Shown piece after piece: positions 1-64,000 of a stretch of DNA of 64,000 nucleotides. The notes under the pieces were generated by a model. That model saw only the letters and a program-made list of their open reading frames with translations. It was not told where the DNA came from and ran no database searches. How positions within the stretch are numbered: the first letter of the stretch is position 1; each line of letters starts with the position of its first letter. The stretch is from Wenyingzhuangia gilva (GTDB taxonomy: Bacteria; Bacteroidota; Bacteroidia; Flavobacteriales; Flavobacteriaceae): assembly GCF_030519655.1 (NCBI RefSeq), contig NZ_JAUMIT010000001.1:124001-188000 (forward strand). The letters are read 5' to 3'. The translations under genes and the position numbers were made by a program.

Positions 1-1128
1 ATAAACCACAACTTTTTTACCTTCTCTTTTAAATTTTATATTACTTAACTCTAGTACTTTTAATACCTCAGACAAATTTTTATTCATGAATGTCCCCCCA
101 CTAAAACTTACATTAGGTACATCTCCTTGATATTCTACTTTAATATCGTACCAACGTTCTAGTTGTTTCATTACAGTTTTTATATCTGTGTTGTCAAACT
201 TAAACCTTCCATTTTTCCATGCAACTGAGTTTTCTGCATCTACCTCCAGAACTGTAACTTTATCTTCTTTTTTCAGAACATTAGATTGTTGTCCAGGTTT
301 TAATATTGTTTTTTGATCTTTAATAGTAATTAGTACACTTCCTTCTAATAATGTTGTTTTTATAACCGATTCATTATGATAAGCATGAACGTTAAAATGA
401 GTTCCCAAGACTTTAATTGATTGGTGGGCACATTTTACGATGAAAGGTTTGTTTTTATCTTGTACTACTTCAAAGTAAGCTTCCCCTTCTAATTCTACAA
501 TCCTATTTTTTCCATTAAAATGAGTTGGATATTTAATAGATGAAGCTGCGTTTAGATACACTTTAGTTCCGTCTGACAAAACAATATTATATTGACCACC
601 CACAGGAGTTGATAATGTGTTAAATGAATTAGATTTTATATTACTTAAATTTGGGGTTATTTTATAAGTAATAATTCCTTTTGAATTCATTTTAATAATT
701 ACCTCTTCTCTTTCTCCTTCTTTTGCAACGGTATCTTTTGTAGAAAGATCAGTCAAAACAATCTGTTTTCCATTGGAAAGTGTCAATATTCCTTTTTTTC
801 CACCTGGAAGTACCTCATCTAACTTATCTACAACTTGTATCTTTTGTTCTTTGGATTCTGTCATATAAAACAGACTAACCCCAAGTAATAAAACTATTGA
901 TGCTGCCACAGTAATACGACTCCATAGCTTTACCACTTTAGTTTCTTTATATACTGGTAATTTAGACTTTAGATGTTGATAACTTTTTTCTAACTCATCT
1001 TCTGTAAGAGTCTTATTGCTTTTTAAAGCCTCATGTAAATACCATGCTTCAAGTTTATCCTTATCTACATCAGACAAAGTACCTTCTTGGTATTTTTTTA
1101 GTAATGCTAAAATTTCAGTTTTGTTCAT
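1..1128 (-). CDS. FecR-family anti-sigma factor (3' end outside window)
   Basis: The frame is open from an ATG at 1128 to the left edge (376 codons, no stop reached), so the C-terminus is missing. The N-terminal ~70 residues are cytoplasmic and should bind the sigma factor. One membrane segment spans residues ~71-89. The periplasmic part carries the FecR core (TPVGGQYNIVLSDGTKVYLNAASS, residues ~177-200, shortened here to its ends TPVGG and NAASS) followed by the LEGEAYFEV and FDNTDIKTVMKQLERWYD motifs seen in FecR/PupR-like proteins of Bacteroidota. It lies 165 bp downstream of an ECF sigma gene on the same strand, the classic arrangement. In this family the pair usually senses the plug of a TonB-dependent transporter; the transporter would lie left of the window (inference). 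Confidence 0.9.
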   Translation of the reverse strand, partial: MNKTEILALLKKYQEGTLSDVDKDKLEAWYLHEALKSNKTLTEDELEKSYQHLKSKLPVYKETKVVKLWSRITVAASIVLLLGVSLFYMTESKEQKIQVVDKLDEVLPGGKKGILTLSNGKQIVLTDLSTKDTVAKEGEREEVIIKMNSKGIITYKITPNLSNIKSNSFNTLSTPVGGQYNIVLSDGTKVYLNAASSIKYPTHFNGKNRIVELEGEAYFEVVQDKNKPFIVKCAHQSIKVLGTHFNVHAYHNESVIKTTLLEGSVLITIKDQKTILKPGQQSNVLKKEDKVTVLEVDAENSVAWKNGRFKFDNTDIKTVMKQLERWYDIKVEYQGDVPNVSFSGGTFMNKNLSEVLKVLELSNIKFKREGKKVVVY

Positions 1129-1293
1129 AAATAAAGTACGTGATTTACGTGCTGTTTTATATTAAGACAGCTAATAAGAGTTTTTGTCATAGACAAAATC
1201 AAAAAAAAATTAAAAAAATATTATTAAATCTTTAACAAGCACAATCACAAAGAAAAAAAACATTGTAAATCAGCTTTTTAAATATTCTATAGA

Positions 1294-1902
1294 CTAGGAA
1301 ATTATTATAAATAAAACAAAAAGACACATGATAAATACACTCAATAAAGGATGCAACCTCTCTCTAAGTTTTTTAAGTGCGTTGTAAACTTGCTGTTTAG
1401 CCGTTTTATCGGTAATATTTAATTTATGTGCTATTTCTTCATACGGAAGTTCTTCAACTTTTTTTAAAAGAAAAACTTGTCGCATTTTATCAGGAAGCAA
1501 ATCTATTTCCTTGGTTATAATAGCATGTAACTCCTCTTCTCTTATTTTGGAATCTGCAAAAACATAATCATTTTCTATAAAATTGGAAATTGAATCAGCG
1601 TAACGAGCAACAACTTTTTCATGAGCAATATGATTAAGTATTTTGTTTTTTGTTGCTTTATATAAATAAGAAGAAAGTGATCCTGTAAGTATTAAATCTC
1701 TTCGTTTATTCCAAATTGATAAAAATAGTTCCTGAACAATATCATTTGCATCATCTCTATCACCAAGCATCTTATATGCATGATTGACTAAAATCACAGA
1801 ATATCTTTCGAACAATTCTGTATATGCTAACTGATCATCATTTTTTAAAAGATTAAATAAAATATCATCAGCATGTTTATGATAAATAGATTGAGTTTTC
1901 AA
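1294..1902 (-). CDS. ECF RNA polymerase sigma-70 factor, Bacteroidota type
   Basis: 202 residues. Sigma region 2 lies at ~25-90 (AYTELFERY, DRDDANDIVQELFLSIW) and region 4 at ~130-182 (LPDKMRQVFLL, then the helix-turn-helix YEEIAHKLNITDKTAKQQV). The last ~17 residues are strongly hydrophobic, a tail often present in Bacteroidota FecI-like sigma factors. The start is TTG at 1902: a stop lies six codons upstream and the next ATG would remove part of region 2, so TTG is the best choice. The FecR-like gene follows on the same strand, making a sigma/anti-sigma pair for cell-surface signalling. The regulon cannot be told from this window. Confidence 0.92.
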   Translation of the reverse strand: MKTQSIYHKHADDILFNLLKNDDQLAYTELFERYSVILVNHAYKMLGDRDDANDIVQELFLSIWNKRRDLILTGSLSSYLYKATKNKILNHIAHEKVVARYADSISNFIENDYVFADSKIREEELHAIITKEIDLLPDKMRQVFLLKKVEELPYEEIAHKLNITDKTAKQQVYNALKKLRERLHPLLSVFIMCLFVLFIIIS

Positions 1903-2510
1903 TATTGTGTCTAACGATTATGACTTGGCTTGGTGTGGATTGACAATTGACAAGATTTTCAGACATGTACTGAGCTTAGACTTGTTTTTAATGTTTATCT
2001 AATCGCCACAAAATTAATTAAATATGACTGAGCATACATTGTAAACATGAACAAAAATTTAATAATACCCAAAAAATACATTAACCACAATTCACACAAG
2101 TAGCTTTTTTTATTTTAATAAAAAAATAAATATTATTTTATCATTTTCAAAATAAAATCTAAACTTAAGATCTCTATTTGGGATTAAATATCTTAGTTTA
2201 ACACCAAAAAGGGTTGTTTTATGCAGTCTAAAATCAATTTTCTTGACACTACCATTACTTTTTTTTAACACAAATAACAATCATATTAGCGATATTTTGA
2301 TTAACGGTTACTCTAGCAAAAATTTGGGTTTTGTTACTTTTAATACGTGATGTGTTTATCCAGAACAGGATAGAAAAAGTACTTAAAACGTTCATAGTTG
2401 TCGTCTTTTGTGGTTAAACATTGGACGAAAGTCAAAATCAACTATAATGTGGATCAAGAACAAAAGTTGTGTTTGAAATAAGATAGTTTTAGTTTTAAGG
2501 TTTAAATTTA
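1903..2510. other. Gene-free stretch upstream of the sigma gene
   Basis: About 600 bp, very AT-rich, with no convincing open frame on either strand. The right part probably belongs to the debris around the decayed insertion sequence that follows. The sigma promoter should lie near 1903-2050 on the minus strand, but I found no TTG/TAnnTTTG pair with normal spacing there. Confidence 0.5.
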
Positions 2511-3333
2511 TTGGTATTGGAACTTACTTTATACCTTTTAAAACTTATACTTCCTGAATTCTTAATCGACAACTTCGATTTAGTAAAGTACATTAACGCT
2601 AAACAAATACTTCATCTATATTTTGAAGAGAAAATAACAGCTCCTAAAGAGTTTAGCAATCTAATAATCATTGTGCATGGTTTTCACAAAGAAATAACCG
2701 TACAAGACTTTCCTATAAGAGGCAATAGAGTATACCCATATATAAAACGTAGAAGATGGCTAGATAAAAACAATAGCTAAAGTCTACAAAGAGACTGGAA
2801 TCTAATAACTAAGGGAACTCGTATGACCAAGGAATTCACAATTTTTTTTAAAAGAAATTTGAAACTTTTGAAAATGGAGATACTAAAAAACAATTGCTTG
2901 CTAGAAGCAGATACCTATTATATAAAGCTTCCTCGTATTGAACAAAAAATCAATACTTTAGAAGTTAAATTCTATTTCAACAATACCTCGATATCAAAAA
3001 AGCGTTTGACTTAGTGCAAGGACTCAGAAATATATTCAACCAAGCTAAATCAATAAAAATAGCACACACAAGATTAGCGCAGTGGTATAATCAAGTAGAA
3101 AAATCAGGGTTTAAGGCTTTTAATACAATTGCCAATACAACACAATACAACTAAACTACAGAACCATCCTAAATTACTTCAACAACAGAAGTAATAATGC
3201 TTCTGCTGAATCTTTCAATGCCAAAATAAAAGCCTTTAGAACACAGTTCAGAGGAGTAAAAAATCTAGAATTCTTCCTCTTTAGAGTAACCAATATTTTT
3301 TGCTTAAACACAACAATTAGGCATGATCCGTAA
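2511..3333 (+). pseudogene. Decayed ISAon1-family transposase
   Basis: The first fragment (2511-2780) has the ISAon1 N-terminal region, including GFHKEITVQDFPIRG and IKRRRWLDK. It stops at a TAA, but the family sequence continues in the same frame (RDWNLITKGTRMTKEF, to ~2860), so the TAA is a nonsense mutation. At ~2855 the sequence jumps into the catalytic ORF well past its start: ETFENGDTKKQLLARSRYLLYKA, read from ~2859 in another frame (ends ETFENGD and YLLYKA). The N-terminal catalytic half is therefore deleted. More stops and frame changes follow (FDLVQGLRNIFNQAKS at ~3009; NYFNNRSNNASAESFNAKIK at ~3166). The C-terminal ISL3-type DDE part ends at TAA 3333. I could not find matching terminal inverted repeats. 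It is not functional. Confidence 0.88.
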
Positions 3334-3352
3334 CCTTGCTAATTAAAAACAC

Positions 3353-3389
3353 AAAAGCCCTTAATGCTAAAACATTAAGGGCTTTTTTT
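3353..3389 (-). terminator. Intrinsic terminator after tRNA-fMet copy 1
   Basis: AAAAGCCCTTAATG and CATTAAGGGCTTTT form a 14-bp stem around a 6-nt loop (3353-3386), with a U-tract in either direction. It sits directly after the 3' end of the minus-strand tRNA. Confidence 0.8.
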
Positions 3390-3391
3390 AG

Positions 3392-3464
<73 letters not shown>

Positions 3465-3474
3465 ATTTGGATTG

Positions 3475-3505
3475 CAAATATAGGAGATATGAATGATTCT
3501 CGCAA
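3475..3505 (-). promoter_or_regulatory. Flavobacterial promoter of tRNA-fMet copy 1
   Basis: On the minus strand TTG (3505-3503), 20 nt, then TATATTTG (3482-3475). This matches the TTG-N17-23-TAnnTTTG consensus described for Flavobacterium. The -7 box ends 10 nt before the tRNA 5' end. Confidence 0.75.
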
Positions 3506-3594
3506 CTGAAATTTAAATTATTTAATTAATTAACTTTTACAAAGAGATAAAACTGTCATATTCATATCTTTGAGTAAATTATCATTTTAACATT

Positions 3595-4041
3595 ATGCTT
3601 TCAAAAGCTTGTAAATACGCCATAAGAGCAGTTTTATATTTAGCAATTAATTCTAGTAAAACTAAAAAAATTGGAATTAAAAAGATTGCCGAAGAACTTG
3701 AAACACCTCAACCCTTTTTAGCTAAATTATTACAACAACTAAGTACTCATAAATTAGTTTCATCTACCAAAGGACCTGGTGGTGGTTTTTTTCTAACAGA
3801 AAAAGATTTAGAAATCACTCTATGGGACATTGTTTTAAGTATTGATGGGACAGAAAAATTTAACCAATGTTTTTTGGGTCTTTCTGTTTGTAGTGATGAA
3901 CATCCTTGTCCTGCACATCACATGGTAAAACCTTTTAGAAATGCTGTTTTATCAGATTTTAAACATAAAAACATTTTAAAACTTAGAGAAGAGATTAAAG
4001 CTGATGGAACCTGTTTATCTTTAAAAATACTAGAAGATTAA
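3595..4041 (+). CDS. Rrf2-family regulator with three-cysteine Fe-S site
   Basis: 148 residues. The N-terminal winged helix (~1-65) has the family features YAIRAVLYLA and PFLAKLLQQL, then the wing GPGGGFFL. Cysteines 92, 99 and 105 (QCFLGLSVC, HPCPAHH) are spaced much as in IscR and NsrR, which bind an Fe-S cluster, so oxygen, nitric oxide or Fe-S status is the likely signal (inference). It is convergent with nrdD and overlaps its 3' end by 4 bp. Its neighbours are oxygen-sensitive class III ribonucleotide reductase genes, so control of them is plausible. A TATCTTTG -7 box lies at 3565-3572, 22 bp before the ATG. Confidence 0.9.
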   Translation: MLSKACKYAIRAVLYLAINSSKTKKIGIKKIAEELETPQPFLAKLLQQLSTHKLVSSTKGPGGGFFLTEKDLEITLWDIVLSIDGTEKFNQCFLGLSVCSDEHPCPAHHMVKPFRNAVLSDFKHKNILKLREEIKADGTCLSLKILED

Positions 4042-5825
4042 TGAAATACTTTATCCTTTTCATAATATCTTAAAGCATGTTCTTTTTGTCTTCCTGAACT
4101 AAAATTAGAAACTCTTTTTAAATAACCAATTACTCTTGTTGCATGATCTATATTTTTAGAGCCACAACTAGGACATTCATGTAATGTTCTCTTGTCTATA
4201 TTTTCACAAACATTACAAACAGTTATTCTAATATTAAAACAAAAATAATTACACCCAGCCAAAGCTGTGGCTTCAATCAACTTCTTAAATCCTTCTTTAG
4301 TTAAGGCTTCTTCTAAATTTAAATGTAACGCAGATCCACCATCTAAATATTGTATACATTCTTTTCCATGTAATATAATTTTATCTATACTATTTACTTC
4401 TTCATCATCTACAGCATAAAAATAAGAGTTGTAACAATCTCTATATACTTCCAAACCATCTTCTCTATCCCATTTTGCATTTTTTACTCCTAAGTTTTCA
4501 GCAGGAACAAATTCTGTATTAAATAGATACCCCCACTCTTCTTTTGCTTTTTTATTTTCATCAAAAATACTCTTCAAATAAGTATTGATAAATTGTTTAT
4601 ACGCTTCCGTATTATGTGCTTTAATCCCTAAACTTTCAGCAGCTTCAACCATTCCATTTACACCAATGGTTAAAAATTGTTTATCTAAAGTAATAAAACC
4701 TGATTTATAGACTGGTAACAAACTCGCATCATTATACTCATCCATTAGCTTACGATAGGCTACTTGATATTTATGTATTTTTTTTACTTCTTTTTTAATA
4801 TCCTTTCCTTGTTGTACCAATCGATTCATATTTATTGTAATAACATTGATAGAACCTGTGGCAACCCCTCCTGCTCCTAAAGAATAACTAAAAGTATGAT
4901 CTGTAATTTCATTTCGAAGTCTACAACATGAAGCCAAACTATCGGCACTTTCAGATTGATATATAAAGAACGAATTTCCTTCACTTAATTCTTTAGCACA
5001 CATATCTGTAAATTCTTCATCTTTGGGTTTGCCATTATTTACCAACATAGCTGCTGTTACCACTGGAAAAGTTAAAACAGCTTTGGTTCTTTCTTTATTA
5101 AACCAAGTCATAAAAAAAGCTTGTAATTTTTTTAATCTATCCCAGCTAGGTTTTTCCATATTAGGAAATACAAAATCGCCAAACATGCTTTCAAAATAAA
5201 ATTGATCATATAGAGATATATTCCAAAAAACTGATTGATATCCTCTGGCAGCTGCAGGTTGATTTATAGCATACACTACATGTTGTAAATGATTTTCTAT
5301 TGTTTGTTTGTTAGTAACTAAATAATCCTCTCCATAATCTACTTTAGCAAAATGATCAAAATACATTAGAAACTCTACAGTAGCCAGCGCACCTGCAAAT
5401 TGAGAACTTACAGCAAAAACAAGATTTACAAATTCACCACAAAAACTTTCTAAATGCTGGGGAGCCTTACTTTCTCCTCCTAATTTGGTTAAACCATCTA
5501 TTAAAAAAGGATACATGCTTATGGACACACAATAAGGTTTTAAAGAGGTTTCATCGTGTATATATATTTCATGATGTTCTATTTGACGTACATATTCATC
5601 TGCTAATTCTTGTCCAAAAAGAATGGCTATTTTTTTACTAACCAATGCTCTATTTACCTGAATATTAATATCCTTATTTAATTCAGCTTCCATAGTTGCA
5701 ATGTTTTTTGAAGTAACATTTGCATTTGCATCTACTTTAGAACCATCTGCTGCATTTTCTGAATACAAATAATGTTCAATAAAATTAATTTTTTGGTTAA
5801 TTTGGGTTTCTGTTAATCTTATCAT
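4038..5825 (-). CDS. nrdD: Anaerobic (class III) ribonucleoside-triphosphate reductase
   Basis: 595 residues. The enzyme reduces ribonucleoside triphosphates to deoxy forms without oxygen, using a glycyl radical. The C-terminus has a zinc site (CNVC ... CPSC) and the glycyl-radical loop RVIGYL at ~566-571. Candidate active-site cysteines are in KPYCVSISM (~residue 97) and SCCRLRN (~300). Most NrdD proteins are ~700 residues and start with an ATP-cone; here the catalytic barrel begins almost at once, so the allosteric ATP-cone seems absent. nrdG follows the same promoter and lies 5 bp upstream. Confidence 0.95.
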   Translation of the reverse strand: MIRLTETQINQKINFIEHYLYSENAADGSKVDANANVTSKNIATMEAELNKDINIQVNRALVSKKIAILFGQELADEYVRQIEHHEIYIHDETSLKPYCVSISMYPFLIDGLTKLGGESKAPQHLESFCGEFVNLVFAVSSQFAGALATVEFLMYFDHFAKVDYGEDYLVTNKQTIENHLQHVVYAINQPAAARGYQSVFWNISLYDQFYFESMFGDFVFPNMEKPSWDRLKKLQAFFMTWFNKERTKAVLTFPVVTAAMLVNNGKPKDEEFTDMCAKELSEGNSFFIYQSESADSLASCCRLRNEITDHTFSYSLGAGGVATGSINVITINMNRLVQQGKDIKKEVKKIHKYQVAYRKLMDEYNDASLLPVYKSGFITLDKQFLTIGVNGMVEAAESLGIKAHNTEAYKQFINTYLKSIFDENKKAKEEWGYLFNTEFVPAENLGVKNAKWDREDGLEVYRDCYNSYFYAVDDEEVNSIDKIILHGKECIQYLDGGSALHLNLEEALTKEGFKKLIEATALAGCNYFCFNIRITVCNVCENIDKRTLHECPSCGSKNIDHATRVIGYLKRVSNFSSGRQKEHALRYYEKDKVFH

Positions 5826-5830
5826 GATTT

Positions 5831-6277
5831 TTATTTTTTAAAGAGATGATTTAATTTTTCATTAGTTTTTACATTTCTAAAAACTTGATTTGTTTTTTCA
5901 TTGGTTAATCCTCCTAAAGACTCTATCCAGGGACCTGTTTTTAACCATGTTAATTCATTCATAATATTTTGTTCTACCTTATCCAAACCCGTATACAAAC
6001 AAGTATTATAATGATGTGCTTTTGCCAATTGAAGCTTGTGAATTAATTCCTCTGATTCCCACTCTCCCCCCATAAACAAAACACAGGTAGCATAATTTTT
6101 ATATTTTTCTAAAACAGAAATATATATTTCATCAGTTAAACACTCTCCATTTTCTTTTTTAAAAAGAAACGGAGAATGACAACCTTTACATTTTAAAGAA
6201 CATCCACATATTAAGAAACAAAGGCTAATTTCATTGGGTACCTCTTGAAAAGCTATTTGAAATCGATAATAATACAT
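5831..6277 (-). CDS. nrdG: Class III RNR activase, radical SAM
   Basis: 148 residues, the normal NrdG size. It carries the radical-SAM cluster motif CSLKCKGC (Cx3Cx2C, residues ~26-33) and the family segment MGGEW. It cleaves S-adenosylmethionine to place the glycyl radical on NrdD. It is the first gene of the nrdG-nrdD operon. Start ATG at 6277; a 61-residue frame that overlaps its beginning has no family features and is not called. Confidence 0.95.
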   Translation of the reverse strand: MYYYRFQIAFQEVPNEISLCFLICGCSLKCKGCHSPFLFKKENGECLTDEIYISVLEKYKNYATCVLFMGGEWESEELIHKLQLAKAHHYNTCLYTGLDKVEQNIMNELTWLKTGPWIESLGGLTNEKTNQVFRNVKTNEKLNHLFKK

Positions 6278-6290
6278 AAAAAGACCTTTT

Positions 6291-6306
6291 TATCTTTATA
6301 AAGATA
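6291..6306. promoter_or_regulatory. Perfect palindrome upstream of nrdG, candidate operator
   Basis: TATCTTTATAAAGATA is a perfect 16-bp palindrome, 14 bp upstream of the nrdG start. It could bind the nearby Rrf2 regulator or another dimeric repressor. It does not clearly match the NrdR box. The function is inference. Confidence 0.4.
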
Positions 6307-6815
6307 TTATTTATAATAAAATGATATTTTACAAATGCTAATAACTTATTAAAAGAGTTATCAACAATAAAAATTACAGAAAATAAACAGAGAAGTACTA
6401 AAACATAAACAAACAACTATAAGTCTGATAATTATAGTAAAAATCGGTTTATATAAATCCTTAGCTTTTATTATGTATCAATAGGAAAACTAAAAATTGT
6501 TAATGATATAATCTGAATTAACCTCTATTAAATCTGATAAGAAAAACGAATATATTTAATCAATTTTTTTTAGTATCTGCTAATTATAACATTAGGATTC
6601 GACTCACAAAACTCTGCTAAACAACTATCATATCAACATTATATTATGGAGGTATAGCATTATTCCACCTATTAAAAATAACGATCGTTGAATTAGTAAT
6701 AAAATTATAAAACCATAATAGTAGCTTACACTTATAGAATCTTTAAAATGTTCTTATAAAACTATCTAAACAAGTGTTTAATCTACCTCTACACTCCTTT
6801 TATCGACTTTATTTT

Positions 6816-6843
6816 TTTGTTAACTAAACTGAATCTATCTTTG
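6816..6843 (+). promoter_or_regulatory. Putative promoter of the LytTR regulator
   Basis: TTTG at 6816-6819 and TATCTTTG at 6836-6843, 42 bp before the ATG. The -7 box fits the flavobacterial consensus perfectly; the 16-nt spacer is slightly short. Confidence 0.45.
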
Positions 6844-6884
6844 TTAAGTAGACTAAATAAAAAAAATATGCTTTATTAAAACCA

Positions 6885-7601
6885 ATGAAAATCCATCATG
6901 CTTTAGTTATCGACAAAGATATATCCAACCACCATATTATAGAAAACTTATGCTCCGAAAACTTTTTTATTGATATCAAAAAATCTTTTACCGATTCTAT
7001 AGAAGCATTTAAATACGTGATTGAAAATAATGTAGATCTAATTTTTATTGATATTGAAATGCCCAAATTAAACGGCTTAGATTTTATAAAAAACACAACG
7101 AAAAAAGTCAACTACATTATTATTTCCTCAAAAAAAGATTATGCGTATGATTTAATTGGGAACAATAATGTTGTAGGCTATATATTAAAACCTCTAAAAG
7201 AACATATTTTTAAAAGCAAGGTAACTGAATTTGTAAAAAACAGTAGAATAGAAAGAACTATACAAAAAGAAAATAGTTTATTTCAAAAGCAAAATGAAAT
7301 TTTTATTAAATACGAAAGGAAAATAATCAAAATTAACACAACAGATATTATACTAATTGAATCTAAAGGGGATTATGTTTACATAAAAACATCGTGTAAA
7401 AATTACATCATAAAATCTACTTTAAAGAGGATTGATGAAAAACTTCCTTCTAATGAATTCTTAAGAGTACATAAGTCCTATGTAATTAACATCAGTAAAA
7501 TCAACGAAATACAAAATAACACTATTGTTATTAATAAAGAGCAAATTCCTTTGAGTAAAAAACTTTCTAAAAGACTTAGAGAACTAATCAATATTATTTA
7601 A
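6885..7601 (+). CDS. LytTR-family response regulator, orphan
   Basis: 238 residues. The receiver domain (~4-120) has the phosphoacceptor Asp56 in LIFIDIEMP and the conserved Lys102 in YILKPLKE. The LytTR DNA-binding domain fills ~138-236 (DIILIESKGDYVYIKT, FLRVHKSYVINI). Such proteins normally work with a histidine kinase of the LytS/YehU type, but no kinase gene is nearby. The next gene is a protein of unknown function 56 bp downstream on the same strand, possibly co-transcribed. Confidence 0.9.
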   Translation: MKIHHALVIDKDISNHHIIENLCSENFFIDIKKSFTDSIEAFKYVIENNVDLIFIDIEMPKLNGLDFIKNTTKKVNYIIISSKKDYAYDLIGNNNVVGYILKPLKEHIFKSKVTEFVKNSRIERTIQKENSLFQKQNEIFIKYERKIIKINTTDIILIESKGDYVYIKTSCKNYIIKSTLKRIDEKLPSNEFLRVHKSYVINISKINEIQNNTIVINKEQIPLSKKLSKRLRELINII

Positions 7602-7657
7602 AACGCATAATACCTACTAAAAAATAAAACTTATTATTTCTGTTATTATAACCCGCT

Positions 7658-8266
7658 ATGAAAAAGACTGTTATTATAATACCCCTAACAAACTCTATTG
7701 AAGAAGATGTGTTTAAACATTTTGAAGATATTTTAGAGAAAACTCCTGAACACGTTATTTTTTGTATTGCCACGAATACAGAAAATATACATTTTGATAA
7801 ATTAATAAAACTGCAATCAAAATTTCAAGAAAAAATGATAATGTTAACACATCTTCATCAAAAAAGTCTAACTAATATTATTATTCAAGCTCATCAATAT
7901 TTTCTAAACAATAATGATATTGAATACTTTGCTAATTACGACTTTAAAAATCTAGTCAATATCAATAGTCTGTATAATAAAATAGACACAATCGTTAACA
8001 ACCCTAATTTATCTGTTGTTTTTTGTGAAAGACATTATGATATGGAAATATCAATTCTATCACAAAAAACCATTTGTTTATTAACTTGTTTTTTAAACTT
8101 TAATACTAAAGATTACTCTATCTGTACAAACGTAATAAACAAAACAGTTGCTCACCATGTTTATAATAAATGTGATATCAATAATCGTATATTTTTTAAA
8201 ATTTATTTCATAACCAAACTTTATACTCTTTTTGGAAGAAAAAAAATTAGACTTGCTATTTATTAA
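7658..8266 (+). CDS. Unknown protein, weakly glycosyltransferase-like
   Basis: 202 residues, no signal peptide. I do not recognise it firmly. The pattern is faintly like a family 2 glycosyltransferase: an opening beta-strand VIIIPLTNSIEED, a central helix IIIQAHQYFL followed by EYFANYDF, and a strand LSVVFCERHYD. The usual acidic DxD motif is missing at the expected site and the length is short, so if related it is degenerate or non-catalytic. It is rich in Asn, Ile and Lys, like the AT-rich DNA around it. Co-transcription with the LytTR regulator is possible. A fold prediction would settle the relationship. Confidence 0.6.
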   Translation: MKKTVIIIPLTNSIEEDVFKHFEDILEKTPEHVIFCIATNTENIHFDKLIKLQSKFQEKMIMLTHLHQKSLTNIIIQAHQYFLNNNDIEYFANYDFKNLVNINSLYNKIDTIVNNPNLSVVFCERHYDMEISILSQKTICLLTCFLNFNTKDYSICTNVINKTVAHHVYNKCDINNRIFFKIYFITKLYTLFGRKKIRLAIY

Positions 8267-8309
8267 GTTAAAATTAGTTTTTACTATTATCCATAAAAAA
8301 ACGTCACCA

Positions 8310-8347
8310 ATATCAGCTTTTTTTTATTTGGTAGCGAAAGCTGATAT
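8310..8347. repeat. Inverted repeat after the unknown gene
   Basis: ATATCAGCTTT (8310-8320) and AAAGCTGATAT (8337-8347) form perfect 11-bp arms around a 16-nt T-rich loop, 44 bp after the stop codon at 8266. It could act as a weak terminator, but the T-run lies in the loop and not after the stem. Confidence 0.5.
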
Positions 8348-8528
8348 CGAATCATTAATCTTTAGGTTATGATCGTTACGATTATCAATATTCACAAATC
8401 TATTGAACTTTCAATAAACGATTACAAAAAGCCATTCACCTCTTAAAAAAAACATTTCACCGAAAAAAAAACATCTCTAAGGTCTTTGATTATAAATTTA
8501 ACTGTACATTCTTTAAATATCTACAACT

Positions 8529-8609
8529 ATGAGTTTAATAAAAACAGTTACATGGCTATCAATCACCTCTGCAACTTTATTAATATGGTATATCATTATT
8601 ATGTGCTAA
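8529..8609 (+). CDS. Possible 26-residue membrane peptide
   Basis: ATG to TAA in 27 codons. The product is one hydrophobic helix (WLSITSATLLIWYIIIMC), the pattern of a small membrane protein. A TTTG box and TACATTCT lie upstream at ~8487 and ~8507, loosely promoter-like. It lies just before the terminator of tRNA-fMet copy 2. Short hydrophobic frames also arise by chance in AT-rich DNA, so this is tentative. Confidence 0.3.
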   Translation: MSLIKTVTWLSITSATLLIWYIIIMC

Positions 8610-8656
8610 TAAAGGAAAGGTTGATTTTTTAACAAAAAGACATCTTAATACTAAAT

Positions 8657-8690
8657 AAAAAAGGTTTCACATTAATGTGAAACCTTTTTT
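8657..8690 (-). terminator. Intrinsic terminator after tRNA-fMet copy 2
   Basis: A perfect 34-bp palindrome (AAAAAAGGTTTCACATT and its reverse complement) with T-tracts on both sides. It ends 7 bp from the 3' end of the minus-strand tRNA. Its stem differs in sequence from the terminator of copy 1. Confidence 0.8.
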
Positions 8691-8696
8691 ATTTAG

Positions 8697-8769
<73 letters not shown>

Positions 8770-8779
8770 ATTTGGATTG

Positions 8780-8810
8780 CAAATATAGAAGATATCCGTA
8801 ATTCTCACAA
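8780..8810 (-). promoter_or_regulatory. Flavobacterial promoter of tRNA-fMet copy 2
   Basis: Minus strand TTG (8810-8808), 20 nt, TATATTTG (8787-8780), the same boxes and spacing as for copy 1, although most spacer bases differ. Confidence 0.75.
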
Positions 8811-9162
8811 TTTTTTTACACTAAATATCCATAAAAAAACTAACTGAATAATAAACAACAACTTAACTAATCACTTATGTTACAGTTGATATTTTATCAC
8901 CAGAAAAAATCATGATATTTCTTATATAATGGAATTTGTACTCACTTATTATTGGTTTCAATAAGAAAAAACACAAGAGCTAAACATAAAATCTCTGATA
9001 GAATTATTGGTAATAATAAAAAAAGAATTTCTTAAACTTTAACCAAAACCTTCAATTTACAATCGTTATATTTCATATAGATCAAAAAATACAATCTCTA
9101 TATCACATCTGTAATTATTAAAGTCTCATTTCGACAATAGTGATGTAATTAAAATAAAATTC
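8811..9162. other. Gene-free stretch before the YHS gene
   Basis: About 350 bp of AT-rich DNA. I see no open frame, RNA gene or clear repeat. It should hold the promoter of the YHS gene. Confidence 0.5.
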
Positions 9163-9603
9163 ATGAAACTTTTAGTTAAACTTTTACTTACCATTATTTT
9201 ATCTACTAGCGCATTTGCACAAGACAAAACCAAAGCGGTATTCACAACCGAAAAGGGAGCTATTAATGGATTTGATCCTGTAGCTTATTTTACAGAATCT
9301 AAACCCGTAATAGGAAAAAAAGACATCACCTACAAATGGAACAATGCTACATGGCATTTTAGCTCAAAAGAAAACATGACCCTTTTTAAAGAAAAACCTA
9401 ATAAATATGCTCCTCAATACGGAGGATGGTGTGCCTTTGGTTGGTCCAGAGGATACCCAGCAAAAATAGAGGCTGATGCATGGAGCATAGTAAATGGTAA
9501 ACTTTATTTAAACTACAATAAAGAAGTCCAAGAAACTTGGTCTGAAAAGAAAGAAGAGTTTATTATAAAAGCCAATAAAAATTATAAAGAAAAAGGATTT
9601 TAA
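9163..9603 (+). CDS. Exported YHS-domain protein
   Basis: 146 residues with a clear Sec signal peptide (residues 1-19, cut after SAFA-Q). The YHS domain (~34-85) is recognised by GFDPVAYFTE, then WHFSSKENMTLFKEKPNKYAPQYGGWCAFG (middle part ~65-94), typical of the stand-alone periplasmic form. YHS domains are often linked to metal handling; Cys in GGWCAFG and nearby residues may bind metal. It stands alone, 89 bp before the luciferase-like gene on the same strand. The exact role is unknown. Confidence 0.85.
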   Translation: MKLLVKLLLTIILSTSAFAQDKTKAVFTTEKGAINGFDPVAYFTESKPVIGKKDITYKWNNATWHFSSKENMTLFKEKPNKYAPQYGGWCAFGWSRGYPAKIEADAWSIVNGKLYLNYNKEVQETWSEKKEEFIIKANKNYKEKGF

Positions 9604-9692
9604 CTCTCCAAATCTTTATCATTTTCACATATATTTTAACCATCAACGTAATTAAAATTTGATTACGTTAATTACATTTTATAAAATTCAAC

Positions 9693-10697
9693 ATGACAAA
9701 TAACAAACCTACCCACTATTCTATTTTAGATTTGGCCGTTGTAGCCACTGGAACCAGTATCCAGCAAACTTATAAAAATACGCTTCGCCTAGCCCAAAAA
9801 GCAGAATCTTACGGGTACAAACGTTTTTGGTTAGCAGAACATCATAACATGGCAACCATTGCCAGCAGCGCTCCTAGTATTTTAATAGGATATGTTGCTC
9901 AGGGAACCACAAGTATTAGAGTTGGTTCTGGTGGAATTATGCTCCCAAACCATGCTCCTTTAATTGTGGCTGAACAATTTGGAACTTTGGGATCCTTATA
10001 CCCTAAGAGAATTGATTTAGGTTTGGGAAGAGCCCCAGGAACCGATCAAGAAACTGCACATGCCATTCGTTCTGATTTTATGGATGCGGCCCATTCTTTT
10101 CCTAAAGAAATTGATAAAATTCAAGCTTTTTTTTCTGAAGAAAATGCCAGTTCTAAAGTGAGAGCTACGGTTGCTGAAGGTGTTGATGTCCCTATGTATA
10201 TTTTAGGTTCTAGTACAGACAGTGCTCACTTGGCTGCCAAAAAAGGATTGCCTTATGCTTTTGCTAGTCATTTTGCCACAGCAATGCTTTTAGATGCCTT
10301 AGACATTTATAGAAACGAATTTAAAGCTTCAAAAGCATTAAACACTCCTTATACAATTGCAGGTGTTAACGTAATTATTGCAGATACTGATGAAGAAGCT
10401 GAAAAGATTTCTACTTCCTTCTTTAAATTGATTGTTGGAATTTTAACTGGAAAAAGACAACCTTTATCTGAACCTACAGAAATGACAAATGATTTAAAAG
10501 AAATTTTACAACATCCTTCTGTACAACAAATGATTAAATATTCTTTTATAGGAAGTAAAGAAACTGTAAAAAAACAAATTCAGGCTTTTATAGAAAAAAC
10601 AAAGGTTGACGAAATTATTGTCACAACCAATATTTATAGTATTGAAGACAAAATACATTCCTACAAACTGCTTTCTGAAATTATGAAAGAAATATAA
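9693..10697 (+). CDS. LLM-class flavin-dependent oxidoreductase
   Basis: 334 residues, the normal size of the bacterial luciferase-like monooxygenase family. Family features are FWLAEHHNM (~47-55), RVGSGGIMLPNHAPL (~79-93), EQFGTLGSLYP and DLGLGRAPGTD. These form the FMN-binding TIM barrel of the single-chain group 1 type. It would use reduced flavin from a separate reductase. The substrate cannot be told from the sequence. Followed by a strong terminator, so it is probably a single-gene unit. Confidence 0.92.
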   Translation: MTNNKPTHYSILDLAVVATGTSIQQTYKNTLRLAQKAESYGYKRFWLAEHHNMATIASSAPSILIGYVAQGTTSIRVGSGGIMLPNHAPLIVAEQFGTLGSLYPKRIDLGLGRAPGTDQETAHAIRSDFMDAAHSFPKEIDKIQAFFSEENASSKVRATVAEGVDVPMYILGSSTDSAHLAAKKGLPYAFASHFATAMLLDALDIYRNEFKASKALNTPYTIAGVNVIIADTDEEAEKISTSFFKLIVGILTGKRQPLSEPTEMTNDLKEILQHPSVQQMIKYSFIGSKETVKKQIQAFIEKTKVDEIIVTTNIYSIEDKIHSYKLLSEIMKEI

Positions 10698-10706
10698 GTA
10701 TCAAAA

Positions 10707-10742
10707 AAAAGTGCCTTACATTTTATGTTAAGGCACTTTTTA
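10707..10742 (+). terminator. Intrinsic terminator after LLM oxidoreductase gene
   Basis: AAAAGTGCCTTA (10707-10718) pairs with TAAGGCACTTTT (10729-10740), with an A-tract before and T-tract after. It may also serve the convergent esterase gene. Confidence 0.8.
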
Positions 10743-10792
10743 AACAAACTATAATTAAACTACTAAAACTTTCTTTTTCTACTTGATTGGAT

Positions 10793-13366
10793 TTATTTCC
10801 ATTCAAAATCTCCCTTCTCTACAGACCAATCATTTCCAAAAAAACCTGAAGCTTTTACTGCAGACATTCCATTTTCTAAAACTTCATCATCAAACAATAA
10901 AACATCTGGAAAAGTGGTTCCATTTACCAAATAATGATTCATATATGCTGCTTTCATTCCTTTGCTTCCTGTAGCAGTTACTACTCCAACACAAGCTATA
11001 TCACTATCTGTTCTTGGTACAATAAAATACATTCCCCATTGGTTTCCTGTAATTGATTTTCCATCAAAATCAATCTTATTATTTTCTACCTGAATAGGTG
11101 ATTTCTTCAACAACGTTTTCCATGCAGCGTTATTACTTTTATTTCCATAAATCACCACATTTCTATCAGCATATTTCTTAGGCGAAAAATCTACATCTTT
11201 CACCAATTCAATTTTTCCATTGGCACGGTACCAAAACGTTTCTGCATCAAACCTAGCTCTGTTTAAATACCATTCGTTTTCAGCTGCGGTTCCTTTGGTT
11301 GCATATACAAAAACTACATGGTGTCTAAAAGCATCTTTAAACCCTCCATTTCTATGTGGTCCTTTTTGCGCTAAACTAGGAACTGATGTATTTTTCCATA
11401 CTCCATCAACTTTTTGAAAGTACATTTTAGCTCCTTTATTAATTGTGATGATATTGTCATCAATTTTAATCTCATTTTTATCAGTAGCTAATTTTGAAAA
11501 ATCGACCAATAACAAAGCCACATTATTTGTTTTGATAGACAAATCTCCCTCTTCTTTAGAAAAGTTGAATGAACTGGTTTTAAAAGGAATTTCTTGCTGG
11601 TATATGGTAACAAAATGTGAACTTGCTGATACTCCTGGTGAACCTGTATAGAATTCTAAGTTTTTAATTTCATCATCTTTTTTAATAGTATGTCTTTTAA
11701 AGAAATTAAAAAGAGGTTCCCAGTCTATACTATGATCTCCATACCAATGCGTTCCATCAGGATATTCATAATACACAAAATCATTATGAAAAGTTCCCAA
11801 TCGTTGTCTCATTCCTCTAGCGATAGAAGTTGGCACTACATTGTCTTTTTCTCCATGTAGCAAATACACACCAACATGTAAATAATTACGAATCAACTCC
11901 AACGTTCTACTAGGGGTTCCTGCTCTTTCAATCATTTTTTCGACAGGAGTCAATTCTAATGATTGATTAAATTTTAAACGACTCACTATTTCTGGTGTCA
12001 TTCCTAATTTTGTTAATTCTGTTTGCGGTAATTCTAAAGTACTTTTTAAAAATCCATCTCTGTATAACAACAAATCTGGGTAACCAGCACAAGGAGCAAT
12101 GGCTGCAAATTTATCTGGATAAGTAGCTCCTAAATACCAAGTTCCATGTCCTCCCATGGAATGACCTGTTAAATATATTTTTTGAGGATTTGGTTGATAA
12201 ATGTTTTTAGCATCGGCCATAACTTCTAAAGCGTCTAACCTTCCCCAATCTTCCCAAGCAAATCCAAAAGGACGTCTATTGGTTGGTGCTACGATATCAC
12301 CCCAATCTTTTTGTTTATAAGCATTGGCTTGATTTACGGCTTCTACTGAAGCTCCGTGAACAGATAAAAAGAAAGCTCCGTTTTTTAAATCTTTGTTGCT
12401 TGATGGAGCAACACTATAATATTGTACACTTCCATCAATATCACTAATAAAAGTACGTTTGATTTTTTGATGTTTAGACTTTACTTGAATTTCAACTTCT
12501 TTGGTGTCTAAAACACTGTTCTTATTTTTTAAAATAATATTTAACTTTTGTGCTCCAACTTTGCTATTATTAGATACTGCAGCAATAGAAAAAGGCATTT
12601 TTAACACACTCATAGGAGCTATATCAGGAACAATAGTTTCTAGTTTTTCACCTTTTAATTCTGATTCTAAACTATATCCTTTTATCCAAGTATTGGTGCT
12701 ATTCACCACTCTAATTCCACCAGTATAGTTTTTAGGTTCATCAAACAAAACATCAGGAACCAAAACGTCTCTTGTGGTTAATTGCACCTCCATTTTTGGT
12801 TCTATTAACCTTGCTCTAATTCTAGGAAAACGTCCTACTTTTAGTACAAAAACATTCATTCCTTTTTTTAATTCTAAAGGAATTAAATTCCATCCAAAAT
12901 CGTAATGATCTCCTTCGTGTGGCAATCCATTAATCAAAACAAGTGAATGCCCCGATGCTTCAAACAAAACCGTTTTTACTTTGTTAGATTTGTATTTTAA
13001 CAATACATAACTTGATGATAGATTTTCATCATTAAAACTATTGGTTTCATCTACTTTTATGGTTTTCCAAACCATTGGATTTCCAACAAAATCAATATCA
13101 AAAGTTTCTTTGTTATTAGGCAAGTAATTTTCCTCTTCTAAAAACCTAGCATAAACAGGATCTTTAGGAAAAGAAGAGGAATTAAAATGATGGGTAGGTA
13201 CTTTTAATGTTAAAGCTTCTTTAAAAACATGAATCAATTTACCTTCCTGAATAGTTTCTACTTTTTCTTTTCCAAAATACTCAACAATATTCCCTGTTTT
13301 TTGCTGAGCAAAAAGAATACTTTGTACAAAAAGTAAGAGTAAAAAAATGGGCTTGGTTTTCATCAT
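10793..13366 (-). CDS. Exported alpha/beta-hydrolase, prolyl-oligopeptidase/esterase type
   Basis: 857 residues with a signal peptide (1-20, ...SILFA-QQ). A beta-rich N-terminal part (~25-300) precedes an alpha/beta-hydrolase domain (~310-570). The catalytic triad is visible: Ser403 in GHSMGGHG, Asp508 in HGEKDNVVP and His540 in DGTHWYGDHS. The C-terminal ~270 residues are an extra domain of unknown role. It could be a peptidase of the S9 type or, more likely given its neighbours, an esterase that removes acyl groups from polysaccharide (inference). It is divergent from the GH2-GH95 pair with 245 bp between them. Confidence 0.85.
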   Translation of the reverse strand: MMKTKPIFLLLLFVQSILFAQQKTGNIVEYFGKEKVETIQEGKLIHVFKEALTLKVPTHHFNSSSFPKDPVYARFLEEENYLPNNKETFDIDFVGNPMVWKTIKVDETNSFNDENLSSSYVLLKYKSNKVKTVLFEASGHSLVLINGLPHEGDHYDFGWNLIPLELKKGMNVFVLKVGRFPRIRARLIEPKMEVQLTTRDVLVPDVLFDEPKNYTGGIRVVNSTNTWIKGYSLESELKGEKLETIVPDIAPMSVLKMPFSIAAVSNNSKVGAQKLNIILKNKNSVLDTKEVEIQVKSKHQKIKRTFISDIDGSVQYYSVAPSSNKDLKNGAFFLSVHGASVEAVNQANAYKQKDWGDIVAPTNRRPFGFAWEDWGRLDALEVMADAKNIYQPNPQKIYLTGHSMGGHGTWYLGATYPDKFAAIAPCAGYPDLLLYRDGFLKSTLELPQTELTKLGMTPEIVSRLKFNQSLELTPVEKMIERAGTPSRTLELIRNYLHVGVYLLHGEKDNVVPTSIARGMRQRLGTFHNDFVYYEYPDGTHWYGDHSIDWEPLFNFFKRHTIKKDDEIKNLEFYTGSPGVSASSHFVTIYQQEIPFKTSSFNFSKEEGDLSIKTNNVALLLVDFSKLATDKNEIKIDDNIITINKGAKMYFQKVDGVWKNTSVPSLAQKGPHRNGGFKDAFRHHVVFVYATKGTAAENEWYLNRARFDAETFWYRANGKIELVKDVDFSPKKYADRNVVIYGNKSNNAAWKTLLKKSPIQVENNKIDFDGKSITGNQWGMYFIVPRTDSDIACVGVVTATGSKGMKAAYMNHYLVNGTTFPDVLLFDDEVLENGMSAVKASGFFGNDWSVEKGDFEWK

Positions 13367-13608
13367 GATGCTTATTTCTTTTTATAATAGTTACTTGTAA
13401 TTAAAAAATAAAACTAAATGAATTATGAGCCTGTAAAAATATATTTCGACAAATAACAAATTACACTAGCTAAATAACTTAGATAATAAATGCTTTTAAA
13501 CATTAGGATTACTCCCTAAAAATGAATGTCACCTTGGTATTATACGATAATAACACCTCTTTTTTTTCTCAATTATCTGTATTTTCATCATCTCATTTAA
13601 ACCATTAA

Positions 13609-16716
<3,108 letters not shown>

Positions 16717-16728
16717 ATTTATTAAATA

Positions 16729-19149
16729 ATGCCCCCATTAAAAAAAACTAAAACCATTATAAAAATATGTATTATTTTTATAATGGTTAATCCAATGCTA
16801 CTTTTAGCACAATCACAAAATATTTTATGGTTTAATGAACCAGCCAACTATTTTGAAGAAACACTTGTTTTAGGAAATGGTAAAATGGGAGCCTCCGTTT
16901 TTGGAGGAGTAAATTCTGACCAAATATATTTAAATGACGCAACGTTATGGTCTGGAGAACCTATAAATCCATACAACAATCCAGAAGCTTACAAATATGT
17001 TAAACCTGTAAGGAATGCGTTGCAAAACGAAAACTATAAAGCTGCAGATTCTATAAATCGCTTTATTCAAGGTGCATTTTCTCAATCATATGCTCCTTTA
17101 GGAACCATGGTGGTGCACTATAAAAATCAAGATGATTTTAAAAATTATCACCGAGAGCTAGACATTAGTAAAGCTATTTCAACAGTTACTTATAAGAGTA
17201 AAGGAGTTAATTTTAAAAGAGAATATTTTATTTCTCATCCTGATCAAATTATGGTAATTCATTTAACCAGTAGTCAAAAAAACACTATTAATTGTAATAT
17301 CAATTTTAATAGTCTCTTAAAATATAAAATCACCAATACTAAAGATGTCTTAAATATTAGTGGTTATGCTCCTTATCATGCAGAACCTAGTTATAGAAAT
17401 AACATAAAAGACCCTATTCTTTTTGACAAAGACAGAGGAACAAGGTTTACCACTTTGTTTAAAGTAAAAAATATTGATGGAGAAATTAAAATAACTGATG
17501 ATTCTTTGGAAATAAAAAACTGTAGTGAGGCTACCGTTTATGTTTCTATAGCTACAAGTTTTAATGGTTTTGACAAGAATCCTGCTACACAAGGACTTGA
17601 TCATCAAAAAAATGCTTTTACCAACTTAAAAAAAGCTTCTAAAAAAACTTTTGAAGAATTAAAAAACAATCATTTAAAAGATTATCAAAATTTATACAAC
17701 AGAGTAAAATTAGATTTAGGGCCTACTGATGCACCTAAACTAGCTACTAATAAAAGATTATTACGCTATAGTGAGGAAGGTATTGAGGATAAAAACTTAG
17801 AAATTTTATACTTTAATTATGGTAGATATTTATTAATATCTTCATCAAGAACCAAAGGAGTTCCAGCCAATTTACAAGGTATTTGGAACCCTTATATGAG
17901 ACCTCCTTGGAGCAGTAATTACACTTTAAATATAAATGCTCAAGAAAACTATTGGTTGGCAGAAACTGCTAATCTTTCTGAACTTCACGCTCCACTTCTA
18001 GAGTTTATCAAAAATATTTCTAAAACAGGAGCTATTACAGCCAAAACCTATTACGGAGTTAACGGATGGGCTGCATGTCAAAATTCAGATATTTGGGCTC
18101 TTAGCAACCCTGTTGGAGATTTTGGAGAAGGAGATCCTAATTGGGCTAACTGGAACATGGGAGGAACATGGTTGGCCACTCATTTATGGGAACACTACAA
18201 TTATACTCAAGACAAAAAATATCTAAAAAAAGATGCTTACCCTGTGATGAAGGGAGCTGTAGAATTCTGTTTAGATTGGATGATCAAAGATAAAAACGAG
18301 AAATGGATTACCTCTCCCTCTACTTCTCCTGAAAACATATACATCACTCCTGAAGGATATCACGGTGCTACATTATACGGAGCTACTGCTGATTTAGCCA
18401 TGATTAGAGAATTGTTTAATAATTTTATAAGTGCTTCATCAGAATTAAACATACAAGATGACTTTTTAACACGTGTAAAAGAAGTAAAAGACAATTTACA
18501 CCCTTATCAAATTGGAAAAAAAGGAAATTTACAAGAATGGTATTATGATTGGGAAGACGAAGAACCAAAACACAGACATCAATCTCATCTTTTTGGTTTG
18601 TATCCAGGTCATCATATTACAGTAAACAACACTCCTAATTTAGCCAATGCTGCTCGTAAAACTCTAGAAATAAAAGGAGATGAAACCACTGGATGGTCTA
18701 AAGGATGGAGAATTAATCTTTGGGCTAGATTACAGGATGGAAATCATGCTTACAAAATGTATAGAGAATTACTAAAATATGTTGATCCTGATAAATCTGA
18801 TGGAACTCATAAAGGACATGGTGGGACTTATCCTAACCTTTTTGATGCCCACCCTCCTTTTCAAATTGATGGTAATTTTGGAGGTGCTGCTGCGGTTATT
18901 GAAATGCTAATGCAGTCTTACGATAGCAAAATATATTTATTGCCTGCTTTGCCAGATGTTTGGAACCAAGGAAGCATTAAAGGTATTAAAGCCAAAGGTG
19001 GTTTTGAACTTGAAATGGAATGGAAAAATAATACATTAATCAAAACCAGTATAAAAGCTACTACCACAGGAAAAACCACTTTGATTTATGGAAAAATAAA
19101 AAAAGAGGTTTCATTAAGGAAAGGTGAAACAAAAGAGATTTTGTGGTAA
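16729..19149 (+). CDS. GH95 alpha-L-fucosidase (or alpha-L-galactosidase)
   Basis: 806 residues with a signal peptide (cut near 28, LLAQ). The N-terminal GH95 domain begins at ~33 (LWFNEPANYFEETLVLGNG). The catalytic (alpha/alpha)6 barrel has residues matching the inverting enzyme AfcA: Asn401 and Asn403 in TLNINAQENYW, general acid Glu535 in SPSTSPENIY, and Asp714 in FQIDGNFGG. GH95 members release terminal alpha-1,2-L-fucose; some act on L-galactose. Second gene of the GH2-GH95 operon. A strong terminator follows. Confidence 0.95.
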   Translation: MPPLKKTKTIIKICIIFIMVNPMLLLAQSQNILWFNEPANYFEETLVLGNGKMGASVFGGVNSDQIYLNDATLWSGEPINPYNNPEAYKYVKPVRNALQNENYKAADSINRFIQGAFSQSYAPLGTMVVHYKNQDDFKNYHRELDISKAISTVTYKSKGVNFKREYFISHPDQIMVIHLTSSQKNTINCNINFNSLLKYKITNTKDVLNISGYAPYHAEPSYRNNIKDPILFDKDRGTRFTTLFKVKNIDGEIKITDDSLEIKNCSEATVYVSIATSFNGFDKNPATQGLDHQKNAFTNLKKASKKTFEELKNNHLKDYQNLYNRVKLDLGPTDAPKLATNKRLLRYSEEGIEDKNLEILYFNYGRYLLISSSRTKGVPANLQGIWNPYMRPPWSSNYTLNINAQENYWLAETANLSELHAPLLEFIKNISKTGAITAKTYYGVNGWAACQNSDIWALSNPVGDFGEGDPNWANWNMGGTWLATHLWEHYNYTQDKKYLKKDAYPVMKGAVEFCLDWMIKDKNEKWITSPSTSPENIYITPEGYHGATLYGATADLAMIRELFNNFISASSELNIQDDFLTRVKEVKDNLHPYQIGKKGNLQEWYYDWEDEEPKHRHQSHLFGLYPGHHITVNNTPNLANAARKTLEIKGDETTGWSKGWRINLWARLQDGNHAYKMYRELLKYVDPDKSDGTHKGHGGTYPNLFDAHPPFQIDGNFGGAAAVIEMLMQSYDSKIYLLPALPDVWNQGSIKGIKAKGGFELEMEWKNNTLIKTSIKATTTGKTTLIYGKIKKEVSLRKGETKEILW

Positions 19150-19164
19150 CAACAAAATATATTT

Positions 19165-19203
19165 ATAGCGCTAAAGCATTCATGTTTTAGCGCTATTTTT
19201 TTT
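19165..19203 (+). terminator. Intrinsic terminator after the GH2-GH95 operon
   Basis: ATAGCGCTAAA (19165-19175) pairs with TTTAGCGCTAT (19186-19196), followed by a long T-run. Confidence 0.85.
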
Positions 19204-19242
19204 TACATTTACATTATCAATTCGCTCCATAACTATTTACAA

Positions 19243-20535
19243 ATGTTTTTCAATATAAACTCAAAAAAAATATTAAAAACCTTAATAATACTTTTAAGTT
19301 TTATAACCTTAGAAAAAACTTTTTCACAAAACAACTACTTGCCTGGATATATTATTAATCAACAAAAAGATACTATTAAAGGACTTATAAATTACTTAGA
19401 TTGGGATAAAACACCAATAAAAATAAACTTTAAAAGTAAATTGACTGAAAAAGACATTAATTATACTCCTAAAGATATTGTTGAGTTTTCTGTAAATCAT
19501 CAAAAATTTATTAGTACCTCTGCTAAAACATTATCTAATTCCAACAAAACAAATCAGCTTAGTTACAGTCCAAAAATTAAATTAACAGAAAACCATGTTT
19601 TTTTGCAAACCATATATGGAGGAGTCAAAAGTCTATACCAATATATAAGCCCTACAGGAATTGAAAGTTTTTACATAAAGAAAGATAATACTTATGAAAT
19701 CCTAATTTATAATAAATACCTTAAGAAACAAAAAAGTACAAACATAACTGTTGAACAAAATTTCTACATAGAACAACTAAAAAATTACTTTAAAAATTCT
19801 ATTCCTTTAAAAGAATCCGATTTTAAAAACACCAAATATAATTTAAGTAGTCTTAGTCATCTTTTTGAAAAATTTTATAAAATTAATCTAACCAAAACAT
19901 CATATAAAAAAGCCAAAGAAAAAATTGATATAGAATTTGGGTTGACAATTGGAGCAAGTATTGGTATTCTTAACACAGACGATGTTACATTTAGTCGTAT
20001 ATTATTAAACTCCGAAAATGAGTATGAATACTACCTAATTACTTTTCCTACCAACTATAATAAATCGTATGATTTTACAGGAGGCTTTTTTTTAAATGTT
20101 ACTCTTCCTAAAAAACTACGAAGATGGTCTATCAATAATGAGGTTTTTTATACAAATCTTAAATTTTCTGGAACATCTAAGATAGCAACATCTCAGAATT
20201 ATTCTGAAATTGCGTATTCTAGTATTAGATTGAACAATATGGCTAGGTATACTTTTCCATTAAAAAAACTATTTATTTTCATCAATGCTGGAATTATAAA
20301 TGGTTTTGCGTACAAAGAAGCTAATTACGGAAAGATTCAAGATCCAATTATAATAAATGATGAAGGTAAGATCTATGAAGCAAGAAAATACGAACAAGGT
20401 CTTTTAGCAGGTGTTGGTTTAAAATATAAAAAAACCTTATTTGAAATCAGGTATGATGTAAGTAATGGTATTTCAAATTATGGCTTAATTACCAAACCTA
20501 AAAGAATCTCTTTTCTATTAAGTTATACTCTTTAA
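19243..20535 (+). CDS. Outer-membrane beta-barrel-like protein, unknown role
   Basis: 430 residues with a signal peptide (~1-28, ending TFSQ). The region at ~33-70 (PGYIINQQKDTIKGLINY) resembles a common Bacteroidota family whose proteins start with a small beta-domain and end in a porin-like barrel. From ~225 the sequence alternates polar and hydrophobic residues in strands (FGLTIGASIGIL, LAGVGLKYKKTLFEIRYDV) and ends in SFLLSYTL, a typical outer-membrane C-terminus with a final hydrophobic/aromatic pattern. Its 3' end overlaps the convergent HxlR gene by 4 bp. No specific function can be assigned. Confidence 0.7.
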   Translation: MFFNINSKKILKTLIILLSFITLEKTFSQNNYLPGYIINQQKDTIKGLINYLDWDKTPIKINFKSKLTEKDINYTPKDIVEFSVNHQKFISTSAKTLSNSNKTNQLSYSPKIKLTENHVFLQTIYGGVKSLYQYISPTGIESFYIKKDNTYEILIYNKYLKKQKSTNITVEQNFYIEQLKNYFKNSIPLKESDFKNTKYNLSSLSHLFEKFYKINLTKTSYKKAKEKIDIEFGLTIGASIGILNTDDVTFSRILLNSENEYEYYLITFPTNYNKSYDFTGGFFLNVTLPKKLRRWSINNEVFYTNLKFSGTSKIATSQNYSEIAYSSIRLNNMARYTFPLKKLFIFINAGIINGFAYKEANYGKIQDPIIINDEGKIYEARKYEQGLLAGVGLKYKKTLFEIRYDVSNGISNYGLITKPKRISFLLSYTL

Positions 20536-20906
20536 CTTGAGGTTAAAGCGGTAGCTCTGGCACTTTTTATTTCTACCATATGTTCATTCGCCCAAGAAAC
20601 TAAGTTTTTTAAATTTGGTAACAAACTTTTTCCTCTTTCCGTTAAATTGTATTCTACTTTTGGCGGAATTTGAGGATAGATTTCACGGTGAATTAAGTCA
20701 TCTGCTTCCAACTTTTTTAAAGTAACAGTTAGCATTTTTTGAGAAATGGTGCCTATATACTTATGTATTTCATTAAAACGTAAAGTATCAGCATCTCCTA
20801 ATAGTAGAATCACTAAAACAGACCATTTATCTCCTATCCTATCTAACACATTTCTAACTGGACAATTATCTGCATCCAAATATTTTTCTAAATTATTTTT
20901 ACTCAT
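20532..20906 (-). CDS. HxlR-family transcriptional regulator
   Basis: 124 residues from the ATG at 20906 (a longer frame would need TTG at 20912). The family signature is complete: NCPVRNVLDRIGDKWSVLVI with Cys near the N-terminus, then RFNEIHKYIGTISQKMLT and VEYNLTERGKSLLP. HxlR proteins are winged-helix dimers, often redox or aldehyde sensors acting through the N-terminal Cys. The gene is divergent from an NmrA-like oxidoreductase, and two operator-like inverted repeats lie between them, so it very likely controls that gene and itself. Confidence 0.93.
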   Translation of the reverse strand: MSKNNLEKYLDADNCPVRNVLDRIGDKWSVLVILLLGDADTLRFNEIHKYIGTISQKMLTVTLKKLEADDLIHREIYPQIPPKVEYNLTERGKSLLPNLKNLVSWANEHMVEIKSARATALTSS

Positions 20907-20937
20907 AATCAACTCATTATCAATGTTAATTACCTTA

Positions 20938-20954
20938 AAGTAAGTGTCTTACTT
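20938..20954. promoter_or_regulatory. Operator-like inverted repeat 1 (HxlR site)
   Basis: AAGTAAG-TGT-CTTACTT, 7-bp perfect arms, just upstream of the -33 box of the oxidoreductase promoter and 31 bp upstream of the hxlR-type gene start. Confidence 0.65.
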
Positions 20955-20966
20955 ATTTTTCAGTTC

Positions 20967-20997
20967 TTGTATAAACAATAATTACCTTCTATCTTTG
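20967..20997 (+). promoter_or_regulatory. Promoter of the NmrA-like oxidoreductase gene
   Basis: TTG (20967-20969), 20-nt spacer, TATCTTTG (20990-20997): exact flavobacterial consensus. It lies between the two operator-like repeats. Confidence 0.75.
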
Positions 20998-21014
20998 ACT
21001 TACCAAAAGTAAGT
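20998..21014. promoter_or_regulatory. Operator-like inverted repeat 2 (HxlR site)
   Basis: ACTTAC-CAAAA-GTAAGT, directly after the -7 box, where a bound repressor would block the polymerase. It shares the CTTAC/GTAAG half-sites with repeat 1, 60 bp away centre to centre. Confidence 0.65.
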
Positions 21015-21052
21015 AAAAAACTTTTATTAAATAAATATTAAAAAATATCAAA

Positions 21053-21940
21053 ATGAAAAAAACATTAATTACAGGTGCAACAGGAGGTTTAGGTAGCACT
21101 GTTGTAAAATTCCTAAAAGAAAAAAACAACTTAAATCATTTAGCGGTTTTGGTTAGAGATGAAAACAACGACTTAGCAAAACAGTATAAAAGTGATGGTA
21201 TTGAGATAAGAATTGGTGACTACGACAATATAGAATCTCTAGAAAATGCTTTTAAGGACATTGAAGTATTATACTTTGTTTCTGGAAGTGATATCAACAA
21301 TCGTTTACCTCAGCATAAAAATGTAGTGGCAACAGCTAAAAAAGTAGGGATAAAACATATTTTATATACTAGTACTGTTAGAAAAGATGAAAGTTCATCA
21401 GCTCCATTATTTCCTGTAGTAGATTCTCACAAACAAACAGAAGATTTAATTATTGATTCTGGACTTAATTATACCATTTTAAGACATAGTTTATATGCAG
21501 AAGTAATTCCTATGTTTATTGGTGATAAAGCGCAATTACTACAAACAAAATCTATTTATTTACCAACAGCAAATGGTGCAACAGCCTTTGTTCCTAGAAA
21601 AGATTTTGCAGAAGCAGAAGCTATTATTCTTAGCGATCCTGAAACCTATGAAAATAAAATTTTAGAATTTAACGGAAGTGAAACAATCACATTCTCTGAA
21701 ATCGCAAAACTTCTATCAGAAACCATCAACGAATCTATTACTTACATTTCTCCTGAAGAAGCTGAGTTTAAAACTAAAATGACAGAGGTTGGTTTACCTG
21801 ATTTTATTATAGATATGTTAATTATGTTTAGTTTAGGAATTGCCAACACAGAATTTGATCAACAAACAGATGATTTAGAAACTGTTTTAGGAAGAAAAAC
21901 ACAAACATTGAAAGATTTTTTAACGGAAGTTTATCAATAA
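21053..21940 (+). CDS. NmrA/QorB-like NAD(P)-dependent SDR oxidoreductase
   Basis: 295 residues. Atypical short-chain dehydrogenase with the nucleotide motif GATGGLGSTVV at ~8-18, then RIGDYDN (~60-66), ILYTSTVRKD (~104-113) and NYTILRHSLYAE. The form is close to QorB-type NAD(P)H:quinone oxidoreductases and NmrA sensors. The partner regulator on the opposite strand suggests induction by quinones or electrophiles (inference, as for the E. coli ytfG and ytfH pair). Confidence 0.88.
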   Translation: MKKTLITGATGGLGSTVVKFLKEKNNLNHLAVLVRDENNDLAKQYKSDGIEIRIGDYDNIESLENAFKDIEVLYFVSGSDINNRLPQHKNVVATAKKVGIKHILYTSTVRKDESSSAPLFPVVDSHKQTEDLIIDSGLNYTILRHSLYAEVIPMFIGDKAQLLQTKSIYLPTANGATAFVPRKDFAEAEAIILSDPETYENKILEFNGSETITFSEIAKLLSETINESITYISPEEAEFKTKMTEVGLPDFIIDMLIMFSLGIANTEFDQQTDDLETVLGRKTQTLKDFLTEVYQ

Positions 21941-21961
21941 AAACAGATCTTATTTTTTTAT

Positions 21962-21995
21962 AAAAGGCTTACAAATTATTGTAAGCCTTTTGTTT
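21962..21995 (+). terminator. Intrinsic terminator after the SDR gene
   Basis: AAAAGGCTTACAA pairs with TTGTAAGCCTTTT across a 4-nt loop, followed by T-rich sequence. Confidence 0.85.
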
Positions 21996-22076
21996 TTTAG
22001 CATCTATTGAATTCTTCACTCACACATTATCATTCTTAATATTGGTTTACGTAACTTTGCAGTTCAATTTGTAATC

Positions 22077-22958
22077 ATGACACACAAAGCTGGTTTTGTA
22101 AATATAATAGGAAATCCCAATGTTGGGAAATCTACTTTAATGAATGCCTTTGTAGGTGAAAAATTATCTATCATCACCTCTAAAGCGCAAACAACTAGAC
22201 ATCGTATTTTAGGAATTGTAAACGGAGATGATTATCAAATCATGTTTTCGGATACTCCAGGGATTATAAAACCCGCCTACGAAATGCAAGCTTCTATGAT
22301 GGATTTTGTAAAATCTGCCTTTGAAGATGCTGATGTTTTGATTTATATGGTAGAAATAGGTGAAAAAGAATTAAAAGATGAAGCGTTCTTTAATAAAATT
22401 CAGAACTCTAAAGTTCCTGTAATGTTGTTAATCAACAAAATAGACACTTCTAATCAACAAGAAATTGAAGAAAAATTGGCTTATTGGGAAGAAAAAGTTC
22501 CAAAAGCAAACGTGTATTTAATTTCTGCATTAGAGAATTTTAATATTGAACCTGTTTTTGATAAGATTAAAGAATTACTTCCTGAATCTCCAGCTTTTTA
22601 TCCTAAAGACCAATTAACAGATAAGCCTGAGCGTTTCTTTGTAAATGAAGCAATTCGAGAAAAAATCTTATTAAATTACAAAAAGGAAATTCCTTATGCT
22701 GTAGAAATTGAAACAGAAGAATTTTTTGAAGATGACACCATCATTCGTATTCGATCTATTATTATGGTAGAGCGTGAAACACAAAAAGGAATTATTATTG
22801 GTCACAAAGGTGCTGCTCTAAAAAAAGTAGGAATGGAAGCTAGAAAAGACCTAGAGATCTTTTTTGATAAAAAAGTATTCTTAGAACTTTATGTAAAGGT
22901 GAACAAAAACTGGCGTTCTAACGACAGACAGTTAAAGCGTTTTGGATATAAAGACTAA
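22077..22958 (+). CDS. era: GTPase Era
   Basis: 293 residues, full length. G-domain motifs: G1 GNPNVGKST (~12-20), G3 DTPG (~60), G4 NKID (~122), G5 SAL. The KH domain at ~195-285 includes GHKGAALKKVG, which binds the 3' end of 16S rRNA. Era acts in maturation of the small ribosomal subunit. It is a single-gene unit with a shared terminator downstream. A TAACTTTG box lies ~23 bp before the start. Confidence 0.97.
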   Translation: MTHKAGFVNIIGNPNVGKSTLMNAFVGEKLSIITSKAQTTRHRILGIVNGDDYQIMFSDTPGIIKPAYEMQASMMDFVKSAFEDADVLIYMVEIGEKELKDEAFFNKIQNSKVPVMLLINKIDTSNQQEIEEKLAYWEEKVPKANVYLISALENFNIEPVFDKIKELLPESPAFYPKDQLTDKPERFFVNEAIREKILLNYKKEIPYAVEIETEEFFEDDTIIRIRSIIMVERETQKGIIIGHKGAALKKVGMEARKDLEIFFDKKVFLELYVKVNKNWRSNDRQLKRFGYKD

Positions 22959-22960
22959 CA

Positions 22961-22988
22961 AAAAAGCCACTCAATGAGTGGCTTTTTT
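22961..22988. terminator. Bidirectional terminator between era and dinB-like gene
   Basis: AAAAAGCCACTCA/TGAGTGGCTTTTT hairpin with A- and T-tracts on the two sides; the two genes converge on it. Confidence 0.85.
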
Positions 22989-23503
22989 TATTTAGTAAAA
23001 TATCTTTCATGCAATACATTTACATGATGCTGTACATGCCCTACACAAATACACCCAAATATTAATGGACTTACGTGTATTCCCGAACAAATTCCTTCTC
23101 GCAATAACATCTCATCACTAAAGCTTTTAAACAGGGCTAAAGTAGATTTTCTTACCAAAGAAAATTCTTGTAACAAATCCTCTACAGATCTACTACCGGC
23201 ATTGGTGTGTTGTGCATATTTTTGTTCTTCAAAACCAATCAACTCTTGTTGTTCTCCTCTAGCCAAAGTCAAGGCTCTGTAAGACATAATTCTTTCAGTA
23301 TCTATCAAATGTTGTAAAATATCCTTAGGCGTCCATTTTCCTTCTTGGTACTGATAATCTTGTTGTTGAATTAATGATTCTTTTAATTCTTCTAAAATGT
23401 TTTGTGAACTACTTAAAGCTTCTAAAACAGTTTCATTTTCTGATACTAAATCAATATACCTATCATAAAAGAAAGGCATCTCTTTTATATTGGTTTTTTT
23501 CAT
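22988..23503 (-). CDS. DinB-family protein
   Basis: 171 residues, four-helix-bundle DinB_2 type. The presumed metal ligands are His in DILQHLIDTERIM (~66) and the pair in VGHVQHHVNVLHERY (HxxxH, ~156-160). Family members include thiol-dependent S-transferases of the bacillithiol and mycothiol type, and many proteins of unknown role. It lies 6 bp after the RemB-like gene and may be co-transcribed with it. Confidence 0.85.
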   Translation of the reverse strand: MKKTNIKEMPFFYDRYIDLVSENETVLEALSSSQNILEELKESLIQQQDYQYQEGKWTPKDILQHLIDTERIMSYRALTLARGEQQELIGFEEQKYAQHTNAGSRSVEDLLQEFSLVRKSTLALFKSFSDEMLLREGICSGIHVSPLIFGCICVGHVQHHVNVLHERYFTK

Positions 23504-23509
23504 TTGGTA

Positions 23510-25207
23510 TTAATAATCTCTATAATTGTTAAATAAATCGGCTTTTACTCCTACTACAAACCATTGGGTGTTTTCCACATTAAAAGTATACCCCGTAGAT
23601 TCTGGTTCAATTCCTATTCTGGTAATAGGACTGTCTGATTTAAAGTTACGAATTAACGCACCAGCAAATACTTTAAAATTATTAGATGGGTTGATTAAAT
23701 AACTTACTTCCATATCTGCGTTTAAAGTAGTGGCTACATTTCCTTGTAAAAATTTCTGATCGTAATCTCCATTTCTTTCTGTTGCCAACACAAACACATT
23801 TCCTCCATAAGATGTTGAATCTCCATCAATATCAAATCCTTTTTTACCATACACAACTTTTGCATGTGCTCCCCAACGATTTTTATTATATCTGGCAATA
23901 AACACAGTTTCCCAAAAATTAGCTCCCCATAAATGAGCCAACGGCTGTCCAAAATGAGCGTAATTATGTTGTTGTTCGTGAGAATAGGTAAACGGTGTTA
24001 CTTTGTTGTATTCAGCCTGTAATTGTAATCCTTTCACTTTAAAAGCATCAAAAAACTTAGCTCCAATTTGAATGGCATTTTTATTTGCCCAATACCCATT
24101 TTGAGGTTTAAAAAATTCGGCCACTTTAAAATCATCTAATAAAAATTGTCCGTAAAAAATGGTGTTTTCTGCTAACCTATATTTCATATCCATTCCTACA
24201 ATTCCGTTACCAGAATCTTCACCATTGGCAAATTCTAAATTTTTATAAAAAATAATAGGATTAAAATATTCTGCAGGAAATGCTCCTGAACTTCCAGCAT
24301 TATCAGTAATAATCCCTTCAAAAAAACCAAGATTAAAACGAGGTGTTACATTCCAACTTAAATGATGAAAGGTTCCATATTTCCTTTTGTGACCATAGTT
24401 CATTCCTGCCGAAGCATCATCAATAGAATAATTAAAGTCTTTTAACCACATCCACATATTAGTGTATTGTACCTTTCCTACAGTTGTGGTAATTTTTGCA
24501 TAAGTACTTGGAGCAGAAACATCAGACAAAAACAGAGAACGATACCCATCACCAATAAAATTTTGACCATGACCAAATTGTACATCAAAAAATTTACTAG
24601 GAGCATAAGAAACATATCCTGTTGAAATTCCATAATCCATTCCATAAGTTCCAACCCCTTTTCCTTTTCCTCTTCCAGGTATTAAACCTGCTGCATCTTC
24701 TGGTTGATTGATTTTTATATAATCGTAAACAAACTGGGTGTATTTTGTTTGACTCTCAAAAGCAGAAGCACTGTAAGAAAACTTATTCCCTATCTGTCCT
24801 TCAATTTTAAGAATTCTAGTATTGTTCATCGTCGTACCAACATCGGTGTTATCAACTCCAGCATCTACATCCAAAAGCACATCTAAATGAAACCAATAAT
24901 CTTTTCCTCTAACAGCTACCAAATGTTCGTTCCACAACTTTCTACCTCCCCAAGATTTTTTATTTTTTAATAAACTGTTTTTATATGCATCCAATCCTGC
25001 CACTTTACTCACAGCTTGATACACATATGGTTTTATGGCTGTATGACTATTCTCAGCTTGATAAATACCTTGTTCAAAAACACTATAACTAGCATGATTA
25101 AACGGAATTCTTAACTGACTTTCATGCTCTGGAAAGAGTTCCTCTTTTTCTTGAGCATTTAAAATGTTTGCTCCCAATAATAATACCCAAATAATTTTTT
25201 TCATCAT
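23510..25207 (-). CDS. Outer-membrane protein, gliding-motility RemB-like
   Basis: 565 residues with a signal peptide (~1-18, LNAQ). Long stretches of amphipathic strands (IKINQPEDAAG, GYVSYAPSKFFDVQFGHGQNF) indicate an outer-membrane barrel with an aromatic end. The overall sequence looks like the flavobacterial proteins annotated as gliding motility protein RemB, which also recall capsule-assembly barrels (Wzi-like). Its first codons overlap the stop of the sugar acetyltransferase gene by 4 bp, a hint that it handles surface polysaccharide (inference). The RemB assignment is from memory of the family and not verified. Confidence 0.65.
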   Translation of the reverse strand: MMKKIIWVLLLGANILNAQEKEELFPEHESQLRIPFNHASYSVFEQGIYQAENSHTAIKPYVYQAVSKVAGLDAYKNSLLKNKKSWGGRKLWNEHLVAVRGKDYWFHLDVLLDVDAGVDNTDVGTTMNNTRILKIEGQIGNKFSYSASAFESQTKYTQFVYDYIKINQPEDAAGLIPGRGKGKGVGTYGMDYGISTGYVSYAPSKFFDVQFGHGQNFIGDGYRSLFLSDVSAPSTYAKITTTVGKVQYTNMWMWLKDFNYSIDDASAGMNYGHKRKYGTFHHLSWNVTPRFNLGFFEGIITDNAGSSGAFPAEYFNPIIFYKNLEFANGEDSGNGIVGMDMKYRLAENTIFYGQFLLDDFKVAEFFKPQNGYWANKNAIQIGAKFFDAFKVKGLQLQAEYNKVTPFTYSHEQQHNYAHFGQPLAHLWGANFWETVFIARYNKNRWGAHAKVVYGKKGFDIDGDSTSYGGNVFVLATERNGDYDQKFLQGNVATTLNADMEVSYLINPSNNFKVFAGALIRNFKSDSPITRIGIEPESTGYTFNVENTQWFVVGVKADLFNNYRDY

Positions 25208-25794
25208 GATATTCTAGTCACGGTATCGTTAGTCAATTTATATTCTTGTAAACTTTCTTTGCAAATAGCCATTCCGTCTGCATCAAATTTTAATCTGTGT
25301 CCGTATTCACTTACCCAACCCATTTGTTTTGATGGATTTCCTACCACCAAAGCATAAGGTTTTACTTCTTTTGTAACTACTGCTCCAGCACCAATCATTG
25401 CATATTCTCCAATGGTATTACCACATAAAATGGTAGCATTAGCACCAATACTAGCTCCTTTTTTAACCAACGTAACTTTGTATTCGTCTTTTCTGATGAT
25501 GGCACTACGTGGATTGATAACATTGGTAAACACCATGGAAGGGCCTAGAAACACGTCTTCCTGACACTCCACTCCTGTATATATAGAAACATTGTTTTGC
25601 ACTTTAACATTTCTACCCAATTTTACAAAGGGAGACACTACCACATTTTGACCAATGTTACAAACCTCTCCTATTTCTGAATGAGGCATGATGTGACTAA
25701 AGTGCCATATTTTGGTTCCTTTTCCAATCTTAGCTCCCTCATCAATCACGGCTGTTTTGTGAGCAAAAAATTCTTGAGACATATTTTTTATCAT
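25204..25794 (-). CDS. Hexapeptide acetyltransferase, WbpD/WlbB-like
   Basis: 196 residues. A left-handed beta-helix of hexapeptide repeats runs from ~7 to ~165 (VIDEGAKIGKGTKIWHFSHI, then IGQNVVVSPFVKLG, IGANATILCGNTIG). The pattern fits the N-acetyltransferases that acetylate the 3-amino group of UDP-aminosugars used in surface polysaccharides. ATG at 25794; a second in-frame ATG lies at 25782. It overlaps the next gene by ATGA, so the two are translated together. Confidence 0.85.
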   Translation of the reverse strand: MIKNMSQEFFAHKTAVIDEGAKIGKGTKIWHFSHIMPHSEIGEVCNIGQNVVVSPFVKLGRNVKVQNNVSIYTGVECQEDVFLGPSMVFTNVINPRSAIIRKDEYKVTLVKKGASIGANATILCGNTIGEYAMIGAGAVVTKEVKPYALVVGNPSKQMGWVSEYGHRLKFDADGMAICKESLQEYKLTNDTVTRIS

Positions 25795-25833
25795 CTTAAT
25801 TTCTAGATTACACTACAATACCTTTAACAGTTT

Positions 25834-25851
25834 ATCGAGTGTAGTCGAGAT
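25834..25851. repeat. REP-like palindromic motif
   Basis: ATCGAGTGTAGTCGAGAT, an imperfect palindrome around TCGA halves. It lies between two minus-strand genes. It resembles the TCGACTGCGCTCGA type of dispersed element common in Flavobacteriaceae genomes. Confidence 0.4.
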
Positions 25852-25893
25852 GTTTCTTTTCTAATTTAACTAAGTTTTTCTTTATCAACTATT

Positions 25894-26808
25894 CTATATC
25901 AACTTTTCTTTCCAAGCATTCCATTTGTATTTTTTAGCATAAACAAATAGCAATAATGGATATAAAAAGAACATAGCAACTAGTTCCGTCATCAAACTTG
26001 GAGAAGATATGTCTTTAAAAATGGCTGCCGTTTGGAATGCTGTCCAATCCGCAGTAACTAATAGAGCTGTTATCAAATTATTAGCAGCATGAAATCCTAA
26101 AGACAATTCTATTCCTTCATCCATTAAAGTCATAATTCCCAATAACAATCCTGTTCCTATATAAAAAACCATGATTCCATAACCCAATTCTTTTACTTCA
26201 GGATTTGCATAATGCAACAGTCCAAAAACGACTGATGTAACCAATAAAGGCACCCATTTTGTTTTAGAACTGACTCCCAAACCTTGCATCAAATATCCTC
26301 TAAACACGTATTCTTCTAAGCTAGTTTGAATAGGAATTAATACAATTGATAACAAAAATAAAATCGAAAATTTCTTTGCATCAAAATTCCAAACCACCTG
26401 TTCTGGACTAATGATATAGCCAATAAAAAACAACAACAAAGTGATGCTTGCCCAAAAGAAGAAAGAAAAGAAAACTCGTTTATAATCTATTTTAACTCTA
26501 CTCGTTGTTAAACTTGTCCAACTTTGTTTGTGTATTTTTTTTATGATTATAAATAAAGTTATCATAGCACCTACAAAAGGTAACATCATATAAAACAAAG
26601 ATGTATTGCTATCTAATAAAGTGTATAAATAGTTGATATCTTCAACTCTTGAAGCATCTGCAGTTCCTTCTGTAATTTTATTTGCAATCACTAAATTGTA
26701 AGGCAAAGAAAAAGTTAAAGCTCCTATAACTACTAAAATAATTCCTAGTACATAGTTCCAAATACTATGATTTGCTTTGTATGCTTGATCTAAAAATCTA
26801 TTTTCCAT
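25894..26808 (-). CDS. CPBP-family intramembrane metalloprotease
   Basis: 304 residues with about eight membrane segments. The ABI/CaaX protease core is at ~160-245: EEYVFRGYL (Glu-Glu-x3-Arg), then FGLLHYANPE and FHAANN, which carry the metal-binding histidines. The substrate is unknown. The start overlaps the 3' end of menC by 19 bp, so it belongs to the men operon by position; related flavobacteria often place a CPBP gene beside menC. Confidence 0.88.
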   Translation of the reverse strand: MENRFLDQAYKANHSIWNYVLGIILVVIGALTFSLPYNLVIANKITEGTADASRVEDINYLYTLLDSNTSLFYMMLPFVGAMITLFIIIKKIHKQSWTSLTTSRVKIDYKRVFFSFFFWASITLLLFFIGYIISPEQVVWNFDAKKFSILFLLSIVLIPIQTSLEEYVFRGYLMQGLGVSSKTKWVPLLVTSVVFGLLHYANPEVKELGYGIMVFYIGTGLLLGIMTLMDEGIELSLGFHAANNLITALLVTADWTAFQTAAIFKDISSPSLMTELVAMFFLYPLLLFVYAKKYKWNAWKEKLI

Positions 26809-27824
26809 GCTGCATTTGTGTTGTACCTGATACTTCCATCTACTACTTCTAAAGGACTATCTATATTGTTGGTAAACAAACCACCAGTTCCCAAACCTTG
26901 TGGCATTTGAACACCTAAAGTATAGGTATATTGACTAATAGCGTTTAGTCCAATATTGCTTTCCAATGCAGAAGTAATCCAAAATGGAATATTTAATGAG
27001 TTGGCTATTTCAATCCACTCATTACATCCTTTAAAACCACCCACCAAACTAGGTTTTAAAATAATATATTGTGGCTGAATATTTTTTAACAAAGCTAATT
27101 TTTCTTCGTACTTAAAAACACCTATCAATTCCTCATCTAAAGCCACCGGTACTGGTGATTTTAAACACAAATCTCTCATTGCATTTAATTCTCCCTGTTT
27201 GATAGGTTGTTCAATAGAATGAATACCCAACATGGCTAAACGTTCTAATTTACGTAAAGCATTTTGTGGAGCAAAAGCTCCATTTGCATCAACTCTTAAT
27301 GTGATTTGTTTTGTGGTATATTTTTCTCTAATACTACTTAATAGTTTAATTTCTGTATCAAAATCAATGGCTCCAATTTTCATTTTAATGGTAGAAAAGC
27401 CTGCTTTTATTTTATCTGCAACTTGCTCTTTCATAAAAGTTTCACTGCCCATCCAAATCAATCCATTAATCGGAATAACATCTTCCCCTCTTGTGAATTT
27501 TGAAGGAAACAAATCAAAACCGTTAGAACTTTCTAAAGACAAAAAAGCTTGTTCCAATCCAAATTGAATAGAAGGAAACTCAATTAATTCCTTCCATAAA
27601 GTATCTATTCCTAAATGAATATTTTTACAAGCCCATTTTAAATTGGCTTCATAATCGGGTCTATCATCTGCACTTAAACCTCTAAACAAACCTGTTTCTC
27701 CATATCCTATTTTTCCATCCTTTTCTAAAATGATAAAATAGGTTTCTTTAGTCTTTAAAACTCCTCTTGAAGTCCCAGAGGCTTGTTTAAAATCAAGAAT
27801 ATATTTTTTATAATTTGCTTTCAT
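26790..27824 (-). CDS. menC: o-Succinylbenzoate synthase
   Basis: 344 residues, enolase superfamily. Key motifs: catalytic Lys in TIKMKIGAIDF (~146), metal ligands in LRVDANGAF (Asp ~177), IEQPIKQGE (Glu ~205) and VALDEEL (Asp ~230), and the second catalytic Lys in ILKPSLVGGF (~255). It dehydrates SHCHC to o-succinylbenzoate in menaquinone synthesis. menA lies ~600 bp upstream on the same strand, which supports the call over other enolase-family enzymes. Confidence 0.92.
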   Translation of the reverse strand: MKANYKKYILDFKQASGTSRGVLKTKETYFIILEKDGKIGYGETGLFRGLSADDRPDYEANLKWACKNIHLGIDTLWKELIEFPSIQFGLEQAFLSLESSNGFDLFPSKFTRGEDVIPINGLIWMGSETFMKEQVADKIKAGFSTIKMKIGAIDFDTEIKLLSSIREKYTTKQITLRVDANGAFAPQNALRKLERLAMLGIHSIEQPIKQGELNAMRDLCLKSPVPVALDEELIGVFKYEEKLALLKNIQPQYIILKPSLVGGFKGCNEWIEIANSLNIPFWITSALESNIGLNAISQYTYTLGVQMPQGLGTGGLFTNNIDSPLEVVDGSIRYNTNAAWKIDF

Positions 27825-27833
27825 ACACTAAAA

Positions 27834-27864
27834 AAAACCTTTTGGGTTTAGCCAAAAGGTTTTG
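27834..27864 (-). terminator. Hairpin terminator between SRPBCC gene and menC
   Basis: AAAACCTTTTGG pairs with CCAAAAGGTTTT around GTTTAG. It should end transcripts coming from menA and the SRPBCC gene, so menC may have its own promoter. Confidence 0.75.
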
Positions 27865-27883
27865 AATTTATTAAGTATTCTGT

Positions 27884-28414
27884 TTATTTTTCTAATATTG
27901 ATTTGGCATTTTTCAACCCTTTTTCTAAATCAGAACCTTTTAACTTATTTACATCAATAAGCATCATAAAAACACTTTGTAAGGCTCCATAGTATAAATC
28001 TTGTCCCCATATAACTTTGGTATCAGTTCCATTGTCATCAAACTTAAAAAACGTAGTTGAGTTAAATTCAACAGGTTTTTCAATTCTTAACTCAGAAATA
28101 ATTTCTTTATTAGGGATCATTTCTATAATTTCCTGTTCTCCAACTCCAACTCGCTTATGTTCTGATTTCCACGCGCGAACAGAACCTACAGTGTTCCCAA
28201 CTCCTCTATATTCATGTACTGTATTTGGGTCTAAAGTTTGTAAAACATCATATTCCTCTATATTTTGTAAAGAGGCAAAATAAGGGTACACTACCTCTAT
28301 AGGTTTCTCTATAATAATTGACCTTTGTATGGTTTCAGATTTTGGTGCAATCATTATCAAAATTAAAAGTATTGCAATAATGATTACAGATCCGTATAGA
28401 AAAATCTTTTTCAT
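27884..28414 (-). CDS. SRPBCC-family membrane-anchored protein
   Basis: 176 residues. One N-terminal membrane segment (~5-24) is followed by a START/polyketide-cyclase-like fold: RSIIIEKPIEVVYPYFASLQN (opening strand and helix, ~32-52), WKSEHKRVGVGEQEIIEM, and TKVIWGQDLYY. Ligand and role are unknown. It lies between menA and menC on the same strand. Confidence 0.85.
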   Translation of the reverse strand: MKKIFLYGSVIIIAILLILIMIAPKSETIQRSIIIEKPIEVVYPYFASLQNIEEYDVLQTLDPNTVHEYRGVGNTVGSVRAWKSEHKRVGVGEQEIIEMIPNKEIISELRIEKPVEFNSTTFFKFDDNGTDTKVIWGQDLYYGALQSVFMMLIDVNKLKGSDLEKGLKNAKSILEK

Positions 28415-28445
28415 TTTTATTAGTTTTACAAGTTCCTTAAAAGTA

Positions 28446-29339
28446 TTAAATAATTAATCCTAAACCAAAAAGGAGCGAAAACAAAAAGGTACTTAAAGCA
28501 ACTTTTTTTAATTCAGGATCTAACAATACAGCTTCTTTATTGGTGTAAACTGTTTTAATATGTTTTAATAAAGGAACAAAAGCTATTAAAAATAAATATG
28601 CTTTAAAAGAATAATTCAAAGCAACAACATAATAAATGGTGGATAGCATTCCAACAATCAATAATACATAATGATAAACCTTTGCTTTATTTGCTCCTAA
28701 TTTTACTGCCAAAGTATTTTTATTAGATTGAATATCTGACAATCGATCTCTCATGTTATTTAAATTCAACACACCAACACTAAACAATCCTATAGAAATG
28801 GCAGGCAAAAAAGACAAGGTTGATACTTGCTTCGTATATAAAAATTCACAGCCTACGACCCCTAACAATCCAAAAAACAAAAAGACAAATAGATCTCCAA
28901 AACCAGAATATCCGTAGGCTCCTTTTCCCATGGTATATTTCATGGCTGCTCCAATAGAAGCCAATCCTAGGAAAAAGAAAATAATAGACAACATAAAGTT
29001 TTCACTACCAAAAGAAACATAAATTAATAACAATGCAATAATTAAAGTAATGGCAATGGTTATATAAATCCCTTTTAACATTTGCTTTGGAGAAATAGTT
29101 CCACTTTGCAAAGCTCGTTGTGGGCCTACTCTATTTTCGTTGTCTGTTCCTTTCACTCCATCTCCATAATCATTAGCAAAGTTAGATAGGACCTGAAATC
29201 CAACAGTTGTTAACAAAGCCAACACACAAATATCCCAATGAAAAGCTCCTTTTGAAGCTGCTAAAAAACTCCCTGTAATTACTCCCGACAACGACAAAGG
29301 CAAAGTTCTTAGCCTTGCCGCTTGAATCCAATGTTTCAT
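28446..29339 (-). CDS. menA: 1,4-Dihydroxy-2-naphthoate polyprenyltransferase
   Basis: 297 residues with about eight membrane segments, UbiA superfamily. The two Asp-rich prenyl-diphosphate sites are NFANDYGDGVKG (~54-65) and NNMRDRLSD (~193-201). The start RLRTLPLSLSGVITGSFLA is typical of MenA. It attaches the isoprenoid tail to DHNA to give demethylmenaquinone. With menC it shows menaquinone synthesis. Confidence 0.95.
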   Translation of the reverse strand: MKHWIQAARLRTLPLSLSGVITGSFLAASKGAFHWDICVLALLTTVGFQVLSNFANDYGDGVKGTDNENRVGPQRALQSGTISPKQMLKGIYITIAITLIIALLLIYVSFGSENFMLSIIFFFLGLASIGAAMKYTMGKGAYGYSGFGDLFVFLFFGLLGVVGCEFLYTKQVSTLSFLPAISIGLFSVGVLNLNNMRDRLSDIQSNKNTLAVKLGANKAKVYHYVLLIVGMLSTIYYVVALNYSFKAYLFLIAFVPLLKHIKTVYTNKEAVLLDPELKKVALSTFLFSLLFGLGLII

Positions 29340-29418
29340 ATTTTATTCATAAAAAAAGTAACTACATAACACCTTTAAAGTGTGAGATACTCACTTCAAT
29401 AATTTTATTGTTTGCCGT

Positions 29419-30204
29419 TTACAATCCTAAAGATTCTACTAGCAATTCAGCAATATCTTTTACCTGAACCTCTGCTTCTTTTTTGTGATGTTTAATACCA
29501 TCTGTCATCATGGTATTACAAAAAGGACATCCTGTAGCAATCACATCTGGTTTGGTTTCTAAGGCATCTTGAGTACGTAGATCATTTACATCCATAGTCC
29601 CTTTTTCTGGCTCTTTAAACATTTGAGCTCCTCCTGCACCACAACACAAAGAATTGTTTCTTGATCTTTTCATTTCAACCAAATTAGTTCCTTTGATATA
29701 TTTTAATAAAGTTCTTGGTGCATCATATTCATCATTTGCTCGTCCTAAATAACAAGGATCGTGAAAAGTGATGGTATTGATATCTAACTTAGCTTTAGAA
29801 AGATCTAATTTTCCTTCATTTACCAATTGTTCTATAAATTGTGTATGATGTAAAACTTCGTATTTTCCTCCTAACTCAGGATATTCATTTTTTAAAGTGT
29901 TGAAAGAATGAGGACAAGCCGTTACAATTTTTTTCACATTGTAAGCATTCATCACCTCAATATTAGTCATGGCTTGCATCTGAAATAAAAATTCATTTCC
30001 TGCTCTTTTAGCAGCATCACCACTAGAACTTTCTTCGGTTCCTAACACCGCAAAATTTACCTCAGCTTTGTTTAATATTTTAACAAAGGCTCTGGTTATT
30101 TTTTTAGCTCTATCATCAAAACTTCCTGCAGAACCTACCCAAAACAATATATCTGGTTCCTTTCCTTCGGCAAATAAGTCTGCCATTACTGGTACTGTTA
30201 TCAT
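29419..30204 (-). CDS. CCG-domain Fe-S oxidoreductase subunit (HdrB/D-like)
   Basis: 261 residues. A C-terminal CCG domain has CCGAGGAQMF (~187-196) and CPFCNTM (~225), the binding pattern for the unusual non-cubane Fe-S clusters of heterodisulfide reductase and GlcF. An N-terminal counterpart is reduced (ACPHSF, ~111). HDPCYLGRAND links them. With the next gene upstream it should form a membrane quinone-linked electron-transfer pair. The physiological substrate is unknown. Confidence 0.85.
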   Translation of the reverse strand: MITVPVMADLFAEGKEPDILFWVGSAGSFDDRAKKITRAFVKILNKAEVNFAVLGTEESSSGDAAKRAGNEFLFQMQAMTNIEVMNAYNVKKIVTACPHSFNTLKNEYPELGGKYEVLHHTQFIEQLVNEGKLDLSKAKLDINTITFHDPCYLGRANDEYDAPRTLLKYIKGTNLVEMKRSRNNSLCCGAGGAQMFKEPEKGTMDVNDLRTQDALETKPDVIATGCPFCNTMMTDGIKHHKKEAEVQVKDIAELLVESLGL

Positions 30205-30208
30205 ATCT

Positions 30209-30270
30209 AATTACGAATTTTGAAATTACGAATTACGAGTTTGATGAATTTGTAATTCCTAATTGATAAT
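30209..30270. repeat. Short AATTACGAATT repeats
   Basis: The motif AATTACGAATT occurs at 30209-30219 and 30224-30234 (the latter running on as ATTACGA), followed by an inverted TAATTCCTAATT. It fills the gap between the two Fe-S subunit genes. Confidence 0.4.
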
Positions 30271-30280
30271 TGTTAATTGA

Positions 30281-31594
30281 CTATTCCTCGTTTACCCAAT
30301 TCAATCTATCCATTTGACTGTATTGCCACGGAGCACCATTGTTTTCTACATTGGTCATCATTGCATTTAATTCCTGAGGAGCTGCAGATTGTTCCATTAC
30401 TAAATATTGTCTCATGTCCATAATAATAGATAATGGATCAATATTTACAGGACATTCTTCTACACAAGCATTACAACTTGTACAAGCCCAAATTTCTTCT
30501 TGAGTAATATAATCATCCCCTAATAATTGCTTTCCATCATCTTGAAAAGTCCCTTTATTAGCATCTATATTTCTACCAACTTCCTCTAACCTATCACGAG
30601 TTTTCATCATAATAGCTCTTGGGGACAATTCTTTACCCGTTAAATTTGCTGGACAAACCGATGTACAACGACCACACTCTGTACAAGTGTAAGCATTCAT
30701 TAATTGCACCCAATTTAAATCGGTCACATCACTCGCTCCAAATTTTTCTGGTTCTCCTTCATCCTCGGCAGGAGCAGCATATGGATCTGCGTTAGGATCC
30801 ATCATTAATTGTACTTCTTTGGTTACATTTTTATTATTTACAAACTGACCTTTAGGCTTTAAGTTTGCATAAAACGTATTAGGGAAAGCCAATAAAATGT
30901 GTAAATGTTTTGAGTAATATAAATAGTTAAGAAAAACTAAAATTCCACAAATATGCAACCACCAAGCTGTGCGTTCAATCAGATACAATCTTTCAAAAGG
31001 AATATTTTGAAACAATGGTACAAAAAACTGACTGATGATATTTCCGGTTCCTGATTGTTGTAAATGTACATCTGTAGCATTCATTACTAAAAACAAAGTC
31101 ATTAAGACCATTTCAAAATACAGAATGTAATTTCCGTCATTTTTGGGCCAATCCGTCATTTCTTTGTTCCAAAAACGTTTGATTTTAAGTACGTTTCTAC
31201 GCAACCAAAAAACAGTTACAGATATAAAAACTAAAATGGCTAAAACCTCAAAAGTTCCTATTAAGAATCCATAAACACTTTCTCCTAAAATGGGTAAAAA
31301 TAAACGATGTGTTCCTAACAGTCCGTCTAAAACAATTTCTAAAACCTCAATATTTATAATAATAAAACCAATATAAACAATGATATGCAAAAAACCAGAA
31401 ACGGGTCTTCTTACCATTTTAGATTGCCCCAAAGCGATTCTAATCATATTTGACCATCTCTCAGATTTTTGATCAGACCTATCTATATCTTTACCCAGTT
31501 TAATATTACGAAGTAACTTTTTTACATTGTTTGCAAAAAAGTAGACTCCTACTCCTAATAAAATGGCAAAAATAATATTTGGAATAAACTGCAT
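30281..31594 (-). CDS. Membrane Fe-S oxidoreductase, 4Fe-4S dicluster
   Basis: 437 residues. Five or so N-terminal membrane helices (~5-25, 65-90, 100-125, 155-180, 205-225) resemble the heme b subunit of nitrate or heterodisulfide reductases. Then two ferredoxin clusters: CTECGRCTSVCP (~302) and CTSCNACVEECP (~366). It looks like a fusion of HdrE- and HdrD-type parts. It lies upstream of the CCG-domain gene, and together they are a candidate quinone-coupled oxidoreductase common in Bacteroidota. Confidence 0.85.
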   Translation of the reverse strand: MQFIPNIIFAILLGVGVYFFANNVKKLLRNIKLGKDIDRSDQKSERWSNMIRIALGQSKMVRRPVSGFLHIIVYIGFIIINIEVLEIVLDGLLGTHRLFLPILGESVYGFLIGTFEVLAILVFISVTVFWLRRNVLKIKRFWNKEMTDWPKNDGNYILYFEMVLMTLFLVMNATDVHLQQSGTGNIISQFFVPLFQNIPFERLYLIERTAWWLHICGILVFLNYLYYSKHLHILLAFPNTFYANLKPKGQFVNNKNVTKEVQLMMDPNADPYAAPAEDEGEPEKFGASDVTDLNWVQLMNAYTCTECGRCTSVCPANLTGKELSPRAIMMKTRDRLEEVGRNIDANKGTFQDDGKQLLGDDYITQEEIWACTSCNACVEECPVNIDPLSIIMDMRQYLVMEQSAAPQELNAMMTNVENNGAPWQYSQMDRLNWVNEE

Positions 31595-31599
31595 AGTTT

Positions 31600-32565
31600 T
31601 TAGTTTTCTTTAGTTTCTTCTGATTCCTCGTATTTTCTTTCTTTTTTTCCAAAGATAGAGAAGTGAACAAATCTTTTTGGATGCTCTTTTACATCTCTCA
31701 ACAATTCTTCCAACTCCTTACTAGCAGCTTCTAAATTGTTATATAAATTTTCATCTTTAGCCAACAAACCTATAGTTCCTTGTCCGGCTTGAATTCCAGC
31801 AGTAATGCTATCTAAATGAGAAGCGGTTCTGTTAATTTTTTCTGAAATAGCTAATATTTTAATTTGTGCTAAAGAATCCGAAAAAGTTTTTAAGTTCTTT
31901 GTAGTATTCTTGATGTTACTAAAAGTAGCATTCATATTCTGCTGATTACTCTCAATCATTACCTCCACAGATGCTGAAGTATTTTTTAAGCTAGCCATGA
32001 TTACATTTAAATTTTCAAAACTTGTATTTAAATTTTCTATGGTTTGCTTATTTAACAAAGCATTTAAATTGGCTGTAACCGAATCTATATTTACAATTAC
32101 ATTCTCTACTTTAGATTGTAGGGGATTTAATTTATTGGTGATCGATGAAAAAATATCAGATTCTATTTCTCCTTTTAAATAATCACCAGGTTCAGCTTCT
32201 TCTCCATCATACGATGGGATAATTGCCAATGATTTGCCTCCCATTAATCCACCACTATAGATTTTTGCAATAGATTTTTTTGAAAAATGTAAATCTTCTT
32301 CAATGGTAAACTCTACAATTAACTGACCTTTTTTTTCAGGGTCATCACTAAAACGAATATCTAAAATTTTACCTACTGTAAAACCATTTACAGTCACAGC
32401 ACTAGATTTTTTTAATCCGTTAATGTTCTTATAAGTTGTGTAATAACTGCTTAAACCACCGTTAAACAGATTTCTGCCTTTTAGGAAACTAAAGCCCCAA
32501 TAAAACAATGCTAATATTACCAGTGCAGCAACACCTGCCTTTAATTCTCTAGAAATTTTTATCAT
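31600..32565 (-). CDS. MlaD/MCE-domain lipid-transport protein
   Basis: 321 residues from the ATG at 32565 (a TTG 15 bp upstream is less likely). One membrane anchor (~9-28) is followed by the MCE domain (~35-115: YTTYKNINGLKKSSAVTVNG, then VGKILDI). A long helical, coiled-coil part (~130-270) would form the tube or stalk. It binds phospholipid between the membranes. No MlaE or MlaF partner is next to it. It lies 5 bp from the Fe-S gene and 20 bp from the amidase gene. Confidence 0.9.
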   Translation of the reverse strand: MIKISRELKAGVAALVILALFYWGFSFLKGRNLFNGGLSSYYTTYKNINGLKKSSAVTVNGFTVGKILDIRFSDDPEKKGQLIVEFTIEEDLHFSKKSIAKIYSGGLMGGKSLAIIPSYDGEEAEPGDYLKGEIESDIFSSITNKLNPLQSKVENVIVNIDSVTANLNALLNKQTIENLNTSFENLNVIMASLKNTSASVEVMIESNQQNMNATFSNIKNTTKNLKTFSDSLAQIKILAISEKINRTASHLDSITAGIQAGQGTIGLLAKDENLYNNLEAASKELEELLRDVKEHPKRFVHFSIFGKKERKYEESEETKEN

Positions 32566-32585
32566 GGAACGAAAATACAAAATAT

Positions 32586-34022
32586 TTAATTTGTTTGCCT
32601 TTTCAAGGCCTCTTTTAGCGTGATTCTTTCATCATTTAAAAAAGCCACTACAAAAGCTGAGCTGTATTTTTTAGATTTTGCAGAGGCTAAATACTTCTTT
32701 GCTTGGTCGTAACTGCTTGTTTTTCCTAAATAATATTTATAATAATTCCCAACTTTAACAGCTTCTACTTCATCCAATCCTTTAAAATTAGAGGGGCTTG
32801 TACTGATTTTATTTGTTGATGAAGCTATTTGAACTTTGTAATACACCTTAGAAACAGCATTATTAACAACTTTTGGAGTGGCTAATTGTTCTGTTATGGA
32901 ATGTGGTGTCGCTTTTACCTCATCATTAAAACCAACAACAAAGGCGGTTTTATAACCTTTTGATTTGGCTAATGACAATCCTGTATTTGCTTCTTGTTTG
33001 TTGTTGTATCTTCCTAAATAATATTTGTAAAAGCCATCAACCTGAACTCTTTCTACATCTTTTAATCCTTTAAAATTATAAGAAGATGTACTAATTCTAT
33101 TTTTACTAGAAGCCAATTGAACTTTATAATAAGTCCCTATATTTTCTGAAGCACTAGCAACATTACTCGTGTTTGGACTACTGATAACATCTCCATCATA
33201 AAAATCATTTGCAGCTACGTTCAACTGTTGTCTTTGTAAATATTTCTGCACAGACTTAGCTATGGAACTTGCCATTTGTTGCTGTCCCGCAGCAGAATAT
33301 AAATATTGACCTTCAATTCTATTAGTTAAAAATCCCGTTTCTATCAATACACTTGGCATATATGTTTGATACAATACCACAAAACCAGCTTGCTTTACTC
33401 CTCGATTGACTCTATTTAAAGATTTTTCAAACTCAGTTTGAATCAAACTAGCTAACAATAAACTTTGATCTAAGTTTTCTTCTTGTTCCAATGATAGTCC
33501 TATTACTGAGGTTGGATTGCTAGGATCAAAACCCTGATAACGCTCTTGGTGATTTTCTTCTTGTAAGATTACCTCGTTCTCCGCCTTTGCAACTCTAAAA
33601 TTTCTATCATTTCCTTTTAAAGAAAGCACCCACGTTTCTGCTCCTATTGCTTGACTGGTATGTGCATTACAATGTACTGACACGAATAAATCTGCATCCG
33701 CATCATTGGCTATATCTCCTCTTTTCCATAAATCAACAAAAACATCCGTAGTTCGGGTATACATTACCTTAACACCAGGAATAGTAGATAGTATTTTACC
33801 TGTTTTTAAGACGATATTTAGGGCTACATCTTTTTCTTTTGCTCCTTTGTATCCTACTTTACCCGGATCTTTCCCTCCATGACCAGCATCTAGCACCACA
33901 ATAAAACCTTCATGTTTTTGGGCAGAAACATCTGTTATCATTGAGCTAAAGAGCACAATAAACACAACACTTATGCGTATTAAAGAAAAGTTCTGATATT
34001 TAAATATGGGAATCAATTTCAT
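32586..34022 (-). CDS. N-acetylmuramoyl-L-alanine amidase with two SPOR-like repeats
   Basis: 478 residues from the ATG at 34022. Signal peptide to ~34. The zinc amidase_3 domain (~40-265) has VVLDAGHGGKDPG (His ligand), FVSVHCNAH and VLIETGFLTN (catalytic Glu). Two SPOR-like repeats follow at ~297-365 and ~392-465, each starting YYKVQ(L/I)ASS and containing YKYYLG, expected to bind denuded glycan at division sites. It cuts peptide side chains from peptidoglycan. It is divergent from lptD. Confidence 0.92.
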   Translation of the reverse strand: MKLIPIFKYQNFSLIRISVVFIVLFSSMITDVSAQKHEGFIVVLDAGHGGKDPGKVGYKGAKEKDVALNIVLKTGKILSTIPGVKVMYTRTTDVFVDLWKRGDIANDADADLFVSVHCNAHTSQAIGAETWVLSLKGNDRNFRVAKAENEVILQEENHQERYQGFDPSNPTSVIGLSLEQEENLDQSLLLASLIQTEFEKSLNRVNRGVKQAGFVVLYQTYMPSVLIETGFLTNRIEGQYLYSAAGQQQMASSIAKSVQKYLQRQQLNVAANDFYDGDVISSPNTSNVASASENIGTYYKVQLASSKNRISTSSYNFKGLKDVERVQVDGFYKYYLGRYNNKQEANTGLSLAKSKGYKTAFVVGFNDEVKATPHSITEQLATPKVVNNAVSKVYYKVQIASSTNKISTSPSNFKGLDEVEAVKVGNYYKYYLGKTSSYDQAKKYLASAKSKKYSSAFVVAFLNDERITLKEALKRQTN

Positions 34023-34106
34023 CAATAAAATTTAATTATTTTTGGACTTTTAAATTGGCATCCATATTGTTGTCAATTGGACTAGACAAAAATAGGACTT
34101 AAAGCA

Positions 34107-36824
34107 TTGCAAACAAATAGACTTTACATTCTTTTATTAGTTTTATTCATGTGCTTAAGTAGTTTACCTGCTAAAGCTCAGGATAAAACTACAGATACTA
34201 ATATTTTAACGCAAGCTAAAGATTCTATTGTGCAAAACGATAGCATACCTGCTATTAAAAATGATAGTATTGTTGCCATACAAAACGACAGTATTCCCAA
34301 CATTGCTAATGATAGCATTGTTACTCCTAAGAAAAAAGAAGCCATAGAGGATATTATAGAACACTCTGCCAAAGGGTATATTGAAGAAGATATTCCAAAT
34401 AAAAAGGTTTATTTATATGATGAAGCCCATGTAGTTTACGGAGAAAACGAAATTACTGCTGGTCAAATTTTAATTGATTACAACACCAATACCTTTCAAG
34501 CAAGAGGAATTCCCGATGAAAAAGGAAAATATTCTCAATTACCTGTTTTTAAAACCACTGGTAATGAAACCACTCAAGATTCATTAATTTCTAATTACAA
34601 AACCAAAAAAGCCATTATTTATGGTTTAGAAACGGAACAAAACGGAATTAACACCTTAGGTCAGAAAACAAAAAGAGTAAACGATTCTACCATTTTTGTG
34701 CGTAATATTATTTTTACAACCTCAGATCCAAGACATCCAGATTATTACTTAAAAACTACCAAAGCAAAAGTAGTTCCAGGTAAAAAAATTATTACAGGAG
34801 CTACTAATTTAGTCATTGCTGATGTACCCACTCCTGCTATTTTCCCATTTGCTTATTTTCCATTAACTAAAAATAGAACCTCTGGTATTATTTTCCCAAC
34901 TTATGGAGAATCTTTTAACCAAGGATTTTTCTTACAAAATGGAGGTTATTATTTAGCGCTTAACGATTATTTTGATTTAAAACTTACTGCCGATATTTAT
35001 TCTAATAGTAGCTGGGGAATTAATGCCGCTTCAAGTTATCGAGTAAGATATAAGTTTAGTGGAAATTTTAGTTTTAATTACGATAATCTTATTAGCGGAA
35101 TTGAAGGTTTTTCTAGCTATAGTGTTGCCAAAAACTTTAACTTAAGATGGTCTCATAGTCAAGACAGTAAAGCTTCTCCTAATAGTAGATTTTCTGCCTC
35201 TGTAAACTTAGGTAGTAGTCAATATTTTAGGCAGTCTGTTAATGAAACTAACAATGGTTTAGGATTGACCAACACTTTAAGTTCTTCTGTTTCTTATTAT
35301 CAAGATTTTGTTGGAACTCCTTTTAACATGAGTCTTTCTGCTAACCACAGACAAAATACAAACACAAAAGATGTCTATTTAACACTCCCATCTTTACAGT
35401 TAAACATGGACAGACAATACCCGTTTGCTCCTAAAAATGGAACCAAAAAAAATGCTTTTCAAAGAATTGGTCTTACCTATTCTTTGAAAGCTGACAATCA
35501 AGTAACCACTACTGAAGATGAATTTTTTAGTAGCAAAATGTTTGACAAAGCAAAAAATGGGGCTCAACACAATGTAAGTATGAGTACCAACATGAAACTG
35601 TTTAAATATTTTTCTTTATCGCCTAGTATGAGTTATAGAGAAGTTTGGTATTTAGATAAAATTCACAAAGAATATGATCCTATAGAAAATAAAGTTGTGA
35701 CAGATACTATTTCTGGGTTCAATGCCTTTAGAGATTACAGTGCATCAACATCATTAAGTACCACTATTTATGGAATGTTTAAGTTTAAAAACAGCAATTT
35801 AAAAGCCATTAGACATACCATGAGACCTTCTGTTTCTTATAGCTACAGACCTGATTTTGGTTTTTATTATGAAGAGGTACAAAAAAATGCTGCTGCAACA
35901 ACTTTTGAAACTTATTCAAAATTTGATAACGGAATTTATGGAGGTCCTTCCAGAGGAGTTTCAAACTCATTAGGATTTAGTTTGGCCAATACCTTAGAAG
36001 GAAAAGTAGCCAATAAAGATGATTTAGAAGGCGAGGATAAAAAAATCACCATTTTAAACTCATTAAATATGAGTACCAGTTATAATTTTACTGCAGAAAG
36101 TTTTAAACTTTCTCCTGTAAACTTAACGGCAGGGACAACCATTCTAAAAAAAATGAACCTAAACTTTGGAGCATCTTTAGACCCTTATGCTTTAAAACCT
36201 AACGCAACCACTGGTAAAATAGAAAGAGTTGATGCTTTGAGTTATAAAAACGGAGGTCCTTTACTTAGAATGACCAGAGCTAACTTTACCACAGGGTATT
36301 CCTTTTCTAACAAGGATTTTGAAAAGAAAAAAGAGGGAGTCACTACAGAAGAAGAGGAAGACCCAACAGCTTATGATCAAGATCTGTTTGGTGCAGACCA
36401 ACAAAACACCAATGATTTTTCTGTAAATCCAGAGGACGAAACAAATACCCAAAAAGAAACAGAAGAAACTACTGACTTACCTCAATATATCTCTGCCATG
36501 CCTTGGAATTTACGTTTCTCATTTTCTACCAATTATACCAACAGTTTGGGTGAGAAAAAAATTTCATCTGCTTCTTTAATGTTTTCTGGTGATGTAGAAT
36601 TAAGTCCAGGATGGAAAGTTGGAGCCTCCTCTGGTTATGATTTCATCAATGGTGGTATTACTTACACCAATTTAAGATTTACGAGAGATTTAAGAAGTTG
36701 GAGTATGAACTTTAACTGGGTTCCTATTGGAAATTATAGTTCTTACTATTTCTTTATCGGAGTTAAATCTTCTGTATTGAGTGATTTAAAATGGGACAAA
36801 CGTAACGTTAACAGAGATTTTTAA
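34107..36824 (+). CDS. lptD: LPS assembly outer-membrane protein LptD
   Basis: 905 residues, Bacteroidota type. Start TTG at 34107; only non-start codons lie between it and the upstream stop. Signal peptide to ~25. Residues 43-74 are four copies of an octapeptide with core NDSI. The OstA/jellyroll part (~95-250) reads KVYLYDEAHVVYGENEITAG (opening strands). The barrel occupies ~255-905 (PFAYFPLTKNRTSGIIFP at its start). It inserts lipopolysaccharide into the outer leaflet. Its end overlaps the convergent cdaA by 4 bp. Confidence 0.92.
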   Translation: MQTNRLYILLLVLFMCLSSLPAKAQDKTTDTNILTQAKDSIVQNDSIPAIKNDSIVAIQNDSIPNIANDSIVTPKKKEAIEDIIEHSAKGYIEEDIPNKKVYLYDEAHVVYGENEITAGQILIDYNTNTFQARGIPDEKGKYSQLPVFKTTGNETTQDSLISNYKTKKAIIYGLETEQNGINTLGQKTKRVNDSTIFVRNIIFTTSDPRHPDYYLKTTKAKVVPGKKIITGATNLVIADVPTPAIFPFAYFPLTKNRTSGIIFPTYGESFNQGFFLQNGGYYLALNDYFDLKLTADIYSNSSWGINAASSYRVRYKFSGNFSFNYDNLISGIEGFSSYSVAKNFNLRWSHSQDSKASPNSRFSASVNLGSSQYFRQSVNETNNGLGLTNTLSSSVSYYQDFVGTPFNMSLSANHRQNTNTKDVYLTLPSLQLNMDRQYPFAPKNGTKKNAFQRIGLTYSLKADNQVTTTEDEFFSSKMFDKAKNGAQHNVSMSTNMKLFKYFSLSPSMSYREVWYLDKIHKEYDPIENKVVTDTISGFNAFRDYSASTSLSTTIYGMFKFKNSNLKAIRHTMRPSVSYSYRPDFGFYYEEVQKNAAATTFETYSKFDNGIYGGPSRGVSNSLGFSLANTLEGKVANKDDLEGEDKKITILNSLNMSTSYNFTAESFKLSPVNLTAGTTILKKMNLNFGASLDPYALKPNATTGKIERVDALSYKNGGPLLRMTRANFTTGYSFSNKDFEKKKEGVTTEEEEDPTAYDQDLFGADQQNTNDFSVNPEDETNTQKETEETTDLPQYISAMPWNLRFSFSTNYTNSLGEKKISSASLMFSGDVELSPGWKVGASSGYDFINGGITYTNLRFTRDLRSWSMNFNWVPIGNYSSYYFFIGVKSSVLSDLKWDKRNVNRDF

Positions 36825-37594
36825 CTTAGGTACATTCTAATTTTTTCTTGCAACTCATTAGTAGTGCTATACAATTCAAAAGCACCATCAATAATAAAAG
36901 ATATTTCTCCTGTTTCTTCAGAAACCACCAAACACATAGCATCTGTTTTTTCAGTAACTCCAATAGCAGCTCTGTGTCTTAATCCAAACCTACTTGGCAA
37001 TTTTTTCTCTGACAAAGGCAACACAACTCTTGTGGCTACCACATAGTTTTCTTTTACAATAATAGCACCATCGTGTAACGGGCTATTTTTATAAAAAATA
37101 CTTTCTAGAATAGGAATATTAATTTCAATATTCATGCTGTCTCCTTTTTCACTTAAAAAATCAAGACTATTATTTCTTTCAATTACAATTAGAGCTCCTG
37201 TTCTAGAAACACCAAATTTTTCGCAAGCCATCACCAAAGCTTCTACATCAACATCAATAGATATTTCTGCTTTTAAAAACTTTAATTGGTTAATGAAATT
37301 TCTTTTGCTTTTAAAATTTGTCGATCCTAACATCAGCAAAAACTTACGCATTTCTGGATGAAAAATAATAATCAACGCAATGGCTCCACCACTTATTAAA
37401 GTTCCTAATAAAGAACTAAACATTTCCATGTGTAAGGCCTCAGTAACTTTATATATTAAAAACACAATGGCAATACCAATAAAAATATTAATGGCCACTG
37501 TACCTTTTAACAACTTATATACGTTAAATAACAAAAAGGCTACTAAAAGAATATCTAGCAGATCAATAAAAGTAAATTCCAAAAAACTGAACAC
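36821..37594 (-). CDS. cdaA: Diadenylate cyclase CdaA
   Basis: 257 residues. Three membrane helices (~8-28, 33-52, 58-80) then the DisA_N domain with the catalytic motifs DGAIIV (~173) and GLRHRAAIG (~203). It makes cyclic di-AMP from ATP, a messenger tied to potassium and turgor. The start is GTG at 37594; TTG at 37582 would give a form beginning MEFTFID and is equally possible. Confidence 0.93.
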   Translation of the reverse strand: MFSFLEFTFIDLLDILLVAFLLFNVYKLLKGTVAINIFIGIAIVFLIYKVTEALHMEMFSSLLGTLISGGAIALIIIFHPEMRKFLLMLGSTNFKSKRNFINQLKFLKAEISIDVDVEALVMACEKFGVSRTGALIVIERNNSLDFLSEKGDSMNIEINIPILESIFYKNSPLHDGAIIVKENYVVATRVVLPLSEKKLPSRFGLRHRAAIGVTEKTDAMCLVVSEETGEISFIIDGAFELYSTTNELQEKIRMYLS

Positions 37595-37696
37595 AGGCTT
37601 GTTTTTATATTGCTTGCCTAAAAGTAATCATTTTTAAAGAAACTCATATTTTGACACCTAAAAACTAACATTTATATTCGCTTAAAATATTTTACA

Positions 37697-38212
37697 ATGG
37701 ATGAAATTCTAGAAATCCTTAAATACACCCTTCCATCAGTAATTACTGGTGGTGTAGCTGCTTACTTTTTAAAGCAATATGTTTTTATGGAGAATAACAA
37801 ACGAAAGTTTGAAATGCTGAATGATAAAAAGAAACAAAGTTTACCCATAAGACTTCAGGCTTATGAAAGAATGACCTTGTTTTTAGAACGTATAAATATC
37901 ACAAATCTTGCTTACAGAATTGATCCAGAAACATTCAATAAAATTGAATACGCCAAATTATTGATTGCTCAAATAAATGCTGAATTTGAACACAATTTGG
38001 TACAGCAAATTTATGTAAGTCCCGATTGTTGGACATTAATTGTAAACACCAAAACCACTATTTTAAATAATATTACCGCTTACAGCATGCACGATAATTT
38101 AACGAGTGGAAAAGATTTACAACAAGAATTAATTAAAATTGGAAAAGAAGGCCCATCCCCCACACAAATTGCCCAACAATACATTCAAAAAGAAGTACAA
38201 ACTATTTTATAA
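37697..38212 (+). CDS. Conserved flavobacterial protein, unknown role
   Basis: 171 residues. One N-terminal membrane helix (~8-27, LPSVITGGVAAYFLKQYVF) followed by a basic helical cytoplasmic part (NNKRKFEMLNDKKKQ). LPIRLQAYERMTLFLERI and PDCWTLIVNTKTTI are the most conserved-looking stretches. It lies between cdaA (divergent) and the B12 region, ended by a strong terminator. No function can be proposed. Confidence 0.8.
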   Translation: MDEILEILKYTLPSVITGGVAAYFLKQYVFMENNKRKFEMLNDKKKQSLPIRLQAYERMTLFLERINITNLAYRIDPETFNKIEYAKLLIAQINAEFEHNLVQQIYVSPDCWTLIVNTKTTILNNITAYSMHDNLTSGKDLQQELIKIGKEGPSPTQIAQQYIQKEVQTIL

Positions 38213-38215
38213 ACA

Positions 38216-38245
38216 AAAAGCCCATGCAAATTTGCATGGGCTTTT
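38216..38245. terminator. Bidirectional terminator, perfect palindrome
   Basis: AAAAGCCCATGCAAA and its exact reverse complement, 15-bp arms, no loop. It separates the unknown gene (plus) from the BtuG-like gene (minus), which converge. Confidence 0.85.
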
Positions 38246-38269
38246 CTCTTCTTCATAGCAACTCACCAA

Positions 38270-39331
38270 TTACTCAGTAAAGTAAATTTTTGAAGCTCCT
38301 AAAGCTACTTTTGTTGTAAACACTTTTTCTTTGGTACTTAAATCAAATACATAAAGATTACTTTGAGCAGTAAAGTTTGCTTCTACACCATATAGGTTTC
38401 CGTTTTTAACTGCCATTCCATATAAACTTTGAGATATTAATGCTTTAGTTGGTAAAGTCTCTTCTCCTGAATTCACTTTATAAACCCCTCCTGATAGGTA
38501 ATAATATATTTGTCCGTTGTCATAAGTCATTAAACTAGGATGCTCCCCTTCTTCAAACTCTATCGTTTTCGTTATTGTATTAGTAGTAGTATTTATAATA
38601 TGTATAGCTGCTTTTGTTTCACTTTTTATAGTTGGCCATGGATCATAAACAATACTACCTTCCGATAGAACTAACAAATCTCCATTATTATTTAACAACA
38701 ACTCATCTGGATTGTCTTTCACTGTAATTTCAACAACATCATCAGTAGCTGTATCAATTACAGAAACAACATTATTTGTTCCATATGCCCCTTTGTGAGA
38801 TACATATAGCTTATTTCCTTTGGCAACAATTTGTTCAGGACCATTTGCTACAGAAATTGTTTTTTCAACAGTATTGGTATTTAAATTTGCAACAGCAATA
38901 TAATCATCTTCTGTGTTATATGGATCTCCCCAATTGGTAATATATCCCTTATCTCCTACAACAGTCATAAAACGGGGAGTGTTTAAATCAGTTTTAATTT
39001 CTCCAGTTTTAATAAAAGTTTTTTTATCAACCATTGTAACCGTATTGGCATTATCTACAATAATAAAAGCACTATTTTCATTAAAAGCCATAGATTGTAA
39101 ATATGTTCCCAACTGAGTTCCGTTAGCACTTAAATAAATAAATTGATATTTTGATGTTTGGTCTGATGACAAATAAGTAACAGAACCTGTTCCTGCTCCC
39201 GATCCTTCTCCGCTGATTAAAATTCCATTAGAATAATCTCTATTTACTAACTCTATAGAATCATCATTATTACATGATACGATAATAAGAGCAATAACTA
39301 AAAGCTTTAGTATTTGTTTGGTAGTTTTCAT
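38270..39331 (-). CDS. btuG: BtuG-like surface lipoprotein, beta-propeller
   Basis: 353 residues. Lipoprotein signal with Cys20 in LIIVSC, followed by NNDD, acidic residues near the lipid Cys as in surface-exported Bacteroidota lipoproteins. The rest is a YncE-like propeller with repeated blades (TKYQFIYLSANG, NTVTMVDKKTF, NTVEKTISVANGPEQIV, DVVEITVKDNPDELLL). BtuG of Bacteroides is such a propeller, caps BtuB and takes vitamin B12 with very high affinity. Here the gene follows a BtuB-like receptor by 6 bp, both behind a cobalamin riboswitch, which makes the role probable though the sequence link is by architecture and context. Confidence 0.8.
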   Translation of the reverse strand: MKTTKQILKLLVIALIIVSCNNDDSIELVNRDYSNGILISGEGSGAGTGSVTYLSSDQTSKYQFIYLSANGTQLGTYLQSMAFNENSAFIIVDNANTVTMVDKKTFIKTGEIKTDLNTPRFMTVVGDKGYITNWGDPYNTEDDYIAVANLNTNTVEKTISVANGPEQIVAKGNKLYVSHKGAYGTNNVVSVIDTATDDVVEITVKDNPDELLLNNNGDLLVLSEGSIVYDPWPTIKSETKAAIHIINTTTNTITKTIEFEEGEHPSLMTYDNGQIYYYLSGGVYKVNSGEETLPTKALISQSLYGMAVKNGNLYGVEANFTAQSNLYVFDLSTKEKVFTTKVALGASKIYFTE

Positions 39332-39337
39332 TTAATT

Positions 39338-41227
39338 TTAAAATTTATAATTGATGTTTAGGTTATAATTTCTTCCAGGCATAGGTCTTGAAACACTATA
39401 TAAATACAACTGATTAAAAATATTTTTAACCGCTAGTATAACATGTAAAGATTTGGTTCCTTTTTTTAACAACGAGACTCCTGCTCCTGCATTAAAAACA
39501 GTAAATGCATTTAACACTGCCCCGGGAGTGTCAATATTATCTTCTGTAGTATATACTTTACTCTGACTTAAATTCTGTGCATATGCTGTAAAAATATTAT
39601 TTTGATAATTTACAGTGGCATTAAATAAATGTCTAGGCACAAAAATGAGCTCTTTATTTGTCTCTGCATCTTTTGCCACAGTATAGATGTAATTTGTAGC
39701 AACATCAACAGAATGGTTTTTTGAAAAAGAATAACAAAATCCTCCAAAAAACTCAGCTCCTGTATGGAGAGATTCATTTAAGTTCATCGGTTTCCAAACT
39801 CCTGAATTATTATTTGGAGTCCAAATAATTTTGTTATCAACATTCATATAAAACAAAGTACTTTTAATTGTAAACCAATCATTTTTATATTGATAGCCTA
39901 CATCTACCTGTTTTGAATGTTCTGGAATTAAAGTTGTATTTCCTTGTCCTGGCCAATACAAATCATTTAGGGTAGGTACTCTGTAATTGGTTGAAATATT
40001 TAAAAGAATTTCATTTGTATCATTTAACGCATAATTGTTTCCCAAAGAAAAAACAGCAGGAACTGTAAAGGCAGAATTGAATTCTTTTTTTAGTTCTAAA
40101 TTATATCTCCATTGCTTAGTAAGAATAGAATTAAAACCCAACGCAAAAGCGTATTGTTCTCTTGTTTTTTCAGAAATTTGATTTGTTTTCCCTTTGATAT
40201 TTTGAAGATCTAAAAAGGCATTAATAGCGGTGTTTTTAGTTAGATGATATGTAAAATCATAATTAAACAACCATCTTTTTGACTTTCCGTAATCGTAATC
40301 TATATTGTTTTTATCACTAAAATATCGATATTCTTGAGTTAAAAACGCTGATTTAAAAACATGAGAAAACTGATTTTTCTGAACATCCCAAACTACTAAA
40401 TTACGCTGATTTAAATCTATATATTTTTCATTAGCTCCAGATGGATTTGGTAATTCTCCCGAAAACAATCTATCTCCTTTAAAACCGGTGGTATAAAAAC
40501 TTAACGAATTTCCTTCTGAAAACTGATATCCTACACTTAAATTCAATCCGTAATTTTCATAATCACCATTACTGTTTTTTAAATAATTACCATCTGTATC
40601 TTTATACCTATCGTCAATCAAATCATAATCATTATCAGATTTATTAAAATTTGCTCCTAGTTTTATTGCCCATGTTTCAGTTCCCAAATTGGTTTTGAAA
40701 AAATTAGAAGTCGTATTAAAACTTCCATAAGAACTAAACAATTGAAAGTTTTGATGTTTGTGAAAGTACAGATTATCGTTTGCATGGATAGAACCTCCAA
40801 TAGCCCCAGAACCATATTTTACAGAACCTCCTCCACTTTTAATTACAATTTCATCAGCAGTATTTAAAGACAAACTATTTAATCCTGTTTGTCCATTTCC
40901 AATAGCATTTACGTTAATTCCATTCCACAAAACAGCTGTGTTAGCTGCCGAAGTTCCTCTAAAACGAGCTGAGCTTGTCCCTCCATTTCCATAATCTCTA
41001 ATGGCTACTACAGAATTAAATCTTAAAGTTTCTGTTAGGTTTGTTGGGTTTTTTACAATATTCTCACCTGTTATAAGGGTAACTTTTTGACCAACTACAT
41101 TATTTCTTACATAAGAATCGGCCACAATGGTAACTTTACCCAAACGATTGATAGTATCATTTTGAGCTAAGGTTACAGCACACCAAAGCATGCTTATTAA
41201 AAAAAACGCATTACATAGTTTTATCAT
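39338..41227 (-). CDS. btuB: TonB-dependent vitamin B12 receptor, BtuB-like
   Basis: 629 residues with a signal peptide (~1-22). The plug domain (~30-145) has VTIVADSYVRNNVVGQKVT (early part, TonB-proximal) and the barrel runs to the final RNYNLNINYKF with its terminal Phe. No carboxypeptidase-like SusC extension is present; the length fits BtuB (~600). A cobalamin riboswitch lies directly upstream and a BtuG-like gene downstream, so the substrate is a corrinoid. Confidence 0.92.
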   Translation of the reverse strand: MIKLCNAFFLISMLWCAVTLAQNDTINRLGKVTIVADSYVRNNVVGQKVTLITGENIVKNPTNLTETLRFNSVVAIRDYGNGGTSSARFRGTSAANTAVLWNGINVNAIGNGQTGLNSLSLNTADEIVIKSGGGSVKYGSGAIGGSIHANDNLYFHKHQNFQLFSSYGSFNTTSNFFKTNLGTETWAIKLGANFNKSDNDYDLIDDRYKDTDGNYLKNSNGDYENYGLNLSVGYQFSEGNSLSFYTTGFKGDRLFSGELPNPSGANEKYIDLNQRNLVVWDVQKNQFSHVFKSAFLTQEYRYFSDKNNIDYDYGKSKRWLFNYDFTYHLTKNTAINAFLDLQNIKGKTNQISEKTREQYAFALGFNSILTKQWRYNLELKKEFNSAFTVPAVFSLGNNYALNDTNEILLNISTNYRVPTLNDLYWPGQGNTTLIPEHSKQVDVGYQYKNDWFTIKSTLFYMNVDNKIIWTPNNNSGVWKPMNLNESLHTGAEFFGGFCYSFSKNHSVDVATNYIYTVAKDAETNKELIFVPRHLFNATVNYQNNIFTAYAQNLSQSKVYTTEDNIDTPGAVLNAFTVFNAGAGVSLLKKGTKSLHVILAVKNIFNQLYLYSVSRPMPGRNYNLNINYKF

Positions 41228-41264
41228 AAATTTCCTTTGCTCCCGAAAGAATTTATATTTATGA

Positions 41265-41406
41265 TTGTGGCAGGTCTCCTGACTTGCGTCTTATTACTAC
41301 CTTCCCATTTTATAAAACAGTGGTCTAAGAATGTAACAAGCACCCTATTGGGCTAAGCTTACAGTTGCGGGGACAGTTCTTGATTTTAACAAGATTCCCT
41401 TTTAAT
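41265..41406 (-). promoter_or_regulatory. Cobalamin riboswitch
   Basis: Read on the minus strand, it contains ACTGTCCCCGCAACTGTAA near the 5' end (the conserved core) and ends with the B12 box AGTCAGGAGACCTGCC (41284-41269). The receptor gene starts 41 bp further on. When adenosyl- or other cobalamin binds, expression of the receptor and BtuG-like gene should fall. Confidence 0.95.
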
Positions 41407-41479
41407 TTTAGCTCTCAATTTCTTGAATAGCATAAAAACCAAAATCGTGGCAAATTTACGTTGTTTTTTTAGTTCTCAA

Positions 41480-42406
41480 TTATTTTTTATCAAAATAATT
41501 ACAATATCTATTTTCCAACCCTGTAGGTTCAGTAAAAACTGTAGGGTGAAATATTTTTGATAATACCACAATTCCATCTACCAATGTACTAGCAGATGAT
41601 TGCGTAAACATATCAAAATCGGCTAAATAGACTTGCTTGTTCTGTACAGCTCTTAAAGAATTCCATTCAGGTTTAGCTTCTAAAAACTTCATATCCTCTA
41701 AAGTTCTTTCTTGGGAATATCCACAAGGAGCAATGACCAAAACTTCTGGATTGTATTTTACTATTTTTTGCCAATCGATAACAATGCTATCTCCCGAAGG
41801 ATGTGATAATAAATCAATTCCTCCTGCATAGCCTATTTGATGAGGAATCCAATGTCCGCAATTAAACAATGGATCTATCCATTCTAACAACATCACACTT
41901 TTGGGCATTACCCTAGCCTCACGTTGCTTGTCAACTATATCTGCAATTTTATTCTTAAGAAAAGTAACATGGTCTTTCCCTAAAACTTCTTGATCTAAAG
42001 CTTTTGCGATGGTAATGACATTCTCAAATACATCTTCTAAAGATTGTGGAGTGATAGAAATCAATTCAGGAATCTTCTCTAATTTATGTACCGCTAAAGA
42101 GGCACATTCGGTGTCTATCTGACAAACGTCACACACATCTTGAGTAAACACTACATCAGGGGCAATTTTAGCCAAAGCAACTTCATCAACAAAATATAAA
42201 CTTTCTCCCGTGGCTTTACTATTAGAGAACAAGGTATTGATTTCGTCACTGGTATAATTTTTCCCTTCTAAAACACATCTTACCACAGGTGTTTTCTCTT
42301 TTAAAGCTATTTGTGGACACTCAAACGTAATTCCATCTAACAAATTTTGCAAACCCAAATCATAGATAATTTGAGTAACTGCTGGCATAAAAGAAGACAC
42401 TTTCAT
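41480..42406 (-). CDS. BtuF-like cobalamin-binding protein without signal peptide
   Basis: 308 residues with the helical-backbone metal-receptor fold of BtuF: opening VSSFMPAVTQIIYDLGLQ, then PDVVFTQDVCDVC (~91-103), WIDPLFNCGHWIPHQI and the C-terminal STLVDGIVVLSKI. No signal peptide or lipobox is visible, so it should stay in the cytoplasm, unlike true BtuF. Cysteine-rich CDVCQIDTEC is typical of this subgroup. It lies just upstream of the riboswitch and divergent from cobU. It may store or hand over corrinoid inside the cell (inference). Confidence 0.85.
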   Translation of the reverse strand: MKVSSFMPAVTQIIYDLGLQNLLDGITFECPQIALKEKTPVVRCVLEGKNYTSDEINTLFSNSKATGESLYFVDEVALAKIAPDVVFTQDVCDVCQIDTECASLAVHKLEKIPELISITPQSLEDVFENVITIAKALDQEVLGKDHVTFLKNKIADIVDKQREARVMPKSVMLLEWIDPLFNCGHWIPHQIGYAGGIDLLSHPSGDSIVIDWQKIVKYNPEVLVIAPCGYSQERTLEDMKFLEAKPEWNSLRAVQNKQVYLADFDMFTQSSASTLVDGIVVLSKIFHPTVFTEPTGLENRYCNYFDKK

Positions 42407-42500
42407 AAAAAATAATTTTAAGATTGCTAAAGTAAATTCTTTTTACAGATATATTTTTTTAATCTTAAAAAACTTACCAATCTTTGTTCAAAAATTTGAC

Positions 42501-43004
42501 ATGATATATTATATCACAGGAGGAGAACGTTCTGGCAAAAGTAGCTATGCACAGAAATTGGCTGAAAAACTAAGTCCAAATCCTTATTACTTAGCCACTT
42601 CTAGAATTTGGGATGAAGATTTTAAAAAACGCGTAGACAGACATGTTTCTGACAGAGATGAGCGATGGACCACCCTTGAAGAAGAAAAACATTTAAGTTC
42701 TGTTATTCCAGAGAAGTCGGTGGTAGTCATTGATTGTGTTACCTTATGGCTCACCAATTTTTATACCGATACAAAATATGATGTAGCCAAAAGTTTATCA
42801 TTGGTAAAAGAGGAGTTAAGCAAGTTAAAAGAAATAAATGCCACCTTGATTATTATATCTAACGAAATAGGAATGGGGGTGCATGCCAATACCGAAATAT
42901 CAAGAAAATTCACCGAACTACAAGGTTGGGTAAATCAAGAAATTGCTACATTAAGCGACAAAGCAACCTTTATGGTTTCTGGACTTCCAATGACTTTAAA
43001 ATAA
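42501..43004 (+). CDS. cobU: Adenosylcobinamide kinase / guanylyltransferase
   Basis: 167 residues, normal size. P-loop GGERSGKSSYA at residues ~7-17, then RHVSDRDERW (~50-59, with the conserved His that takes GMP), VVIDCVTLWLTN and SNEIGMGV. It phosphorylates adenosylcobinamide and adds GMP. First gene of the cobUTSC-btuF operon; 7 bp before cobT. Confidence 0.95.
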   Translation: MIYYITGGERSGKSSYAQKLAEKLSPNPYYLATSRIWDEDFKKRVDRHVSDRDERWTTLEEEKHLSSVIPEKSVVVIDCVTLWLTNFYTDTKYDVAKSLSLVKEELSKLKEINATLIIISNEIGMGVHANTEISRKFTELQGWVNQEIATLSDKATFMVSGLPMTLK

Positions 43005-43011
43005 AATCAAC

Positions 43012-44025
43012 ATGAATTTTCAAGAAACTTTACAACATAAAATAGACACCAAAACCAAACCTTTGGGATCTTTAGGTATTTTAGAAAAAATAGCCTTTAA
43101 AGTGGGACAAATTCAACAAACCACCTCTCCTATTTTATCTAAACCTGCTATTTTGGTTTTTGCAGGAGACCATGGAATTGTAAATTCCGAACCTGTGAGT
43201 CCTTTTCCACAAGAAGTCACCACCCAAATGGTTTTTAACTTTTTAAATGGTGGAGCAGCCATCAACATATTTTGTAAACAACACCATATCCATTTAAAAA
43301 TTATTGATGCTGGTGTAAATTACGATTTCGGGAAAACTCCCCATTTAATTGATGCCAAAATCAATAAAGGAACTGCCGATTTTTCTGTACAACCAGCCAT
43401 GAGTATTGAGGATTGTAAAAAAGCAATTAACAAAGGAAAAGAATTGGTTACCAAACAATTTGCCGAGGGGACCAATGTGATTGGTTTTGGAGAAATGGGA
43501 ATTGGGAATACTTCTTCCGCCTCTTTACTAATGAGTGCATATACCAATACTGATATCAGTAAATGCGTGGGTAAAGGAACAGGATTAAACAATGATGCTA
43601 TTAGAGTAAAAACTGCTGTTTTAAGAAAATCTCAAGAAGCACATCCTAATATTACGGATCCTTTGGAGATTTTAGCCACTTTTGGAGGTTATGAAATTGC
43701 CATGATTACAGGAGCAATATTACAAGCAAAAGCATTAAACATGACCATTTTAGTTGATGGATTTATTGTGACTTCTGCTTTGTTAGCCGCCCATGACATG
43801 GAACCATCTGTAACTGATAATTGTATTTTTTCTCATTGTTCAGATGAACAAGGACACACCAAAATGTTACAATTTTTAAAAGCAGATGTCATTTTAAATA
43901 TTGGACTGCGATTAGGTGAAGGTACAGGAGCTGCTTTGGCTTATCCGTTGGTACAATCTGCCGTAAACTTTTTAAACGAAATGGCTAGTTTTGAAAGTGC
44001 TAGTGTGACCAATAAATTGAGTTAA
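43012..44025 (+). CDS. cobT: Nicotinate-nucleotide:dimethylbenzimidazole phosphoribosyltransferase
   Basis: 337 residues. Family motifs: KPLGSLGILE (~16-25), VFAGDHGIV (~50), VIGFGEMGIGNT (~155-166) and LRLGEGTGAALA near the end, with the catalytic Glu in GEGTGAA. It activates the lower base of cobalamin as its alpha-ribotide. 1 bp before cobS. Confidence 0.96.
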   Translation: MNFQETLQHKIDTKTKPLGSLGILEKIAFKVGQIQQTTSPILSKPAILVFAGDHGIVNSEPVSPFPQEVTTQMVFNFLNGGAAINIFCKQHHIHLKIIDAGVNYDFGKTPHLIDAKINKGTADFSVQPAMSIEDCKKAINKGKELVTKQFAEGTNVIGFGEMGIGNTSSASLLMSAYTNTDISKCVGKGTGLNNDAIRVKTAVLRKSQEAHPNITDPLEILATFGGYEIAMITGAILQAKALNMTILVDGFIVTSALLAAHDMEPSVTDNCIFSHCSDEQGHTKMLQFLKADVILNIGLRLGEGTGAALAYPLVQSAVNFLNEMASFESASVTNKLS

Positions 44026-44026
44026 T

Positions 44027-44779
44027 ATGAAAAAAGAAATTGCTATTTTCTTGACTGCCATTATGTTTTTCACAAGAATTCCTTGTCCTAAAAACATAGA
44101 CCATTCTCCTGAAATATTAGCCAAAAGTAGTCGATATTTTTCTTTGGTAGGAATTATAGTTGGAGCTTTTGGAGCTTTGGTGTTTTATTTAGCCGAATTT
44201 CTTTTTAACGATGCTATTTCTATACTGCTAAGTATGGCAGGAACCATTTGGATTACAGGTGCTTTTCACGAAGATGGTTTTGCAGATGTTTGCGATGGTT
44301 TTGGTGGCGGTTGGACCAAAGAAAAAATCTTAACCATTATGAAAGATTCTAGAGTGGGAACTTATGGAATTGTAGGGTTAGGATTGTTATTAGCGATTAA
44401 ATTCAATGCTTTATCCGAATTTAATATTCACACTTATATTATTGCTTTAATTTCAGGACACGCTATTAGTAGATTTGCTGCAACCACACTTATTTATACG
44501 GAACCTTATGTGCAAGATATTGATAAAAGTAAAGTAAAACCATCGGCTATTGGTATTCAATTAAAAGACGTTATCATTAGTGGAATCTTTGCCATCATTC
44601 CCTTGATTTTCTTTTTTAATTTTTATGTATTTCTTGCTTTTACTCCTGTGATGATATCAAAATACATGTTGGCAAAATATTTTCACAAATGGATTGGTGG
44701 GCATACAGGTGATTGTGCCGGTGCTACACAACAAGTTTCAGAAGTCGTCTTTTATTTAAGCTTATTAATTATTCTATGA
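44027..44779 (+). CDS. cobS: Adenosylcobinamide-GDP ribazoletransferase
   Basis: 250 residues with about six membrane segments. Motifs: FFTRIPCP (~16), GAFHEDGFADVCDGFGGG (~78-95, the Asp-rich metal site) and KDSRVGTYG. It joins the activated lower base to cobinamide-GDP. Its stop overlaps the start of cobC as ATGA. Confidence 0.96.
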   Translation: MKKEIAIFLTAIMFFTRIPCPKNIDHSPEILAKSSRYFSLVGIIVGAFGALVFYLAEFLFNDAISILLSMAGTIWITGAFHEDGFADVCDGFGGGWTKEKILTIMKDSRVGTYGIVGLGLLLAIKFNALSEFNIHTYIIALISGHAISRFAATTLIYTEPYVQDIDKSKVKPSAIGIQLKDVIISGIFAIIPLIFFFNFYVFLAFTPVMISKYMLAKYFHKWIGGHTGDCAGATQQVSEVVFYLSLLIIL

Positions 44780-45315
44780 ATCTATATTTAATAAGACATA
44801 CCACACCCGATATTGACAAAGGTATTTGCTACGGACAAGCAAACATTCCTCTTTCTGATAGCTTTGAAGAAGAATCTGATTTTTTGATTTCTAAACTAAA
44901 GAATATCAATATCCAACAAGTAATAAGTAGTCCCTTACAGAGATGTACTAACCTTGCTGCGAAAATAAAAACTGATTTTACAATAGATGACAATTTAAAA
45001 GAATTAGATTTTGGAGATTGGGAATTGATGGATTGGAATAAAATTCCACAACAAGAAATTGATCCTTGGATGAAAGATTTTGTTCACGTTCCTGTTCCTA
45101 ATGGAGAAAGTTATATGGATTTATATTTAAGAGTTTTGTCGGTTTACCAAAACATCAAAAAAGACAAAACAGCACTGGTTACTCATGCTGGGGTCATCAG
45201 AAGTATTTTAGCACACATTACAAAAACAGACTTAACAGATTCTTTTGATTTTAAAATTCCTTACGGAACTATTGTACAAATAGATACTGAAACCAACCAA
45301 TATCAAATTCTTTAA
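44776..45315 (+). CDS. cobC: Alpha-ribazole phosphatase, histidine phosphatase family
   Basis: 179 residues from the ATG at 44776, which overlaps the cobS stop by 4 bp; a longer frame would run 63 bp into cobS. Phosphohistidine motif LIRHTTP (~4-10), then GQANIPLS, SSPLQRC and VTHAGVIRSIL with the second catalytic His. It removes phosphate from alpha-ribazole phosphate or cobalamin phosphate. Confidence 0.92.
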   Translation: MNLYLIRHTTPDIDKGICYGQANIPLSDSFEEESDFLISKLKNINIQQVISSPLQRCTNLAAKIKTDFTIDDNLKELDFGDWELMDWNKIPQQEIDPWMKDFVHVPVPNGESYMDLYLRVLSVYQNIKKDKTALVTHAGVIRSILAHITKTDLTDSFDFKIPYGTIVQIDTETNQYQIL

Positions 45316-45317
45316 AC

Positions 45318-46442
45318 ATGAAGTTTTTTACACCTCTATTTATTTTATGTACCCTTATTGCTTGTCAACCCAAGGCAACTAAAAAAACAGAAAACAAGGC
45401 TCTTATCAAACCAGAATTTGCCAAAGGATTTGTGTATGAAAAATACGAAAAATACATCAAGGCTATTGTAAAAACGCCATACAAAGGAGCCACAACTCCC
45501 TATGAATATATTATTATTAAAGGAGATACGGTTATCAAGCCAAGTCATGAAAATCAAATTGTGATTCATACTCCTTTAAAAAAAATAATCGCGACTTCTA
45601 CTACTCAAATCCCTGTTTTAGAAGCCCTAAAAAGTGAAACTTTATTAAAAGGATACCCAAACACAAAGTTTGTATCTTCTCCAAAAACAAGAGCTTTAAT
45701 TGACAATGGAAGTATTATTGATGTTGGACATGAAGAACATATGAATACCGAAATGGTTTTGGATATTCAGCCTGATATCTTATTTGCTTTTGCCGTGAAC
45801 AATGTGAACAAAAATTTTACGACTTTAAAAAAAGCTGGAATCCCAATTGTGATTGATGCTAGTTGGTTAGAAGAAACTCCTTTGGGTAGAGCAGAATGGA
45901 TTAAGTTTTTTGCCTTGTTTTTAAATCAAGAAAAAGAAGCCGATTTGGTGTTTCATCAAATTGTTGATAGTTATCAAAAAGCCTTAAAAACAATTCCTAA
46001 CAACATTAATAAGCCCAATGTTTTATACGGAGGAATTTACAATGATATTTGGTACACTCCTGCTGGAGATAGTTATGTAGCACAAATTATGAAAGATGCG
46101 GGAACTAATTATTATTGGCAAAACACAGAGAGCACAGGAAGTTTGGCTTTACAATTTGAAGAAGTATTTGTTAAAGCTAAAGATGCAGATTTTTGGTTTG
46201 CTCCTGGTTATGCTCTTGATAAAAAAGCCTTAGCAAACACCAATAAACACTACACAAGTTTTAAACCTTTTAGCACCAACAATATTTATACGTACACAAA
46301 TACTATTGGTGAGACTGGTGGACTAGTATTTTTTGAATTGGGTGCCTTAAGACCCGATTTAATTCTAAAAGATTTTATTAAAATTTGTCATCCAGAGTTG
46401 TTACCTAACTATGAAACTACTTTTTTTAAGAGGTTGGAATAA
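45318..46442 (+). CDS. BtuF-like substrate-binding lipoprotein
   Basis: 374 residues. Lipobox LIAC gives lipid Cys16. Fold of metal-chelate/B12-binding proteins: KKIIATSTTQIPVLEAL (~93), then IDVGHEEHMNTEMVLDIQPDILFAF with the core of the first lobe (~133-157), and TGGLVFFELGALRPDLIL at the end. It follows cobC by 2 bp, so it is the last gene of the cob operon and most likely binds corrinoid for an ABC importer whose permease and ATPase are not in the window. Its last ~49 bp recur 1560 bp downstream. Confidence 0.9.
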   Translation: MKFFTPLFILCTLIACQPKATKKTENKALIKPEFAKGFVYEKYEKYIKAIVKTPYKGATTPYEYIIIKGDTVIKPSHENQIVIHTPLKKIIATSTTQIPVLEALKSETLLKGYPNTKFVSSPKTRALIDNGSIIDVGHEEHMNTEMVLDIQPDILFAFAVNNVNKNFTTLKKAGIPIVIDASWLEETPLGRAEWIKFFALFLNQEKEADLVFHQIVDSYQKALKTIPNNINKPNVLYGGIYNDIWYTPAGDSYVAQIMKDAGTNYYWQNTESTGSLALQFEEVFVKAKDADFWFAPGYALDKKALANTNKHYTSFKPFSTNNIYTYTNTIGETGGLVFFELGALRPDLILKDFIKICHPELLPNYETTFFKRLE

Positions 46443-46443
46443 C
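46395..46443 (+). repeat. Direct repeat A: tail of the BtuF-like gene
   Basis: 49 bp beginning GAGTTGTTACCTAAC and coding the last residues of the lipoprotein (ELLPNYETTFFKRLE plus stop). It matches 47955-48003 at 43 of 49 positions by eye. The two copies bracket the RAYT/REP segment. Confidence 0.85.
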
Positions 46444-46461
46444 CTAGACTGTCCATCTTGT

Positions 46462-46601
46462 CTGGTGCTCGAATCCTTTCGAGGACCTTATTTATTCCTT
46501 CTGTTTCTTACAAAATTTAAAGACTTAATTTCTATATCTTGCAATAACTAGCGTTTGGAAACGCTAATTATGGTAATGGTACTCGAACATTCGAGCACCA
46601 G
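46462..46601. repeat. REP-type element 1, non-coding
   Basis: The ends are inverted repeats: CTGGTGCTCGAAT (46462-46474) and ATTCGAGCACCAG (46589-46601). Each end is itself a small hairpin (GCTCGAATCCTTTCGAG at the left; ACTCGAACATTCGAG at the right). A third hairpin GCGTTTGGAAACGC is at 46551-46564. The same three parts occur around the RAYT gene. The left flank CTTATTTATTCCTT is also shared with the element at 47180, so this looks like a deletion derivative. Confidence 0.8.
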
Positions 46602-46646
46602 AGGGGGCTAGTGGGGAGCATGCAAAATTTTATAGGTTTATTATAT

Positions 46647-47162
46647 TTATAGATGTTTTGTGTCAATAGACTCACAGATATTTCGTATTATTTTTAAAAA
46701 GTTCATAAACTCAGAGCTGTAAATTATTTTATGAGTATCGCTTCCAAGTATGACAACTTCTTTTTGGACAATATAACCATTTACAAAAAATAATATCTTT
46801 AATTCTGAGTAAGTTCCTATGTCTAAAAAACCTTTGTTTTTTATCCTATCTAATTCAATTTGCTTGTTTTTTGATTCAAAAAACATGTTAATATATTTCT
46901 TAATTTTTTCAACCTTTATTTTATTAATCAAAGTAGATTTTCCTTTAAGACTGTAATTATATATAGAATCATTTATAATACTAAATTTATATTCAAACAC
47001 TTTATTAGAGTCCCAATACTTTATCTGTATACTGTCCGAACTAATATCTCTTTTATGAGGGGTTCCTTCTAAAAATTTACTTTCGAAAAATTCAATATTA
47101 AATTGATATGAAAAGGTAAAAAACATTATTAATAAGCTTCTCATTGTTGTTGTTTTCTGCAT
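46647..47162 (-). CDS. Unknown protein inside the REP segment
   Basis: 171 residues. A hydrophobic N-terminal stretch (~8-20, RSLLIMFFTFSYQF) may be a signal peptide or anchor. The rest is rich in Lys, Ile and Asn with a beta-rich middle (KYWDSNKVFEYKFSIINDSIYNY). I recognise no family. It lies between REP element 1 and the left REP of the RAYT unit, and reads in the same direction as the transposase. It could be cargo or a pre-existing gene trapped by the insertion. Confidence 0.6.
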   Translation of the reverse strand: MQKTTTMRSLLIMFFTFSYQFNIEFFESKFLEGTPHKRDISSDSIQIKYWDSNKVFEYKFSIINDSIYNYSLKGKSTLINKIKVEKIKKYINMFFESKNKQIELDRIKNKGFLDIGTYSELKILFFVNGYIVQKEVVILGSDTHKIIYSSEFMNFLKIIRNICESIDTKHL

Positions 47163-47179
47163 TTATTTCCCTACTCACT

Positions 47180-47201
47180 CTGGTGCTCGAATCCTTTCGA
47201 G
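47180..47201. repeat. Left REP of the RAYT unit
   Basis: CTGGTGCTCGAATCCTTTCG plus AG, the same hairpin as the left end of element 1 and as 47851-47872. It lies 35 bp after the stop codon of the RAYT gene. Confidence 0.8.
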
Positions 47202-47235
47202 TGCCTTTATTATTCCTTTTGTTTTTAATAAAATT

Positions 47236-47793
47236 CTAATCAAACAAATTTGTAAGTATTATTCCTCCTTCATAACTTAAATCGTCAGCATAAAAATTAT
47301 AACTACTGTTTTTCCAATATTGTGGACTTGAAACAAATCCTTCGTCAACAGGATTCTTATGTATGTAATCTATTCGTTGATTTAATTTTTTTGAGGTATT
47401 TAAAATAATAGGATGAAATCCATCTTTCCAAACCTTATATTGGTTTGCCCTTTTGGTTCTATTTGCTTCATACGCAAACTTGGCCAATATCCATTCTCTC
47501 CTGCTTTCCCCTATATCTTGTATAGCTTCAATAATTTTTTTATTGGTATATCTTTTAAAATCTCTGACAATCTCTTGTATTTCATTTTTTACAGAAGTCA
47601 CAATTAAATGAATATGGCTTGTCATATAAACATAATAGTGAACTCTTAATCCTTTTTCTTTTTTACAAAATAACAAAGACTCATCAATAATACTCATATA
47701 GTTTTGTCTTGTTAAAATATCTGTCCACTGTACAAAAGTACAGCTTATAAAAGTTGGTACAGCACTATCTATTACTTTGTATTTTTCCGACAT
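47236..47793 (-). CDS. REP-associated tyrosine transposase (RAYT)
   Basis: 185 residues, single-domain Y1/HUH transposase (IS200/IS605-like fold). The metal-binding HUH motif is MTSHIHLIV with His60 and His62. The catalytic Tyr is probably Tyr143 in IDYIHKNPVDEGFV, a segment diagnostic of RAYTs. Family members cut and rejoin single-stranded DNA at REP hairpins and spread them through genomes. Here the gene is bracketed by matching hairpins at 47180 and 47851-47950. No frameshift or stop; it appears intact. ATG at 47793. Confidence 0.9.
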   Translation of the reverse strand: MSEKYKVIDSAVPTFISCTFVQWTDILTRQNYMSIIDESLLFCKKEKGLRVHYYVYMTSHIHLIVTSVKNEIQEIVRDFKRYTNKKIIEAIQDIGESRREWILAKFAYEANRTKRANQYKVWKDGFHPIILNTSKKLNQRIDYIHKNPVDEGFVSSPQYWKNSSYNFYADDLSYEGGIILTNLFD

Positions 47794-47850
47794 CGCTTTT
47801 TTGTTCTCAATTTAATAAAACTACATTAAGCTACAAAAAAGCAATATACG

Positions 47851-47950
47851 CTGGTGCTCGAATCTTTTCGAGTACTATTATAATGCTTGCCACACACTCG
47901 CGTTAGGAAACGCTAATTACAATAAAGGTACTCGAGTATTCGAGCACCAG
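47851..47950. repeat. REP-type element 2, right side of the RAYT unit
   Basis: Begins CTGGTGCTCGAAT (47851) and ends ATTCGAGCACCAG (47938-47950). The internal hairpin GCGTTAGGAAACGC is at 47900-47913, differing from element 1 by one base in the stem-loop. It lies upstream of the RAYT gene and 4 bp before direct repeat B. Confidence 0.8.
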
Positions 47951-47954
47951 AGGG

Positions 47955-48003
47955 GAGTTGTTACCTAACGATGAAACTACTTTTTTTAAAAAACTAGAAT
48001 AAC
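47955..48003 (+). repeat. Direct repeat B: second copy of the BtuF-like gene tail
   Basis: Still encodes ELLPNDETTFFKKLE and a stop in the plus direction, but with no gene attached. It includes the stop codon of the convergent parC (TAG, minus strand, 47996-47994). The changes from copy A are at six positions, mostly in the last 15 bp. Confidence 0.85.
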
Positions 48004-50570
48004 GTTGGCTGATCTCCATTAATCTCCTTTTCGTCCTCTACTTCAATATCATTTTCAGCAGGGCTATAAGGAGAAGGTTCTAATCTATTCACCAATTTAA
48101 TTTTATCATCAGTTAATTGGTTTCCTAAAGCTTTAATTCCTTTTACAGCAATAAAATCTTCTAAATCAATAACCAAATTCTCAAGATTACGTTTGCTAAA
48201 TACCACCTCAACATTAGGTCTATAATCGGTCACTACAATTTGTAATTGTGTTTTTGGATGTTCACTAATAAAAAACTCTTCCTTGTCTGGATGATCTATC
48301 ACAAAACGTTTTACGTAATATTTTTCTTTTTCCCCTTCATAATAAATAGCAGAAATAGGTTTGTTTGGTTCCCATTTTTCTAGCACTACCATGTCATCTT
48401 CAAAATGTGTGGTTAAAGCTGGAGTAATGGTTTTTATTTTTCCAGATTGTGTAGCAACTAACAATTTATCTTTGGCTGTAAATTCTCCTAACAACTCTCC
48501 TCTTCCATCAACATTTAAACGTTGTACAGTATCATCAAACCATATTTTACGTGGTTTTAAAGTAGAAGTTCCAGCAGATTTAAACTCAATTTTCTTGACA
48601 GGATACTTGGTAATTAAGTTCCCTTTTGAAGAACGTCCTTTAATCATTAAATCCGAAAAATCTATATCCCATTTTAATTTCTTTAACCCGGCCAATGGTT
48701 TTAATTCTACAGAAACCGTTTCTGCTTCTCCATTAGGATTGGCAGTAAAATACCAAACTACAGAACCTTTGTTTCCAGCTGTTAAGTCGTACTCTTTATC
48801 TCTGGTTATACTCGTTACATTAAAACGTTTCATATAACTTGGACCAGAACGACCATCACGATACATCATGTTATAAATAGTACGCTTGTCTCCTTTTTTA
48901 AAGATGGCTACATGAATAATATCTTTACCAACAAAGGTTTTTTGAGCCACTTTACTTACGATCATGGTTCCATCTTTTCGGAATACAATTACGTCATCTA
49001 TGTCTGCACAATCCGCTACAAACTCATCTCTTTTTAAAGAAGTACCCACAAAACCTTCAGTTCTATTTACGTATAATTTTTCGTTACGCATTACCACTTT
49101 GGTTGCTTCAATATCATCAAAAGTTCTAATTTCTGTCATACGAGGTTTTTCTTTCCCGTATTTTTCTTTTAAACTCTTAAAATAATCAATAGCAAACTCT
49201 ATTAAGTTCTCTAAATGATGTTGCACTTGAGCAATTTCATCTTCTAAACTTTCAATAATTTGTTTGGCTTTGTCGATATCAAACTTAGAAATTCGCTTGA
49301 TTCTAATTTCTGTTAAACGAACAATATCTTCTTCTGTAATGGCTCTTTTTAAATGTGATATATGTGGCTTTAATCCCTTATCAATAGCAGAAATGACTCC
49401 TTCCCACGTACTTTCTTCTTCAATATCACGATAGATTCTATTTTCTATAAAAATACGTTCCAAAGAAGCAAAATGCCATTTTTCTTGCAACTCACCTAAC
49501 TGAATTTCTAATTCACGTTTTAACAAGTGTAAAGTATTATTGGTTGATATTTTCAAAATATCAGAAACTCCAATAAACACAGGTTTATGATCTTGAATAA
49601 CGCAACACAAAGGAGAAATAGACACTTCACAATTGGTAAAAGCAAATAAAGCATCAATGGTTTTATCTGGTGATACTCCTGGTGGTAAGTGAATTAAAAT
49701 CTCAACGTTTCTAGCAGTATTATCCTCTATTTGTTTGATTTTAATTTTCCCTTTATCGTTTGCTTTTAGTATGGATTCTATTAAAGTTGAAGTGGTAGTT
49801 CCGAATGGAATTTCGTTTACCACTAAAGTTTTTTTATCTAACTGAGAAATTTTTGCTCTCACTCTTACTTTTCCTCCTCTGGTACCATCGTTATAATTGG
49901 TAACATCAATTACTCCTCCAGTTAAAAAATCTGGAAATAAAGTAAAGCTTCTTCCTCTTAATATTTTAATCGAAGCATCTATCAGTTCATTAAAGTTGTG
50001 TGGTAATATTTTGGTTGATAACCCTACTGCAATTCCCTCACCTCCTTGTGCCAATAGCATTGGAAATTTTACAGGTAAATTAATAGGTTCTTTTCTACGA
50101 CCATCATAAGAAGCTTGCCAATCGGTAGTTTTTGGATTAAAAACTACTTCTAAAGCAAACTTAGACAAACGGGCTTCTATGTAACGAGCTGCTGCTGCTC
50201 GGTCTCCTGTAAGAATATTCCCCCAGTTCCCTTGCATGTCTATCAACAATTCTTTCTGACCAATTTGTACCATGGCATCAGAAATAGAAGCATCACCATG
50301 AGGATGATACTGCATACAGTGTCCTACTAAGTTGGCTACTTTGTTGTAACGTCCATCATCTAAGTCTTTCATAGATTGCATAATACGTCTTTGCACAGGT
50401 TTAAAACCGTCTGCAATGGCTGGTACTGCACGTTCTAAGATTACGTAAGAAGCATAGTCTAAAAACCACTCTTTGTACATTCCTGTAACTTTGGTAATGG
50501 TCTCTTGACTTTCTACCGGTTTATGATTTTCAAATTCGTTTTCTTCTTGCTTGTTGATGTCGTCTTGCAT
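47994..50570 (-). CDS. parC: DNA topoisomerase IV subunit A
   Basis: 858 residues. The winged-helix and tower region has the catalytic Tyr130 in AAAARYIEARL. Upstream is the helix MQYHPHGDASISDAMV (~86-101). A coiled coil at ~430-470 and a C-terminal beta-pinwheel with degenerate repeats follow. It cuts and rejoins DNA to separate daughter chromosomes. parE lies 62 bp upstream on the same strand. Its stop codon lies inside direct repeat B. Confidence 0.92.
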   Translation of the reverse strand: MQDDINKQEENEFENHKPVESQETITKVTGMYKEWFLDYASYVILERAVPAIADGFKPVQRRIMQSMKDLDDGRYNKVANLVGHCMQYHPHGDASISDAMVQIGQKELLIDMQGNWGNILTGDRAAAARYIEARLSKFALEVVFNPKTTDWQASYDGRRKEPINLPVKFPMLLAQGGEGIAVGLSTKILPHNFNELIDASIKILRGRSFTLFPDFLTGGVIDVTNYNDGTRGGKVRVRAKISQLDKKTLVVNEIPFGTTTSTLIESILKANDKGKIKIKQIEDNTARNVEILIHLPPGVSPDKTIDALFAFTNCEVSISPLCCVIQDHKPVFIGVSDILKISTNNTLHLLKRELEIQLGELQEKWHFASLERIFIENRIYRDIEEESTWEGVISAIDKGLKPHISHLKRAITEEDIVRLTEIRIKRISKFDIDKAKQIIESLEDEIAQVQHHLENLIEFAIDYFKSLKEKYGKEKPRMTEIRTFDDIEATKVVMRNEKLYVNRTEGFVGTSLKRDEFVADCADIDDVIVFRKDGTMIVSKVAQKTFVGKDIIHVAIFKKGDKRTIYNMMYRDGRSGPSYMKRFNVTSITRDKEYDLTAGNKGSVVWYFTANPNGEAETVSVELKPLAGLKKLKWDIDFSDLMIKGRSSKGNLITKYPVKKIEFKSAGTSTLKPRKIWFDDTVQRLNVDGRGELLGEFTAKDKLLVATQSGKIKTITPALTTHFEDDMVVLEKWEPNKPISAIYYEGEKEKYYVKRFVIDHPDKEEFFISEHPKTQLQIVVTDYRPNVEVVFSKRNLENLVIDLEDFIAVKGIKALGNQLTDDKIKLVNRLEPSPYSPAENDIEVEDEKEINGDQPTLF

Positions 50571-50632
50571 ATAGTTGCAACTGGTGTTTATGTTTTACTT
50601 CTTTACGTTAATGTCGATTTATTTTTTAGAGA

Positions 50633-52489
50633 CTAATTCTCTTCAATAATATCCAACTCATATTTCAAATTGTCGATAATAAATTCTTGACGGTCTGGTG
50701 TGTTTTTACCCATGTAGAACTCTAACATAGATTCTATAGACTGTTCTTTGTCTAACATCACAGGATCTAAACGAATATTATCTCCAATAAAATGCTGGAA
50801 TTCATCAGGTGAAATTTCCCCCAACCCTTTAAATCGTGTGATTTCTGCTTTTCCTGTTAATTTTTCTATCGCGTTTTGTTTTTCCTCTTCGGAATAACAA
50901 TAAATGGTTTCTTTTTTATTTCTTACCCTAAACAAAGGGGTATCTAAAATATATAAATGACCTTCTTTAATCACCTCTGGAAAAAATTGTAAAAAGAAAG
51001 TAATCAATAACAAACGAATATGCATACCATCTACATCGGCATCGGTCGCAATAATCACGTTGTTATATCTTAAATTTTCTATTCCGTCTTCAATATTTAA
51101 AGCTGCTTGCAGTAAGTTAAATTCCTCATTTTCGTACACAATTTTTTTAGTCAACCCATAACAATTTAAAGGCTTTCCTTTTAAACTAAATACCGCTTGG
51201 GTATTTACATTACGAGACTTGGTAATAGAACCACTTGCAGAATCTCCCTCGGTAATAAATAAAGAAGTTTCTAGGTGTCCTTCTTTTTTAGAATCTTCTA
51301 AATGGATTCTACAATCACGAAGTTTTTTATTGTGTACACTTGCTTTTTTGGCACGTTCTCTAGCTATTTTTCTAATTCCAGACAATTCTTTACGTTCCTT
51401 TTCTGCCTGCATTACTTTACGTTGAATAGCTTCTGCAGTGGTAGGATTTTTGTGTAAATAATTATCTAAATTGGTTTTAACAAAATCGTTAATATAAGTC
51501 CTCACCGTTGGTAAATCTCCTCCCATTTCGGTAGATCCCAACTTGGTTTTGGTCTGACTTTCAAAAACAGGTTCCATTACCTTAATTGCGATGGCACTTA
51601 CGATAGATTTACGAACATCCGAAGCTTCAAAATTTTTACCAAAAAACTCTCTAATGGTTTTTACCACTGCTTCTCTAAACGCATTTTGATGTGTACCTCC
51701 TTGCGTAGTATGTTGTCCGTTTACAAAAGAATGATATTCCTCACTGTATTGCGTTTTACTGTGAGTCATGGCAATTTCTATATCATCTCCTTTTAAATGA
51801 ATAATAGGATATGCCAAAGTATCTTCGTGAATATTTTCTTCCAACAAATCTTTCAATCCATTTTCTGAAATAAACTTTTCACCATTAAAAACTATGGTCA
51901 AACCTGGATTTAGGTACACATAGTTTTTTATCATTTTGATGACGTATTCACTTCTGAACTTGTAATTCACAAAAATACTTGGATCTGGATGGAAAATAAC
52001 TCTTGTTCCTCTTCGAATGGTCGTCGCTTCCAAAGGTGTTTGATGAATCAATTCTCCTTTTTCAAATTCGGCTGTGGTGGTTTGTCCATCACGAATAGAC
52101 TGAATAGAAAAATTACTAGACAACGCATTTACTGCTTTGGTACCAACACCATTTAACCCTACAGATTTTTTAAAAGCACGAGAATCATACTTTCCTCCTG
52201 TATTCATTTTAGAAACTACATCCACTACTTTTCCCAAAGGAACTCCACGACCGTAATCTCTAATTTTAACCACTTCGTCTTTTACAGAAATTTCAATGGT
52301 TTTCCCAACGCCCATCACATATTCATCAATGGAGTTGTCTATCACCTCTTTGATCAAAATATAAATCCCATCATCCTGAGAGGATCCATCCCCTAGTTTC
52401 CCAATATACATCCCTGGTCGCATTCTAATATGTTCTTTCCAGTCTAACGATCGTATATTGTCTTCGGTATATTTTGTTTCTTCACTCAT
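50633..52489 (-). CDS. parE: DNA topoisomerase IV subunit B
   Basis: 618 residues from the ATG at 52489 (TTG at 52495 gives two more residues). GHKL ATPase domain: [10 protein letters not shown] (~41-50), [10 protein letters not shown] and [13 protein letters not shown]. Transducer region KTKLGSTE (~325). TOPRIM domain: [10 protein letters not shown] and [12 protein letters not shown]. It supplies ATP-driven DNA capture for ParC. The short length (no gyrase-type insertion) and pairing support ParE rather than GyrB. Confidence 0.93.
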
Positions 52490-52586
52490 GAACAAAGCTC
52501 TGATTTAGGTTCTTGTTAAATTTAAGGTTTTATTCGTCTTTACCGACGGTCTTTAAAATTGAATTATCAACAGGTTTTTAACGCAA

Positions 52587-53483
52587 TCATCGTTCTTTTT
52601 TTGATACAATTCTTACTCCCAAAATTACAATTACAACTCCAATTGCTTGTATAAAAGTAATACTTTCTCCCAAAACAATAGTTGCTAATAAAATAGTAAA
52701 TACGGGTCCGATACTCCCAATAATAGCAAACTTGGAAGCTCCCAGTTTCTGAATCGCATAAGACACCAAATAAGAAGGCAAAACAGTACAAAAAACAGCC
52801 ATCAGTATCTCGTATTGATATACCTCTGCTGGATAATTTAAAACAGACTGTCTATCTGTAATTAAATAATGTATAATTACGGAAGTACAAGCCACAACCA
52901 TAGCCATTGAGGTAAAACGAATGGTTCCAAATTTAGGTATCAACCAACCACTTCCCACCAAATATGAGGCATAAGTTAAAGCACTCATAAAAATGAGCCC
53001 TGCCCCTAAAAACAAATGATCATCATGATTGATTTGCAACTCTGAAGCAAAAGTTAAAAAGACGCCAAAATAAGTGATTATAATTGCCCAAATTTGTTGT
53101 TTGGTAATTTTGGTTTTTAAAAATAACGCTCCTATTAGTACTACCAAAGTTGGATACACAAACAAAATAATTCGTTCCAAACTTGCTGATAAAAACTTTA
53201 ATCCATAAAAATCAAAAAAGCTTGCTATGTAATAACCAATCACTCCAAAAAGAACTAGCCACAAATAATGCTTTTTTTCTAAGCCTACTTTCACTTCATT
53301 TCTTTTAACTCCCAAAATCACCAAATAAAAAGGCAAGGCAAACAACATTCTTAACAAAAGAATATGAACGGTTGGGAGTTGAAAATCATAAATTAATTTT
53401 ACAATAATTGCTTTAGACGAAAATAGAAATACTGCCAACAAAGCAATCAATACACCAACAGTATTTTCTGATATTTTTTTCAT
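52587..53483 (-). CDS. EamA/DMT-family transporter
   Basis: 298 residues with ten membrane helices arranged as two EamA repeats (~8-140 and ~155-293). The last repeat ends GESITFIQAIGVVIVILGV, typical of the family. It moves small metabolites or amino acids, substrate unknown. It lies between ychF and parE on the same strand and follows a terminator. Confidence 0.9.
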   Translation of the reverse strand: MKKISENTVGVLIALLAVFLFSSKAIIVKLIYDFQLPTVHILLLRMLFALPFYLVILGVKRNEVKVGLEKKHYLWLVLFGVIGYYIASFFDFYGLKFLSASLERIILFVYPTLVVLIGALFLKTKITKQQIWAIIITYFGVFLTFASELQINHDDHLFLGAGLIFMSALTYASYLVGSGWLIPKFGTIRFTSMAMVVACTSVIIHYLITDRQSVLNYPAEVYQYEILMAVFCTVLPSYLVSYAIQKLGASKFAIIGSIGPVFTILLATIVLGESITFIQAIGVVIVILGVRIVSKKER

Positions 53484-53498
53484 AATTATTATTCAATA

Positions 53499-53534
53499 AA
53501 AAAGCCAATTCAAAAAAATGATGAATTGGCTTTT
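53499..53534 (-). terminator. Intrinsic terminator after ychF
   Basis: AAAAGCCAATTCA (53499-53511) pairs with TGAATTGGCTTTT (53522-53534); on the minus strand a T-tract follows. Confidence 0.8.
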
Positions 53535-53554
53535 ATTCTTATTAATGGAGAACA

Positions 53555-54646
53555 TTAGACATTAAATCTAAAATTCATCATATCTCCATCTTGTACTATG
53601 TATTCTTTTCCTTCTACAGATAATTTACCAGCTTCTTTTACTTTGGCTTCACTTCCTAAAGTAACATAGTCGTTATACTTAATAACTTCTGCACGGATAA
53701 ATCCTTTTTCAAAATCTGTATGAATTACTCCTGCTGCTTGTGGTGCAGTATCTCCAATGTTAATGGTCCAAGCTCTTACTTCTTTTACCCCTGCCGTAAA
53801 GTAAGTTTGTAAGTTTAATAACTTGTAAGCAGCACGAATTAATTTTGCGGCTCCTGGCTCCTCTAAACCAATATCAGATAAAAACTCTTTACGCTCTTCA
53901 AAACTTTCTAATTCGTTGATATCCGCTTCAGTTCCAACGGCTAAAAATAACACCTCAGCATTTTCATCTTTCACCGCTTCTTTTACCAACTCAACATATT
54001 CGTTTCCATCTACTGCTGATTCTTCATCAACATTACAAACGTACATTACAGGTTTGATAGTGATGAATTGTAATGGTTTTACAAATTCTAATTCTTTTTC
54101 AGTAAATGATAATGCACGAACAGAAACTGCAGCTTCTAAAGAAGTTTTAATTCTGTCTAAAACATCAAATTCAGCTTGCGCTTCTTTGTTTCCAGTTTTA
54201 GCTAATTTTTTAACTCTCTCTAAACGCTTTTCTACTGTTTCTAAATCTTTTAATTGTAACTCAATATCAATCGTTTCTTTATCTCTAATAGGATTGATAG
54301 AACCATCAACGTGAATAATATTGTCATCATTAAAACAACGTAACACGTGTAAAATAGCATCGGTTTCACGAATGTTTGCTAAAAATTGGTTTCCTAAACC
54401 TTCTCCCTTACTTGCTCCTTTTACCAATCCGGCAATATCAACAATTTCTACAGTTGCAGGCACTACTCTTTCTGGATTTACCAAAGACTCTAACTTTTCT
54501 AATCTTGGATCTGGTACATTTACGACTCCAATATTTGGTTCAATAGTACAGAATGGAAAGTTTGCACTTTGCGCTTTTGCGTTAGACAAACAATTAAATA
54601 ATGTTGATTTTCCAACGTTAGGTAATCCTACAATACCTGCTTTCAT
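53555..54646 (-). CDS. ychF: Redox-regulated ATPase YchF
   Basis: 363 residues, full length. P-loop [15 protein letters not shown] at ~7-21, [16 protein letters not shown] (~70-85), then VCNVDEES where the usual NKxD is altered, as in YchF, which prefers ATP. TGS-like C-terminal domain ends [12 protein letters not shown]. It is an Obg-family protein linked to translation and stress response. Confidence 0.97.
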
Positions 54647-54842
54647 GAGTTTTTATTTTTAGAAGTGGCAAAGATACAATCTATAATTTAAAATCTTGAA
54701 AAAATAGTAACGAGTATTGAATAGTGAATAGTATAATTTCTAAAATAACGCAACTTCTAAACATCATAAATTAACAGCCTACTGCTTTTCACTTTAAAAA
54801 CTTAGCATTACTTTTAAGTTTCAAATTAAAAACTCCCCGAAC

Positions 54843-55241
54843 ATGAATTTATCTATGAGTATCCCTGCCTTGTTATTTCCAGCAATCTCTTTATCTATGT
54901 TGGCTTATAATGCCCGCTATTTAGCCATTGCTTCTTTGATTAGACAACTGCACAAAGAATATCAAGATTCTCACGAAAAAGATATTGGAGCTCAAATTAA
55001 GATTCTAAGCAAAAGACTAACGTTGATTAGAGCCACCCAAGGATTTGCCATTCTAAGTTTTATGGGAGCTGTGCTGACCATGTTATTGCTATTTTTAAAC
55101 ATGTTGATTTCTGCTGATATCATCTTTATCATTAGCCTTTGTTGTATGATGTTTTCATTGATTTTATTGTTTATTGAAATTCAAGTCTCCACCAAAGCTT
55201 TACAAATACAGTTAAAAGGAATGACAGGAAAGTTTATTTAG
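54843..55241 (+). CDS. DUF2721 membrane protein
   Basis: 132 residues with three membrane helices (~3-22, ~70-95, ~98-118). The start PALLFPAISLSMLAYNARYLAIASLIRQL (opening PALLFPAISL, ending ASLIRQL) is the DUF2721 signature, and IKILSKRLTLIRATQGF follows. Function unknown. Single gene ended by a strong terminator. Confidence 0.88.
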   Translation: MNLSMSIPALLFPAISLSMLAYNARYLAIASLIRQLHKEYQDSHEKDIGAQIKILSKRLTLIRATQGFAILSFMGAVLTMLLLFLNMLISADIIFIISLCCMMFSLILLFIEIQVSTKALQIQLKGMTGKFI

Positions 55242-55256
55242 CAAACCTAATTACAT

Positions 55257-55296
55257 AAAAAAGGGCAGTTGTTAATTAACAACTGCCCTTTTTTAT
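55257..55296. terminator. Bidirectional terminator
   Basis: A near-perfect 38-bp palindrome: GGGCAGTTGTTAA/TTAACAACTGCCC flanked by A- and T-tracts. It lies between the convergent DUF2721 gene and uxuA. Confidence 0.88.
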
Positions 55297-55313
55297 ATTT
55301 AAAATTCAGCTAT

Positions 55314-56477
55314 TTAAGCCTCACTTCTTTTAATTCCTAATTCTAAACCTCTTAGTTCTGCCAAACCTTTTAACCTACCAATAGCTGTGTATCCACAATA
55401 AGCTTTGTCATTGGTTAAATCATCAATCATTTGGTGACCGTGATCTGGTCTCATTGGAATTTCTATTCCTCTTTGTTTTTCAATTTTAGCAACTGCTTTC
55501 ACTACCTCGTACATATCGCTAGAACCTCCTAAGTGATTGTCTTCAAAAAAGCTTCCATCAGCTTCTCTTCTTACATTTCTTAGGTGTAAAAAGTGAATTC
55601 TATCCGCAAACTTTTCTATCATTTTAGGCAAATCATTATCTGGATTTGCCCCTAAAGAACCTGTACAAAAAGTAATTCCGTTACTCGGGCTATCAATAAA
55701 ACCGATTAAATCTTCTAAATCTTTTTCTGATTTAATGATTCTTGGCAATCCTAAAATATCCATTGGTGGATCATCTGGATGAATGGCCATCACAATTCCA
55801 TTTTCTTCTGCAATAGGAACTACTTGATTTAGAAAGAATGATAAATTTGACTTTAAATCTGCATGACTTAAACCATCATACTGCGCAATCATTGCTTTAA
55901 ACTCATCCATAGACAAATCATCCACCGTTCCTGGCAATCCTTTTAAAATACAATCAGACAAACGTGTTTTTTCTTCTGATGACATGTTTTCAAAAGATAC
56001 TTTTGCTTTGGTCTGAACTTCTTCTGTATAGTCTTTTTCCGCTCCTTCTCTTTCCATCAAATAGATTTCAAAAACAGCCATTTCAACTTTGTCAAAACGC
56101 AAAGCCGTTGCTCCATTTTTTAAAGGCCAAAAAAGTTGAGTTCTTGTCCAGTCTAACACAGGCATAAAATTGTAACACACATTTTTAATTCCACATGCTG
56201 CTACATTTTTTAAACTCTGCTTGTAATTTTCTATACGGTGTAAATAATCACCTTTTTGTAGTTTGATATTTTCATGAATAGGAATACTTTCTATAAAAGA
56301 CCATTCTAAACCAGCCGCTTCAATCATGTTTTTTACCTTCATGATTTCTTCCACTTCCCAAATATCACCATTCTTTACATGATGTAAAGCCGTTACCACT
56401 CCTGTTGCACCAGCTTGTGCTATGTGAGATAATTGAACAGAATCATTTACCCCAAACCATCTAAATGTTTGTATCAT
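55314..56477 (-). CDS. uxuA: D-mannonate dehydratase
   Basis: 387 residues (E. coli UxuA 394). TIM-barrel enzyme; visible motifs are TFRWFGVND at the start, MAIHPDDPP (~231-239), FCTGSLGANPDND (~272) and MRPDHGHQM near the end, carrying the metal ligands. It turns D-mannonate into 2-keto-3-deoxygluconate in hexuronate catabolism. The SDR reductase gene lies 20 bp upstream; together they convert fructuronate to KDG. Confidence 0.95.
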   Translation of the reverse strand: MIQTFRWFGVNDSVQLSHIAQAGATGVVTALHHVKNGDIWEVEEIMKVKNMIEAAGLEWSFIESIPIHENIKLQKGDYLHRIENYKQSLKNVAACGIKNVCYNFMPVLDWTRTQLFWPLKNGATALRFDKVEMAVFEIYLMEREGAEKDYTEEVQTKAKVSFENMSSEEKTRLSDCILKGLPGTVDDLSMDEFKAMIAQYDGLSHADLKSNLSFFLNQVVPIAEENGIVMAIHPDDPPMDILGLPRIIKSEKDLEDLIGFIDSPSNGITFCTGSLGANPDNDLPKMIEKFADRIHFLHLRNVRREADGSFFEDNHLGGSSDMYEVVKAVAKIEKQRGIEIPMRPDHGHQMIDDLTNDKAYCGYTAIGRLKGLAELRGLELGIKRSEA

Positions 56478-56497
56478 TTTTCTAACTTATATCTTTA

Positions 56498-57313
56498 TTA
56501 AACTCCACTAAAGGCACTAAAACCACCATCAATTGGCACTACAATTCCTGTTACAAACTTTGAAGCATCACTTAACAACCATTGTACGGTTCCGTTTAAT
56601 TCTTCCGATTCTCCAAAACGTTTCATAGGCGTATTTTTAATAATTGTGTTTCCTCTTTCTGTATAAGAACCATCTTCATTGGTTAACAAACGTAAGTTTT
56701 GTTTCCCTATAAAAAATCCTGGTGCAATGGCATTCACTCTAATTTTATCTCCAAATTTTAAAGCAAAATCAGAAGCCAACCATTTGGTAAAATTATCAAT
56801 AGCTGCTTTAGATGCTGAATAACCAACAACTCTTGTAATGGCTTGTGCTGCTGCCATAGAAGATACATTTACAATACTTCCTTTTCCATTGGCTACAATC
56901 TCCTTCCCAAAAATTAAACATGGTAATACGGTTCCATCTAAATTTAATTCAGACACTTTTCTAAAATCCGCCATTTTTAAATCAAAGAATGTTTTGTCTG
57001 GAGAAATGGTAGCTCCCGGCATATTTCCACCCGCAGCATTTACCAAAGCATCAATTTTTCCCCACTTGGCAATAATTTTATCTTTTACTTCTGTTAATGA
57101 AGCCTCGCTTAACACATCACATGCGTATCCAACAACCTCTTTTCCTATTTTTTCTAACTCTGCTAATTTTGCAGCAACTGTATCTTCGCTTCTACTAATA
57201 ATTACCACTTTAGCTCCTTCGCTTAACAAATGCTCTGCAATGTTACCTCCTAACACTCCTGCTCCACCTGTAACGACAATCACTTGATCTTTGATATTGA
57301 ATAATTGTGCCAT
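56498..57313 (-). CDS. SDR oxidoreductase, probable D-mannonate/fructuronate reductase
   Basis: 271 residues from the ATG at 57313 (an in-frame GTG at 57346 lies inside the operator-like palindrome, so ATG is preferred). Rossmann motif TGGAGVLGGNIA (~15-26), NAAGGN (~91) and catalytic Ser-Tyr-Lys in SSMAAAQ ... GYSASKAA. Classical SDR size. Being in one unit with uxuA, it most likely replaces UxuB as fructuronate reductase (inference); some related SDRs are gluconate 5-dehydrogenases. Confidence 0.88.
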   Translation of the reverse strand: MAQLFNIKDQVIVVTGGAGVLGGNIAEHLLSEGAKVVIISRSEDTVAAKLAELEKIGKEVVGYACDVLSEASLTEVKDKIIAKWGKIDALVNAAGGNMPGATISPDKTFFDLKMADFRKVSELNLDGTVLPCLIFGKEIVANGKGSIVNVSSMAAAQAITRVVGYSASKAAIDNFTKWLASDFALKFGDKIRVNAIAPGFFIGKQNLRLLTNEDGSYTERGNTIIKNTPMKRFGESEELNGTVQWLLSDASKFVTGIVVPIDGGFSAFSGV

Positions 57314-57332
57314 TTTAACTTTAATTTTATAT

Positions 57333-57352
57333 TTTCGTGTACGCACACGAAA
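57333..57352. promoter_or_regulatory. Operator-like palindrome of the uronate locus
   Basis: TTTCGTGT-ACGC-ACACGAAA, perfect 8-bp arms, 20 bp upstream of the SDR start and between it and the divergent LacI-type gene. This is the expected place and form for a LacI-family operator. Confidence 0.65.
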
Positions 57353-57439
57353 TTAATAAAAAATAATGAACCAAACATCATTCATCACTATTTTAACATA
57401 ATTTTGTTCCTGTTTTTATGAAATTAATAAAATAAAACA

Positions 57440-58480
57440 TTGAAAAGCATTAAAGACATCGCATTAAAAGCAAACGTTTCTATAGGTACTGTAGACAGAG
57501 TTTTACACAACCGACCAGGCGTTTCTGAGAGAACCAAAAAGAAAATTCTTAAAATTATTGAGGACTATAATTATACGGTAAATCCTGTTGCGAGTATTTT
57601 GGCGTCAAAAAAAACGTATACTATTGCGACTCTTTTGCCAGAAAACATAAGTTCTGATGAATTTTGGGAGTCTCCTAAACAAGGAATAGCCAATGCGATA
57701 GAAGAAATTAAAAATCTTGGCTTTTTAATCAACAACTTTCATTTTGATCAATTTTCATCAAATACTTATATAGATGCTTTTCATAAAATGATAGATAGCA
57801 AGCCTAGCGCTGTATTAATCGCTCCTATTTTTAACAAAGAAACTAGGGATCTGATTGGGTTGTTAGAAAATCAAAACATTCCTTATGTATTTATCAATAC
57901 AGAAACAGAAGGACTTAACAATCTTTCTTTTATTGGACAAGATTCTTTTAAAAGCGGATTGCTTGCTGGAAAATTAATGAATTGGGTATTGCCTAAAAAA
58001 GCAGAGATTTTAATTATTGAAATTCGTAAAGATATTTCTAATTACACTTCTATTAACAACAGAATTAACGGATTTAGAGATTTTTTTAAAACCTCTAAAA
58101 AATCAATTGCTATTCACAACCTGCATTTTGATCATGTTGAAAACAGCGAAACGTTAAAAAATCAACTTGACAATTATCTTTCTAAATATCCAAATATTAA
58201 AGGAATTTTTGTGCCTTCAAGTAAAGTAAGTACCGTAGCAAAAATAGTAGAAAGTTTAGACAAAAAAGATATTGAAATTGGTGGTTTTGACACCACTAAC
58301 GATAATATTAAGTATTTAAAAAATGGAACTGTTGATTTTTTAATCAGTCAAAATCCTGTTCAACAAGGATATGATGGAATTAAATTGCTCTTTAATTTTT
58401 TAACGCATCAAATAAAACCAGAAAAACACTATTTTTCTCCTATTGAAATTGTTTTAAAAGAAAACGTAGATTTTTTGTAA
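57440..58480 (+). CDS. LacI-family transcriptional regulator
   Basis: 346 residues; start TTG at 57440, giving the usual MKSIKDIA opening. HTH at ~3-25 (IKDIALKANVSIGTVDRVLHN, opening IKDIALKA and ending VDRVLHN), hinge ~45-58, then a periplasmic-binding-protein-like sensor domain (~62-340). The variant VDRVLH instead of VSRVLN is common in Bacteroidota. A TAATTTTG box lies at 57399-57406. It is divergent from the SDR-uxuA unit and probably represses it until a uronate product binds. Confidence 0.92.
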   Translation: MKSIKDIALKANVSIGTVDRVLHNRPGVSERTKKKILKIIEDYNYTVNPVASILASKKTYTIATLLPENISSDEFWESPKQGIANAIEEIKNLGFLINNFHFDQFSSNTYIDAFHKMIDSKPSAVLIAPIFNKETRDLIGLLENQNIPYVFINTETEGLNNLSFIGQDSFKSGLLAGKLMNWVLPKKAEILIIEIRKDISNYTSINNRINGFRDFFKTSKKSIAIHNLHFDHVENSETLKNQLDNYLSKYPNIKGIFVPSSKVSTVAKIVESLDKKDIEIGGFDTTNDNIKYLKNGTVDFLISQNPVQQGYDGIKLLFNFLTHQIKPEKHYFSPIEIVLKENVDFL

Positions 58481-58556
58481 CAACTAAATCTTATTGGTTT
58501 TTATAGCTAATCTCAATGCCTTATATTTGCCAAATCATTTTTTGAAAAAACATAAC

Positions 58557-59723
58557 ATGAACACCATAGAAGATTTTAAAGCATACGTAGCAAAAGTTGA
58601 AGCTACAGAAGGATACACAAAACCATTAGCATTTGGATTGGGAATTCGCAGGTCTAAAGGAGATAAAGTTTTAGACGTAAACTTTCCTAGCATTAATTGG
58701 GATACTGCTTTTGGAACTGCTGCATTATTACAAGATGTAACTGGTTTTAAAGGTGGAGAAAATGGATTTGTAACCGTATCTAAGGCTCAATTACAACAAG
58801 CTTTTGATAACTTTGCTGCTTTTCATGGAGAAATAGAAAAACATCCAAACATTGTTATCATTCAACAATTGTTAGAAAATATAGCAACACCAAGTAATAC
58901 TTATCAGGAAATTGATGTAGTGGCTTATTTCTTATTTGATAAAGACCAACCTGTTACCGATGCCGTAGAAGGATATTTTAAACTACAATGTTTATCTCAA
59001 TTACACGTATTACCTCACGGATTGTCTTTAGAAGGTGTTTTTGGAAAATTAAACAACATTGCTTGGACCAACCAAGGACCTATTTTGCCAGAAGATTTAT
59101 CTGCCGAAAGAATTAAAGCTACTTTTAAAGGAGAAAACATTATTGTTTCTCATGTTGATAAATTCCCTTACATGGTAAATTACCACGTACCTAACGGAGT
59201 TAGAATTGCTAGCGGATCTCAAGTTCGTTTAGGGGCTCATTGTGCCGTGGGAACAACTGTAATGCCTGCTGGTTATATTAACTTTAATGCAGGTACCAAA
59301 GGAAATGCCATGATTGAAGGTAGAGTTTCTGCTGGAGTTGTTGTTGGACATGATTCTGACTTAGGTGGTGGGGTTTCTATTATGGGAACTTTATCTGGAG
59401 GTAATAAAAATGTGATTTCTATTGGAGACAAATGTTTATTAGGGGCTAACTCTGGAACAGGAATTTCTTTAGGATTTGGATGTACTATTGCTGCGGGAGT
59501 TTATGTAACTGCTGCTGCTAAGGTTTGGTTATACGATGCCAACAAACAACCTGTTGATATTAACGGAAACGTTGTGGAAGAAGGACAAAACATTGTAAAA
59601 GGTGCTGAGTTAAATGGAAAAGATAAATTATTGTTCTTATTAGACTCTACAAACGGACACTTAACTTGTCGTCCTAACCCAAAAACAATTGAATTAAACG
59701 AAGCTTTACACGTAAAAAATTAA
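58557..59723 (+). CDS. dapD: Tetrahydrodipicolinate N-succinyltransferase
   Basis: 388 residues from the ATG at 58557. It has the long form known from Pseudomonas: an N-terminal domain (~1-190), the link FPYMVNYHVPNGVRIA (~203-218) and a left-handed beta-helix with GTKGNAMIEGRVSAGVVVGH (core ~242-261), GGVSIMGTLSGG and LLGANSGTGI. It adds succinate to tetrahydrodipicolinate in lysine and diaminopimelate synthesis. A TATATTTG -7 box is at 58522-58529. The next small gene starts 5 bp after the stop. Confidence 0.93.
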   Translation: MNTIEDFKAYVAKVEATEGYTKPLAFGLGIRRSKGDKVLDVNFPSINWDTAFGTAALLQDVTGFKGGENGFVTVSKAQLQQAFDNFAAFHGEIEKHPNIVIIQQLLENIATPSNTYQEIDVVAYFLFDKDQPVTDAVEGYFKLQCLSQLHVLPHGLSLEGVFGKLNNIAWTNQGPILPEDLSAERIKATFKGENIIVSHVDKFPYMVNYHVPNGVRIASGSQVRLGAHCAVGTTVMPAGYINFNAGTKGNAMIEGRVSAGVVVGHDSDLGGGVSIMGTLSGGNKNVISIGDKCLLGANSGTGISLGFGCTIAAGVYVTAAAKVWLYDANKQPVDINGNVVEEGQNIVKGAELNGKDKLLFLLDSTNGHLTCRPNPKTIELNEALHVKN

Positions 59724-59728
59724 TTTAA

Positions 59729-60049
59729 ATGTTAGGCTTACTTTTAATATATTTTGTTGGTAAAAAATTTTATGATCTAGCTGATAACTACGACATGCAT
59801 TTATGGAAAAATGCCATTATGGGTGTTGTTATTTATTATGCAGGTACATTTATAGGTGGAATGATTTTAGGTATTATTGATGGTTTCTTTGGAACAACAA
59901 TTACCCAAAACACTATAACCACAAGTGTTATTGCAATTCCTTTTGGTGTTGTAGCTTGTTATTTTTACTACAACTATTTAGAAAAAAAATTCAAACAAAA
60001 AGCCTCAAAAGTTGAAAGTATCGATGATATTGGAAACTCTGACAACTAA
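59729..60049 (+). CDS. Small membrane protein, unknown role
   Basis: 106 residues. Three hydrophobic segments (~1-12, ~26-48, ~62-82) and a charged C-terminal tail (KKFKQKASKVES). It starts 5 bp after dapD and ends at a terminator, so it is probably co-transcribed with dapD. I recognise no family. Confidence 0.7.
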   Translation: MLGLLLIYFVGKKFYDLADNYDMHLWKNAIMGVVIYYAGTFIGGMILGIIDGFFGTTITQNTITTSVIAIPFGVVACYFYYNYLEKKFKQKASKVESIDDIGNSDN

Positions 60050-60054
60050 AACGC

Positions 60055-60096
60055 AAAACCACCTTTTCTTTTTTTAGATTAGGTGGTTTTCTTTTT
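60055..60096 (+). terminator. Intrinsic terminator after dapD and the small membrane gene
   Basis: AAAACCACCT (60055-60064) pairs with AGGTGGTTTT (60081-60090) around a T-rich loop, followed by CTTTTTT. Confidence 0.8.
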
Positions 60097-60140
60097 TAAA
60101 TCGGACTGATTGTTGTAATTTCTCCCAAAAATTTATTTCC

Positions 60141-60776
60141 ATGAAGAAAATCATCTATTTTCTATTTACCCTTATCGTTGCTGGCTGTAATAGTCCTAAA
60201 ACAGCCATTAGTCAAAAAACAGATGACATTCCCCCAACTTATAAAAGAGTTTTGTTTGTGACCGATAGTTATTATACCAATCAAAACATTATTAAAAAAC
60301 TGTTTGATACGGAGATTAAAAACAAGTTAACCGTTTCCAAAATCAATACTAAAATAGTTGAGTTTGCCAAAGAACAATTAGAAGAACAGAATAAATATGC
60401 TGATTTTTATTTGATTAAAAACAACTTGGACAAAACACTTGTTTTAAATCAGGAAGAAATTCAACAAAATATAGATGAAGAAGTCTTAGATAAAAATATC
60501 GATTTGGTGATTACCATTTTTCAAAAAGACATCCAAAGACTTTACAATAAAATAAATAGTAACGAAAAGGTTTTTGAAAAAGACACCTATAATGCCACTA
60601 CAAATTCTAGCAATTTAATGTACACTTATGTTTTTACAGGAATAGATATTAGCAAAGATAAGGTGGTTTGGAAAAGTGAATATGGAGTGCAAAATGCTGA
60701 TGATTTATTCAACAACATTCCCAAACAAGTTGCACAAAGTTTAGTACATCAACTCAACGAAAATCATTTGTATTAA
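60141..60776 (+). CDS. Lipoprotein of unknown role
   Basis: 211 residues. Lipobox IVAGC gives lipid Cys16 after a short hydrophobic signal. The mature part has an alpha/beta pattern (RVLFVTDSYYTNQNI, DLVITIFQKDIQRL, YTYVFTGIDISKDKVVW). No family recognised. Single gene between two similar terminators. Confidence 0.75.
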   Translation: MKKIIYFLFTLIVAGCNSPKTAISQKTDDIPPTYKRVLFVTDSYYTNQNIIKKLFDTEIKNKLTVSKINTKIVEFAKEQLEEQNKYADFYLIKNNLDKTLVLNQEEIQQNIDEEVLDKNIDLVITIFQKDIQRLYNKINSNEKVFEKDTYNATTNSSNLMYTYVFTGIDISKDKVVWKSEYGVQNADDLFNNIPKQVAQSLVHQLNENHLY

Positions 60777-60786
60777 AATAAAATTT

Positions 60787-60825
60787 AAACCACGCTTTCT
60801 TTTTTGATTGGGTGGTTTTGTTTTT
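60787..60825 (+). terminator. Intrinsic terminator after the lipoprotein gene
   Basis: AAACCAC (60787-60793) pairs with GTGGTTT (60812-60818), with a T-rich loop and T-tract. It resembles the terminator at 60055. Confidence 0.6.
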
Positions 60826-60850
60826 CACTACTTTTGCCAAAATTTTTTGG

Positions 60851-61798
60851 ATGTCAATTACACTTTTATCATCTCCTTTACAAGGATTTACAGATTTTCG
60901 TTTTCGTAACGCTTTTCATCATTATTTTGGAGGAATAGATACATTTTACGCTCCTTATATTAAGATGAATGGTAAAATGGTGATTAAAAACAATTACCAA
61001 AGAGATTTAAATCCTGAGAACAATCAAGTTTCTGAATTGATTCCTCAGGTGATGACCAATGATTCTGATGAATTTTTATTTGTGATTAAATACATTCAAT
61101 CTTTAGGTTACAAAGAACTTAATTGGAACTTAGGCTGTCCTTATCCAATGGTGACCAAACAAGGAATGGGATCTGGAATGATTTGCCAACCTCAAAAAAT
61201 TGATGAAGTTTTACACAAAGCACATAACGAGAGTGATGTAACCATTTCTATGAAAATGAGAATGGGTTATGAAGAACCTACCGAAATTTTAGAAGTATTC
61301 CCTATTCTAGAAAAATATCCATTAAAGAATATTGCCATTCATGCTCGTATAGGAAAGCAATTGTACAAAGGAGGAACAGATTTAGATTCTTTTCAAAAAT
61401 GTGTAGAAAACAGTCCGCATAAACTATATTACAACGGAGACATCACAAGCGTACAATCTTTTAGAGAACTAAAAGAACGTTTTCCAAGTATCAATCATTT
61501 TATGATTGGTCGTGGTTTAATTGCTGATCCTTTTTTACCAAGTATGATTCAGAACAACACGACAGAGTATCCTGAAAACAGATGGCAAATTTTTAAAGAA
61601 TTTCACGATACTATTTATCAACAATACGATGAAGCTTTGTCTGGCCCGACTCCTATTAAAATGAAGATGTTAGGGTTTTGGGAATACTTTTCTCAATCTT
61701 TTGACAGTCCCCAAAAAACTTATAAAGCCATCAAAAAAGCTGGAAATCAAGTAAAATACAAATCTGCTGTAGCAGAAATTTTTGCCATGCAACGATAA
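60851..61798 (+). CDS. tRNA-dihydrouridine synthase family protein
   Basis: 315 residues from the ATG at 60851; the longer frame starts inside the preceding terminator. FMN-binding TIM barrel: SPLQGFTDFRFRNAF at ~7-21, NWNLGCPYPMVTKQGMGSGM with the catalytic Cys (~99), MKMRMGY, IAIHARIG (~164) and FMIGRGLIADP (~218). It reduces uridines in tRNA D-loops. It resembles the DusC-like branch more than DusB, which is usual for a second Dus in flavobacteria. Confidence 0.9.
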   Translation: MSITLLSSPLQGFTDFRFRNAFHHYFGGIDTFYAPYIKMNGKMVIKNNYQRDLNPENNQVSELIPQVMTNDSDEFLFVIKYIQSLGYKELNWNLGCPYPMVTKQGMGSGMICQPQKIDEVLHKAHNESDVTISMKMRMGYEEPTEILEVFPILEKYPLKNIAIHARIGKQLYKGGTDLDSFQKCVENSPHKLYYNGDITSVQSFRELKERFPSINHFMIGRGLIADPFLPSMIQNNTTEYPENRWQIFKEFHDTIYQQYDEALSGPTPIKMKMLGFWEYFSQSFDSPQKTYKAIKKAGNQVKYKSAVAEIFAMQR

Positions 61799-61895
61799 AT
61801 TAATTGGTAAAAATAAGCTTCACAAATACACTTTAAAATACTGTATTCTATATTATTATGAATAGCTTTGCAGCCGCAACCTGAAAAAACAAAAC

Positions 61896-62342
61896 ATGAA
61901 GCGTATTAACGAATATAAAAAGCTTTTTAAAGTAGAAGGAGCTATCTCTCTTAAGGAGTTAAAGACTACTTATAGAGGATTGGTAAAACAATGGCATCCT
62001 GATAAGTTTCAGGACGAAGAAGAAAAAATAGAAGCTGAAAAAGCAAGTTTAAAAATTATTGATGGTTATCATTTCTTAGTAAGTATTGCTCCAGAAACCA
62101 AAGAAGCAAATTTAGAGGAGTATAAAAAAACCATTACAGAATCTCAAGTAGCAGATTATCACCACAAAAGTATGTTGTTAGAAGTGACTTTTACCGATGG
62201 AAACACTTATGAGTATTTTGGAGTAAACCATAAATTATTCTTAAAGTTTGTAAACAGTAAATCAATCAACAATTTTGGAAGACGTAATATTTTTAATTCT
62301 TTTACGTACAGAAAATCTAAAAAAGGAACGGTAGAAGCATAA
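61896..62342 (+). CDS. J-domain / KTSC-domain fusion protein
   Basis: 148 residues. The N-terminal J-domain (~5-65) has YRGLVKQWHPDKFQDEEE with an intact HPD, so it should stimulate an Hsp70. The C-terminal ~65 residues (SMLLEVTFTDGNTYEYFGV, then FLKFVNSKSINNFGRRNIFNSFTYR, ends FLKFV and FTYR) match the small KTSC fold, which occurs with lysyl-tRNA synthetases and phage-related proteins. No glycine-rich or zinc region. A terminator follows. Confidence 0.82.
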   Translation: MKRINEYKKLFKVEGAISLKELKTTYRGLVKQWHPDKFQDEEEKIEAEKASLKIIDGYHFLVSIAPETKEANLEEYKKTITESQVADYHHKSMLLEVTFTDGNTYEYFGVNHKLFLKFVNSKSINNFGRRNIFNSFTYRKSKKGTVEA

Positions 62343-62380
62343 ACAAAAACTGTTCCCTTAAATAAATTATAAAGACTGAT

Positions 62381-62418
62381 GATGATGAGTAGTTCGCTAT
62401 TTCTCATCATCTTTTTTT
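62381..62418 (+). terminator. Intrinsic terminator after the J/KTSC gene
   Basis: GATGATGAG (62381-62389) pairs with CTCATCATC (62403-62411), followed by seven T. Confidence 0.8.
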
Positions 62419-62475
62419 ATATGGATTACCTATCAACCTATTAAATACTAGCAATAAATAAACTATTTTTGCATC

Positions 62476-64000
62476 ATGGTAAAAGAGATTCAACTTCGTA
62501 TAAAACTGCAAGAAGAAACCAAGGCGAACATTTTAGAAATGAAAGCGGCGGAATGGTTAAGTATTTCTAGAAAAGACATTACAACTGTAAAAGTCTTACG
62601 TAAATCTATTGATGCTCGTAAACCTCAAATTTACTTTAACTATAAGGTAGCCGTTTATATTAAAGAAGCTGCTCCAGAGCAATCAGAATATCAATTTAAT
62701 TACCAAGATGTTAGTAACAAACCAGAAATTCACATAGTAGGATTTGGTCCTGCGGGAATGTATGCAGCTTTACGTTGTATTGAATTGGGATACAAACCTG
62801 TGGTCTTAGAACGTGGTAAAAATGTACAAGACAGACGTAGAGATTTACGTCAAATCAACCAATTCCATAACGTAAATGAAGATTCTAATTATTGTTTTGG
62901 TGAAGGTGGTGCAGGTACTTATTCTGATGGAAAATTATACACTAGAAGTTTAAAGCGTGGTGATGTTCGTAGAATTTTTGAAAACTTGGTGTACCACGGA
63001 GCTACAGAACAAATTTTAGTTGATGCGCATCCGCATATTGGAACCAACAAACTTCCTAAAATTATTGCTAAAATTCGTGAAAACATCATCCATTACGGAG
63101 GAGAAGTTCATTTTGAATCTAGAGTGGTTGACATCATTACCAAAAACAACAAACTACAAGCCATTCAATTACAAGATGGACGTGAACTAAGTGCCAAAGC
63201 ATTAATTTTAGCCACAGGTCATTCCGCTCGTGATATTTATGAATTGTTAGATAAAAAACAAATTGCCTTACAAGCAAAATCTTTTGCCATGGGGGTTCGT
63301 GTAGAACATCCTCAACAAATTATTGATGGGATTCAATACCATTGTGAAGGGAGTAGACACGAATTGTTGCCTGCTGCCGCATACGGATGGGTAGAACAAG
63401 TACGTGAACGTGGTGTGTACTCTTTCTGTATGTGTCCTGGTGGATTTATTGTTCCTGCTGCAACCGCCAACGGTGAAGTGGTGGTGAACGGAATGTCTCC
63501 ATCCAAACGAAATAATGTATTTGCCAATTCTGGAATTGTAGTAGAGATCAATGCTCAAAAAGATTTACAAAAATACGAGCAATACGGAGCTTTAAAAGGA
63601 TTGCAATATCAAAAAGATTTAGAACGATTGGCTTTTACTGCTGGAGGAAGATCTCAAACAGCTCCCGCACAAAGATTAACCGATTTTATTGACGGGGTTT
63701 TATCACCCTCACTAAATCCAACCTCTTACCAACCCGGATTAAATTCTGCACCATTACATTCTCTTTTACCTAAAGCCATTGGAGGTAGATTAAGAAAAGG
63801 TTTTACGCAAATTGGAGAAAAAATGCACGGATACAATACCAATGAAGCAAATATTGTAGGGGTAGAATCTAGAACCTCATCTCCCGTAAATATTCCAAGA
63901 AAAGAAAACTTAGAACACCCAGAAATTCAAGGATTATACCCTTGTGGTGAAGGTGGTGGTTATGCTGGTGGAATTATATCTGCAGCCATGGACGGAGAAC
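62476..64000 (+). CDS. FAD-dependent oxidoreductase, COG2509-like (3' end outside window)
   Basis: 508 codons are seen before the right edge; no stop reached. An N-terminal domain (~1-90) precedes the FAD site VGFGPAGMYAALRCIELG (~92-109), then CFGEGGAGTYSDGKLYTR (~137-154), LILATGHSARDIYELL and the C-terminal FAD motif LYPCGEGGGYAGGI. This pattern is that of the uncharacterised FAD dehydrogenases widespread in Bacteroidota and Firmicutes. A TATTTTTG box ends 4 bp before the ATG. Only a few dozen residues should be missing. Confidence 0.88.
   Translation, partial: MVKEIQLRIKLQEETKANILEMKAAEWLSISRKDITTVKVLRKSIDARKPQIYFNYKVAVYIKEAAPEQSEYQFNYQDVSNKPEIHIVGFGPAGMYAALRCIELGYKPVVLERGKNVQDRRRDLRQINQFHNVNEDSNYCFGEGGAGTYSDGKLYTRSLKRGDVRRIFENLVYHGATEQILVDAHPHIGTNKLPKIIAKIRENIIHYGGEVHFESRVVDIITKNNKLQAIQLQDGRELSAKALILATGHSARDIYELLDKKQIALQAKSFAMGVRVEHPQQIIDGIQYHCEGSRHELLPAAAYGWVEQVRERGVYSFCMCPGGFIVPAATANGEVVVNGMSPSKRNNVFANSGIVVEINAQKDLQKYEQYGALKGLQYQKDLERLAFTAGGRSQTAPAQRLTDFIDGVLSPSLNPTSYQPGLNSAPLHSLLPKAIGGRLRKGFTQIGEKMHGYNTNEANIVGVESRTSSPVNIPRKENLEHPEIQGLYPCGEGGGYAGGIISAAMDGE

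What the first reader, a model, noticed from the sequence alone, without database searches (positions are those of the whole stretch)
46395..48003. RAYT/REP segment inserted at a gene junction with a duplicated gene tail
Two copies of a 49-bp stretch (43/49 identical by eye, exactly 1560 bp apart) flank a RAYT transposase, three REP-type hairpin sets and an unknown ORF. Copy A is the real 3' end of the BtuF-like gene; copy B still encodes ELLPNDETTFFKKLE with a stop but has no gene, and overlaps the parC stop codon. The simplest reading is that the BtuF-like gene and parC once converged directly and that the segment came in with duplication of the junction. RAYTs are not known to make long target duplications, so the mechanism would be unusual (repair-coupled duplication or recombination between copies).
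Basis: partly seen in the sequence, partly recalled or inferred. Interest (0 to 1): 0.75.

Follow-up and report, generated by a model that had tools for sequence, protein, structure and literature searches.

The report
Gene-tail duplication at a REP/RAYT element
A small transposase-like element sits between two genes of a marine bacterium with a spare copy of one gene's last stretch beside it, and similar spare gene ends lie right at the ends of such elements in several related bacteria, which points to a little-known way these elements rearrange DNA.

Summary
Two 49-bp copies (43/49 identical; 57 bp at 84%) lie 1560 bp apart around a RAYT gene, REP hairpins and an orphan ORF. A 35-nt core of the tail (up to 3 mismatches) occurs only twice in the genome. 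The genus is that of Wenyingzhuangia marina. Two congeners have one btuF–parC junction and no insert. W. marina has hairpins, orphan ORF and a decayed second tail, but no RAYT match, so the duplication cannot simply be credited to arrival of the RAYT gene.

Main new result: the spare tail begins at the outer end of a REP hairpin. By eye, the same REP-end|gene-tail joint occurs at 9 loci (13 joints) in 8 Flavobacteriaceae genera: 5 loci with a host-gene tail, 4 with the RAYT's own tail. Gene tails with a second copy nearby: 13 of 300 at RAYT loci, 0 of 224 at other loci; for host genes without the window only 5 of 224 versus 0 of 215 (p=0.06). At some loci the two tails look like alleles of different lineages, against simple target-site duplication. 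Best reading: the REP end is a preferred breakpoint joined to a nearby gene tail, often with recombination. New variant of "insertion with long target duplication"; the chemistry is inferred.

The parts
45318..46442 (+). BtuF-like periplasmic binding protein gene; its last 48 nt are copy A
   Evidence: ORF; Pfam Peripla_BP_2 E 3.2e-17
46395..46451 (+). Copy A: real 3' end of the BtuF-like gene plus 9 bp
46461..46606 (.). E1: short element without a gene, with both ends of the RAYT element (hairpins at each end), MITE/REPIN-like
   Evidence: families D1-D4; folds
46647..47162 (-). Orphan ORF (171 aa); only strong homologue found is in G001 (88%); 36 of 516 nt differ, spread 13/11/12 over codon positions, so no sign of coding constraint
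47179..47955 (.). E2: RAYT element, bounded by CTGGTGCTCGAAT... and ...ATTCGAGCACCAGAGGGG
47236..47793 (-). RAYT (TnpA-REP type Y1 HUH transposase) gene, the only match in the genome
   Evidence: NF047646 77.3 bits (cut-off 80); PDB 4er8 TnpArep E 0.0047
47896..47955 (.). Hairpins whose outer end (CACCAGAGGGG) abuts copy B
47955..48011 (+). Copy B: orphan btuF tail fused to the native parC end
47994..50570 (-). parC (topoisomerase IV subunit A), 3' end overlapping copy B
   Evidence: Pfam DNA_topoisoIV E 4.1e-111

Best explanation
A REP/RAYT segment entered the convergent btuF–parC junction of a Wenyingzhuangia ancestor by an event in which one border is the outer end of a REP hairpin and the partner is the 3' tail of the neighbouring gene. 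The order is: real tail – stop – element – REP end | partial tail – native downstream, which leaves both genes intact. The same joint was seen at 8 other Flavobacteriaceae RAYT loci, so the REP outer end is a recurrent breakpoint (shown by sequence). Inferred: the RAYT cuts single-stranded DNA just outside the hairpin, or replication stalls there, and the freed REP end is joined to, or primes within, a gene end 23-90 nt before its stop codon, with little or no homology. The rest is copied from, or recombined with, a homologous and sometimes foreign element-free copy of the locus. Later exchange, loss (or never gain) of the RAYT in W. marina and possible re-copying of tail A into B in this lineage give the present mosaic.
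For: Single junction without insert in G003 and G004; insert plus two tails in G000 and G001. The spare tail abuts the REP outer end at WIN, L082, L110, L118, L053 (host genes) and at L159 x4, L177 x2, L178, L175 (RAYT's own tail): 13 joints, 9 loci, 8 genera. Gene tails with a second copy within 3 kb: 13 of 300 (12 of 76 RAYT loci) versus 0 of 224 (57 other loci; 0 of 215 after dropping 3 overlapping loci), p about 0.001. Relatives with no element in the sequence shown: G416 at comM; G257, G419, G008, G420 at the L110 gene; G453 at the L118 gene; G169 and G461 at the L053 gene. Two-lineage signature: L053 real tail reads FSKQM like G169, orphan FARQM like G461; L110 coding tail 43/45 identical, both changes synonymous, against 44/65 in the adjoining UTR and terminator. 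Published in vitro work: TnpA-REP cuts 5' and 3' of REP stem-loops, and a strand-transfer assay maps the cuts (PMC8266576, passages).
Against: The enrichment rests partly on RAYT's own tails, which cannot occur at control loci: for host-gene tails it is 6 of 225 versus 0 of 215 (p 0.03), without the window 5 of 224 (p 0.06), and counting only REP-joint cases without the window 4 of 224 (p 0.12). Control loci were mostly shorter and not matched for REPs. Joints were judged by eye. Four of the 12 flagged loci (L088, L093, L097, L107) show no clear REP end at the joint, nor do L120 and the comM copy in G122. L082 (93% over tail and UTR alike) fits in-situ or tandem duplication. W. marina has no RAYT match. 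No activity of this RAYT was tested. The window tails differ at only 6 of 49 sites, so their history is weakly resolved; G003 as outgroup has 66% bootstrap.
Confidence: 0.5

Rival explanations
1. Ordinary insertion with an unusually long target-site duplication (57 bp here): staggered cuts far apart on the two strands, filled in, then neutral divergence of the two copies.
For: Direct repeats flank the insert and element-free junctions exist. In the window A and B share TTG/CCT/AAC against TTA/CCA in G001 and G003. L082 copies are 93% alike throughout.
Against: IS200/IS605 relatives make no larger target duplications (PMC2817692 passage). Real and orphan tails at L053 and L110 differ like alleles of different lineages. 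Coding matches vary from 23 to 90 nt.
Confidence: 0.2
2. Local tandem duplication by replication slippage at REP hairpins (unit = gene tail + REP), followed by loss of parts; RAYT protein not needed.
For: Tandem [RAYT tail + REP] arrays in G417 and G278; in G278 a genome search found all 6 matches within 1.8 kb. L082's second tail is followed by a short REP start. REPIN clusters that repeat flanks are known (PMC3116915 passages).
Against: In the window copy B runs straight into native parC with no REP remnant; none was seen right after the orphan tail at L110, L118 and L053 either.
Confidence: 0.15
3. Recombination with incoming relative DNA (homology-assisted illegitimate recombination in transformation) carries the element in as passive cargo; the REP end is incidental.
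For: comM tail duplication with a different cargo and no REP at the joint in G122, whose two tails by eye resemble different congeners. The orphan ORF differs at 36 of 516 nt between G000 and G001 against 33% at fourfold sites of btuF+parC, suggesting exchange.
Against: At 9 loci the joint lies within about 4-10 nt of the REP stem, which a passive cargo would not need.
Confidence: 0.22

Closest known systems
Insertion with long and variable target duplication of restriction-modification genes (Nobusato et al. 2000, seen in reference lists only; described in PMC3031569 passages, and PMC4978471 passages)
   Same: Genes sit between long direct repeats made from the target, inferred by comparing related genomes.
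   Different: There the cargo is R-M genes and no REP or RAYT is named in the passages seen; here one border is a REP outer end and the repeat is a gene 3' end.
RAYT / TnpA-REP elements, Bacteroidetes subclass 2.6 (PMC6006769, passages and section 25)
   Same: Small Y1 HUH protein flanked by hairpins; Bacteroidetes.
   Different: Motifs here are SHIH, WK, YIHKNP against NH[LIV]H, WQ, YIH[QN]NP in their table; they report hairpin copies elsewhere in the genome, here none were found in the one orientation searched; gene-tail duplication is not mentioned in the passages seen.
Tandem REPIN clusters including flanks in Pseudomonas fluorescens (PMC3116915, 12 of 24 passages)
   Same: REP units repeated together with flanking sequence.
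   Different: The passages seen do not tie the flank to a gene's 3' end or the border to the REP outer end, nor describe insertion at a gene junction.
IS200/IS605 insertion sequences
   Same: Y1 transposase relatives (NF033573 E 0.0016, below its cut-off).
   Different: They do not make larger target duplications (PMC2817692 passage).

Membership tests
RAYT / TnpA-REP | Similarity to the curated REP-associated tyrosine transposase model | tested here: inconclusive
   NF047646 77.3 bits, E 1e-21, just under the cut-off of 80; no Pfam Y1 transposase hit at E<=1; PDB 4er8 TnpArep E 0.0047
RAYT / TnpA-REP | HUH motif and catalytic Tyr context (YIxxNP) | tested here: met
   Translation holds SHIHLIV and YIHKNPVDEGFV; read by eye against the table
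RAYT / TnpA-REP | Gene flanked by inverted hairpins | tested here: met
   Hairpins on both sides, inverted arms
RAYT / TnpA-REP | REP copies elsewhere in the genome | tested here: not met
   Three matches in G000, all at this locus, 24-nt pattern with up to 3 mismatches; hairpins with the other loop were not searched genome-wide
Insertion with long target duplication | Long direct repeats from the target flank the insert, and an element-free site exists | tested here: met
Insertion with long target duplication | Cargo is a restriction-modification system | tested here: not met
   No PADLOC hit for either ORF at E<=0.1; RAYT and orphan ORF only
IS200/IS605 | No larger target duplication on insertion | tested here: not met
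   57-bp duplication around the insert

The most novel reading that the evidence does not exclude
RAYT proteins of Flavobacteriaceae actively join REP outer ends to nearby gene 3' ends on single-stranded DNA. They would act as a duplication-making machine that splices spare gene tails (some with terminators) next to REPs and lets elements enter gene ends harmlessly, an outcome that I did not find described for any Y1 transposase in the searches named in the report.
Probability: 0.2. Interest if true: 0.82.

Novelty: new variant of a known kind. Interest (0 to 1): 0.58.

Why it matters
How REP elements and RAYTs spread is poorly understood (so stated in the abstract of PMC8266576, listing). A fixed joint between the REP outer end and a gene tail is a concrete, countable product that can be tested in vitro and in genomes. 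It would also explain how REPs come to sit behind gene ends without breaking genes, and it links RAYTs to the class of insertions with long target duplication, whose mechanism is unexplained to my knowledge.

Tried and rejected
Dispersed repeat: rejected, only two matches of the 35-nt core in the genome. Misassembly: unlikely, since the copies differ and W. marina has a matching arrangement in a separate assembly. Tail copies at L105 and L102 look like tandem RAYT paralogues and that at L055 is a REP; not counted as gene tails. L084 and L038 repeats look like paralogous coding stretches. L042 and L092 repeats are terminator-like and may be chance. Other direct repeats at RAYT loci (for example L033, L041, L044, L048, L049, L059, L115) hold REP-like or other repeated sequence and were not resolved. 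A mobile [RAYT tail + REP] unit in G278: its 6 matches all lie within 1.8 kb, so it looks local. The orphan ORF has no convincing family: Pfam none at E<=1, PADLOC none, NCBIfam E 0.025, PHROGs E 0.0074. No structure was predicted. Paper searches showed no description of this joint; I saw listings with starts of abstracts, and passages of the papers named in the report; only open-licence PMC text is held.

Full report
Observation. The two stretches are real: 46395-46443 and 47955-48003 match at 43 of 49 positions, and at 84% over 57 bp with a spacing of 1560. Copy A ends the BtuF-like gene and copy B overlaps the 3' end of parC. Of 53 gene tails scanned in the window this is the only one with a second copy within 3 kb. 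A 35-nt core pattern allowing 3 mismatches matches only these two places in G000 and none in G001 or G003.

Anatomy. Between the copies lie two elements with like ends: a short one without a gene (46461-46606) and one with the RAYT gene (47179-47955; RAYT 47236-47793, minus). Their left 57 bp are 86% alike and right 60 bp 87% alike. Five hairpin stretches fold well below shuffles. An orphan ORF (46647-47162, minus) lies between the elements. The RAYT matches NF047646 at 77.3 bits, just under its cut-off of 80, and solved TnpArep 4er8 at E 0.0047. It is the only match in the genome at E<=0.001. A 24-nt hairpin pattern (one loop type, up to 3 mismatches) matched three places in G000, all here.

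Relatives. Of seven genomes of the genus (own included), six have the btuF gene. G003 and G004 have a single btuF–parC junction. In G004 the two genes overlap in the same way as at copy B; in G003 the stops are two bases apart. G002 and G006 hold about 4.3 kb with three ORFs of 90 aa or more between the genes. G005 (85% complete) has no btuF hit. G001 has the orphan ORF, hairpins, a decayed and frame-shifted copy B and a CGTTGGCTG parC remnant after its copy A, but no RAYT match. So direct convergence is the likely ancestral state, and the insert with duplication is shared with W. marina while the RAYT gene is not.

Dating. Fourfold sites of btuF+parC differ at 133 of 403 (33%) between G000 and G001. 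The orphan ORF differs at 36 of 516 nt, evenly over codon positions; by 200-column blocks the insert is 0.94, 0.98 and 0.85 identical. The insert is thus younger than the split or was exchanged after it, and shows no coding constraint. In 397 family genomes the ORF had strong matches only in G000 and G001; 10 more genomes gave weak ones, E 2.8e-5 to 0.009. Copy B of G000 shares TTG, CCT and AAC with its own copy A where G001 and G003 have TTA, CCA and GAT/AAT, but its end (CTAGAATAACG) is of the overlapping G004 type, which suggests a mosaic. One difference in 35 nt where about 7 would be expected gives P about 0.007, or 0.04 if 5 are expected; but the stretch was chosen after seeing the data and the tree has 66% support, so this is only suggestive.

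Recurrence. Of 397 family genomes 103 have a RAYT match at E<=1e-10. I examined 76 RAYT loci, window and G417 included; the choice was not random, some genomes gave two loci, and G417 came in through comM. A scan for second copies of gene tails within 3 kb (reaching the stop, not whole paralogues, not hairpins) flagged 13 of 300 tails at 12 of 76 loci, and 0 of 224 tails at 57 loci not chosen for RAYT; Fisher p 0.0009 and 0.0012. The 57 hold no RAYT match, but three of them overlap three others; without these it is 0 of 215, p 0.001. They are mostly shorter than the RAYT loci, were not matched for REPs, and include W. marina's own decayed copy, which the scan did not see. RAYT's own tails cannot occur there. 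For other tails it is 6 of 225 against 0 of 215 (p 0.03), 5 of 224 without the window (p 0.06), and 4 of 224 counting only REP-joint cases without the window (p 0.12). The enrichment alone is therefore modest; the position of the joint is the stronger evidence.

The joint. At 8 of the 12 flagged loci, and at L175 (seen, not kept by the filters), the spare tail begins at the outer end of a REP, about 4-10 nt past the stem by eye. These are the window (btuF), L082 (comM-like, 132 bp at 93%), L110 (protease-like gene), L118 (200-aa gene), L053 (end of an 841-codon frame), and the RAYT's own tail in L159 (four joints), L177 (two), L178 and L175. That is 13 joints, 9 loci and 8 genera (L082 and L159 share one). 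In the eight joints tabulated against the real tail, no base before the anchor was shared in seven and three in the window (anchors set by eye). L088, L093, L097 and L107 show no clear REP at the joint. L120 and the comM tail in G122 are tail duplications without a REP at the joint. No element was seen, in the sequence printed, at comM in G416, at the L110 gene in G257, G419, G008 and G420, at the L118 gene in G453, or at the L053 gene in G169 and G461. The names comM, protease and the like are recalled from the sequences and were not tested.

Origin of the two tails. At L053 the real tail encodes FSKQM as in G169 and the orphan FARQM as in G461. At L110 the coding part is 43/45 identical with two synonymous changes, against 44/65 in the adjoining UTR and terminator. 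At L118 the two terminators differ by at least one paired change, by eye. In G122 the comM copies resemble different congeners, by eye. These fit copies from two lineages better than one in-situ duplication. L082 does not show this and carries a short REP start after its second tail, which fits tandem duplication.

Mechanism. Shown: REP outer ends are a recurrent border of gene-tail duplications near RAYTs. Inferred: the REP end is freed by RAYT cutting (TnpA-REP cuts both sides of REPs in vitro, mapped with a strand-transfer assay; PMC8266576, 12 of 42 passages) or by hairpin-stalled replication, joins a nearby gene end with little homology, and is completed by copying or recombination with an element-free homologue. 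Transformation-driven partial duplications are known in Streptococcus pneumoniae (PMC3784515, abstract and outline).

Known kinds. Insertion with long and variable target duplication is described for R-M genes (PMC3031569 passages). Tandem REPINs that repeat flanks are described in Pseudomonas (PMC3116915, 12 of 24 passages). IS200/IS605 elements make no larger target duplications (PMC2817692 passage). I found no description of the REP-end|gene-tail joint in searches, which cover open-licence PMC only.

Noticed in passing
btuF-parC junction of G002 (L078) and G006 (L079): The same junction holds a 4.3-kb block with a 626-aa, a 291-296-aa and a 472-aa ORF in two congeners, so it looks like an insertion-prone site.
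   Followed up: partly
L160/L128 (G122), downstream of comM: A different, repeat-rich cargo ORF sits before a second comM tail with no REP at the joint; by eye a third, shorter tail-like fragment follows the real comM stop.
   Followed up: partly
L159 (G417), after the RAYT gene: Four head-to-tail units of RAYT tail (65, 33, 33, 23 nt) plus REP, a small array growing from the RAYT's own 3' end.
   Followed up: partly
46778-46978: This part of the orphan ORF is 98% identical to W. marina although fourfold sites of neighbouring genes differ by 33%.
   Followed up: partly
L006:2730-2944: Cobalamin riboswitch (RF00174, 102.3 bits) beside the btuF homologue of G004.
   Followed up: yes
L029/L073 (G005:C141 around 39491-39725): A broken RAYT (64% identical stretch with 3 stops) next to the same kind of hairpin in a congener.
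   Followed up: no
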